Part shown: positions 1 through 40,068 of the stretch, piece by piece
How the letters are laid out: each line of letters begins with the position of its first letter
Position numbering within the stretch: the first letter of the stretch is position 1
Assembly: GCA_947501265.1 (NCBI GenBank)
Contig: CANMVY010000016.1
Location: 1 to 40,068 of the forward strand
Origin: Bacteroidota bacterium
GTDB taxonomy: Bacteria; Bacteroidota; Bacteroidia; UBA7662; CANHCV01
DNA: 40,068 nt
Reading direction: 5' to 3'
Notes under the pieces: generated by a model
The model's input: the letters and a program-made list of their open reading frames with translations, nothing else
Databases searched by the model: none
What the model was told of the DNA's origin: nothing
Program-made: the position numbers and the translations under genes

Positions 1-737
1 ATCAACGCTTTGGTTTGGGCCACATTAAGGTCACCGGCAATGCTCAAACAAGCATTGTTGGGCACGTAAAACGTTTTGTAGAAATTAACGTAATCTTGCT
101 CCTCGGCAGCATCCAAGTGCGCCATGGAACCGATGATCGGCCAACGGTAAGGATGCACGGTGTACAAACGCTTCATCAATTCTTCAATCACCGAACCGTA
201 AGGTTGGTTATCGATGCGCTGACGGCGCTCTTCTTTCACGACTTGACGCTGGGTTTCTACCCCAATTTTTTCCACTTTGGCGTGCATCAAACGCTCAGAT
301 TCCAACCACAAGCCCAATTCCAACTGGTTGGAAGGAAGAACTTCGTAGTAATAGGTGCGATCCCAAGACGTATTGGCGTTGTTCATCCCGCCAGAACCCT
401 CGATGTATTTATCGAATTCGCCACGCTTGATGTTTTTTGAACCTTCAAACAACAAGTGTTCGAAAAAGTGCGCGAAACCGGTACGGGCCGTGTCTTCGTT
501 TTTCGAACCCACGTGGTACATGATGCTCACCGCCACAATGGGCGTGGCGTGATCTTCATGCAAAATCACATGCAATCCGTTTGGCAAATCGTACTCGGTG
601 TACTTCACTTGCCCTGCCGGAGCTGATGTTACAGCCACCGGTTTAGCCGTCGGTTTAGGAGCCGCTTTTGGCGTAGGCTTTTGAGCCACCGCCATTAACG
701 AAGCACCCATCGACAAAGCAAAAAGAACTTTTTTCAT
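1..737 (-). CDS. M16 family zinc metallopeptidase, N-terminal part (runs off window)
   Basis: The start codon is at 737 and the frame is open to the window edge, giving about 245 residues of a longer protein. Residues 1-18 form a signal peptide (lysine pair, hydrophobic core, then AVAQ), followed by a Pro/Lys/Ala-rich linker to about residue 40, so the enzyme is probably exported to the periplasm or lipid-anchored nearby. The inverted zinc motif HxxEH of the M16 (pitrilysin/insulinase) family is present as H90-F-F-E93-H94, with the downstream family segment containing VKEERRQRIDNQ. It lies 15 nt downstream of the carboxylase gene on the same strand and is probably co-transcribed with it. Peptide substrates cannot be predicted. 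The C-terminal half is not in view. Confidence 0.9.
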   Translation of the reverse strand, partial: MKKVLFALSMGASLMAVAQKPTPKAAPKPTAKPVAVTSAPAGQVKYTEYDLPNGLHVILHEDHATPIVAVSIMYHVGSKNEDTARTGFAHFFEHLLFEGSKNIKRGEFDKYIEGSGGMNNANTSWDRTYYYEVLPSNQLELGLWLESERLMHAKVEKIGVETQRQVVKEERRQRIDNQPYGSVIEELMKRLYTVHPYRWPIIGSMAHLDAAEEQDYVNFYKTFYVPNNACLSIAGDLNVAQTKAL

Positions 738-752
738 AGGGTTAATTAATTT

Positions 753-2297
753 TTACAATGGAATGTTGCCGTGTTTTTTCTTCGGCAAATGCGCCACCTT
801 GTTTTCCAACATGGCAAACGCTTTGATTAAACGATCGCGGGTCTCTTCGGGTTTGATCACCTCGTCGATATAACCTCGAGCTGCTGCCATCCACGGATTC
901 GCAAACTTCTCTGTGTATTCGTCAACCTTCGCTTGAAGGGCCGCTTCCGGATTGGATGATTCGCTAATTTCTTTCTTGAAGATGATTTCTGCTGCGCCTT
1001 TCGCACCCATCACGGCAATTTCTGCGGTAGGCCACGCAAAATTCATGTCGGCGCCAATGTGCTTGGAATTCATCACGTCGTAAGCGCCGCCGTAGGCTTT
1101 GCGGGTAATCACCGTAATTCTTGGAACCGTTGCTTCGCAGAAAGCGTACAACAACTTGGCTCCGTTGGTAATGATGGCATTCCATTCCTGATCGGTTCCT
1201 GGCAAGAAGCCGGGAACATCTTCCAAAACCAACAAGGGAATGTTGAAAGAATCGCAAAAACGAACAAATCGAGCACCTTTTAAACTGGCTTTGATGTCGA
1301 GCACTCCCGCCAAAGACGCCGGTTGATTGGCCACAATCCCGATGGATTTTCCCGCCAAACGAGCGAAACCAACCACAATGTTCTCGGCATATTCCTGATG
1401 AACCTCGAAGAATGAATCAGAATCCACTACCCCAGCAACCACTTCGCGAATGTCGTAGGGTTGGTTCGGATTTTCGGGAACGATGGTGTTTAAACTTGGA
1501 ACCAACTCCGACTCTTTGCGCTCGTAAGGGAGCGATGGAGCTGTTTCCTCGCAATTCTGGGGAATGTACGACAACAACGTTCGAATTCCCTGAATGCAGG
1601 CCACTTCGTTGGCATAGGTAAAATGGGTAACGCCGCTCTTGGTGGCGTGGGTGGTTGCACCGCCCAAATCTTCGGAAGTTACATCTTCGTGGGTAACCGT
1701 TTTTACCACATTGGGACCGGTAACGAACATGTACGATGACTTCTCCACCATCATGATAAAATCGGTAATGGCTGGGGAGTAAACAGCTCCGCCCGCGCAG
1801 GGACCAAGAATGGCCGAAATTTGAGGTACCACACCCGAAGCGAGGGTGTTGCGGTAGAAAATATCGGCATATCCCGCCAATGAAACCACGCCTTCTTGAA
1901 TGCGAGCACCGCCCGAATCGTTCAATCCGATCACCGGAGCTCCGGTTTTCATGGCGAGGTCCATGATTTTACAAATTTTCTCGGCAAAGGTTTCGGAAAG
2001 CGAACCTCCGAAAACAGTAAAATCTTGGGAGAAAGCATACACCAATCGTCCTCCAATGTGTCCGTAACCGGTTACCACTCCGTCGCCGAGAACGGTTTGT
2101 TCTTCCATGCCGAAATCGGTGCAACGGTGGGTTACCATCATGCCCATTTCGGTAAAGGTGCCTGGGTCGAGCAACAATTCGATGCGCTCTCGAGCCGTTA
2201 ATTTTCCTTTTTTATGCTGCGCATCGATGCGCGATTGACCGCCTCCCAGTTGGGCTTCGGCCCGCTTTTGCTCCAATTCTTGAAACCGATTCGACAT
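753..2297 (-). CDS. pccB: acyl-CoA carboxylase carboxyltransferase (beta) subunit, propionyl-CoA type
   Basis: This 514-residue protein has the full length and order of the propionyl/methylcrotonyl-CoA carboxylase beta family. The N-terminal half carries GGARIQEGV and [12 protein letters not shown], and the C-terminal half carries the biotin-side signature [11 protein letters not shown] and [10 protein letters not shown]. It would move the carboxyl group from carboxybiotin to an acyl-CoA, most likely propionyl-CoA, in the cytoplasm. The biotin carboxylase/carrier subunit is not in the window, so the substrate (propionyl-, acetyl- or methylcrotonyl-CoA) is inferred only from overall resemblance. 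A TAnnTTTG -7 box on the minus strand at 2315-2322 would give a leader of roughly 12 nt. The M16 peptidase gene follows after 15 nt. Confidence 0.93.
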
Positions 2298-2314
2298 TTC
2301 CTAAAAATTTGGTG

Positions 2315-2322
2315 CAAATTTA
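2315..2322 (-). promoter_or_regulatory. -7 promoter element of pccB
   Basis: On the minus strand the sequence reads TAAATTTG, an exact match to the Bacteroidota -7 consensus TAnnTTTG, ending 17 nt before the pccB start codon. No well-placed -33 TTG is visible; the nearest has only a 14-nt spacer. Confidence 0.5.
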
Positions 2323-2416
2323 CGAACGTTCCCCCTCAATCGGTTTGAAATTCTTGCGAATCATCATTTTGGAGTAGGGCAAATAAAAGTCATGTGGGAA
2401 GATGTTTTTCTGTGGG

Positions 2417-2424
2417 TATATTTG
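2417..2424 (+). promoter_or_regulatory. -7 promoter element of hmgA-hpd
   Basis: TATATTTG matches TAnnTTTG and ends 15 nt before the hmgA start codon. No TTG sits 17-23 nt upstream, so the -33 part is weak, or an activator may be needed. This is inference from sequence alone. Confidence 0.5.
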
Positions 2425-2439
2425 TGAAAAATTACCGTC

Positions 2440-3597
2440 ATGCCCTTTTACCATAAATTGGGAAGCATTCCCGCAAAACGGCACACTCAGTTTCGCAAAC
2501 CTGATGGAACCCTCTACTCGGAAGAATTGGTTTCTACGGAAGGATTCTCCAGTCTATACTCCTTGGTTTACCATAGCCACCCTCCTACCTTGGTGAAGGA
2601 AATCGGGCAACCTTTTTCTGTAGCACCGAAAGCAGCGATCAAGAACAACATGCAGAATCGCAGTTTTCTTACCTACAACACCAAAACCGACGGCGATTAT
2701 TTGAAAAGCCGCACTCCCCTGCTCTTCAATTCCGATCTCACCCTCGGAACGGCGGCACCTTCCAAGTCCATGACCGATTATTTCTTCAAAAACTCCGATG
2801 CCGATGAAGTGCTTTTCATCCATCAAGGAGAAGGAATCTTGAAAACGGTTTACGGACAAATTCCTTTTGAATATGGCGATTATTTGGTAATTCCTCGAGG
2901 AACCATCTACCAATTGCATTTCCATACCACCGAAAATCGGATCTTCTACACCGAATCGTTTTCTCCCATCAAACCACCGAAAAGGTACATGAACCAATTC
3001 GGGCAGTTCTTGGAGCACAGCCCTTACTGCGAGCGCGATTTAAAACTTCCCGAAAATTTGGAAACCATCGATGCCCACGGAGATTTCTTGGTGTACATCA
3101 AAAAAGGAGAAGAGGTTTTTCCTTATACCTACGCCACGCATCCTTTCGATGCCATTGGATGGGACGGGTACCAGTATCCTTATGGATTTAGCATTCACAA
3201 TTACGAACCCATTACCGGACGCATTCACATGCCGCCGCCGATTCACCAAACGTTTGAAGGACATAATTTCGTGATTTGCTCCTTTGTTCCTCGTTTGTAC
3301 GATTACCATCCCGAATCCATTCCCGCTCCTTACAACCACAGCAATGTGGACAGCGATGAGGTGTTGTACTATGTAGATGGCGATTTCATGAGCCGTAAGC
3401 ACGTAGAACGAGGAATGATTTCCCTTCATCCCAAAGGAATTCCACACGGACCGCACCCCGGCACCGCAGAAAAATCGATCGGAAAGAAAGAAACGCGCGA
3501 ACTCGCCGTGATGATCGACCCTTTTTATCCGCTTCAAATCACGCAGCAAGCGTTGGACATTGAAGACCCGCATTATTACAAATCTTGGATTGAATAA
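2440..3597 (+). CDS. hmgA: homogentisate 1,2-dioxygenase
   Basis: This 385-residue cupin-type Fe(II) enzyme opens the ring of homogentisate to maleylacetoacetate in tyrosine/phenylalanine breakdown. The conserved RGTIYQLHF and IHMPPPIHQTFEG segments are visible. By position, the iron ligands are probably H300 and E307 (PYNHSNVDSDE) and H336 (GIPHGPHPG). The gap between the first His and the Glu appears one residue longer than I recall for the human enzyme, so the assignment of E307 should be treated as likely rather than certain. At 385 residues it belongs to the shorter bacterial form. The 4-hydroxyphenylpyruvate dioxygenase gene, the preceding step in the pathway, starts 11 nt downstream. 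Maleylacetoacetate isomerase and fumarylacetoacetase are not in the window. Confidence 0.95.
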   Translation: MPFYHKLGSIPAKRHTQFRKPDGTLYSEELVSTEGFSSLYSLVYHSHPPTLVKEIGQPFSVAPKAAIKNNMQNRSFLTYNTKTDGDYLKSRTPLLFNSDLTLGTAAPSKSMTDYFFKNSDADEVLFIHQGEGILKTVYGQIPFEYGDYLVIPRGTIYQLHFHTTENRIFYTESFSPIKPPKRYMNQFGQFLEHSPYCERDLKLPENLETIDAHGDFLVYIKKGEEVFPYTYATHPFDAIGWDGYQYPYGFSIHNYEPITGRIHMPPPIHQTFEGHNFVICSFVPRLYDYHPESIPAPYNHSNVDSDEVLYYVDGDFMSRKHVERGMISLHPKGIPHGPHPGTAEKSIGKKETRELAVMIDPFYPLQITQQALDIEDPHYYKSWIE

Positions 3598-3608
3598 CAA
3601 ATAACCCC

Positions 3609-4703
3609 ATGAATACAGATTTTCTTCCGTTAAACGGAACCGATTTCATTGAATTTTATTGTGGAAATGCCAAACAAAGCGCCTATTTCTACATGTCGCA
3701 ATTTGGTTTTGAGATGGTGGCCTATTCCGGCCCTGAAACCGGAGTGCGCGATCGTGCCAGCTACGTGCTTCAACAAGGAAAAATTCGCTTGGTGCTTTCC
3801 ACTGGGCTTACTTCTGAGCATGCCATCAATGAGCACGTGAAGAAACACGGAGATGGCGTTAAGGTATTGGCGCTTTGGGTTGACGATGCCCGTAAATCTT
3901 ACGAGGAAACCACGTCCAGAGGAGCCAAAAGCTACCTAGAGCCCACCGTTCTTTCCGACGAACATGGAGAAGTGGTGATGTCGGGGATTCACACCTACGG
4001 AGAAACCGTTCACGTTTTTGTGGAACGAAAAAATTATTCAGGCGTGTTTTTACCCGGATACCAACCCCGCAAATCGCCCATGGAAGTAACGCCCGTTGGC
4101 TTGTTGCACGTGGATCACTGCGTGGGGAACGTAGGTTGGGGAGAGATGAACACCTGGGTAGAATTTTATGAAAAGGTGATGGGTTTCAGCCTGTTGCTTA
4201 CTTTTGATGACAAAGATATTTCGACCGAATACAGCGCTTTGATGAGCAAGGTGGTTTCCAATGGAAACGGGTATGTAAAATTCCCCATCAACGAACCGGC
4301 GGAAGGAAAGAAGAAGTCGCAAATTGAGGAGTACATTCAGTTTTACGAAGGATCTGGTTGTCAGCACATCGCTGTGGCCACGCACGACATCATTCACACG
4401 GTTGGAGAGATGCGTAAGCGCGGCGTGGAATTCTTGTATGTTCCTGAAACGTATTACGAAGACATTTTAGACCGGGTTGGAGACATCAAGGAAGATATTG
4501 AGAAATTGAAAGCGTTGAACATTTTGATCGACCGGGACGAGGAGGGGTATTTGTTGCAAATTTTCACCAAGCCGGTGGAAGATCGCCCGACCGTATTTTA
4601 TGAAATTATTCAGCGCATGGGCGCCAAAAGTTTCGGAAAAGGAAACTTCAAGGCTCTTTTTGAATCGATTGAACGCGAGCAAGAATTGCGCGGAAATTTA
4701 TAA
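3609..4703 (+). CDS. hpd: 4-hydroxyphenylpyruvate dioxygenase
   Basis: This 364-residue two-domain vicinal-oxygen-chelate protein converts 4-hydroxyphenylpyruvate to homogentisate, the substrate of the gene just upstream. The three Fe(II) ligands of the C-terminal domain can be placed: H170 in HVDHCVGNV, H253 in GCQHIAVATHDI, and E332 in TVFYEIIQR. The C-terminal glycine-rich FGKGNFKALFESIE segment that caps the active site in this family is also present. Length and motif order are normal for bacterial HPPD. The gene is the second of a two-gene operon with hmgA (11-nt gap) and is followed at once by a strong intrinsic terminator. Confidence 0.96.
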   Translation: MNTDFLPLNGTDFIEFYCGNAKQSAYFYMSQFGFEMVAYSGPETGVRDRASYVLQQGKIRLVLSTGLTSEHAINEHVKKHGDGVKVLALWVDDARKSYEETTSRGAKSYLEPTVLSDEHGEVVMSGIHTYGETVHVFVERKNYSGVFLPGYQPRKSPMEVTPVGLLHVDHCVGNVGWGEMNTWVEFYEKVMGFSLLLTFDDKDISTEYSALMSKVVSNGNGYVKFPINEPAEGKKKSQIEEYIQFYEGSGCQHIAVATHDIIHTVGEMRKRGVEFLYVPETYYEDILDRVGDIKEDIEKLKALNILIDRDEEGYLLQIFTKPVEDRPTVFYEIIQRMGAKSFGKGNFKALFESIEREQELRGNL

Positions 4704-4721
4704 TCTTCGATGAATCGTAAG

Positions 4722-4750
4722 AAAAAGCCCCCGAATTCGGGGGCTTTTTT
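4722..4750 (+). terminator. intrinsic terminator of hmgA-hpd
   Basis: A near-perfect palindrome (GCCCCCGAATTCGGGGGC, extended by A and T runs on the two sides) begins 18 nt past the hpd stop and ends in six T on the plus strand. The A-run before the stem means it could also work in the opposite direction. Confidence 0.92.
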
Positions 4751-4763
4751 CGTATTTTCGAGC

Positions 4764-5114
4764 ATGCCAAGCCTCTCCAACATCCGCAAATTTGAAAACT
4801 TACATGTCCTTTTTTGGCTGATCAAAGATTTGTCGTGGGCCATGGTTTGGCAACCATTGGGGTTGTTCATGATTCTCCCCACGGTTTCCATTGCCGTTTA
4901 TTTGCTCTGGAAAAATTGGATGGATACAACGGAACGTAGCCACAATGCTGCCGTTTTGTTGTGGATTTTGGCCAACTCTTTCTGGATGTCGGTTGAATTC
5001 CTGGGAAGGGAAGAGCTCAAGAGTTGGTCGGTCATTCCATTTGGTTTCGGCCTCCTTATTTTGGTCATTCATTACGGCAAGACCTGGACGAAAAAATCGT
5101 CAAATTCCGAATAG
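4764..5114 (+). CDS. small hypothetical membrane protein (2-3 TM)
   Basis: This 116-residue protein has hydrophobic stretches at about residues 25-46 (LGLFMILPTVSIAVYLLW), 57-73 (AAVLLWILANSFWMSVEF) and 88-103 (IPFGFGLLILVIHYG), suggesting two or three inner-membrane helices, with short charged ends. The frame extends upstream to an ATG at 4710, but that would place the hpd terminator inside the gene, so the ATG at 4764 is chosen. I recognise no named domain. The conserved-looking aromatic/charged pattern (WLIKDLSWAMVWQPLG, WMDTTERSHN) suggests a genuine protein rather than a chance frame. The palindromic repeat array starts 16 nt after its stop. Confidence 0.65.
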   Translation: MPSLSNIRKFENLHVLFWLIKDLSWAMVWQPLGLFMILPTVSIAVYLLWKNWMDTTERSHNAAVLLWILANSFWMSVEFLGREELKSWSVIPFGFGLLILVIHYGKTWTKKSSNSE

Positions 5115-5130
5115 TCCTGGGTGCGCCACC

Positions 5131-5618
5131 CGGTCCTCGAGTTTTTCTGAAAGAAAAGGTTCGAGGGACCGGTTCCCGAGTTTTCCTCCCGGTCCTCGAG
5201 TTTTTCTGAAAGAAAAGTATCGAGAGGCAGGTTCCCGAGTTTTTCTAACATTGAGAACATTAGGGTTCGTCACCCGGTCCTCGAGTTTTTCTGAAAGAAA
5301 AGTATCGAGAGGCCGGTGTCTAATGCGGGGTCTCGATACATCCCGACGGATGTCGGGACACTCGACCACCGCGTTGATTCTCTGGTTTTTCTGAAAGAAA
5401 AGGTTCGAAATGGCGGTTCCCGAGTTTTTTTCCCGGTCCTCGAGTTTTTCTGAAAGAAAAGGTTCGAGAGGCCGGTTCCCGAGTTTTTCTCCCGGTCCTC
5501 GAGTTTTTCTGAAAGAAAAGTATCGAGAGGCCGGTTCCCGAGTTTTTCTACCATTGAGAACATTAGGGTTCGTCACCCGGTCCTCGAGTTTTTCTGAAAG
5601 AAAAGGTTCGAGAGGCCA
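5131..5618. repeat. seven-copy palindromic repeat array (about 43-bp unit)
   Basis: Seven copies begin near 5131, 5189, 5274, 5376 (degenerate), 5433, 5492 and 5577. Each reads CCGGTCCTCGAG, then the imperfect inverted repeat TTTTTCTGAAAGAAAA, then GG or GTA, then TCGAGAGGCCGG, so a unit folds on itself with CTCGA/TCGAG arms. Linkers are mostly GGTTCCCGAGTTTTT variants. Copies 2-3 and 6-7 share the same longer linker (about 5230-5273 and 5532-5576), showing that a block of about 127 bp was duplicated 303 bp apart. Long frames through the array on both strands are by-products of the repeats. Confidence 0.9.
5332..5370. repeat. hairpin insert between repeat copies 3 and 4
   Basis: TCCCGAC at 5341-5347 and GTCGGGA at 5352-5358 form a perfect 7-bp stem with a four-base loop, flanked by TCTCGATACA and CACTCGACCA. 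It differs from the 43-bp unit and resembles a second class of short dispersed hairpin. Confidence 0.6.
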
Positions 5619-5845
5619 GTGTCTGAAGGGCTCAAAGCCCCCCCCTACAATAACATCATAGGCGATGTTTCTTACCCCTCCACTTTTCTTTTTTGCCTGA
5701 AGGATATAGCAAAATCTCCACACTTAGCATTTGACAGGTTTAATAGGCAGAACTAAGTTAAAGCATTTCTTTTTCAAATTCTTTAAAATTTAATTGCTCT
5801 AAATGCAATTTATTTTTTCACGTATTCATTTAAACACAAAATTAA

Positions 5846-5876
5846 TTGTGCAAAGTATTTTCTTTTTGTAGATTTG
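5846..5876 (+). promoter_or_regulatory. possible promoter for the island operon
   Basis: TTG at 5846-5848, a 20-nt spacer and TAGATTTG at 5869-5876 match the Bacteroidota TTG-N17-23-TAnnTTTG promoter. It is about 340 nt upstream of the helicase start, so a long leader would be needed. The -7 box overlaps the possible coding remnant, so the two interpretations compete. Confidence 0.35.
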
Positions 5877-6026
5877 GTATTTACAGACAAGAAATCGCTT
5901 ATTCACCTGGTTTCAGATGAACAAGTAAAAAAAGGAGTTATTGAATAGTTAGGTGCAAGCAGTAGAAAGACAACAACACAGCAAATTGAAAATGAATTAT
6001 TTAACTTTTATTTCAAACGAAACTGA
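5865..6026 (+). pseudogene. possible decayed coding remnant
   Basis: One frame reads as protein-like sequence (FVDLVFTDKKSLIHLVSDEQ, then VKKGVIE), meets a single TAG at 5946-5948, and continues with LGASSRKTTTQQIENE to a TGA at 6024-6026. The balanced charged/hydrophobic pattern and the single internal stop suggest the tail of a lost gene, but there is no start codon and I do not recognise a family. It could equally be chance. Confidence 0.25.
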
Positions 6027-6219
6027 CAAACAAATAATCCTGTCACTCATTGCCAGCAGGCATGTCTTTTAATTATTAATTGCAAACGCACAAAAATTTA
6101 AAATATAGCAAAAACACATTGCACACATTGCAAAAGCCCCAAAAGAAGACCATTGAACCAAAGCTTAGCCAAAGAGGGCAAATTATGTTATCAGTTAACC
6201 AAAAACTAACACTAAAAAT

Positions 6220-9200
6220 ATGCCGAAGATTTTTGACAATATCAATTTACACCTTAAAACAGGGTTATTAGAAACTATTGAACATTCATATCGTGCAGAT
6301 TTCTGCGTAGGCTATTTTAACCTATGGGGTTGGAAATTATTGATGAATCACATTGATCACTTTGAAGGTGATGAAAACTGTTGCCGCTTACTTGTAGGTA
6401 TGCAAAAACCAGAAGAACATTTTTTACGACAGACTTTAAATGAGGCAAAGAAAGGACTATTAGACATTCCAACTGCACTTGCTTTGAAAAAGGAAATTGC
6501 TAAATCATTTGCAAGACAATTGACTTTTGGTATACCTACTAATGAAGATGAGGTTTCATTAAAAAAACTGAAATTGCAGATTATTGAAAAAAAATTGAAG
6601 GTAAAATTATTTCTTGACTATCAACTACATGCTAAATTGTATCTGTGTCACAAGAAAGATAGCGATGCTCCTTTGATTGGATATGTTGGTAGCAGCAACC
6701 TCACAATGGCCGGCCTCTCTCAGCAGGGAGAGTTAAATGTAAATGTCGTGGAACAAGATGCTGCTGACAAACTAAATCTCTGGTTTGAAGAAAGATGGGA
6801 AGATAGATGGTGTGTGGATATTTCAAATGAGCTCGTTAAGATTTTAGATGAAAGTTGGGCTGGAGAAATAACAATACCACCATATTTTATTTATCTTAAA
6901 ATTGCCTATCATCTTTCGCAGGAAGCAAGAACTGGAATTGGCAATTACATCATCCCAAAAATTCTTCAAACTGACTTATTGCCTTTTCAGATGAATGCGG
7001 TAAGTATTGCAGCACGCCATTTAGACAAAAGAGGTGGCGTATTAATTAGTGATGTTGTTGGTTTGGGTAAAACAATGACCGCCAGTGCAGTTGCTAAACT
7101 TTTTGAAGAAACATACTTTACTGAGACTTTGATAATTTGTCCCAAAAATCTTGTTGATATGTGGAATGGGTATATATATACATATCAACTTGGAGCAAAG
7201 GCAGAAAGCATTTCGAAAGTTGACAAAAAATTCCTTGAGGAAACAAAACGGTATAGAGTAGTAATTATTGATGAAAGCCATAATTTGAGAAATAGAGAAG
7301 GGAAACGCTATTCAATAATAAAAGAATATCTCGAAAGAAACGAAAGTAAAGTTATTTTATTAACCGCTACACCTTATAATAAAAGTTATAACGATATTTC
7401 GAATCAATTACGCTTATTTATACCAGAAGATAAGGACATTGGTATTTCTCCTGAGAATTTCATACGTGAGGTAGGCGGCCCCATTGAGTTCATTGCAAAT
7501 TATCAATACTCACCAAATACCTTACTAGCTTTTGAAAAAAGTTCATTTTCAGAGGATTGGCAAGAACTTCTGAAATTATATATGGTAAGGCGAACAAGAA
7601 CATTTATTAAACAAAATTACGCAACTTATGACACCAAGAAAGAGCAATTTTATTTAACTTTTAATGATGGTAGAATTGAATATTTTCCGGACAGAAAACC
7701 TAAAAAAATTGAATACTCCTTTGACCCTAATGATGCCAACGATATATACGTAAAACTATACGATGAAAGCATAGTAAATATAATAAATAGCCTACACCTA
7801 TCGAGATACGGTTTAGGCAATTATATTGATAAGAAAAAAGAACATTTAGCTACCGCTGATGAGATTAAAATAATAGCTAATCTAAGTCGTGCAGGCAAAA
7901 GACTAATGGGCTTCTGCAGAACCAATCTTTTTAAGAGGCTAGAAAGCTCGGGTTTTTCATTTCTTGTTTCGTTAGCTCGGCACGTATTAAGAAACGAGGT
8001 TTTTATTTACGCTATTGAAAACTCACTACCACTACCTATTGGTCAACAGGAAAAAGCGGAAATGGATGAATTTCTTGAAGAAAACGACAATGGTGATGGC
8101 CCTGAAATGAATTTAATTACTGATCATAAAGAGTATCAAAAATTAGCAAAGAAATATTACGAAAAATGTGTTATTGAAAAAAATAGATTTGACTGGATAT
8201 CAAGCAAGTTGTTTAATAGTACCTTAAATAAGCAACTAAATGCCGACTCAAAGAAAATTTTATCAATTTTAGAAATAGGAAAAAACTGGAATCCGGATAA
8301 TGACAAACAACTAAATTCATTAGAGAAACTTTGTTTGAAAACTCACAAAAATGAAAAGATTTTAATTTTTACTCAATTTGCGGATACAGCAAGTTACTTA
8401 TTTCAAAATTTAAGTGCACGAGGCATAAAGAATCTTGCCTGCGCTACAGGGGATCTTGAAAATCCAACTGATTTGGCTCATAGGTTTAGCCCAAAAAGCA
8501 ATAAAATATCTAACGTAAAAGATGAAATTCGAATTTTAATAAGTACAGATGTTTTAAGTGAAGGCCAAAATTTACAAGATGGACATATCATTGTAAATTA
8601 CGATTTACCTTGGGCTATTATACGTTTAATTCAAAGGGCTGGTCGTGTAGATAGAATTGGTCAAGCATCCGATAAAATATTTTGCTATTCGTTTTTACCC
8701 CAAGATGGGTTAAACAAAATTATTAGGTTAAGGGAAAGATTGACCCAGCGCATTCGTGAAAATTCTGAAGCTGTTGGTTCGGACGAAATTTTCTTTGATG
8801 GTGACCCAGTTAATATTCGTGATTTATACAATGAAAAATCAGGTATACTTGACGATGATGAGGGCGAAGTTGATTTAACTTCACAAGCTTATGAAATATG
8901 GAATCAAGCTATAAAGGCTAATCCCGAATTAAAAAAGAAAATCACAGGACTTTCTGATGTAGTATATTCAACGAAAGAGAAGCACGATGATGGTTTCGAA
9001 AATAACAGTGCGATAACATACCACCGTAATAGTCAAGGTTATGAGGTTTTATCTTGGCTGAATGATAAGGGAGAGCCTATTTCAACCAGCCAATCCAGAA
9101 TTTTGAAAATGGCTGAGTGTTCATTGAATACCCCTGCAGTTGAAAAAATTGAAAATCATCATATTTTAGTCAATAAAGCTGTATCCATTGCGGAAAAAGA

Positions 9201-9537
9201 AGCATCTAAATCAGGCGGGCAACTTGGCAGTAAAACGAGTGCAAGATACCGTGCTTATGGCATACTCCAAAGACATTATGAAAGTATAAAAAACACTTTA
9301 ATTGATGTTGACGCATTAAAGAAAACCATTGATGATATTTATCATTACCCTCTCCGAGAAACTGCAAGAGAAATAATAAATAGGAGATTAAAGTTGAATG
9401 CAACAGATGATGAAATTGCATCACTTTGCATGCAATTAAGAGATGAAGGTCGTATGTGTATTATAGACCAAAAAAATCAAGATGGATTGAGAACCCCTCA
9501 AATACTATGTTCAATGGGAATTAAAAAAGGTAACTGA
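6220..9537 (+). CDS. PLD-nuclease/SNF2-type helicase fusion, candidate defence protein
   Basis: This 1105-residue protein has two recognisable parts. Residues about 1-190 are a phospholipase-D-like domain with one HxK motif (H137-A-K139) followed by GSSNLT at 157-162, the usual arrangement of a PLD-type nuclease half-site. From about 245 there is a SNF2/superfamily 2 ATPase: Walker A as DVVGLGKT (278-285), DESH box at 351-354, the TATPYNKS segment, and motif VI as QRAGRVDRIGQ (805-815). The region between the two RecA-like lobes is long and charged. The C-terminal 200 residues are unassigned. The downstream methyltransferase start overlaps its stop by 1 nt (TGATG), so the two are probably translated together. 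Its role is probably ATP-driven DNA tracking plus cleavage in restriction. Codon usage is AT-rich, unlike the flanking genes, which suggests horizontal acquisition. Confidence 0.9.
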   Translation: MPKIFDNINLHLKTGLLETIEHSYRADFCVGYFNLWGWKLLMNHIDHFEGDENCCRLLVGMQKPEEHFLRQTLNEAKKGLLDIPTALALKKEIAKSFARQLTFGIPTNEDEVSLKKLKLQIIEKKLKVKLFLDYQLHAKLYLCHKKDSDAPLIGYVGSSNLTMAGLSQQGELNVNVVEQDAADKLNLWFEERWEDRWCVDISNELVKILDESWAGEITIPPYFIYLKIAYHLSQEARTGIGNYIIPKILQTDLLPFQMNAVSIAARHLDKRGGVLISDVVGLGKTMTASAVAKLFEETYFTETLIICPKNLVDMWNGYIYTYQLGAKAESISKVDKKFLEETKRYRVVIIDESHNLRNREGKRYSIIKEYLERNESKVILLTATPYNKSYNDISNQLRLFIPEDKDIGISPENFIREVGGPIEFIANYQYSPNTLLAFEKSSFSEDWQELLKLYMVRRTRTFIKQNYATYDTKKEQFYLTFNDGRIEYFPDRKPKKIEYSFDPNDANDIYVKLYDESIVNIINSLHLSRYGLGNYIDKKKEHLATADEIKIIANLSRAGKRLMGFCRTNLFKRLESSGFSFLVSLARHVLRNEVFIYAIENSLPLPIGQQEKAEMDEFLEENDNGDGPEMNLITDHKEYQKLAKKYYEKCVIEKNRFDWISSKLFNSTLNKQLNADSKKILSILEIGKNWNPDNDKQLNSLEKLCLKTHKNEKILIFTQFADTASYLFQNLSARGIKNLACATGDLENPTDLAHRFSPKSNKISNVKDEIRILISTDVLSEGQNLQDGHIIVNYDLPWAIIRLIQRAGRVDRIGQASDKIFCYSFLPQDGLNKIIRLRERLTQRIRENSEAVGSDEIFFDGDPVNIRDLYNEKSGILDDDEGEVDLTSQAYEIWNQAIKANPELKKKITGLSDVVYSTKEKHDDGFENNSAITYHRNSQGYEVLSWLNDKGEPISTSQSRILKMAECSLNTPAVEKIENHHILVNKAVSIAEKEASKSGGQLGSKTSARYRAYGILQRHYESIKNTLIDVDALKKTIDDIYHYPLRETAREIINRRLKLNATDDEIASLCMQLRDEGRMCIIDQKNQDGLRTPQILCSMGIKKGN

Positions 9538-12500
9538 TGAGTTCACTTAATAAAAAACAATTCAAGCAGTTTATTGAAAACTTTGATTTTACAGTTTTAT
9601 TTAATCATTTAGGCTGGTCTTATCTTGATGAAAAAACGCCGGTAAAACTTAAGGAAGAGACTTTTTTGTTTCATTCAGTAGCCGAAAAAGGTGGTTTCAG
9701 AGTTTTGGTTTTTTTGCCTGCTCAAAATCAAACGTTACCCAGTTACTCTGTTCGTTTGCAACTTGACAAAAAAATCGGAAAATTATTTCGTGAGCATTTA
9801 ATCATCTTTTGCGATAAAGATAATTCAACACAGATTTGGCAATTGAACGTAAAACAAATAGGTAAGCCTTCCTATTTGAGTGAAACCAGGTGGCATAAAG
9901 GACAAGAGCCAGAATTACTCTATCAAAAAACTTCTAGCTTGTTTTTTACACTTGATCAAGAAGAAAATATTACCATTGCCGATGTAGTGGATGCTGTAAA
10001 TGAAAATTTTAGTAAGAACGTTGAACAAGTAACCAAAAAGTTCTATGAAAATTTTCGAAAACAACACAAATTATTTTTAGATTTTATAAAAGGCATTTCT
10101 ACAACTACAGACCGAGAATGGTATGCTTCATTGATGCTGAACCGCTTGATGTTTTGCTATTTCATTCAGAAAAAGGGCTTTTTAGACAATAACAAAAACT
10201 ACCTGCGTGATAAACTAAATGCGTGCAAAGCAAAAAAAGGAAAAGTGAAATTCTATTCCTTTTATCGTGATTTTCTGTTGGTGCTGTTTCACAAAGGACT
10301 GAATGAACCCACACAAAGCCAAGTCACCAAAATTGAAATTGGCAAAATTCCTTATCTGAATGGTGGTTTATTTGACGAACACGAATTGGAAAAAACCATT
10401 TCGGGAATTGATATTGACGACAAAGCATTTGAAGGCCTTTTTGATTTCTTCGATCAATACGAATGGCACTTAGACACCCGACATACTGCCAGCGGAAAAG
10501 ACATTAACCCCGATGTGATTGGTTACATTTTTGAAAAGTATATCAACGACCGGGCTAATATGGGTGCTTACTACACCAAAGAAGATATTACCGACTACAT
10601 CAGTAAAAATTGCATCCTGCCCTATTTGTTTGACGAAACCAAACGCCACTATCCCAAAGCATTTAATGCAGATGCCGAATTGTGGCAAATGGTTAAACAA
10701 AGTGGAGACCTATACATTTACGATGCAATGAAAAAAGGCGTTAGCGAACCTTTACCCAAAGAAATTGAGCAAGGCATTAAAGATGTAAGCAAACGCACTG
10801 AATGGAACAAACCTGCAACCATAAGTTACGCTTTACCAACCGAAATTTGGCGTGAAGTTGTTGACCGCAGAAATCGCTACATAGAAGTAAAAACCAAAAT
10901 TGATATAGGTGAAATAAATACTATAAACGATTTTATTACTTACAACCTGAATATACGCCAGTTTGCACAAGACACGGTAGAAAACACCAACGACCCCGAA
11001 CTGCTCAAACACTTTTACAAAGCACTGAACAGCGTTACCATTATTGACCCTACTTGCGGTTCGGGAGCTTTTTTGTTTGCAGCAATGAATATATTAGAAC
11101 CACTGTATGAAAGCTGCATACAGCGAATGGAAAACTTTGTAGCCGAAGCAGCGAAAGGGAAATACAAGTTTTTTGAAGAAACACTGGCACAGGTAAAAAG
11201 CCCCGAACATCCCAACCTACAATACTTCATCTACAAAAGCATAATTCTACGCAATTTGTATGGTGTGGACATAATGAAAGAAGCGGTAGAAATTGCCAAA
11301 CTTCGTTTGTTCTTAAAATTGGTTGCCACAGTAGAAGCCGATTATCGAAAACCAAATTTAGGATTAGAGCCTTTGCCTGATATAGATTTTAATATCCGTG
11401 CCGGAAACACGCTTGTTGGCTTTGCCACAGAAGCTGAATTACAAAAGGGATTGACTTATACTTTAGATGGAGCAATTGCAAAGCCGTTGATTGAAGAAAA
11501 ATGCGAAATAGTTGCTAATGCTTTCAAGCGATACAAAGAAATTCAGTTGACGTATGGTGATGATTTCAAAGAGTTTAAAAAAGCAAAAGCAGAGCTGAAT
11601 AAACGATTAAAAGAACTGAACCACGAACTCAACCAATTGCTGCACAAACAGGCAAGTGGGTTGAAATACGACCAATGGCTAAAATCACACCAACCATTTC
11701 ATTGGTTTGCGGAGTTCTATGAAATAGTGCAAGAAAATGGCGGTTTTGATGTAATTATTGGAAATCCACCTTATGTAGTTTACACAGATGAAAAATCATC
11801 CTACAAGCTAACTAATTATAAGACCATAAAATGCGGGAACTTATTTGCATTTTGTACTGAAAAATCCTTTCAACTTGGCAATCAACATTCTTACATTGGC
11901 TTAATTATACCGTTAAGTGGTACATCTGTAAAGTCGTTTTCAACTTTACAGGACATTATATTTAAAAAATCTTCAACTTGGTGCTCATATTTCTCTGGTG
12001 ATAGAAATCCTTCTGAATTATTCAATGGAGTCAAAATTCGAGCGTTGATTTTTATTGCAAATAATTCTTCAAGGCTCAATTATAGTTGCTATACTTCAAA
12101 ATATCTTAAATGGTACTCGGTTGAGAGGGAATATTTATTTAGTACACTTAAATATATCAATCACCTTCCCACTTCAGTGAATCTCCAAAAAATTCATTCA
12201 CATTTAGAAATATCAATTCTTAAAAAAATAAATACAAAAAATTTAACGGGAATCAACAGAAATCAGATAACAACATCAATATATTATTATGCTGCACCAA
12301 TAAGCTGGAGTAAATCACTAAAGAATATTGATGCACTACGTGATAAAAATCTGAATATATCAGATGCATACAAAAGTATCTCAATCAATGAAAATAGTGC
12401 AGACCTATTATTTTGTTTATTAAATTCAAATTTGTTCTTTTGGTATTGGATCACAAATTCTGATTGTTACAATCTAACAAAAGGCTTTATTGATAACTTT

Positions 12501-12785
12501 TGCTTACCCAATGAGGATAATGCAATGCATGATTTCAAAAGCTTGGCAGAACATCTTCACGTTCATTTATTGAAGAATTCACAAGTAGTAACATATGAAT
12601 ATAAAAATAAAGGCCAAGTTACTTTTGCTCAATTCTTTCCCCAAAAGTCCAAACCAGTCATAGATGAAATAGACACTTTATTGGGTAAGCAATATGGTTT
12701 TACTGAAGAAGAGTTGGATTTTATTATCAATTATGATATTAAATACAGAATGGGGAAAGAGTTAGAAGGAGAATACGAAGAATAA
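9537..12785 (+). CDS. Eco57I-type N6-adenine DNA methyltransferase, candidate defence protein
   Basis: This 1082-residue protein has a class I adenine methyltransferase core: the SAM-binding motif I as D504-PTCGSG-510, then GVDIMKEAVEIAKLRL, and the catalytic NPPY at 743-746 within FDVIIGNPPY. An alpha-helical segment before motif I contains the family sequence MGAYYTKEDITDYI. The N-terminal ~170 residues resemble the uncharacterised leading domain of large Eco57I-like proteins (HSVAEKGGFRVLVFLPAQ, REHLIIFCDKDNSTQIWQ); I cannot confirm a PD-(D/E)XK nuclease site there. The C-terminal ~300 residues, less conserved and very AT-rich, are likely the target-recognition part. Start overlaps the helicase stop by 1 nt. 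It probably marks host DNA so that the PLD/helicase partner spares it. A stand-alone type IIG enzyme is an alternative. Confidence 0.9.
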   Translation: MSSLNKKQFKQFIENFDFTVLFNHLGWSYLDEKTPVKLKEETFLFHSVAEKGGFRVLVFLPAQNQTLPSYSVRLQLDKKIGKLFREHLIIFCDKDNSTQIWQLNVKQIGKPSYLSETRWHKGQEPELLYQKTSSLFFTLDQEENITIADVVDAVNENFSKNVEQVTKKFYENFRKQHKLFLDFIKGISTTTDREWYASLMLNRLMFCYFIQKKGFLDNNKNYLRDKLNACKAKKGKVKFYSFYRDFLLVLFHKGLNEPTQSQVTKIEIGKIPYLNGGLFDEHELEKTISGIDIDDKAFEGLFDFFDQYEWHLDTRHTASGKDINPDVIGYIFEKYINDRANMGAYYTKEDITDYISKNCILPYLFDETKRHYPKAFNADAELWQMVKQSGDLYIYDAMKKGVSEPLPKEIEQGIKDVSKRTEWNKPATISYALPTEIWREVVDRRNRYIEVKTKIDIGEINTINDFITYNLNIRQFAQDTVENTNDPELLKHFYKALNSVTIIDPTCGSGAFLFAAMNILEPLYESCIQRMENFVAEAAKGKYKFFEETLAQVKSPEHPNLQYFIYKSIILRNLYGVDIMKEAVEIAKLRLFLKLVATVEADYRKPNLGLEPLPDIDFNIRAGNTLVGFATEAELQKGLTYTLDGAIAKPLIEEKCEIVANAFKRYKEIQLTYGDDFKEFKKAKAELNKRLKELNHELNQLLHKQASGLKYDQWLKSHQPFHWFAEFYEIVQENGGFDVIIGNPPYVVYTDEKSSYKLTNYKTIKCGNLFAFCTEKSFQLGNQHSYIGLIIPLSGTSVKSFSTLQDIIFKKSSTWCSYFSGDRNPSELFNGVKIRALIFIANNSSRLNYSCYTSKYLKWYSVEREYLFSTLKYINHLPTSVNLQKIHSHLEISILKKINTKNLTGINRNQITTSIYYYAAPISWSKSLKNIDALRDKNLNISDAYKSISINENSADLLFCLLNSNLFFWYWITNSDCYNLTKGFIDNFCLPNEDNAMHDFKSLAEHLHVHLLKNSQVVTYEYKNKGQVTFAQFFPQKSKPVIDEIDTLLGKQYGFTEEELDFIINYDIKYRMGKELEGEYEE

Positions 12786-12788
12786 ATT

Positions 12789-12890
12789 ATGATTAAAGAA
12801 AGCCTTGGCAATACCGACCTTTTGAAGCTGACTAAAACCGCTTTTTTATGCAGCCGAAGACAAGTGTCTGTTTTGGTAGTTTCAAAATAA
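12789..12890 (+). pseudogene. truncated DprA/SMF-like protein, N-terminal fragment
   Basis: An ATG 3 nt after the methyltransferase stop opens a 33-codon frame beginning MIKESLGNTDLLKLTKTAFL then CSRR. This resembles the start of a DprA-like (Rossmann/SLOG-fold) family found in Bacteroidota, typically near 190 residues, where the hydrophobic TAFLCSR strand begins the nucleotide-binding fold. Here the frame ends in TAA straight after VLVVSK, so the rest of the domain is missing. I see no continuation in other frames before the next small gene, so this looks like a deletion remnant rather than a frameshift. The family assignment rests on a short match from memory. Confidence 0.45.
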
Positions 12891-12914
12891 GAACACCAAA
12901 AGAGATTTTTAATT

Positions 12915-13070
12915 ATGGAAACGAAGAATAAAAAAGTCACAAAAACTTTAGATTCCATTAAAGTTTTGCGTCAAATTCGGGAGAAATTAAGTCTCGAAAT
13001 TATGAACATGAGTTTTGAAGAAGAAAGAGCATATTTAGACAAATTACTCTCTGAAGGAAATAAAAAGTAA
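12915..13070 (+). CDS. small antitoxin-like protein, 51 aa
   Basis: The frame from ATG 12915 to TAA 13068-13070 encodes a highly charged, helical-looking 51-residue protein (METKNKKVTKTLDSIKVLRQ at the N-terminus, MSFEEERAYLDKLL near the end). Its pattern, a basic start, a helix with RxIREKLS, then MSFEEERAYLDK, is like small orphan antitoxin-type proteins common in Bacteroidota, but no DNA-binding domain can be named. No toxin gene follows: the next 200 nt lack a frame and then the thiolase terminator appears. It may be a remnant of a toxin-antitoxin pair or a small accessory protein of the island. Confidence 0.5.
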   Translation: METKNKKVTKTLDSIKVLRQIREKLSLEIMNMSFEEERAYLDKLLSEGNKK

Positions 13071-13218
13071 GTGGCTATTTCCTAACACATCTCAAACACA
13101 AAAAGCACATTTCGTTTCCAGTAAACCGTAATAGCACATTCTATCTCCAACGATTCTACGTTTTTGGACGAAAGTCTTTCCCAATCGGGTAGCCCCACCC
13201 TTCATTCTCCCCTTCCCC

Positions 13219-13251
13219 CAAAAAAAAAAATGGGCTTCAAACGAAGCCCAT
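13219..13251 (-). terminator. intrinsic terminator of the thiolase gene
   Basis: On the minus strand ATGGGCTTC and GAAGCCCAT form a 9-bp stem with a four-base loop, followed by a run of T (12 A on the plus strand). It lies 20 nt after the thiolase stop. Confidence 0.93.
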
Positions 13252-13270
13252 CCCTGAGAAAATTTAAAAA

Positions 13271-14449
13271 TTACATCCGCTCAATGATGATGGCTGACGC
13301 AGCCCCGCCACCGTTGCAGATTGCGGCCATGCCGTACTTACCACCCTTGCGGTGCAACACGTTGTTCAACGTAGAAACGATGCGAGCACCGGAAGCGCCC
13401 AGTGGGTGACCCAAGGAAACCGCACCTCCAAAGACATTCACCTTGGATTCATCCAAACCAAATTCCTTGATAAAGGCCAACGTCACCACCGAAAAAGCTT
13501 CGTTTACCTCAAAGAAATCAATGTCGCTGATCGACAATCCCGCTTTTTCTAATGCTTTTTTCGCTGCCTTTACGGGAGCCGTGGTGAACCACTCGGGTTC
13601 GTGGGCAGCGTCGGCAAACGCAACGATTTTTGCAACCGGCTTCAAGCCGTGTTGAGCCGCAGCTTCTGCACTCATCAACACGCAAGCGGCGGCACCATCG
13701 TTAATGGTCGAAGCGTTCGCTGCGGTAACGGTGCCTTCTTTCGTGAATACCGGTTTCAACCCCGGAATTTTATCGAAGAAAACCTTCTTGTATTCTTCGT
13801 CTTGCGTAACCGCCAAGGCATCGCCTTTTTTCTGGGGAACCATGACCGGTACCACCTCATGGGCCAATTCTCCTGCGTCTGCCGCTGCAGCGGTGCGCTG
13901 GTACGACTGAATCGCAAAACGATCTTGCTCTTCTCTTGAAATTTCATACTTGGAAGCCGTTGAATCGGCACAAACGCCCATGGCACACTGGTTGTAAACG
14001 TCGGTCAAACCGTCCAACACCAAACCATCAACCACCTGACCGTGTCCGTAACCGAATCCGTAACGCGCCTTAGGCAAATAGTAAGGAATTTGGCTCATGT
14101 TCTCCATTCCTCCGGCAACCACAATGTCGTTGGTTCCCGCTTGAATGGTTTGAGCACCCAACATAATGGCCTTCATTCCCGATGCACAAACTTTATTCAC
14201 GGTGGTACAATCAACCGAGTTCGGCATTCCAGCAAAAAGAGACGCCTGACGGGCTGGACTTTGTCCCAAACCGGCCGACACCACGTTGCCCATAAATACC
14301 TCATTCACCTGATCACCAGCAATACCTGCTTTTTCCAAGGCACCTTGAATCGCTGCTGCTCCCAATTTTGTTGCCGAAACGCCAGCGAACTGACCTCCGA
14401 AACTACCCAAAGGCGTACGAACAGCCGATACGATAACCACATCTTTCAT
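13271..14449 (-). CDS. acetyl-CoA acetyltransferase (thiolase)
   Basis: Starting at the ATG at 14449 the protein has 392 residues, the standard thiolase length, and begins MKDVVIVSAVRTPLGSFGG; upstream in-frame ATGs at 14452 and 14467 would add residues the family lacks. The catalytic residues are all in place: nucleophile C88 in NKVCASG, H348 in GHPLGASG, and C378 in CNGGGAAS. It condenses two acetyl-CoA to acetoacetyl-CoA or runs the reverse cleavage; biosynthetic versus degradative direction cannot be read from the sequence. It is transcribed divergently from rpe and ends in its own terminator, so it is probably a single-gene unit. Confidence 0.96.
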   Translation of the reverse strand: MKDVVIVSAVRTPLGSFGGQFAGVSATKLGAAAIQGALEKAGIAGDQVNEVFMGNVVSAGLGQSPARQASLFAGMPNSVDCTTVNKVCASGMKAIMLGAQTIQAGTNDIVVAGGMENMSQIPYYLPKARYGFGYGHGQVVDGLVLDGLTDVYNQCAMGVCADSTASKYEISREEQDRFAIQSYQRTAAAADAGELAHEVVPVMVPQKKGDALAVTQDEEYKKVFFDKIPGLKPVFTKEGTVTAANASTINDGAAACVLMSAEAAAQHGLKPVAKIVAFADAAHEPEWFTTAPVKAAKKALEKAGLSISDIDFFEVNEAFSVVTLAFIKEFGLDESKVNVFGGAVSLGHPLGASGARIVSTLNNVLHRKGGKYGMAAICNGGGAASAIIIERM

Positions 14450-14464
14450 CATAAAAAATTTTTG

Positions 14465-14495
14465 CAAAAATACCCCAATTTTTCGCTCCCGCCAA
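14465..14495 (-). promoter_or_regulatory. promoter of the thiolase gene
   Basis: On the minus strand TTG (14493-14495), a 20-nt spacer and TATTTTTG (14465-14472) match TTG-N17-23-TAnnTTTG. The -7 box ends 15 nt before the chosen start codon. It overlaps the region where the divergent rpe promoter must lie. Confidence 0.6.
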
Positions 14496-14502
14496 AAAAT
14501 TG

Positions 14503-14510
14503 TACCTTTA
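14503..14510 (+). promoter_or_regulatory. possible -7 element of rpe
   Basis: TACCTTTA differs from TAnnTTTG only in the last base and ends 4 nt before the rpe start codon, which would make the transcript leaderless or nearly so. No good -33 element is seen. Confidence 0.35.
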
Positions 14511-14514
14511 CGAA

Positions 14515-15174
14515 ATGAATCAAAAACCTCTCATCGCCCCATCCGTTCTTTCCGCTAATTTTTTGAATTTAGGAGCTGACATTCAGATGATTAATCAATC
14601 TCAAGCCGATTGGTTTCATGTGGATATCATGGATGGCGTTTTTGTACCTAACCTCAGTTTTGGTTTTCCCGTGATGGAAGCCCTTAAAAAAGAAGCTCAA
14701 AAACCGTTGGATGTTCATTTGATGATTGTAGAACCGGATCGCTACATTTCTCGATTTGTAGAAACGGGAGCGGCTCATATTTCGGTTCATGCAGAAGCGT
14801 GTCCACACCTCCATCGTTCGTTGCAAAACATCCGTCAACAAGGCGTTAAGGCGGGAGTTGCCCTCAATCCACACACCCCAAATCAGATCTTGGAACATGT
14901 GGGAGAGGAATTGGATTTGGTTATTTTGATGAGTGTTAACCCCGGGTTTGGTGGACAAAAATTCATTGAAAATACGCTTCGGAAAACAGAAAATTTAGCT
15001 GAATGGCGTTCTAAGCATGGTTATTCGTTTCTCATCGAAATTGATGGGGGCGTGAATGCAGGAAATGCAAAAAACCTTGTTGATGCCGGCGCCGATGTGT
15101 TGGTGGCAGGGAATTTCGTTTTTTCTTCTTCCAATCCCTCACAAACCATTTCAGAATTAAAAGGCCTATTTTAA
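14515..15174 (+). CDS. rpe: ribulose-phosphate 3-epimerase
   Basis: From the ATG at 14515 the protein is 219 residues, the family norm, beginning MNQKPLIAPSVLSANFLNLG; the longer frame from 14500 adds five non-conserved residues. It interconverts ribulose-5-phosphate and xylulose-5-phosphate in the pentose phosphate pathway. The TIM-barrel metal site is complete: H35 and D37 in FHVDIMDG, H68 in DVHLM, and D177 in IEIDGGV, with the phosphate-binding MSVNPGFGGQ loop. Its TAA shares one base with the ATG of the following TonB-dependent receptor (TAATG), so the two are translationally coupled although functionally unrelated. Confidence 0.96.
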   Translation: MNQKPLIAPSVLSANFLNLGADIQMINQSQADWFHVDIMDGVFVPNLSFGFPVMEALKKEAQKPLDVHLMIVEPDRYISRFVETGAAHISVHAEACPHLHRSLQNIRQQGVKAGVALNPHTPNQILEHVGEELDLVILMSVNPGFGGQKFIENTLRKTENLAEWRSKHGYSFLIEIDGGVNAGNAKNLVDAGADVLVAGNFVFSSSNPSQTISELKGLF

Positions 15175-17624
15175 TGCGTTCAGCACTCGTTTTATTTTTC
15201 TTTTTCATCGGATTTTTCGGCTTTTCTCAAGTTCAGTTGAGGGGAAAAATCGTTCACGACTCGACCGGACTTCCGTTGGAATCGGCACAAATTTCGGCGG
15301 TGGGCACCAAATTCGGAACGACTTCATCCAGCGATGGCTCCTTTACCCTTGTGCTTCCTTCTGAAAAAGAATATACGGTGGCGTTTTCTTATTTGGGTTT
15401 TAAAACTCAAACGAGAAGAATCGACCCCAATAACATGCCTGCATTTCTTCAAATTCGTTTAAAATCATCGGTTCGCGATTTTTCCGGAGTGAGCATCGAC
15501 GGAAATTCCAATCGGAATTCGGGCATGATTCAAATGGATCCCAAAATTGGGAAATTGAACCCCAATCTCACCGGAATTCGGGATATTTTGGGTGCATTTA
15601 TCCAAACCAACAACGAATTAAGTGCCAGCTACAACGTTCGTGGAGGGAATTACGATGAAAATTTGGTGTACGTGAACGGAGTAGAAATTCAACGTCCGCA
15701 ATTGGCTCGCAGCGGCCAACAAGAGGGAATGAGTTTTGTGAACCCCGATTTGGTTGGCCGCATCAACTTCTCCAACGGCGGATTCGAAGCCAAGTACGGC
15801 GATAAAATGTCGTCGGTGCTCGATATCACCTATCGCCGCCCCGATTCGTTTCGGGTAGGCATATCTGGGGGCTTCATGGGCGGCTCGGCCTATTACGAGA
15901 ATCGATCCAAGAATAAAAAATTCGGCATCATTGCCGGTGCTCGTTACCGAACCCTCACCGGACTGCTTTCCACTTTGGATGTGCAAGGCGATTACAGTCC
16001 GCAGTACGGAGATTTCCAGGCCAACCTCACCTACTCCATCAATAAAAAGTGGGAATTTTCTTCCTTGCATACCCTGGCCGCCAACGTGTACAGCTTGGTT
16101 CCTCAAAGTCGGGAAACGGCCTTTGGAACCATCAAAGAAGCGTTGTTGTTGCGGGTTTATTTTGCGGGACAGGAATACACCAATTACTCCAACTCCCTGC
16201 AAGCCATCAATTTCAACTACCAATCGTTGGATGGAAAAACCCGTTTGAAATTTGGTGCGAATTATTACACCGCTTTGGAGAAAGAAACGTTTGACGTAGA
16301 GGGCGCTTACTTTTTGGACCAGTTGGACAACGATCCGGGGTCGAAGGATTTCGGAAAAGTTCGGTTCAATCGCGGATATGGAGGTTTTCAATCGTACGGT
16401 AGAAACCAATTGGAAATTCAATCGGCGGCCATTCAGCATTCCGGAATGTACCAATCTGCCGGTGGCAAACCGGTGGTGGAATGGGGATTAAAACTGCGGA
16501 ATGATCAATTCAAGGATCAGTTGTACGAGTGGAAACGGGTGGATTCTGCGGGCTTTTCGTTGCCCCAAAAGTCAGATACCGTGGTATATTTGGAAGAGTT
16601 TATTTCGGGCAAAAACAACCTACAAGCCCAACGGGCAGAAACGTATGCGCAAGTGCGCCTCGAAAAAGATTGGTTAGGCAATCAGTTTTCGGCCATCATG
16701 GGCGTTCGGGGGAATTATCATTCCATTACCCAGCAGTTTTTGGTGAGCCCGCGCATCATTCTCTCCCTTCGTCCCGATTGGAAAGACGATTGGTTGTTTC
16801 GCTTATCGGGCGGGCATTATGTACAGCCGCCTTTTTACCGGGAGATGCGTCAACTGGATGGAACCATCAACCTAAACATCAAATCGCAACAAAGCTGGCA
16901 AGTGGTTTTGGCCGGAGATCGCAATTTTGTGGCCTGGAATCGGAATTTCAAATTCGTTACGGAGGTTTGGGCCAAAAGCATCACCGATTTAATTCCGTAC
17001 GAAATCGACAATGTTCGTTTGCGGTATTACGGCACCAACAACGCCAAGGGTTACGCCCAAGGGATTGATTTTCGGGTGAATGGAGAATTTGTTCCCGGTT
17101 TGGAGTCGTGGATGCGGGTGAGTTTGATGAATTCGAAAGAAGACATTTTGGACGATGTGTATTTCGACTCTTCGGGCAAGGCGATTTATCCGGGTTATGT
17201 TCGTCGACCTTCCGATCAGCGGTTGAATTTCAGCATTTTGTTCCAGGATTATTTGCCGAACAACCCCACCTATACGGTTCATTTGAATTTATTTTACGGA
17301 AGTCGTTTGCCGATTGGTCCGCCGGATTATGTTCGTTACAAGGACACGTTTAGCATGCCGGCGTACCGAAGGGTTGACATTGGTTTTTCGAAGCAGTTGA
17401 TTGGCGGAGCGGCGAAAACGGTGAAAAACCAAGGATTTCTGCAAAATTTTGAAGGTTTGTGGCTGAGTTTGGATGTGTTCAATTTGCTGCAGATCCAAAA
17501 CACCGTTTCCTACACTTGGATTCGGGACAGTTTTGAGCGGCAGTTTGCCGTACCGAATTACCTCACCAACCGACAGATCAATGTGAAGTTGACGGGGACG
17601 ATTGGGAAAGGAAAACGGAAATGA
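15174..17624 (+). CDS. TonB-dependent outer-membrane receptor with carboxypeptidase-D-like N-terminal domain
   Basis: This 816-residue protein starts with a signal peptide (MRSALVLFFFFIGFFGFSQ), then a CarboxypepD_reg-like beta-sandwich at about residues 22-100 (RGKIVHDSTGLPLESAQISA), a plug domain at about 120-220 (YNVRGGNYDENLVYVNGVEI, FEAKYGDKMSSVLDITYR) and a beta-barrel to the end. The N-terminal sandwich is typical of Bacteroidota receptors. No SusD partner is adjacent, so it is probably not a classical polysaccharide-utilisation receptor. The ligand is unknown. Its ATG overlaps the rpe stop by one base and its TGA overlaps the next gene's ATG by four (ATGA). Confidence 0.93.
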   Translation: MRSALVLFFFFIGFFGFSQVQLRGKIVHDSTGLPLESAQISAVGTKFGTTSSSDGSFTLVLPSEKEYTVAFSYLGFKTQTRRIDPNNMPAFLQIRLKSSVRDFSGVSIDGNSNRNSGMIQMDPKIGKLNPNLTGIRDILGAFIQTNNELSASYNVRGGNYDENLVYVNGVEIQRPQLARSGQQEGMSFVNPDLVGRINFSNGGFEAKYGDKMSSVLDITYRRPDSFRVGISGGFMGGSAYYENRSKNKKFGIIAGARYRTLTGLLSTLDVQGDYSPQYGDFQANLTYSINKKWEFSSLHTLAANVYSLVPQSRETAFGTIKEALLLRVYFAGQEYTNYSNSLQAINFNYQSLDGKTRLKFGANYYTALEKETFDVEGAYFLDQLDNDPGSKDFGKVRFNRGYGGFQSYGRNQLEIQSAAIQHSGMYQSAGGKPVVEWGLKLRNDQFKDQLYEWKRVDSAGFSLPQKSDTVVYLEEFISGKNNLQAQRAETYAQVRLEKDWLGNQFSAIMGVRGNYHSITQQFLVSPRIILSLRPDWKDDWLFRLSGGHYVQPPFYREMRQLDGTINLNIKSQQSWQVVLAGDRNFVAWNRNFKFVTEVWAKSITDLIPYEIDNVRLRYYGTNNAKGYAQGIDFRVNGEFVPGLESWMRVSLMNSKEDILDDVYFDSSGKAIYPGYVRRPSDQRLNFSILFQDYLPNNPTYTVHLNLFYGSRLPIGPPDYVRYKDTFSMPAYRRVDIGFSKQLIGGAAKTVKNQGFLQNFEGLWLSLDVFNLLQIQNTVSYTWIRDSFERQFAVPNYLTNRQINVKLTGTIGKGKRK

Positions 17625-18187
17625 AACCTTGGGGGCTGATCGTTGCGGGTGGAAAGTCGGAACGATTCGGAAGCCCCAAAATCCTTCACGAAATCGAGGG
17701 CGTTCCGCAGTGGCAACGCTTGTTTGAGGCATTATCGCCCCATTGCGAGCGCGTTGTCCTCAATATTTCGGAGGAGCTACGTCTATTCTTCCCAACCTAT
17801 ACGCCCTTTGAGATTTTGGCAGAAAACGAACATTTGGGCCCTTTGGAAGGATTGTGCAGGGCTTTTGAAACTTACCCAAATAGAGATTGGTTGGTGGTTG
17901 CTTGCGATCATTTTTGGGTGGAAGCCGGTACATTTGAACAATTGAATGCTTTAAAATCGCTTTTTTTTCGTGATGAACAAGGAAACTTGGTACCTTGGCT
18001 TGGAAAAATTACCAAGCAGGATATTGATTTCATCCTTCAGAACAAGAAAGAGGGAGCGCAAAGTTTGAAGCGAATTTTGGAAGTGATGCCTGTTACGACG
18101 GTTTTACCGAGCAAGAAAGAATGGATTTTGGATGCCGATTCTGCTGAAATGTTACATTCTGATCACGTTAAGAACAAGGACCAGTAA
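17621..18187 (+). CDS. MobA-like nucleotidyltransferase
   Basis: This 188-residue protein has the N-terminal nucleotide-binding loop LIVAGGKSERFGSPK (residues 6-20) and the HLGPLEGLCRAF segment typical of MobA-like NTP transferases such as molybdenum-cofactor guanylyltransferase. The metal-binding strand reads LVVACDHFWV, where the family usually has CDxP, so the Pro is replaced. No molybdenum-cofactor or molybdoenzyme genes lie nearby, so guanylylation of molybdopterin is only the default assumption. It is the third member of a run of overlapping genes (4-nt overlap with the receptor). Confidence 0.75.
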   Translation: MKPWGLIVAGGKSERFGSPKILHEIEGVPQWQRLFEALSPHCERVVLNISEELRLFFPTYTPFEILAENEHLGPLEGLCRAFETYPNRDWLVVACDHFWVEAGTFEQLNALKSLFFRDEQGNLVPWLGKITKQDIDFILQNKKEGAQSLKRILEVMPVTTVLPSKKEWILDADSAEMLHSDHVKNKDQ

Positions 18188-18405
18188 ACCTTCAGCTTTA
18201 ACCAAAAGAGCTAAAATGGAGCTAAATTCACGATGATCGGATCCATTTTCTTGGCACCTCTTTTTGGAAAAACCCGATTTAAAGGAGAATGGATGAATCG
18301 TTCAACGTTCCAAAATCAAATTAAAATAACCTTGACTTTCAACGGAAGGTTGAAAAATAAAACAGATTGAAATCGAGCAGAAGAAATAGCTTGTATTTTT
18401 ACCGT

Positions 18406-19896
18406 ATGAAAAACAAAACAATCCGACCTACTTTTCATGATTTTTTAAGTGGATTCTTTGTTTTTTTGCTGGCCATGCCTTTGAGCTTAGGAATTGCGAA
18501 GGCCAGTAATTTTCCGCCTTTGATGGGTTTGTTAACGGCCGGAATTGGAGGTTTGGTTGTTTCTTGGTTTTCGGGTTCACGGCTCAGCATCAAGGGACCG
18601 GCGGCCGGTCTCATCGTTATTGTTGCCGGAAGTGTTACGGAACTTGGGAAAGGTGATCCGGTTCAAGGTTGGATTCTCACTTCCGGAGTACTTTTTTTAT
18701 CTGCCATTCTTCAACTTGGTTTCGGAAAAATGAAGTTGGGCCGGTTCATTGATTTCTTCCCTCTTCCCAGTATTCAAGGCATGTTATCGGCCATTGGAAT
18801 TATCATTTTAAGCAAACAAGTTCACCTAATTTTAGGAAATTCACCCTTGGATGCAGAAGGGAACCCTCTGATTGAGCCGATTGAATTGTTGATGGCGATT
18901 CCCGATTCTTTGAATAACATCAACCACATTTCGACCATCATTGGTTTGATCGGGATGACCATTGTTCTAACGTGGCATCGAATGCCGATTGCATTTTTGC
19001 GGAAGTTTCCCGCTCCATTGATTGTTCTTTTGATGACCATTCCTTTGAGCATGGTATTAAAACTTCCAAAGGAACAAACCATTCAATTTCAACAAAACTT
19101 TTTTGACTCTATTCGTTTTCAATTGGACTTTTCGGGTTGGGAGAATTTCGGTATTTTCATCAAGTACATTCTTTTGTTCGCGATCATTGGCAGTTTAGAA
19201 AGTTTGCTCACTGTGCGAGCCGTTGATATTCAAACGCCCAAAGAACCCAAAAGCAATCCCAACAAAGATTTGATTTCGATTGGTTTTGGCAACATTCTTA
19301 GTTCTTTTTTTGGTGGATTGCCCATGATTAGTGAGGTAGCACGCAGCAGTGCCAATGTTTCGAGTGGCGCAAAAACGCATTGGAGCAGCTTTTTCCACGG
19401 CTTTTTCATTCTCCTCTTCCTCGTTTTTTCTGTTCATTTCAGTGGTTTCATTCCAACGGCGGCGCTTTCCGCCCTGTTGGTTGCTGTGGGCATTCGCCTG
19501 ATTAATCCAAAAGAGTTTTTCAAAATTTTCAAGCTGGGAAAAGAGCAGTTTTTGGTTTTCATTTCCACCATTATCATGACGTTATTCACCGATTTATTAA
19601 TTGGAATTAGCATGGGAATTCTTGTAAACATTGGTTTTCTTTATTTCAATGGTACACCTCTTCAACGTATTTTTCGCCCAAAACTTCATTGGAAGGGAAA
19701 TGTTTTGATGGTTGATGAAGCGGCTACCTTTGCCAATTGGTTGGGAATCCAAAAGGAGATCAACACAAAAAAAAGGTCGGAACACATCGTTATTGATTTT
19801 TCAAACTGTTCCATCATGGATCAAACGGTTCAAGAAAATGTTTTTCACCTTGGGGTGGAGTTTTCTAAATCGGGTGGCTCCTTAATTTCGAGATAA
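18406..19896 (+). CDS. SulP family anion transporter with short STAS domain
   Basis: From the ATG at 18406 the protein has 496 residues: about ten to twelve hydrophobic segments through residue 420, with the SulP signature around LSIKGPAAGLIVIVAG (residues 62-77), and a C-terminal STAS-like region from about 435 (HIVIDFSNCSIMDQTVQENV). In this family the substrate can be sulfate, bicarbonate or another anion; nothing here decides it, and no carbonic anhydrase is next door. The STAS domain stops at SGGSLISR, earlier than usual, so its last helix/strand may be missing. TATTTTTA at 18394-18401 is a possible -7 box that would give a leaderless transcript. The longer frame from 18367 is less likely. 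Confidence 0.9.
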   Translation: MKNKTIRPTFHDFLSGFFVFLLAMPLSLGIAKASNFPPLMGLLTAGIGGLVVSWFSGSRLSIKGPAAGLIVIVAGSVTELGKGDPVQGWILTSGVLFLSAILQLGFGKMKLGRFIDFFPLPSIQGMLSAIGIIILSKQVHLILGNSPLDAEGNPLIEPIELLMAIPDSLNNINHISTIIGLIGMTIVLTWHRMPIAFLRKFPAPLIVLLMTIPLSMVLKLPKEQTIQFQQNFFDSIRFQLDFSGWENFGIFIKYILLFAIIGSLESLLTVRAVDIQTPKEPKSNPNKDLISIGFGNILSSFFGGLPMISEVARSSANVSSGAKTHWSSFFHGFFILLFLVFSVHFSGFIPTAALSALLVAVGIRLINPKEFFKIFKLGKEQFLVFISTIIMTLFTDLLIGISMGILVNIGFLYFNGTPLQRIFRPKLHWKGNVLMVDEAATFANWLGIQKEINTKKRSEHIVIDFSNCSIMDQTVQENVFHLGVEFSKSGGSLISR

Positions 19897-20145
19897 GCAA
19901 AGTCATTCCTATTTGCGTTTTCCTTTGGCTTCTGTTTTTCACTTCGGTTCAAAACCATCGTAGCACGGCCGATCAACAACATGTTTGATCTTTTTTCTGG
20001 AATCATGCGATTAGTCCGAAATCAGATTTCCTTCCGAATCGCCAGTTCCACCCTCCACTTCCACTCTTAATTGTCATTTTGTAGAAGTTTTTTTACCTTA
20101 AATGCCATTTTTCTTCTACAAATTTTATCTTCGTAAAAAACCCTC

Positions 20146-21162
20146 ATGAAAAAAATCTTGAAATGGATCGGAATCATCCTTGGAGGATTGATTGGATTTA
20201 TCCTTATTGTTGGTCTTGTTGCCCCCAAATCTTATCACGTTGATGTAACCCATTTCACCAAGGCATCGGCCCAAAATGCAGCGCCCCTTTTTCAAAAGTG
20301 GGAAAATTGGGACCGATGGTCGCCATGGAAAGCCTCCGATTCAACCATGAAAGTGGCCATCACTGGAACCTCTGGAACGGTAGGATCTCGGTACGATTGG
20401 ATGGGCGAAAATACCGGTGAAGGCAGCATGACGGTTACCGGCATCGACGCTTATTCCCTCAACTTCGACCTCGCTTTTAACGGTCCCCTTCCTTCCACTT
20501 GGAAATGTCAAATGGAAGCTCAAGACACTTTAGGTGGAAGCATCCTTTCTTGGACGTTCGACGGAGAAAGCCCCTACCCTTTCAACGCTTTTTCGTATTT
20601 GTTCAATATGGAGAATTACGTTCGAAGCGATTTTGAAAAAGGCTTGAAATCCATCGGCTCCATTGCCGAAGGCCCCGTAACCTACGACATCGAAATGATG
20701 AAAAATCCAGGTCTTCACTTTTTGATCAATCGAGCAACCGTAAAATTTGGCGATATCCCTGCTTTTTTTGGAGAACGGTATGGTGTCATTTACCCGGAAG
20801 CAGAAAAGTTAAACATTAAAGCAGGCACTCCATGTGGGTTGTTCTTTACGTACAATTCGGAAAAAGGGGAAACCGATATGGCCGCCGCAGCTGAAGTTCC
20901 AGAACGGCCGAAGCAAAAATCGCCCCTCATTACCGCCATCAGCATCGATAGAAATATTGCTCCAACCCTTTTGAAAATCAATTATTACGGTCCGTACGAG
21001 GGAACTGGAACCGCTCACGAAGCCATGGATGTATTCATGAAGCAAGAAAATTTAGTTCAGGTACCTCCCGTGATTGAGCGTTATGTGACCGATCCAGGAA
21101 CCCAAAAAGATCCGAATAAGGTACTTACCGAAATTATTTATGCCGTGAAGAAAAAGAATTAA
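20146..21162 (+). CDS. membrane-anchored SRPBCC protein with GyrI-like C-terminal domain
   Basis: This 338-residue protein begins with one membrane-anchor helix (residues 7-26, WIGIILGGLIGFILIVGLVA). Residues about 32-170 resemble the polyketide-cyclase/SRPBCC fold (LFQKWENWDRWSPWKASD is the typical START-like first helix region), and about 180-338 a GyrI-like/AraC effector-binding domain (GVIYPEAEKLNIK, IAPTLLKINYYGPYEGTG). Such fusions are thought to bind small hydrophobic ligands, but no function is established here. TATCTTCG at 20126-20133 is a near match to the -7 consensus. Its stop codon overlaps that of the convergent glycosyltransferase gene, leaving no room for a terminator. Confidence 0.85.
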   Translation: MKKILKWIGIILGGLIGFILIVGLVAPKSYHVDVTHFTKASAQNAAPLFQKWENWDRWSPWKASDSTMKVAITGTSGTVGSRYDWMGENTGEGSMTVTGIDAYSLNFDLAFNGPLPSTWKCQMEAQDTLGGSILSWTFDGESPYPFNAFSYLFNMENYVRSDFEKGLKSIGSIAEGPVTYDIEMMKNPGLHFLINRATVKFGDIPAFFGERYGVIYPEAEKLNIKAGTPCGLFFTYNSEKGETDMAAAAEVPERPKQKSPLITAISIDRNIAPTLLKINYYGPYEGTGTAHEAMDVFMKQENLVQVPPVIERYVTDPGTQKDPNKVLTEIIYAVKKKN

Positions 21163-22028
21163 CGAAGAATTCGATAGTTCTTATATCCTATTTCCCAGCC
21201 AAGGACTTTTTTCGCAAAAGCCTTGGCTTTTTCTTTGATGGAACGTCGGTCGATGGAAAGATCGAAATCGAATTTCCAATTTTGGGTTTCAATGCGTTTC
21301 CGCATGACTTCCGGATGCGTTCCTTTAAATTTTTGAAGGGCATCGATGCCCGAATAGTCGAATTCGTCTTTGTTTCCAACATTCTCCGCCAACCATGCAT
21401 CGTCGTGCCAAAGGCGGTGAAACGCCTGCTGTTTCCGTTGCATGGCATCGGGAGGTTTCACCCAACCGTAGTGATGAACGGTGGCATCTACCTTTTTCAC
21501 CTTTAGTTTTTCAGATGGCAACTTCCGAAACCCTTGGGCATCTTTATAAGAAAACACCCCTTTTCCAGGTCGAATGATTCGAATTTCATGATGGTACCAA
21601 CGGGAGGAAGAACCCACGTAATCGTAACTTCCGTAAAAATGCAAGTACTTGAAAAGCAAACCCTCCACTTGTACATCGCGCTTCCATTTCTCCATGGCAG
21701 ATCGAATGTTGGTATGGTCGTTTTCGTGGAAGCATTCGTCTCCCTGAATATAAATGGCCCAATCGGAATCGGGAGAAACGGCGGCCAATGCTTTATCCGT
21801 TTCTAAGGCAAGCACCCGGCCGCCTTCCCGCATTTCGTCGTTCCAAACGGTATCAACGATGCGAATTTTTGGACCCAAGGCTTCCACCAAGGCCCGAGTA
21901 GAATCTTCAGAATTTCCTACGGCAACCACCACCTCATCGCACAAGGGAAGAATGGAAGAAATGGCTTCTACAATGGGATAATCGTACTTTTCGGCATTCC
22001 GAATGAAGGTAAAACCCGAAACTTTCAT
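21159..22028 (-). CDS. family 2 glycosyltransferase
   Basis: This 289-residue protein has a GT-A fold start (KVSGFTFIRNAEKYDYPIVE), a nucleotide-sugar strand (CDEVVVAVGNSEDSTRAL) and a probable metal-binding stretch IYIQGDECFHE where the DxD motif sits in related enzymes. It lacks membrane helices, so it is likely cytoplasmic or peripheral and acts in glycan or O-antigen-type synthesis; donor and acceptor are unknown. It follows tsaC with a 4-nt ATGA overlap, forming a two-gene unit without obvious functional link, and its last four bases overlap the convergent SRPBCC gene. Confidence 0.87.
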   Translation of the reverse strand: MKVSGFTFIRNAEKYDYPIVEAISSILPLCDEVVVAVGNSEDSTRALVEALGPKIRIVDTVWNDEMREGGRVLALETDKALAAVSPDSDWAIYIQGDECFHENDHTNIRSAMEKWKRDVQVEGLLFKYLHFYGSYDYVGSSSRWYHHEIRIIRPGKGVFSYKDAQGFRKLPSEKLKVKKVDATVHHYGWVKPPDAMQRKQQAFHRLWHDDAWLAENVGNKDEFDYSGIDALQKFKGTHPEVMRKRIETQNWKFDFDLSIDRRSIKEKAKAFAKKVLGWEIGYKNYRILR

Positions 22029-22960
22029 GCAGAAGCGCGTTTTAATCGATCGTTGATGGCGCGGCCCAATCCTGCTTCGGGAAGCAATTGGGTATAAATC
22101 ATTTCGATGGGGAGTTCGTCCAACTCCCGAAGGAATTTAAAAAGTTGAGCAGCTGCTTCCACGGCGTTTCCGCCTTCCGACAAGTTGCGAAAGTGGTATG
22201 CTTCGAAGGGTTGATCTCCAAAAAACAAGAATCCTTGATTGCAATCGCAATGCGTATTGTTCCAATCCTCTACCATCACCACTTTTTTCTTTGGTGCATA
22301 GTGCGAATCCAACATCCCCGGCGCAGCCGGTTGTGAACTGGAGGTTTGTACTCGACTGATCTTCACTCCGGCAATCTTTTCGATTTCCTCGGAGGTGCAT
22401 CCTCCTAACCGGTAAATGACCAAGCCGTTCTCCCAACCTACGATGGTGCTTTCCAATCCTACCGAACAAGGACCTCCGTCGAGCACCATGGAAATGGCTT
22501 CTCCTAACTGATTTTCTACGTGTTCTGCAGTGGTGGGGCTAACATAGCCGAAAGGATTTGCGCTGGGAGCCGCCAACGGAAAAGGAAGGGATTTTAAAAC
22601 TTCCAAGGTTAGCGGATGGTTAGGGACACGAAAAGCACAAAGTGGACTTCCTGCCGTCACCAAATCGGAGATGAAAGGCTGTTTTGGCAGAAGCAAGGTC
22701 ATTGGACCCGGCCAAAAGTGTTGGGCCAATTTCAGCAGCGGTGCGGGGAACTCGGTGGAATATTTTTTCACTTCCTCCAACGAGGAGCAATGAACAATGA
22801 GCGGATCGAAATGTGGACGATTTTTAGCGGCAAAAATGGAGGCCACGGCTTTTTCATCGAGAGCGTTGGCCGCTAATCCGTACACGGTTTCGGTGGGAAT
22901 TCCCACCAAATTCCCCTGCAATAACTGCGAAACGGCCTGTTCAACGGACGATGAAATCAT
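22025..22960 (-). CDS. tsaC: threonylcarbamoyl-AMP synthase, Sua5 type
   Basis: This 311-residue enzyme activates threonine with bicarbonate and ATP to threonylcarbamoyl-AMP for the t6A37 modification of ANN-decoding tRNAs. The YrdC core (about 1-195) shows IPTETVYGLAANAL, the KNRPHFDPLIVH basic loop, and SVGLESTIVG; the Sua5-specific C-terminal domain follows after a linker containing APGMLDSHYAPKK. Length matches full Sua5 rather than short TsaC. The start is fixed by a -7 box (TATCTTTG on the minus strand at 22966-22973) only 5 nt upstream, implying a leaderless message. It is divergent from the BtuB-like receptor. Confidence 0.94.
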   Translation of the reverse strand: MISSSVEQAVSQLLQGNLVGIPTETVYGLAANALDEKAVASIFAAKNRPHFDPLIVHCSSLEEVKKYSTEFPAPLLKLAQHFWPGPMTLLLPKQPFISDLVTAGSPLCAFRVPNHPLTLEVLKSLPFPLAAPSANPFGYVSPTTAEHVENQLGEAISMVLDGGPCSVGLESTIVGWENGLVIYRLGGCTSEEIEKIAGVKISRVQTSSSQPAAPGMLDSHYAPKKKVVMVEDWNNTHCDCNQGFLFFGDQPFEAYHFRNLSEGGNAVEAAAQLFKFLRELDELPIEMIYTQLLPEAGLGRAINDRLKRASA

Positions 22961-22965
22961 GGGTT

Positions 22966-22973
22966 CAAAGATA
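22966..22973 (-). promoter_or_regulatory. -7 promoter element of tsaC
   Basis: The minus strand reads TATCTTTG, an exact TAnnTTTG match, ending 5 nt before the tsaC start codon. With a start point about 6 nt downstream of the box the mRNA would begin at or next to the ATG. No clear -33 TTG is visible. Confidence 0.55.
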
Positions 22974-22976
22974 CAC

Positions 22977-23008
22977 TTGGAAAGTGGACCCTGAGTTTTT
23001 TACCTTTG
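22977..23008 (+). promoter_or_regulatory. promoter of the BtuB-like receptor gene
   Basis: TTG at 22977-22979, a 21-nt spacer and TACCTTTG at 23001-23008 match the Bacteroidota promoter. The -7 box ends 15 nt before the chosen start codon. No riboswitch fits between them, so B12 riboswitch control is ruled out at this position. Confidence 0.65.
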
Positions 23009-23023
23009 CGCCAAATTTATCCC

Positions 23024-24844
23024 ATGCAATTCGTCCTACCTTTCTTTTTTGGTTTGTTTGTTATCTCTGGATTTTCTCAAAATTTTGTTCAGTCATCAGG
23101 GGTGGACATCACCGAGAATCGGTTGCCGAGTACGCCTTGGTTAACGCAATCGAAGAATTTTCAAATTTTGGAGTCGAAAGACATTCACCGTTTACCGGTA
23201 AGAACCGTAGCCGATTTATTGCAGTATGTTTCTGGGGTTGATTTAAGAAGTCGAGGTCCGTTTGCGCAAGCCGACGTGAGCATCCAAGGTTCCACCTTTG
23301 AACAAGTATTGATTTTAATTGATGGAATTCCCGTTAGAGATCCTCAAACCGGTCATCATGCTTTAAATCTTCCCATTTCTTTGCATCAAATCGAGCGCAT
23401 TGAAATCATCAAGGGAACGGCAGCCCGAATCTTTGGAGCGAATGCGTTGGCCGGTGCCATCAACATCATTACCATCAAACCCCAAAATGGAATCAAAATC
23501 ATTGCCCAATCGGTTTGGGGGAGAGATGCAAAGCTGGATCAACAAATGAATTCCCAAAACGTGGTTTTACAAGCAAAAATGGGTAAAATTGGGCACAGTT
23601 TGGGAATGGAGTGGCTGGAATCCGATGGTTACCGATACAATTCCACAGTGGATCAAAAAAGAATGACTTACCTAGGAAATTACCAAGGAAAAAGTGCTTG
23701 GAATTGGATGGCAGGAGGGTTAATCAATTCCTTTGGAGCCAATAGCTACTACGCCTTTCCCTACGATAGCAATGCGTTTGAAACGGTTCAAAACGCTTTC
23801 ATCTCATTGCAAAACACCCGAGAATTGGGAAAAACAAAAGTAAAATTTTCGGGGTTTTTCCGAAAAAATTGGGACGATTATGTTTTAAGAAAACAGCAGC
23901 CCAATTATTATCGCAATGTTCATCAAAGTGAAAATACAGGATGGATGGCTCAAGGAAATCGGCCAACTTCCCAGGGCGTTCTTGGGTTTGGGACCGAAAT
24001 TCGACGTGAATTTATTCAAAGCAGCAATTTAGGAACTCACCAAAGATGGATTCAAACCAATTTTCTCGAACAAGCTTGGTCGTTTTCCAAGGGCTGGCGA
24101 GTGCTTGCCGGAATCAACGCTCAGTGGGCTTCTGAAAGAGGATGGAAAGTTTATCCAGGATTGGAAGCTTCGAAGAGTTGGGAAAAAACCTCGGTTTTTG
24201 CGAATGTTGGACGTGGTTCCCGATATCCAACGTACACCGATTTGTATTACCAAGATCGCGCAAATCGAGGAAATCCGAACCTGCTTCCTGAATGGGCAAC
24301 TTCCGGTGAATTGGGAATTCGATACCAAAATTCAAAAATTACCTTTCATTCGGCTATTTTCCAGAGAAATGTGGTTGATATGATTGATTTTGTTCGTGAA
24401 TCATCTTCCCAACCGTGGATTCCTCAAAATATTGGAAATGCTCTTTTTCAAGGAATTGAAGGAAGAGTTCGCATCAAAACTGAGTTAAAATGGAAGGAAT
24501 TCTGTTGGAATCAACTAACGCTTTCTCACCAATGGATTGGAGCGAAATATCAATCCAACGCCGCTTTCAGCAAATATGCTTTGGATCATTTACAACAACA
24601 ATCCATCTTTGAAACCGATTTTTCGCTACAACAAAAATGGGGCATGAATGTCATTTATCGTCGATTTAATCGCATCAATCAAGCTCCCATTTCGGTGCTA
24701 GACCTACGGGCATTGTTTAAGATTGGATTTGCGTTAAAAGCCTTTGCAGAAGTGAATAACGCATTCGATCAATCTTACACCTTAACTGGAAATGTACCCA
24801 TGCCGGGAAGATGGGTTTCGGTTGGATTTTTGTGGAAACGATAA
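23024..24844 (+). CDS. TonB-dependent receptor, BtuB-like
   Basis: The frame begins at 23006 but the promoter box lies at 23001-23008, so the ATG at 23024 (MQFVLPFFFGLFVISGFSQ, a signal peptide) is the likely start, giving 606 residues. A plug domain follows at about 30-150 (LPVRTVADLLQYVSGVDLRS, IDGIPVRDPQTG, IFGANALAGAINIIT) and then a 22-strand-type barrel. The length, the short N-terminus without a carboxypeptidase-like domain and the LLQYVSGV plug pattern resemble cobalamin/siderophore receptors of the BtuB class. No other cobalamin genes are present and no riboswitch fits upstream, so the ligand remains open. The gene ends tail to tail with the DUF4838 gene, with no spacing. Confidence 0.88.
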   Translation: MQFVLPFFFGLFVISGFSQNFVQSSGVDITENRLPSTPWLTQSKNFQILESKDIHRLPVRTVADLLQYVSGVDLRSRGPFAQADVSIQGSTFEQVLILIDGIPVRDPQTGHHALNLPISLHQIERIEIIKGTAARIFGANALAGAINIITIKPQNGIKIIAQSVWGRDAKLDQQMNSQNVVLQAKMGKIGHSLGMEWLESDGYRYNSTVDQKRMTYLGNYQGKSAWNWMAGGLINSFGANSYYAFPYDSNAFETVQNAFISLQNTRELGKTKVKFSGFFRKNWDDYVLRKQQPNYYRNVHQSENTGWMAQGNRPTSQGVLGFGTEIRREFIQSSNLGTHQRWIQTNFLEQAWSFSKGWRVLAGINAQWASERGWKVYPGLEASKSWEKTSVFANVGRGSRYPTYTDLYYQDRANRGNPNLLPEWATSGELGIRYQNSKITFHSAIFQRNVVDMIDFVRESSSQPWIPQNIGNALFQGIEGRVRIKTELKWKEFCWNQLTLSHQWIGAKYQSNAAFSKYALDHLQQQSIFETDFSLQQKWGMNVIYRRFNRINQAPISVLDLRALFKIGFALKAFAEVNNAFDQSYTLTGNVPMPGRWVSVGFLWKR

Positions 24845-27115
24845 TTACTTCACTTCGATTTCATCCAGAAACAACCAACTTTTATTCCCGTGGTAGGGAT
24901 GCCAAAGTGGAAGTTCCTTGGAAGCAACCACCTCAAATTTCACGGCCAAGATTTTTCCAACCGAGGCAGGAACGGCAAACGAATAATCAAACGTCGTCGC
25001 ATCCTGCATGCTGGAATTCATTTGCTTGTTCTCTCCCAAAGAGATCCATTTTCCATCCGTTTTCTGAACCCATCCTTGAATGGTTTCAGGGAAAATGATC
25101 CAACTTTTGGGGTAACTCAACACCCCCAGCGAAATCGTTTTTGCTTCAAAAGGTTGATTCATGGGCATTTCTACAGAAACATCTTTTCCTTCCCAACCCA
25201 ACCAATTCAATTTCCAGTTGGTGGTTCCGTGAACGCCATCGGACAGCCGCGCAGCTCCTTCTCCGGTGTAGCGAGGATCGGAAGCCGGAATCAATTTCGG
25301 AAGTTGATGAAAGGCCGCGTTTCCTTCGACCGAAACTTGGGTAGCTTTCTTGGTTTCAACGTAATACTTTTCGGCATTCATGCCGTTTTCATCGAATTCC
25401 CACGTTCCCGTTTCCGAGCAAATTCGGTGAAAATCTTCCAATAAATTCGCCATTTCTTCCTTTTTCAACCATGTTCCATTCTTTTCTTCATAAAATCCAC
25501 GTGGTCCAAAAAGTTCGGTTTTGGCTATTTCCAAGCAGGAATATTGGATAGGAAGATGGGCAACCTTCACGCGCTCATGAAAAGCCGAGTCGGATTGGGT
25601 TGCCGCTAGAGCTGCCGAAAACAACGTTTCGTAAAGGGTGATGAAGTTGGAATTTAAAAAGGTATTCTTGTACTGGGCCGGACTTCCGTAGATGTCCAAA
25701 CCTTGTTTGGTTTCGTTAGCGTTGCGGTGGAGGATATCTTGATATGCTTGAATTTCTTCGGCGGCGGGGCCGTAATAGGAGGAAAGAAACTTTTGCCGAA
25801 TTTGATCTTCCCGAACGTTCGGATTCCACATCCATTGACTTAGAAGATAACTTTTGTACTGCGCCCATTCCACTCCATTTCGGGCATTTCCCTGCTCAAA
25901 TACTGCAGAAACATTGTTTTTTGAGAACAACTGAAGGTTGGATTGAAGGGTGTGAAGATTGGGGAACGGACACAAATAGTTGGTAAACTGAACGGTGTAG
26001 TCCCAAATTTTCAATGTTCCTCCGCCCAATTGTGCCCACCCTTGGAGGTCATCTACAAAGGATTTGGAGCCGGGATGGGTGAGCATATCGGCACTTCGAT
26101 CCAATTCGATGGAACAAAGGGTGACCCAAACGTTTTTGGCGGGTTTGGTAATTTTAGGTGGTTTTCGGGTGTATTGATACGCCAAGGTGGTGATGATTTG
26201 CTGCGGAAAGGCCTCGGCCACTTGGTTTACCAATTGCAGCATCAATCCGGCGGGCGAACCTTCTTGTTGGTCGATTTTCTTGCAATTTTCACATTCGCAG
26301 TTGTAATAGCAATCGTTTTGGCTCACACTCCAGATGCGATAATCGGGATGAGCTTGAATTTCTTTCCCCAGATTTTGGATGATGAGTTCGCGAACGGCGG
26401 GATTGGAAAGGCAAAGTTGACCAAACGGAATGCGTTTCCCGCCAACGAGGGAAAAATATTCGGGGTGAGCCTCGAAATGTACCTTGGGATCCACCAATTT
26501 GTTGAAGGTGTGGACGTAATAACCCTTGAACCAGAAGTCGCCGATGCCGTACACTTTTCGCCAATCTTTGTAGAATTCGGAATCGTTGTAAGGGCCATTC
26601 ACCATGCGCACATCGAAAGCGGGTTGCTCGGTACGATCGATGGAATAAGGAATGAAAATGTTGGATTTCTGATTCCACGCTGTAAACCGATATTCGGTTG
26701 GCGAAAAAACCAAGCAATTTAAATAATCTTCGAAAAAGGTGGTAACGGCATTCACCAATCCTTTTCGGGGGCCGCCGTTTAGCGTTAGACTTTGGGCGTC
26801 TGTTTTAATTTGAAGGGCATCGGTTTGAGGCAATTCGGTTAGTCCGAAAAACACTTTTTGGGTTTTGGAGAAGCTCTTTTCTTTGGATTTATAGGTGGAG
26901 AGAGTAACGGTTCTGAACGTTGGGATTTTCATTTTCTCCAAAGCATCTTGAAAAACGCTCAGCGCATGGGTGGTGCCGGCATTCATGGAATCGGGCACGA
27001 TGATGATGGGGAAAGCCGTGTGTTTTTTTCCTTTTTGGAGTTGAACGGAAACGAGGTTGAAGCTCCAGGAGGAGAGGGAGGTTAGCAATAATAAGAGGGA
27101 GACCAAAATTTTCAT
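24845..27115 (-). CDS. DUF4838 domain-containing exported protein
   Basis: The frame extends to 27295, but its first 60 codons run through a dispersed repeat, so the ATG at 27115 is chosen; it starts a signal peptide (MKILVSLLLLLTSLSSWSF) and gives 756 residues. After an N-terminal domain like those preceding alpha-glucuronidase/hexosaminidase-type barrels, the DUF4838 region spans about residues 190-450 (IPYSIDRTEQPAFDVRMVNG; the Cys-rich NDCYYNCECENCKK). The C-terminal ~150 residues (LSDGVHGTTNWKLNWLGWEG) resemble a discoidin/F5-8C-like carbohydrate-binding fold. The family is thought to be glycoside-hydrolase-related but its reaction is not known. TATTTTTA on the minus strand at 27119-27126 could be the -7 box, again almost touching the start codon. 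Confidence 0.85.
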   Translation of the reverse strand: MKILVSLLLLLTSLSSWSFNLVSVQLQKGKKHTAFPIIIVPDSMNAGTTHALSVFQDALEKMKIPTFRTVTLSTYKSKEKSFSKTQKVFFGLTELPQTDALQIKTDAQSLTLNGGPRKGLVNAVTTFFEDYLNCLVFSPTEYRFTAWNQKSNIFIPYSIDRTEQPAFDVRMVNGPYNDSEFYKDWRKVYGIGDFWFKGYYVHTFNKLVDPKVHFEAHPEYFSLVGGKRIPFGQLCLSNPAVRELIIQNLGKEIQAHPDYRIWSVSQNDCYYNCECENCKKIDQQEGSPAGLMLQLVNQVAEAFPQQIITTLAYQYTRKPPKITKPAKNVWVTLCSIELDRSADMLTHPGSKSFVDDLQGWAQLGGGTLKIWDYTVQFTNYLCPFPNLHTLQSNLQLFSKNNVSAVFEQGNARNGVEWAQYKSYLLSQWMWNPNVREDQIRQKFLSSYYGPAAEEIQAYQDILHRNANETKQGLDIYGSPAQYKNTFLNSNFITLYETLFSAALAATQSDSAFHERVKVAHLPIQYSCLEIAKTELFGPRGFYEEKNGTWLKKEEMANLLEDFHRICSETGTWEFDENGMNAEKYYVETKKATQVSVEGNAAFHQLPKLIPASDPRYTGEGAARLSDGVHGTTNWKLNWLGWEGKDVSVEMPMNQPFEAKTISLGVLSYPKSWIIFPETIQGWVQKTDGKWISLGENKQMNSSMQDATTFDYSFAVPASVGKILAVKFEVVASKELPLWHPYHGNKSWLFLDEIEVK

Positions 27116-27165
27116 GGTTAAAAATACGGAGGGAATGGAAATGGTGTTGGAAAATTTTGGGAAGT

Positions 27166-27209
27166 GGTCTCGATCCTTTTCTTTCAGAAAAACTAGAGGA
27201 ACGATCCGG
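27166..27209 (-). repeat. solitary copy of the palindromic repeat family
   Basis: The minus strand carries the same TTTTTCTGAAAGAAAA core followed by GGATCGAGACC, with CCGG at the far end, as in the seven-copy array at 5131-5618. The left arm is degenerate (CCTCTAG in place of CCTCGAG). This shows the unit is dispersed in the genome rather than specific to the island. Confidence 0.8.
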
Positions 27210-27254
27210 TACCTGAGGAGCTTCGAAGGACGGTGCCTGAGGGAGCTAGAAGGA
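27207..27254. repeat. two tandem 24-bp palindromic units
   Basis: CGGTACCTGAGGAGCTTCG plus AAGGA (27207-27230) is followed directly by CGGTGCCTGAGGGAGCTAG plus AAGGA (27231-27254), matching at 20 of 24 positions. The CCTGAGGGAGCT-GAAGG pattern resembles short dispersed repeats common in Bacteroidota intergenic DNA. Confidence 0.6.
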
Positions 27255-27412
27255 CGGTTTGGTTCACTTGGAGGAAGAACTTCTCGATCCTCCACTCGCT
27301 TTGCTCGCAGCTGGTTGATGTGTCTGCGGAAGGATTTAAGTAGCGGCAGGGGCCCTGGCGAGCTGTCCTATTTATCGGTAGTCTTTAAAAACAACAGTAA
27401 AATCGAATAATT

Positions 27413-27440
27413 AAAAAAGGGGACTAACGTCCAACCCCTC
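27413..27440 (-). terminator. probable intrinsic terminator of the T9SS gene pair
   Basis: On the minus strand GGAC-GTTA-GTCC forms a short stem, extended by GG/CC across a two-base TT bulge, and is followed by six T. It lies about 300 nt past the stop of the second T9SS gene and upstream of the DUF4838 gene, which fits separating the two units. Confidence 0.55.
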
Positions 27441-27482
27441 CCCGGAAGTAAAGTTACGTTGTAGATTTTTGCAAGCCGTATC

Positions 27483-27521
27483 ATAAACGTTTATAAACGG
27501 ATAAAACGTTTATAAACGTTT
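27483..27521. promoter_or_regulatory. paired AT-rich palindromes, possible operator
   Basis: ATAAACGTTTAT (27483-27494) and AAACGTTTATAAACGTTT (27504-27521) are both perfect palindromes sharing the AAACGTTTAT core, with centres about two helical turns apart. This layout is typical of a binding site for a dimeric regulator. It lies about 370-400 bp upstream of the DUF4838 start. Function is inference. Confidence 0.4.
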
Positions 27522-27620
27522 CATTTACGACTAAATCCGAAAAAAGCCATAAACTGCTATCGGTGGGGGCGTTTTTTTTATAGGGGGTATTTGAATGGGT
27601 TGGGGTTTGATATTGTTGGG

Positions 27621-27734
27621 ATCAACCTACGTGTTGATCCGATCGGGGATTTATCAACCTACGTGTTGATCCTAACGGTTAGGAATCAACCTACGTGTTG
27701 ATCCGATCGGGGATTTATCAACCTACGTGTTGAT
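27621..27734. repeat. four-hairpin array with exact 32-bp period
   Basis: ATCAACCTACGTGTTGAT occurs at 27621, 27653, 27685 and 27717, each forming a 6-bp stem (ATCAAC/GTTGAT). The three 14-bp spacers are CCGATCGGGGATTT, CCTAACGGTTAGGA and again CCGATCGGGGATTT, so each spacer also begins with its own palindrome (CCGATCGG or a CCTAAC/GTTAGG pair). The array starts 3 nt past the TAA of the T9SS gene, so it would form the start of that mRNA's 3' untranslated region. Confidence 0.9.
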
Positions 27735-27737
27735 ATT

Positions 27738-30700
27738 TTACCTACCATCCCCTTTTACCAACTTCAGGTGGTACCAAACTCCGTTTTGAACAACACTCAG
27801 ATGGTATAATCCATTCGGCTGGGAACGTAAATCAACATTCAACGTGCCCGAGCCAGCCGCATCTTTCTGTTGCCATACCAACTGTCCCAATGCGTTTTCA
27901 ACCCGAACATCGCTCATTCCAGAACCTTTCAAATTCAATTGAAACAATCCCGTTGATGGATTTGGAAACACTTGAATCAGCTCTTCCAACGATCGAGCAC
28001 CTTGGGCTACTTCAACCATAATTTGAACCGTATCCGTACACCCTTCAGCATTATAACCAATCACCTGATAATTCGTAGTTACCGAAGGAGAAGCCGTTAC
28101 AAATCCAGCACTTGGATTTGAAATGCCCGTTGAAGGAATCCATTGGAACCTTACCCCTCCAATTACGTTAATTTGAACACTACCACCAGCTGCAATTCGG
28201 AAAAGCGTTTGATTGGATCTCAAAGTAGGCTTAGAGGCAATAAAAGCTCCAACTTTTACTTTGGGCGACAAGCAAGAAGCGAAGGAAATTTCCCAGTTGA
28301 AAGCATAAGGCCAGAAATGAATTCCTTGTGAACTTCCTCCAATTTGAATTACCTCGGATATTCCCATGGGGTAACTGCCTTTGTTGGCGGCCATGCCCAA
28401 TCGGGCATTTCCGTTAACGCCAACCAACTCCAAACGATAGCCGGAATCGGCTGGTAGAAACCACATCGGCGAAAACTTGCTCCATCCCGGCCCAATATTC
28501 TGGTTATGACTCCAAATTCTTCCGCTGCGAGAAACCACACGGAAGGTAGCAGAACTCCCGCCTACATCGGATTTTACCCAAAATGAACGCAAAGTAATTC
28601 CTTGATTTGCTTTTACATCAAACAAAATTCCGTGGGTTTGATTTCCAAAGCTATCCACCTCAAAAGAGGAATCTAAACCGGTTGTTAACGATGAGTATTT
28701 GGCCGATTGGGCCAAATATCCATTGGAATATTGCAATGGTACCGAGCGGAAGGTATCTCCCACAAAAACCACCCGATTTGAATCGGATTCTTGGTACCAA
28801 AACAAACTATCGCCCGAATGGGCCGCAGGAAATACAATGGGTTCTCCCAAACAAAACGTATCACTTCGCACCAATGGTGCTGAAGGTGAAATCGAAAAAG
28901 ATCGTTCTTCGTTCCAACTGTTGTTGGTTGCATTTAAATCACCAACAACCTGAACTTGAAACTCTACCAAATAGGAACCTACAGCTGGAATGAGCATGGG
29001 AGTGCTTGCCACTGTTCGAAGGGTATCCCCTGGCAAAATTTGCTGAGAAAAGGGAATCGATAGGGAAGGAAAATTACCGACCTTCACCTGAACCGATCCC
29101 GACGAAATGGTATCCGTTCCTGTATTTTTCAAAGAAACACTGGGTAGAAACGAAAGGCCACACGTGGAATTCGATGATTCTTTGGAAGGCAAAACGGCGG
29201 CATCTCGAAGATGCAAACGCTCAAAAACCCGCACTTCATCCAAGGCCAAAACTCCATCAGAACCTCCATTCACTCCCACCAAACGGAACTTCATGGTGGC
29301 CCAAGCTGGATTCAAAGGGATTTGAGCCAACTGCCATTTCCTTGGGCCATTGCCGGTTATCTCCCACACTTTTCTCCAACCGCCCCGGTCGTTCACCTCC
29401 ACCGAAAGCGATTGGCAACGGGTGCCAAAATTCATGTACCAAAACTCCAAGGTTGGATTGATCTTTCCAAAAACCGAAAAACAATCGCTCTCCAATCGAG
29501 CAGTATCGGTTTTCGTCGGATTCAAGGCATCAAAAAATACCATGTATTGGTCGATGGTTGATCCCGATTTTCCAAACAAAGGACCTGAATTCAAAGTAGT
29601 TCTTCCCGCTTGAACCGTCCAATCTTTTTGATCTTCTTTGGATTGATAATAATATTGATTGTTCACTCCGAAATCAAATCCGAATGGCACTTGAGGTCCA
29701 TTGGAAATGGTGATGAAATTACGTTTCTCCACAGAATCGGTTCCCAAATTATTGGTAGCAATAAGTTTTAATGAATAAACACCGGGAACATTAAAAATCA
29801 CTTGCGGATTCACCGAACGAGCGCTTGTCCCATTCACAAACGTTACGGTATTCGGTGTAATGATCCATCGATTATTCTTGGGGTAGTTGGTGGAAGCATT
29901 CACCAACGTCACTGGAAATCCAGTACATCCCACCGAATCGCCGGTTGATGTTCCGAATTGAGCAACAGGAAAACCTGCAATGGAAAACAAAGGAGTTTGC
30001 CAAACGCCTCGACCATAGGTTCCGGAACGAAGTAAACTTTGATTTCGATTGGTTCGAGAGTGAAAAATTTCCAATTCCGAAACCGTCACCGCATCTGGCA
30101 ATCCGGCCGAAAAACGAATCCACTGAACCGTGTTGGTATCGCGGTAATAAACACCTCCATCTGTTCCCAAATAGAGCGCATCGCCTTCACTGCTATCCAC
30201 CACCAACGTATTCATCTTTACATTGGGTAAATTACCAGAAATATCGGTCCACGTTAACCCTTTGTCTTCGCTTCGAAACACCCGATTTCCTTGAATGATG
30301 TTCACTCGATTCTGCACCCGAAAATCGGAAGCAATGTCCACTACCCGACCTCTTCCTGGCAACTGATTGGAAAGCGGCACCCAATTGGGGTTTGTTGCAT
30401 TCACGTTATCCGAACGGGTTAAATGCTGACGGCCGGTTGCGAAGTACAAAACATCGTGGTTCACAGCCGACTGTTCGATAACCCGAATATTATCCTCTGG
30501 CCCAATGCCGGCCGATGGAGTAATGGTTCTCCAATTCACTTGGAAAGCTGAATTAGCTTTAAGATTCGAAGTTTTCCAAAGGTTTTTGTACCCCAAAAAC
30601 ATCACGTTCCTGTTACTTCGGTGAATTTCGTAAGGGGTAACCCAATCGCCTTGCTCACCGGAAATGGAGCCTGTTATTCCCTGACTCGAAGCGCCACCGT

Positions 30701-32288
30701 CTGTGCTTCGGTACAAATCGCCGTAATACACTTCACCATAAACATAATTTGGATCATTTGCATCGATGGCGCACTCCATACCATCGCCTCCGATCATGTG
30801 GTTCCAAGTATTTCCACTTAAAGCGTAGGTACCATTATCTTGGTTACCAATGACAATATTGGTCGTGGTTGCACTTTGGCCAATTTTATACATCTGTGTA
30901 ATCGCCAACCCATCGGTTACCGAATTCCAAGAATTTCCACGATCCGTGGTGTAATAAACCCCACCGTCGCAGCCGTCCCACAAAGAATAATCGGCAATAT
31001 TGAACTCAAGGATGTGATGATCGGCATGCACGGCCGGAGCTCCTGCTCCAACCCAGTGGGCAACAATATTCCATGTTGAACCTCCATTGGATGATTTCCA
31101 TACATTAATTCCACCTACATAAATGATATTGGCAAATTCGGGATCGGCAGCAATGTCCAAATCGTACCAACTTTGTCCACCTGTACCGCTTCCGTTTGAA
31201 CTCCAATCCAAAATATTTGGACTTGTACTCATTCGCGTAAATGTGGCTCCACCGTCTGTAGAACGGTACAATGCATCAAAACTTGAAACATTGGCAGCTA
31301 CCACGTACAAATAATTATTGTTGGCCGGGGTTACCGCAATTCGAATGTGCTGATGCACCCCAATTCCATTGGTTAAGGCCGACCAAGTTCTTCCAAAATC
31401 TAAGCTCTTATAAACAACACCCGCTCCAGCTAAATAAACCACGTTTGAATCGTTCGGTTTAATGACCATGTCTTTGCAAAAAACAGAAACGGGTCCAACC
31501 GAAGTCCATGATGCACCTCCATTGGTGGATCGGTATGCACCTCTTTCTGTAGCGGCCAAAAGAAGATTGGTATCCTGAAAATGAACCATCAATTTGGACA
31601 CTTTGATATCTCCCATTCCATTGGAAATTTGAGACCACGTTTGTCCGCCATCCATGGTTTTCCAAACTCCCATTCCACGCGCATCATCCGCATCTCGATC
31701 TCCGGTACCGATGTAAATTTTATTGGGATTTCTTCGATCAACCGTGATGGCAGAAACTCCCAAAGTTGGTAAACGATCGGTCAAAGCAACCCACGATTGA
31801 CCGCGGTTGATGGATTTCCACAAACCTCCAGCAGGAGCGCCTGCATAAACAATTTGGGTACTATTGGGGGCAAACTCAAGGGCATTAATTCGTCCGAGAC
31901 CGGTAGGCTGTCCATTTGGGATTGGTTTCGCCATGGGACCCAATTGCTGCCAATTTCCGGTAATTCCTTCGGTTTGAGGTCCGTTTTGAAAGTTCAATCC
32001 ATTCGTAGCAGAAACGGTTGGTGAAATGCGAATTCCATTTTCATCCAAACGATCGCGCCAATAAGCCTCCCAGCGTTTAAATACCTTCCACCCATCTCCT
32101 TTTTGGCGCTCCCGATTTTCAAAATATTTTTCAAAAGCAGAAACGGTGGCATGGAAATTAGCCGTGGGATCCTGCATCATTTTAGTCCAATAAGGAAAAT
32201 TGGCTGTATCCCTTTCGCTTTCCACTGCGTTTTGAGCGAAAGCAGAGGAGAGAAGTAAAGAAAATAAAATTGCGCTAAGAACTTTCAT
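27738..32288 (-). CDS. giant T9SS-exported propeller protein (second of tandem pair)
   Basis: The protein has 1516 residues. After a signal peptide (MKVLSAILFSLLLSSAFAQ) comes an N-terminal segment of about 60 residues (FPYWTKMMQDP, KGDGWKVFKRWEAYW) shared with the upstream paralogue. Residues about 130-770 contain at least eight Asp-box-like motifs (WKTMDGGQTW, YRSTNGGASW, YKSLDFGRTW, WKSSNGGSTW, FRSEDKGLTW), pointing to sialidase/sortilin-type beta-propellers. A PKD domain, a MAM-like jelly roll (near LEFWYMNFGTRCQSLSVEV), CARDB- and Ig-like segments follow. The C-terminal ~80 residues (VFPNPSTGLFQLNL, NGLYHLSVVQNG) are a type A T9SS sorting domain. It is therefore secreted across the outer membrane and probably surface-attached or released. 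Asp-boxes alone do not imply sialidase activity; adhesion or substrate binding is as likely. Start lies 1 nt past the upstream stop. Confidence 0.9.
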   Translation of the reverse strand: MKVLSAILFSLLLSSAFAQNAVESERDTANFPYWTKMMQDPTANFHATVSAFEKYFENRERQKGDGWKVFKRWEAYWRDRLDENGIRISPTVSATNGLNFQNGPQTEGITGNWQQLGPMAKPIPNGQPTGLGRINALEFAPNSTQIVYAGAPAGGLWKSINRGQSWVALTDRLPTLGVSAITVDRRNPNKIYIGTGDRDADDARGMGVWKTMDGGQTWSQISNGMGDIKVSKLMVHFQDTNLLLAATERGAYRSTNGGASWTSVGPVSVFCKDMVIKPNDSNVVYLAGAGVVYKSLDFGRTWSALTNGIGVHQHIRIAVTPANNNYLYVVAANVSSFDALYRSTDGGATFTRMSTSPNILDWSSNGSGTGGQSWYDLDIAADPEFANIIYVGGINVWKSSNGGSTWNIVAHWVGAGAPAVHADHHILEFNIADYSLWDGCDGGVYYTTDRGNSWNSVTDGLAITQMYKIGQSATTTNIVIGNQDNGTYALSGNTWNHMIGGDGMECAIDANDPNYVYGEVYYGDLYRSTDGGASSQGITGSISGEQGDWVTPYEIHRSNRNVMFLGYKNLWKTSNLKANSAFQVNWRTITPSAGIGPEDNIRVIEQSAVNHDVLYFATGRQHLTRSDNVNATNPNWVPLSNQLPGRGRVVDIASDFRVQNRVNIIQGNRVFRSEDKGLTWTDISGNLPNVKMNTLVVDSSEGDALYLGTDGGVYYRDTNTVQWIRFSAGLPDAVTVSELEIFHSRTNRNQSLLRSGTYGRGVWQTPLFSIAGFPVAQFGTSTGDSVGCTGFPVTLVNASTNYPKNNRWIITPNTVTFVNGTSARSVNPQVIFNVPGVYSLKLIATNNLGTDSVEKRNFITISNGPQVPFGFDFGVNNQYYYQSKEDQKDWTVQAGRTTLNSGPLFGKSGSTIDQYMVFFDALNPTKTDTARLESDCFSVFGKINPTLEFWYMNFGTRCQSLSVEVNDRGGWRKVWEITGNGPRKWQLAQIPLNPAWATMKFRLVGVNGGSDGVLALDEVRVFERLHLRDAAVLPSKESSNSTCGLSFLPSVSLKNTGTDTISSGSVQVKVGNFPSLSIPFSQQILPGDTLRTVASTPMLIPAVGSYLVEFQVQVVGDLNATNNSWNEERSFSISPSAPLVRSDTFCLGEPIVFPAAHSGDSLFWYQESDSNRVVFVGDTFRSVPLQYSNGYLAQSAKYSSLTTGLDSSFEVDSFGNQTHGILFDVKANQGITLRSFWVKSDVGGSSATFRVVSRSGRIWSHNQNIGPGWSKFSPMWFLPADSGYRLELVGVNGNARLGMAANKGSYPMGISEVIQIGGSSQGIHFWPYAFNWEISFASCLSPKVKVGAFIASKPTLRSNQTLFRIAAGGSVQINVIGGVRFQWIPSTGISNPSAGFVTASPSVTTNYQVIGYNAEGCTDTVQIMVEVAQGARSLEELIQVFPNPSTGLFQLNLKGSGMSDVRVENALGQLVWQQKDAAGSGTLNVDLRSQPNGLYHLSVVQNGVWYHLKLVKGDGR

Positions 32289-32289
32289 G

Positions 32290-35200
32290 TTAATCTTCTT
32301 GAATGATCAATATTTTAGAGACAGCAGTCTGTTGTTGATGTTGCACTTCCAACAAATAAGATCCGTTGGCCAATTTTGGCACTGGAATATTTAAAGGTTG
32401 ATAGGGCTCCCATTGAATTCGGCGTTGCTCAACAATTCGACCGCGAACATCGGTTATTTTCAATAAACCCGAACCGGCCCATGTTGTTTTTGGCAACAAT
32501 ATTAAATTCTCTTGAACCGGATTGGGGTAAACTTGAAAGCTAAATTGAGAGAAAACCAAATCTTGACTTCCCAAACCATTCACCCAAACCTGAGAAAACT
32601 GCGCTGTCGGGCAAGGCAACGTATCCCATCCGCTAACCGTGTACTGAATGGATTGCAACGGTTTCGCCAAAACTTGAGCACCCGTATCTACATTCAAATA
32701 CGTATTGGGAGACCAACGGTAAAAACGAGCACCGCTTGCCTGCAACTGAACCGAATCTCCACGGGTTACTTGAACCACTTGGGGCGTAACTTGAATGACT
32801 GGACGAGGGATCATTTTCACCGTTACTCTCATCCGTTGCGATGCACAGGCATTGTATTTCACCCTCCATCGGTAGAAATAGTAATAAAACTGATTTCCTC
32901 CGGTAGAACCCGTGATGGACATTCCGTTGGGCACATCGTAATTGTAGGATGCTCCAGCATAATTTCGGTAAACTTGCCCACCCGAAATTCGGCGCATCGC
33001 TAACGTATATCCACTGTTTCTGGGGATAAACCAATTCAACTGCAGCGATCTCTTACCACCCGAATTTACAAAAAATTGGGTAGAATCTAGGGTAACTCCT
33101 CCACGAATCAACTTCACCCAAAACGTAGAAGCCGAATCGGTGTAAATATCCACCGTTTCCAACGTTAAACCTGGACGGGCATTGACGGTAAAGTTCACTC
33201 CACTGTCGTTGATCGCCGGAATAAATCCACCCAAAGAAATGGAAGTATCCTCAGGTCCAACCCAAGCACGTCCAGAATTGAAGCCCTGGACAAACAAAAC
33301 ACTATCCTTACTCAAATTGAAGATGGAAAAAGTAGATCCCGATCCAACCGGAGTTCCCGAGCTTAAACTGGAATACCAATAAATGGAGTCGGCCGTAGTT
33401 ATGGCCGTAAGCGTTGTAGAATCGTTTTTACAAACGAAAAGCGGACCGGAAATGGAGGGGTCGGTTGGCGTTTGTCCTTGTTCCAAATCCATCATCACGG
33501 TATCATTCAACGCGTTTTGGTCGGCATTCAATTCGGAATAGGCCATCAAACGATGGGAACCCACCGGAACTTGCAAAGCAACCGCAAAAACATAGTAAGC
33601 ACTATCGCCGGCCATCAAACTATCGGAATACGTTCCAGCTTGTGGATTATTGGTTCCCCATTGAAAGCGAACGGGAATGTTTCCAACCTTTTCGGTTCCT
33701 TCATTCACCAACAAGACCTCCACTGAGTCGCCCAACGCATTCGGACCACAAAGGAATTTCCCTGGGCGACGAATTTCGGCCAAGCGAACATCGGTTGTTG
33801 ATGGACGATCGAATACCATGATATCATCTAAGGCCATGTCGCCACTCCAGAAAAAGGAGGTCGTACCGATGAACCTAAACTTGCACTTTCCAGAATATCC
33901 TTGAAGCGAAATCTTCGCATTCTTCCATGCTTGACCGGTATTTCTTGAAATTTTCCAAACGGTTTCCCATCCCTTTCCTTGGGGATTCACTTGAAGAACC
34001 AAATCTCCCACATCGGTACCAAAATTGGAATACCAAAAACTTAATGTTGGTCGCGCCATTCCCGAAACATCGAAGCAGAAAGAACGGAACGAAGTTGATT
34101 TTTTAGGGTAGTTGGGGGAAGATGCTTCAACATAGTAATAAAAACCAGCCCCGGTGGTATGATCGCCCAAAGGACCTGTACCGACCGATGGCGTTTGCAA
34201 ACGATTTCGGGTCCAATCGAACTGATCTCTTTTTTCATTTTGATAGCCGCCATTGTTGGAATCAAAATCGATGGAGAAGGGAATATTCATTTGACCACCA
34301 CCCACGTTGATCAACCCCGTTTGGTTGAACGTATCGGTTCCGGCTGCGTTGCTGGCCACCAAACTTACCGAATATCGGCCCGGCTGTAAAAACACCACCG
34401 AAGGATGTTGAGATTGAGCAGTAGTTCCTGCCGTAAACTGAACGGTGGATGGTGAGAACGTCCAATTCCAACCCGTGGGGCCGTTGTTGGAAAGATCGGT
34501 AAATTGAAACGCATAGCCATCGCAGCCCAAGGTATCGTCCACTTCAAAACGAGCGACGGGCATCAGCCCGGAGCGGGTGTACAAAGGCGACTCCCACAAT
34601 CCGCGGCCGTAGGTTGCGGCCCGCAAACGGCTTTTCGCCCGGTCGCGGTTGTAGTAAATTTCCAATTCGGTTACTTCAGAATTCAACGCCAATCCATCCG
34701 AAAAAATCATCCAATCGTTCAAAACCGTATCCCGATAGAAAACGCCGGCATCCGTTCCTAAATACAAACACTCAAAGCAAGTGGTATCTTGAATGATGGA
34801 ATTCATGGGGATATTGGGCAACGTTCCCGAATAATCCACCCAATTCGTTCCCTGATTGGAGCTCTTCCAAACTTTGTTATCGCGAAGCGCATAAACAACC
34901 TGGGCATTGCGAACATCGCAGAGAATGTCGGTAATACGATTAATGCCCGTTGGAGAAGTAATTTGAGAAAAAATGACGCTGGTGGCGGCGGTAGAAACGT
35001 TATTGCTTTTGAACAACTGATTAGAATTGCTGAAAAACAACAAGTTCTGATCGGCCGCACTGTGTTCCACCACCCGAATATTCTGAGTGGTCGTTAAATT
35101 GGAAATTTTGGAAAATCGGATGGTCGAAGGATCTCCATTTTTCACGTTATCACTTCTCCATAAATTCTTATAGCCAATGAACATTTTATTCGGATCCAAC

Positions 35201-36900
35201 GAATGCAGGCCATAAGGTGTTACCCAATCTCCGCTTTCGTTGATGCCGTTTCTGCCGTTGTTGGCGATCGGTTGGAAGGAATAACCGTAATCGGTACTGC
35301 GCGAAATGGAGCCGTAATAAATGGATCCGTACATGAAGTTCTGATCGCGATAATCGATGGCACATTCCATTCCATCTCCGCCCATCGCCACAGCCCAAGT
35401 GGTATCGTTCAACAGGGCGGAACCATTGTCTTGGTACCCGTTCATGATCAACCGTTCCTCGGCATTCGTGCTTCCAATTTTATAAATCTGCGAGATGGCC
35501 ATTCCATCGGAAAGCACCACCCAGTTTTCCGATTCTGCTTTCTTGTAGAAAACACCCCCATCGTTCCCAACGAACAACAATTTGTTATGCGGATTGTACT
35601 CAAAAACGTGTTGGTCGGCATGCAAATAACTGGAATTGCAATTTCCAGGACCTCCAACCCAGTGTCCTGAAATGGTAAAGGTTTGTCCGCCATCGATGGA
35701 GAAAAATGCATTCACTCCTCCAACATGCACAATATTGGCATTTTGCGGGTTGCAGGCCAAGGCTAAATCGTACCACCCTTGTCCGGAAGTTCCCGTGGGA
35801 ATGCATCCCCAATCCAACAAATTCGGACTGGTTGCCCGAGTTGAAAAGGTCGCTCCTGAATCAACCGAACGGTACAGCCCTAAAAAGGCACTGTTCGAGT
35901 TGGAAACCAAGAAATAAACCCAATCGGGTTGATCGGGAGAAACAGCCAAGGCTCCACGTTGGATGCTTGTACTCGGGAGTCCGGTACGAACCAAGGCCCA
36001 AGTATTTCCGGTATCTACGGAACGGTAAAAATTTCCATTAACCGCAGTGTACCAAACCGCCAAATTATTGGGCTTCATCACCAAATCTTTGGCCGGCTGC
36101 GTAAAAACCGAAGAACGAGTCCATGTTGATCCGCTATCGCGAGATAAGTAAATCCCGTTGCTGGTTGCAGCAATAACTTTTCCTGGTGATTGAGGAACAA
36201 AGAACAATTTATTGACGGTCTGAACCGCCATGCCTGTATTGGAGGCTGAAAAAGTGGCACCTCCGTCGGTGGATTTAAACACGCCCATTCCTTGGGAATC
36301 GCCCGCATCTCGGTCGCCTGTTCCCAACAAAATAAGAGATGGCATTTGAGGATGTACGGCAATGGCGGATACACCCAACGTAGGCAATAAATCGGTGGTG
36401 GTTGACCATGATTTCCCTCCATCGAACGTGCGCCAGAATCCGCCTTTAGGTGCTCCAGCATACATGATGAGCGAATCGGTGGGGTGAAAAGCTACGGAGT
36501 TTACTCGTCCGATCCCCCGAACGTTTCCGTTACGAAAACGAATAACATTGATGGGACCGAGGTTGGTCCACTTTCCTCGGCTGTATTCCAAAGCCGCCCT
36601 TTCGGAATAGGGCAACATGGCTTCGTAGGTTTGGGCGGCATTGCGACGGGTGCCATCGGCATTCAATCGGCTTCCCCAATAGTATTCCCAACGTTTGAAG
36701 GCATTGTACCCATCTCCTTTTTGACGGGTTCGATGCTCCCAATATTTTTCAAAGGCAGAAACCGTTGAAAAATAGTTGGATTGAGGATCGTCCATCATGG
36801 AAATCCAATAGGGAAATTGGGCTGTATCCACAGCACTATTTTGGGCAGATGACTGAAGTGAAAACCACAACAGTACACCCATGAACAAACAAAATCTCAT
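32290..36900 (-). CDS. giant T9SS-exported propeller protein (first of tandem pair)
   Basis: The frame is open to 36951, but the ATG at 36900 starts a signal peptide (MRFCLFMGVLLWFSLQSSAQ), giving 1536 residues. The order matches the downstream paralogue: N-terminal FPYWISMMDDP/KGDGYNAFKRWEYYW segment, Asp-box propellers (WRTFDGGKSW, FKSTDGGATF, YLSRDSGSTW, YRSVDTGNTW, WKSSNQGTNW), a PKD domain (ARFEVDDTLGCDGYAFQFTD), MAM-like and CARDB-like regions, and a type A sorting domain (VYPNPVQENLILLP, ANGSYLLEVQHQ). Conservation is clear end to end but far from identical, so the duplication is old. TATCTTGC on the minus strand at 36918-36925 is a weak -7 candidate. The pair is almost certainly one transcript. 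Confidence 0.9.
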   Translation of the reverse strand: MRFCLFMGVLLWFSLQSSAQNSAVDTAQFPYWISMMDDPQSNYFSTVSAFEKYWEHRTRQKGDGYNAFKRWEYYWGSRLNADGTRRNAAQTYEAMLPYSERAALEYSRGKWTNLGPINVIRFRNGNVRGIGRVNSVAFHPTDSLIMYAGAPKGGFWRTFDGGKSWSTTTDLLPTLGVSAIAVHPQMPSLILLGTGDRDAGDSQGMGVFKSTDGGATFSASNTGMAVQTVNKLFFVPQSPGKVIAATSNGIYLSRDSGSTWTRSSVFTQPAKDLVMKPNNLAVWYTAVNGNFYRSVDTGNTWALVRTGLPSTSIQRGALAVSPDQPDWVYFLVSNSNSAFLGLYRSVDSGATFSTRATSPNLLDWGCIPTGTSGQGWYDLALACNPQNANIVHVGGVNAFFSIDGGQTFTISGHWVGGPGNCNSSYLHADQHVFEYNPHNKLLFVGNDGGVFYKKAESENWVVLSDGMAISQIYKIGSTNAEERLIMNGYQDNGSALLNDTTWAVAMGGDGMECAIDYRDQNFMYGSIYYGSISRSTDYGYSFQPIANNGRNGINESGDWVTPYGLHSLDPNKMFIGYKNLWRSDNVKNGDPSTIRFSKISNLTTTQNIRVVEHSAADQNLLFFSNSNQLFKSNNVSTAATSVIFSQITSPTGINRITDILCDVRNAQVVYALRDNKVWKSSNQGTNWVDYSGTLPNIPMNSIIQDTTCFECLYLGTDAGVFYRDTVLNDWMIFSDGLALNSEVTELEIYYNRDRAKSRLRAATYGRGLWESPLYTRSGLMPVARFEVDDTLGCDGYAFQFTDLSNNGPTGWNWTFSPSTVQFTAGTTAQSQHPSVVFLQPGRYSVSLVASNAAGTDTFNQTGLINVGGGQMNIPFSIDFDSNNGGYQNEKRDQFDWTRNRLQTPSVGTGPLGDHTTGAGFYYYVEASSPNYPKKSTSFRSFCFDVSGMARPTLSFWYSNFGTDVGDLVLQVNPQGKGWETVWKISRNTGQAWKNAKISLQGYSGKCKFRFIGTTSFFWSGDMALDDIMVFDRPSTTDVRLAEIRRPGKFLCGPNALGDSVEVLLVNEGTEKVGNIPVRFQWGTNNPQAGTYSDSLMAGDSAYYVFAVALQVPVGSHRLMAYSELNADQNALNDTVMMDLEQGQTPTDPSISGPLFVCKNDSTTLTAITTADSIYWYSSLSSGTPVGSGSTFSIFNLSKDSVLFVQGFNSGRAWVGPEDTSISLGGFIPAINDSGVNFTVNARPGLTLETVDIYTDSASTFWVKLIRGGVTLDSTQFFVNSGGKRSLQLNWFIPRNSGYTLAMRRISGGQVYRNYAGASYNYDVPNGMSITGSTGGNQFYYYFYRWRVKYNACASQRMRVTVKMIPRPVIQVTPQVVQVTRGDSVQLQASGARFYRWSPNTYLNVDTGAQVLAKPLQSIQYTVSGWDTLPCPTAQFSQVWVNGLGSQDLVFSQFSFQVYPNPVQENLILLPKTTWAGSGLLKITDVRGRIVEQRRIQWEPYQPLNIPVPKLANGSYLLEVQHQQQTAVSKILIIQED

Positions 36901-36958
36901 GTTTTCAGGTTGGTGTTGCAAGATAGGAAACAATTCGGGGAAAACGACCATTTATCCC

Positions 36959-36966
36959 TACCTTTG
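36959..36966 (+). promoter_or_regulatory. -7 promoter element of the EamA-ribBA operon
   Basis: TACCTTTG is an exact match to TAnnTTTG and ends 10 nt before the chosen start at 36977, implying a leader of a few nucleotides. The -33 element is weak. No FMN riboswitch could fit ahead of this two-gene unit. Confidence 0.6.
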
Positions 36967-36976
36967 CACCGCATTC

Positions 36977-37858
36977 ATGAAAACAAAATCCATCAATAAC
37001 CTCTTCACTTTGATGCTTCTTGCCCTGATTTGGGGAAGCTCTTTCATTTTGTACAAAAAGGCGCTTTTGGTTTTCACCCCCGTTGAAGTCGTTTCCATGC
37101 GATTGTCCCTATCTGCCTTGGCCTTATTGCCCTTTTGGATTCAAGGCGCGAAACACATCCCCCGCAAAGACTGGAAATATGTTATACAATCGGGATACAT
37201 TGGAAATGGAATTCCCGTTTACCTTTTTGCCGTTGCCGTTAGCCTGGCCGCCTCGGGAGTGGTGGGAACGTTGAACTCCCTAACACCCTTGTTTTCCCTC
37301 ACGCTGGGCATGATTTTTTACGGATACCCCTTCCGTTGGATGAAAGTTTCAGGGGTATTACTCGCTTTAATTGGCGCTACTTTTTTGGTTTTGAATAAGG
37401 GGCAAGGCAATTTAGCAGACCATTATCTGGCTGGCCTTCTGGCCGTTGTGGCTACCATTTTTTACGGATGGAATTCGTTGTTAACCAAGAAGAATTTAAG
37501 TAAATACCATTCTAAAACGGTTTCAGCGGGCGCTTTGCTCAGTGTAGGAATTCCGGCCTTTGTGGTGCTGCTTTTTACAGATGCATTGGAGAAATTTCAA
37601 ACCAATCCCGATGCCTTTCAGGCTTTTGGTTTCACCGCTATTCTAAGTTTGGGCGGTACAGCCATGGCGCTCATTCTTTACAACCGATTGATTGCCAAAG
37701 CTGGAGCGATCTATGCCGCATCCGTGGCTTACCTCATGCCGTTGGTGGCCATCCTCTGGGGTTGGGCCGATGGCGAAACCATTTTAGCTGTTCATTTGTT
37801 GGGATTTTTATCCATCCTGCTCGGAATTGGATTGCTGAATTACGAAAAAGAAAAATAA
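36977..37858 (+). CDS. EamA/DMT family transporter
   Basis: The frame starts at 36881, but the promoter box at 36959-36966 and the family alignment favour the ATG at 36977 (MKTKSINNLFTLMLLALIWG), giving 293 residues. Ten hydrophobic segments arranged as two EamA repeats are visible; each repeat starts with a W-G-(S/N)-S pattern (IWGSSFILYKKA and FYGWNSLLTKKN) and ends in helices like GVLLALIGATFLVLN and GFLSILLGIGLLNY. It is an inner-membrane metabolite exporter or importer of unknown substrate. ribBA follows after 3 nt, so a link to flavin precursors is possible but unproven. Confidence 0.9.
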   Translation: MKTKSINNLFTLMLLALIWGSSFILYKKALLVFTPVEVVSMRLSLSALALLPFWIQGAKHIPRKDWKYVIQSGYIGNGIPVYLFAVAVSLAASGVVGTLNSLTPLFSLTLGMIFYGYPFRWMKVSGVLLALIGATFLVLNKGQGNLADHYLAGLLAVVATIFYGWNSLLTKKNLSKYHSKTVSAGALLSVGIPAFVVLLFTDALEKFQTNPDAFQAFGFTAILSLGGTAMALILYNRLIAKAGAIYAASVAYLMPLVAILWGWADGETILAVHLLGFLSILLGIGLLNYEKEK

Positions 37859-37861
37859 CCT

Positions 37862-39073
37862 ATGGAACCCATTACCCTCGACCGAATTGAAGACGCCATT
37901 GCCGATATCAAAGCTGGAAAAATGATCATCGTGGTGGACGATGAAGACCGCGAAAACGAAGGAGATTTCCTCGCAGCGGCCGAAATGGCCACGCCCGAAA
38001 TGATCAATTTCATGGCCACCCACGGCCGTGGCCTCATCTGCACTCCCATCATGGAAGATTTGTGCGATCGTTTGGGATTGGGACTCATGGTAACCGACAA
38101 TACCGCCACCCACGCTACTCCTTTTACCGTTTCCATCGATTATTTGGGTGGGAATTGCACCACAGGAATCAGCGCTTCCGATCGCTCGGAAACCATTCAA
38201 CGCATGCTTCATCCGGAAGCGAAACCCAGCGATTTCGGTCGCCCCGGACACATCTTCCCCCTCAAAGCACGAAAAGAAGGAGTGTTGAGAAGGGCCGGCC
38301 ATACCGAAGCTGCCATTGACTTTGCACAAATGGCCGGGTTAGCGCCCGCCGGAGTGATTTGCGAAATCATGAGCGAAGACGGAACTATGGCGCGACTTCC
38401 CGAACTGAGGGAAATCGCCAACAAGTACAACATGAAGTTGGTTTCCATCCAAGATCTCATTACGTACCGATTGCAGAACGAATCGCTCATCAAACGCGAA
38501 ATTGCGGTGGAAATGCCAACGGCCCACGGAAACTTTGAACTCATCGCCTTCAAACACATCCATACCGATCAAGAAGAGCACCTCGCCTTGGTGAAAGGAA
38601 AATGGGACAAAGAAGAACCGGTGTTGGTTCGCGTTCACTCCTCTTGCTTAACAGGCGATATTTTCGGCTCTTGCCGCTGCGATTGCGGTGAACAATTGCA
38701 CGCAGCCATGCGCATGGTGGAAGAAGCCGGCAAAGGTGTTATCCTCTACATGAACCAAGAAGGACGTGGAATTGGACTTTTGAATAAATTGAAGGCCTAC
38801 AAATTGCAAGAGCAAGGCATGGATACCGTGGAAGCCAACTTGGCCTTAGGGTTTAAAATGGACGAACGGGATTACGGAATTGGGGCTCAAATCCTTCGGA
38901 ATTTGGGCATCTCTAAAATGAAATTGATGAGCAACAATCCTGCGAAACGAGCCGGATTAATCGGTTACGGATTGGAAATTGTGGATCGTGTACCCATTCA
39001 AATTCCGTCGAACGAGCACAACGAGAAATACTTGGCAACGAAGAAGGAAAAAATGGGACATCACCTCAAATGA
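37862..39073 (+). CDS. ribBA: bifunctional 3,4-dihydroxy-2-butanone-4-phosphate synthase / GTP cyclohydrolase II
   Basis: This 403-residue fusion supplies both branches at the start of riboflavin synthesis. The N-terminal ~200 residues (RibB part) contain the acidic metal loop [11 protein letters not shown] and [14 protein letters not shown], with [10 protein letters not shown] near its end. The C-terminal ~200 residues (RibA part) contain the zinc site C262, C273 and C275 ([15 protein letters not shown]) and the catalytic NQEGRGIGL segment. C271 is an extra cysteine at a position where I recall a leucine in E. coli RibA. Both halves look intact. The last 8 bases overlap the convergent DUF721 gene. 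Confidence 0.97.
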
Positions 39074-39365
39074 GGACGATATCTTGAACGATTCCTTCGC
39101 CCATCTTTTCTTCCAACAATTTCAATAAATCTGCTTTTCGGAAGTGCACTTCGTGCTTGAGCAAGGGCGTTGAAAACTCTACGAACAATTTATTTCCTCT
39201 CAGAAAGAGTTTTGAAGTGTGCTTCGAAGCCACCTTTCCAACGCATTCGGCCCACTCTTCATGAATTTTCACTTCATTCAGTTTGCCTTTGATTTGGTAA
39301 GCATCGATCAACTCCTGAACAACCTCTCCGATTGAATTGCCCTTATGAAATTTGCGGTACGACAT
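39066..39365 (-). CDS. DUF721 domain-containing protein
   Basis: This 99-residue protein spans a complete DUF721 (DciA-like) domain: an N-terminal [20 protein letters not shown] helix pair, the central [14 protein letters not shown] stretch, and a beta-strand pair ([20 protein letters not shown]). Larger members of the superfamily such as DciA act as replicative-helicase operators, but the short Bacteroidota form is uncharacterised, so no role is assigned. Its ATG shares one base with the lipA stop (TAATG), so it is translationally coupled to lipA. The 3' end overlaps ribBA by 8 nt. Confidence 0.88.
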
Positions 39366-40068
39366 TAAATATGCCTTTCTGCATGGTAAGATGAACGCAC
39401 CAAAGCGCCGCTCTCAACAAATTTAAATCCTTTTTGAAGCCCAACTTCTTTGTACTCGGCAAATAGATCGGGATGAATAAATTCCTCCACCGCCAAGTGC
39501 ATTTTGGTAGGTTGCAAATACTGCCCAATCGTTAAAACATCGCAACCGTTGGCAATAAGGTCATCCATCAACTCAAAAATTTCTTCTTTGGTCTCTCCCA
39601 AACCCACCATGACGCCGGTTTTGGTGCGAATGCCAGAAGCCTTAATTCTTGAAATTTGTTCCAAGGAGCGCTCATAAACCGCTTGCGGACGAACTTTTCG
39701 GTACAGACGCTTTACGGTTTCCATGTTGTGGGAAATGACATCGGGTTTGGCCTCTAAAATGAGTTGCAGGGCCTCCCAATTTCCTTTCACATCGGGAATG
39801 AGAGTTTCCAATTTTGTTTGGGGAGAAATCTTCCGAACCTCATTCACGGTCGCAGCCCAAACCGCCATCCCGCGATCTTTCAGTTCATCCCGATTCACCG
39901 AGGTGATGACGCAATGTTTTACGCCCATGAGTTGCACAGCCTCGGCCACGCGATAGGGTTCATCCAGATCCAACTCGGCAGGCCGACCGGTAGCAACGGC
40001 GCAAAAGGAACATCCTCGGGTGCACACGTTACCCAGAATCATGAAGGTGGCCGTTCCAGCACCCCAGC
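39365..40068 (-). CDS. lipA: lipoyl synthase, C-terminal part (start outside window)
   Basis: The frame is open to the window edge, giving about 233 residues that begin [13 protein letters not shown]. The radical-SAM cluster motif CTRGCSFC follows at once, and the family segments [34 protein letters not shown] and [11 protein letters not shown] are in order, so identity is secure. It inserts two sulfurs into protein-bound octanoyl groups to make lipoate for 2-oxoacid dehydrogenases. The N-terminal auxiliary-cluster region is missing from view. It is coupled to the DUF721 gene by a 1-nt overlap. Confidence 0.96.

Follow-up and report, generated by a model that had tools for sequence, protein, structure and literature searches.

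Two adjacent genes in a Bacteroidota genome probably encode a restriction-modification system that is split over two large proteins and depends on translocation, in the manner of type ISP and type III systems. Both halves are already present in PADLOC, under unrelated labels. What is new here is that plasmid pSYSX of Synechocystis carries the pair, that the N-terminal domain of the second protein lacks a conserved nuclease motif, and that a third gene is found in most loci.

Results

The gene pair and its surroundings

The window, a stretch of 40,068 nucleotides, encodes both genes on the forward strand, with the ORF calls overlapping by 1 nt. The features of the locus are as follows.

6220..9537, + strand: gene 1, PLD nuclease-SNF2 translocase, predicted restriction subunit (1105 aa, ATG start)
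6628..6699, + strand: PLD active site HxK...D...GSSN, gene 1 residues 137-160, invariant or nearly so in 25 orthologues
7060..7074, + strand: Walker A of the SNF2 motor, VGLGKT region, gene 1 residues 281-285
9537..12785, + strand: gene 2, N6-adenine methyltransferase-specificity protein (1082 aa, ATG start)
9537..9911, + strand: N-terminal alpha/beta domain, gene 2 residues 1-125, located where MmeI has its nuclease but lacking a conserved (D/E)xK
11046..11066, + strand: methyltransferase motif I DPTCGSG, gene 2 residues 504-510
11763..11774, + strand: methyltransferase motif IV NPPY, gene 2 residues 743-746
11802..12566, + strand: hypervariable segment, the predicted target-recognition domain by identity contrast, gene 2 residues 756-1010
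12789..12887, + strand: remnant of gene 3, first ~32 codons, DprA/SLOG-like, intact in most relatives

In the gene 1 product a PLD domain (Pfam PLDc_2, E 3e-9; RE_NgoFVII PLD, 1e-6) precedes a SNF2 motor (SNF2-rel_dom, 1.5e-14; Helicase_C, 1e-16), while the gene 2 product matches Eco57I (1.5e-26) and MmeI_Mtase (7e-11). The ORFs, the Pfam matches and the intact motifs thus agree with the initial annotation, which had described two large genes, overlapping by 1 nt, that join a PLD-SNF2 protein to an N6-adenine methyltransferase. Across 25 aligned pairs the catalytic residues of gene 1 are near-invariant (H137, K139, S158-N160, E171, GKT 283-285, DE 351-352 and QxxGR), as are the intact DPxCGSG and NPP of gene 2. 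Nearly all of the 19 motif residues examined are kept in every pair, the exceptions being confined to single sequences each (D147 in gene 1; S509, N743 and P744 in gene 2). The fourth position of NPPY is variable, being Y in 20 sequences, W in three, and F and I in one each.

The genes flanking the pair in the window look like housekeeping functions, among them a carboxyl transferase, a thiolase-like protein and riboflavin synthesis. Hence the island is a small insertion rather than a large defence island. Beyond the gene 3 remnant lies a small ORF (12915-13070, + strand; METKNKKVTKTLDSIKVLRQIREKLSLEIMNMSFEEERAYLDKLLSEGNKK) that resembles an antitoxin by eye only. Upstream of the pair, positions 5129-5624 hold three copies of a repeat of up to 193 nt, rich in CCCGGTCCTCGAGTTTTTCTGAAAGAAAAG, two of which share 61% and 96% identity with the reference copy.

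A variable segment evolving independently of the partner protein

The motor protein is conserved along its whole length, with mean pairwise identities among 22 core pairs of 56% in the PLD domain, 57% in the SNF2 part and 46% in the C-terminal part. Over the same pairs, gene 2 is conserved in residues 161-500 (59%), 501-755 (56%) and 1030-1082 (54%), falling to 38% in residues 1-160 and 28% in residues 756-1010. Correlation with gene 1 distances follows another order, with a Mantel r of 0.87 for gene 2 residues 1-160, 0.67 for 161-500, 0.52 for 501-755, and -0.05 for both 756-1010 and the short conserved C-terminus at 1030-1082; the contrast between segments is used here, since Mantel P values overstate significance among related sequences. 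A variable segment that evolves free of the partner, within proteins that are otherwise inherited together, is a signature of sequence-specific restriction-modification, and residues 756-1010 are predicted to be the target-recognition domain. By the same comparison, the N-terminal domain of gene 2, having the strongest correlation with gene 1, is a candidate docking surface for the gene 1 product. The pair therefore combines the general attributes of ATP-dependent restriction-modification: intact methyltransferase motifs, a variable recognition segment, and a linked motor with a nuclease domain, the catalytic residues of which are intact.

The nuclease is better sought in gene 1

The best PADLOC match of gene 2 is PDLC03628, 'REase_MTase_IIG', over its full length (5e-288). 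A PDB search with the single gene 2 sequence gave no match. In models that were moderate for both proteins (mean pLDDT 71 and 66) and built from shallow alignments, gene 2 residues ~161-1060 align with MmeI (Z 12.6, 557 aligned residues, rmsd 7.4), followed by CamA (Z about 11), BrxX (about 10) and LlaBIII (8.0), and gene 1 matches SNF2 ATPases, with the PLD-helicase restriction enzyme SauUSI among its Foldseek matches. The start of BrxX corresponds to gene 2 residue 162, and hence residues 1-160 form an extra domain where the MmeI nuclease sits.

Within residues 1-125 of this domain, however, neither a conserved (D/E)xK nor an acidic pair was found across 25 sequences: position 50 varies between E, G, H and Q, with K51 kept in 21 of the 25, whereas conservation is strong at W27, P68, E86, I90, D93 and W101. 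The gene 2 N-terminal domain is thus probably not an active PD-(D/E)XK nuclease, and the invariant PLD active site of gene 1 appears the better candidate. On these sequence grounds, the neighbouring PLD-SNF2 protein is likely to be the restriction subunit.

Distribution of the pair

The aligned loci with the pair number 25; they represent at least seven phyla and lie on chromosomes, plasmids or viral contigs. Such recurrence, in a neighbourhood survey, upholds the proposal of a compact restriction-type pair that exists without DrmA and DrmB. Full-length orthologues have 43-86% identity across many phyla (Bacteroidota, Ignavibacteria, Firmicutes, Desulfobacterota, Poribacteria, Chloroflexota, Cyanobacteria and Actinomycetota), meaning that the pairing is not due to chance. 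Relatives of gene 1 occur on genome contigs of Bacteroidota, Ignavibacteriales, Firmicutes, Desulfobacteraceae, Poribacteria, Anaerolineae and one cyanobacterium, and in plasmid records from Cyanobacteria, Desulfuromonadales and Actinomycetota. Five uncultivated viral contigs encode a gene 1 homologue, and no full-length homologue was found in phage records. The breadth of phyla, together with the plasmids and viral contigs, suggests the pair is a mobile unit. On one viral contig (L043, 8001-15047), an intact three-gene system is found next to what appear to be phage genes, one of them lysozyme-like.

Wherever the sequence extends far enough, a gene 2 relative lies downstream of gene 1, at times separated from it by a small insert, and gene 1 is missing from none of the intact loci. 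Among the 395 Bacteroidota genomes sampled, 13 have gene 1 at E <= 1e-100. Three of these, G329, G043 and G247, are further removed, their gene 2 relatives sharing only 24-31% identity, and the pair's genes look broken in G043.

Variations on this arrangement were also observed. In L008 (3546-7652) and L011 (9490-13383), gene 1 relatives of the ordinary type adjoin divergent gene 2 relatives (~30% identity) that carry a Schlafen AlbA_2 domain at the C-terminus. L011 also encodes another SNF2 homologue, a more distant one (30% identity), ahead of the pair at 3-2453. In L044, a separate protein of 396 aa (13145-14335), the start of which resembles the gene 2 N-terminal domain (24% identity), adjoins an intact pair.

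A third, DprA/SLOG-like gene

The product of gene 3 is 150-220 aa long and weakly similar to DprA (PF02481) and PsyrA; the gene is found downstream of the pair in L002, L003, L005, L007, L010, L012, L030, L031, L032, L034, L035, L041, L043, L044, L045 and L152. It occurs in 16 of the 395 Bacteroidota genomes, being present in 8 of the 13 with gene 1 (in two of these, G055 and G160, near the end of another contig) against 8 of the 382 others (Fisher P 1e-9, ignoring relatedness). In viral contigs, the 1.14 Mb surrounding other SNF2 genes held no match to gene 3.

In the window only a remnant of ~32 codons is left, beginning four bases past the stop codon of gene 2, and the genome has no other gene 3 match. 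In G015, the gene 3 copy following an N-terminally truncated gene 2 is intact, and starts nearly as the window remnant does (MIKESLGNTDLLKL). The suggestion of a minimal two-gene system therefore held in that the pair recurs, but not in its strict form, as most relatives have the third gene that is truncated here.

The interval between gene 2 and gene 3 looks like a hotspot, holding varied cargo genes that include a YhcG nuclease in L003 and, in L031 (14567-16233), the DarT-DarG toxin-antitoxin pair (DarTG). In L032, gene 2 is followed by a 35-codon fragment of gene 3 (15494-15598), a cargo gene, and then an intact, diverged copy (17267-17695), so cargo genes may arrive accompanied by a gene 3 copy of their own. 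We infer that gene 3 is an accessory of the system that has been lost from the window genome, and its loss could mean that the system in the window is inactive.

A Synechocystis relative and its probable methylation mark

Plasmid pSYSX of Synechocystis PCC 6803 encodes a full-length relative of gene 1 (WP_011153866, 48.7% identity) and, 676 bp downstream, a relative of gene 2 (WP_011153869, 45% identity over its full length). The interval holds two genes, one small and unnamed and the other for a VapC-type toxin, and a DUF2513 gene, rather than gene 3, follows the gene 2 relative. Genes for ubiquitin-like conjugation (ThiF, E2 and multiubiquitin) adjoin this pair (L124, 16291-18545). The PADLOC type IIG model covers residues 1-1100 of the 1100 of WP_011153869 at 2662 bits, and was hence probably built on this protein.

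Two DNA methyltransferases, M.Ssp6803IV and V, are encoded by pSYSX (PMC6604393), of which slr6095 is M.Ssp6803V (PMC6560206), and the motif GA-m6A-GGC in SMRT data from wild-type Synechocystis has been assigned to M.Ssp6803IV (PMC7296061). A gene table that describes itself as incomplete contains, in positions 1-101,900 of the 106,004 bp of pSYSX, only two DNA methyltransferases, one being a type I subunit. Therefore WP_011153869 is probably, by elimination, M.Ssp6803IV. The motif was reportedly assigned to slr6050, as probable, by Hagemann et al. in 2018, who are also reported to have found the gene essential, an outcome consistent with a restriction partner that is active. As GCCTTC, the complement of GAAGGC, has no adenine, the mark in the Synechocystis relative would be on one strand only.

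M.Ssp6803IV, so assigned, is a full-length orthologue of gene 2, downstream of a full-length orthologue of gene 1. However, it is filed as a single-protein type IIG enzyme (PDLC03628), with its helicase neighbour outside that record, and its target segment differs from that of gene 2 in the window. The initial annotation knew of no detailed description of the pair; indeed, no paper joining or describing the two proteins was found in a literature search outside which most subscription journals lay, but a gene 2 relative, identified by elimination, does have a measured m6A motif.

Discussion

Alternative explanations

Gene 2 might instead be a self-sufficient type IIG or IIL enzyme that cuts with its N-terminal domain, leaving gene 1 as a separate accessory defence enzyme. 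The full-length match to the PADLOC type IIG model, the MmeI-like methyltransferase-specificity architecture and the location of residues 1-160 all favour this. Yet a lone nuclease of this type is unlikely, given that neither a (D/E)xK nor an acidic pair is conserved within residues 1-125, that gene 1 is never absent from intact loci, and that gene 1 co-diverges most with the very domain that would do the cutting. A little less probable again is a block resembling BREX, in which self DNA would bear a mark from gene 2, in the manner of BrxX, and the motor of gene 1 would halt the replication of phage without cutting specifically. BrxX/PglX is among the best profile and fold matches of gene 2, and gene 1 scores against the BrxHI and BrxHII models, but no BrxC or PglZ homologue is apparent among the neighbouring ORFs, and such a mechanism would have no need of an invariant PLD active site.

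Least probable by some distance is a reduced or divergent DISARM, with a DrmC-like PLD fused to DrmD; the initial annotation had seen the activities of DrmD, DrmC and DrmMI carried here on two polypeptides. Class 1 DISARM likewise combines a SNF2 helicase, a PLD protein and an m6A methyltransferase as functions, and DrmD models match the helicase part of gene 1 (E 4e-37 in PADLOC, 5e-41 in NCBIfam). However, gene 1 scores just 141 bits against a DrmD cut-off of 610, and is nearer to the PADLOC family C3a139, 'HKD+Snf2' (9e-49, a model with no curated cut-off), its best match there, which spans both PLD and SNF2 at residues 110-853. Gene 2 is nearer to type IIG than to DrmMI. The MZB domain of DrmB (PF09369, MZB/DUF1998) had no match in the window's genome, though control genomes gave matches, and is also absent from 9 of 10 other helicase-bearing genomes. 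Membership of class 1 DISARM is therefore rejected, and a stripped-down DISARM is not supported. Among the ORFs next to the pair, no DrmA-type one is apparent. The profile searches the initial annotation had proposed divide, with gene 2 matching a type IIG model in full and gene 1 falling below the cut-offs of both the DISARM DrmD and the RL helicase models.

Relationship to other ATP-dependent systems

The Gao RL/BREX-related type 2 system comprises DUF499, DUF3780, an N6-methyltransferase and an HKD-SNF2 helicase (PMC12839542). It shares with the pair the methyltransferase and an HKD nuclease N-terminal to a SNF2 helicase, but is rejected as an identity for the locus, as DUF499 is absent from the window's genome; the RL-family helicase model NF042964 scores 123 bits against gene 1, with a cut-off of 1100. 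The type ISP enzymes LlaGI and LlaBIII are single polypeptides with a nuclease of the PD-(D/E)XK family (Mrr-like). The pair resembles these in uniting motor, methyltransferase and recognition in an ATP-dependent system, and gene 2 aligns with LlaBIII as above, but it is not type ISP in the single-chain sense, consisting of two polypeptides from two ORFs with a PLD nuclease on a SNF2 motor. ATP-dependent restriction by a PLD nuclease with a single active site, as is predicted for the pair, is known from CglI/NgoAVII and SauUSI (PMC5737866, PMC7913695). Nevertheless, CglI has its nuclease and ATPase on separate proteins, and a B3 reader, whereas SauUSI cuts modified DNA, has an SRA domain and lacks a methyltransferase.

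Proposed mechanism and implications

In the split restriction-modification system favoured here, gene 2 would be a fused modification-specificity protein, the variable C-terminal part of which would read an asymmetric sequence, while its Eco57I/TaqI-type core would methylate a single adenine, confined to one strand in the Synechocystis relative. Gene 1 would be the restriction subunit, an SNF2 translocase of double-stranded DNA bearing a PLD nuclease that, having one active-site motif, is expected to work as a dimer. Where the DNA is unmodified, both proteins would come together at the site by way of the gene 2 N-terminal domain, and gene 1 would then translocate using ATP until a second complex is met, probably from an opposed site, whereupon the two PLD domains could pair and cut. 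We infer each of these activities, from complex formation and translocation to cleavage, restriction and phage defence, as well as the role of gene 3.

When only a single strand is marked, one of the two daughters lacks the mark at each site after replication. The answer of type III and ISP enzymes is to require two unmodified sites that are opposed. By the same logic, self DNA would be spared in the proposed system because pairs of opposed unmodified sites do not arise at replication. It is the fit of this logic to both a motor that meets a second complex and a single-site PLD dimer, as in CglI and SauUSI, that leads to the proposal of a split system like types ISP and III. More tentatively, and with the chances perhaps just short of even, the pair may represent a distinct and unnamed class of ATP-dependent restriction-modification, consisting of a SNF2-PLD restriction subunit, a fused modification-specificity subunit that methylates one strand, and a nucleotide-sensing DprA/SLOG regulator, with Ssp6803IV, listed as type IIG, being only its modification half.

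If this is right, what has been filed as a self-contained type IIG enzyme is only the modifying partner in a widespread ATP-dependent system, with the restriction half encoded next door, and Synechocystis 6803, a strain that is easily worked with in the laboratory and whose methylome has been published, is a ready test bed. The logic of one-strand modification, as in types III and ISP, would thereby extend to a SNF2-PLD motor, and an orphan family of DprA/SLOG-like genes would gain a role.
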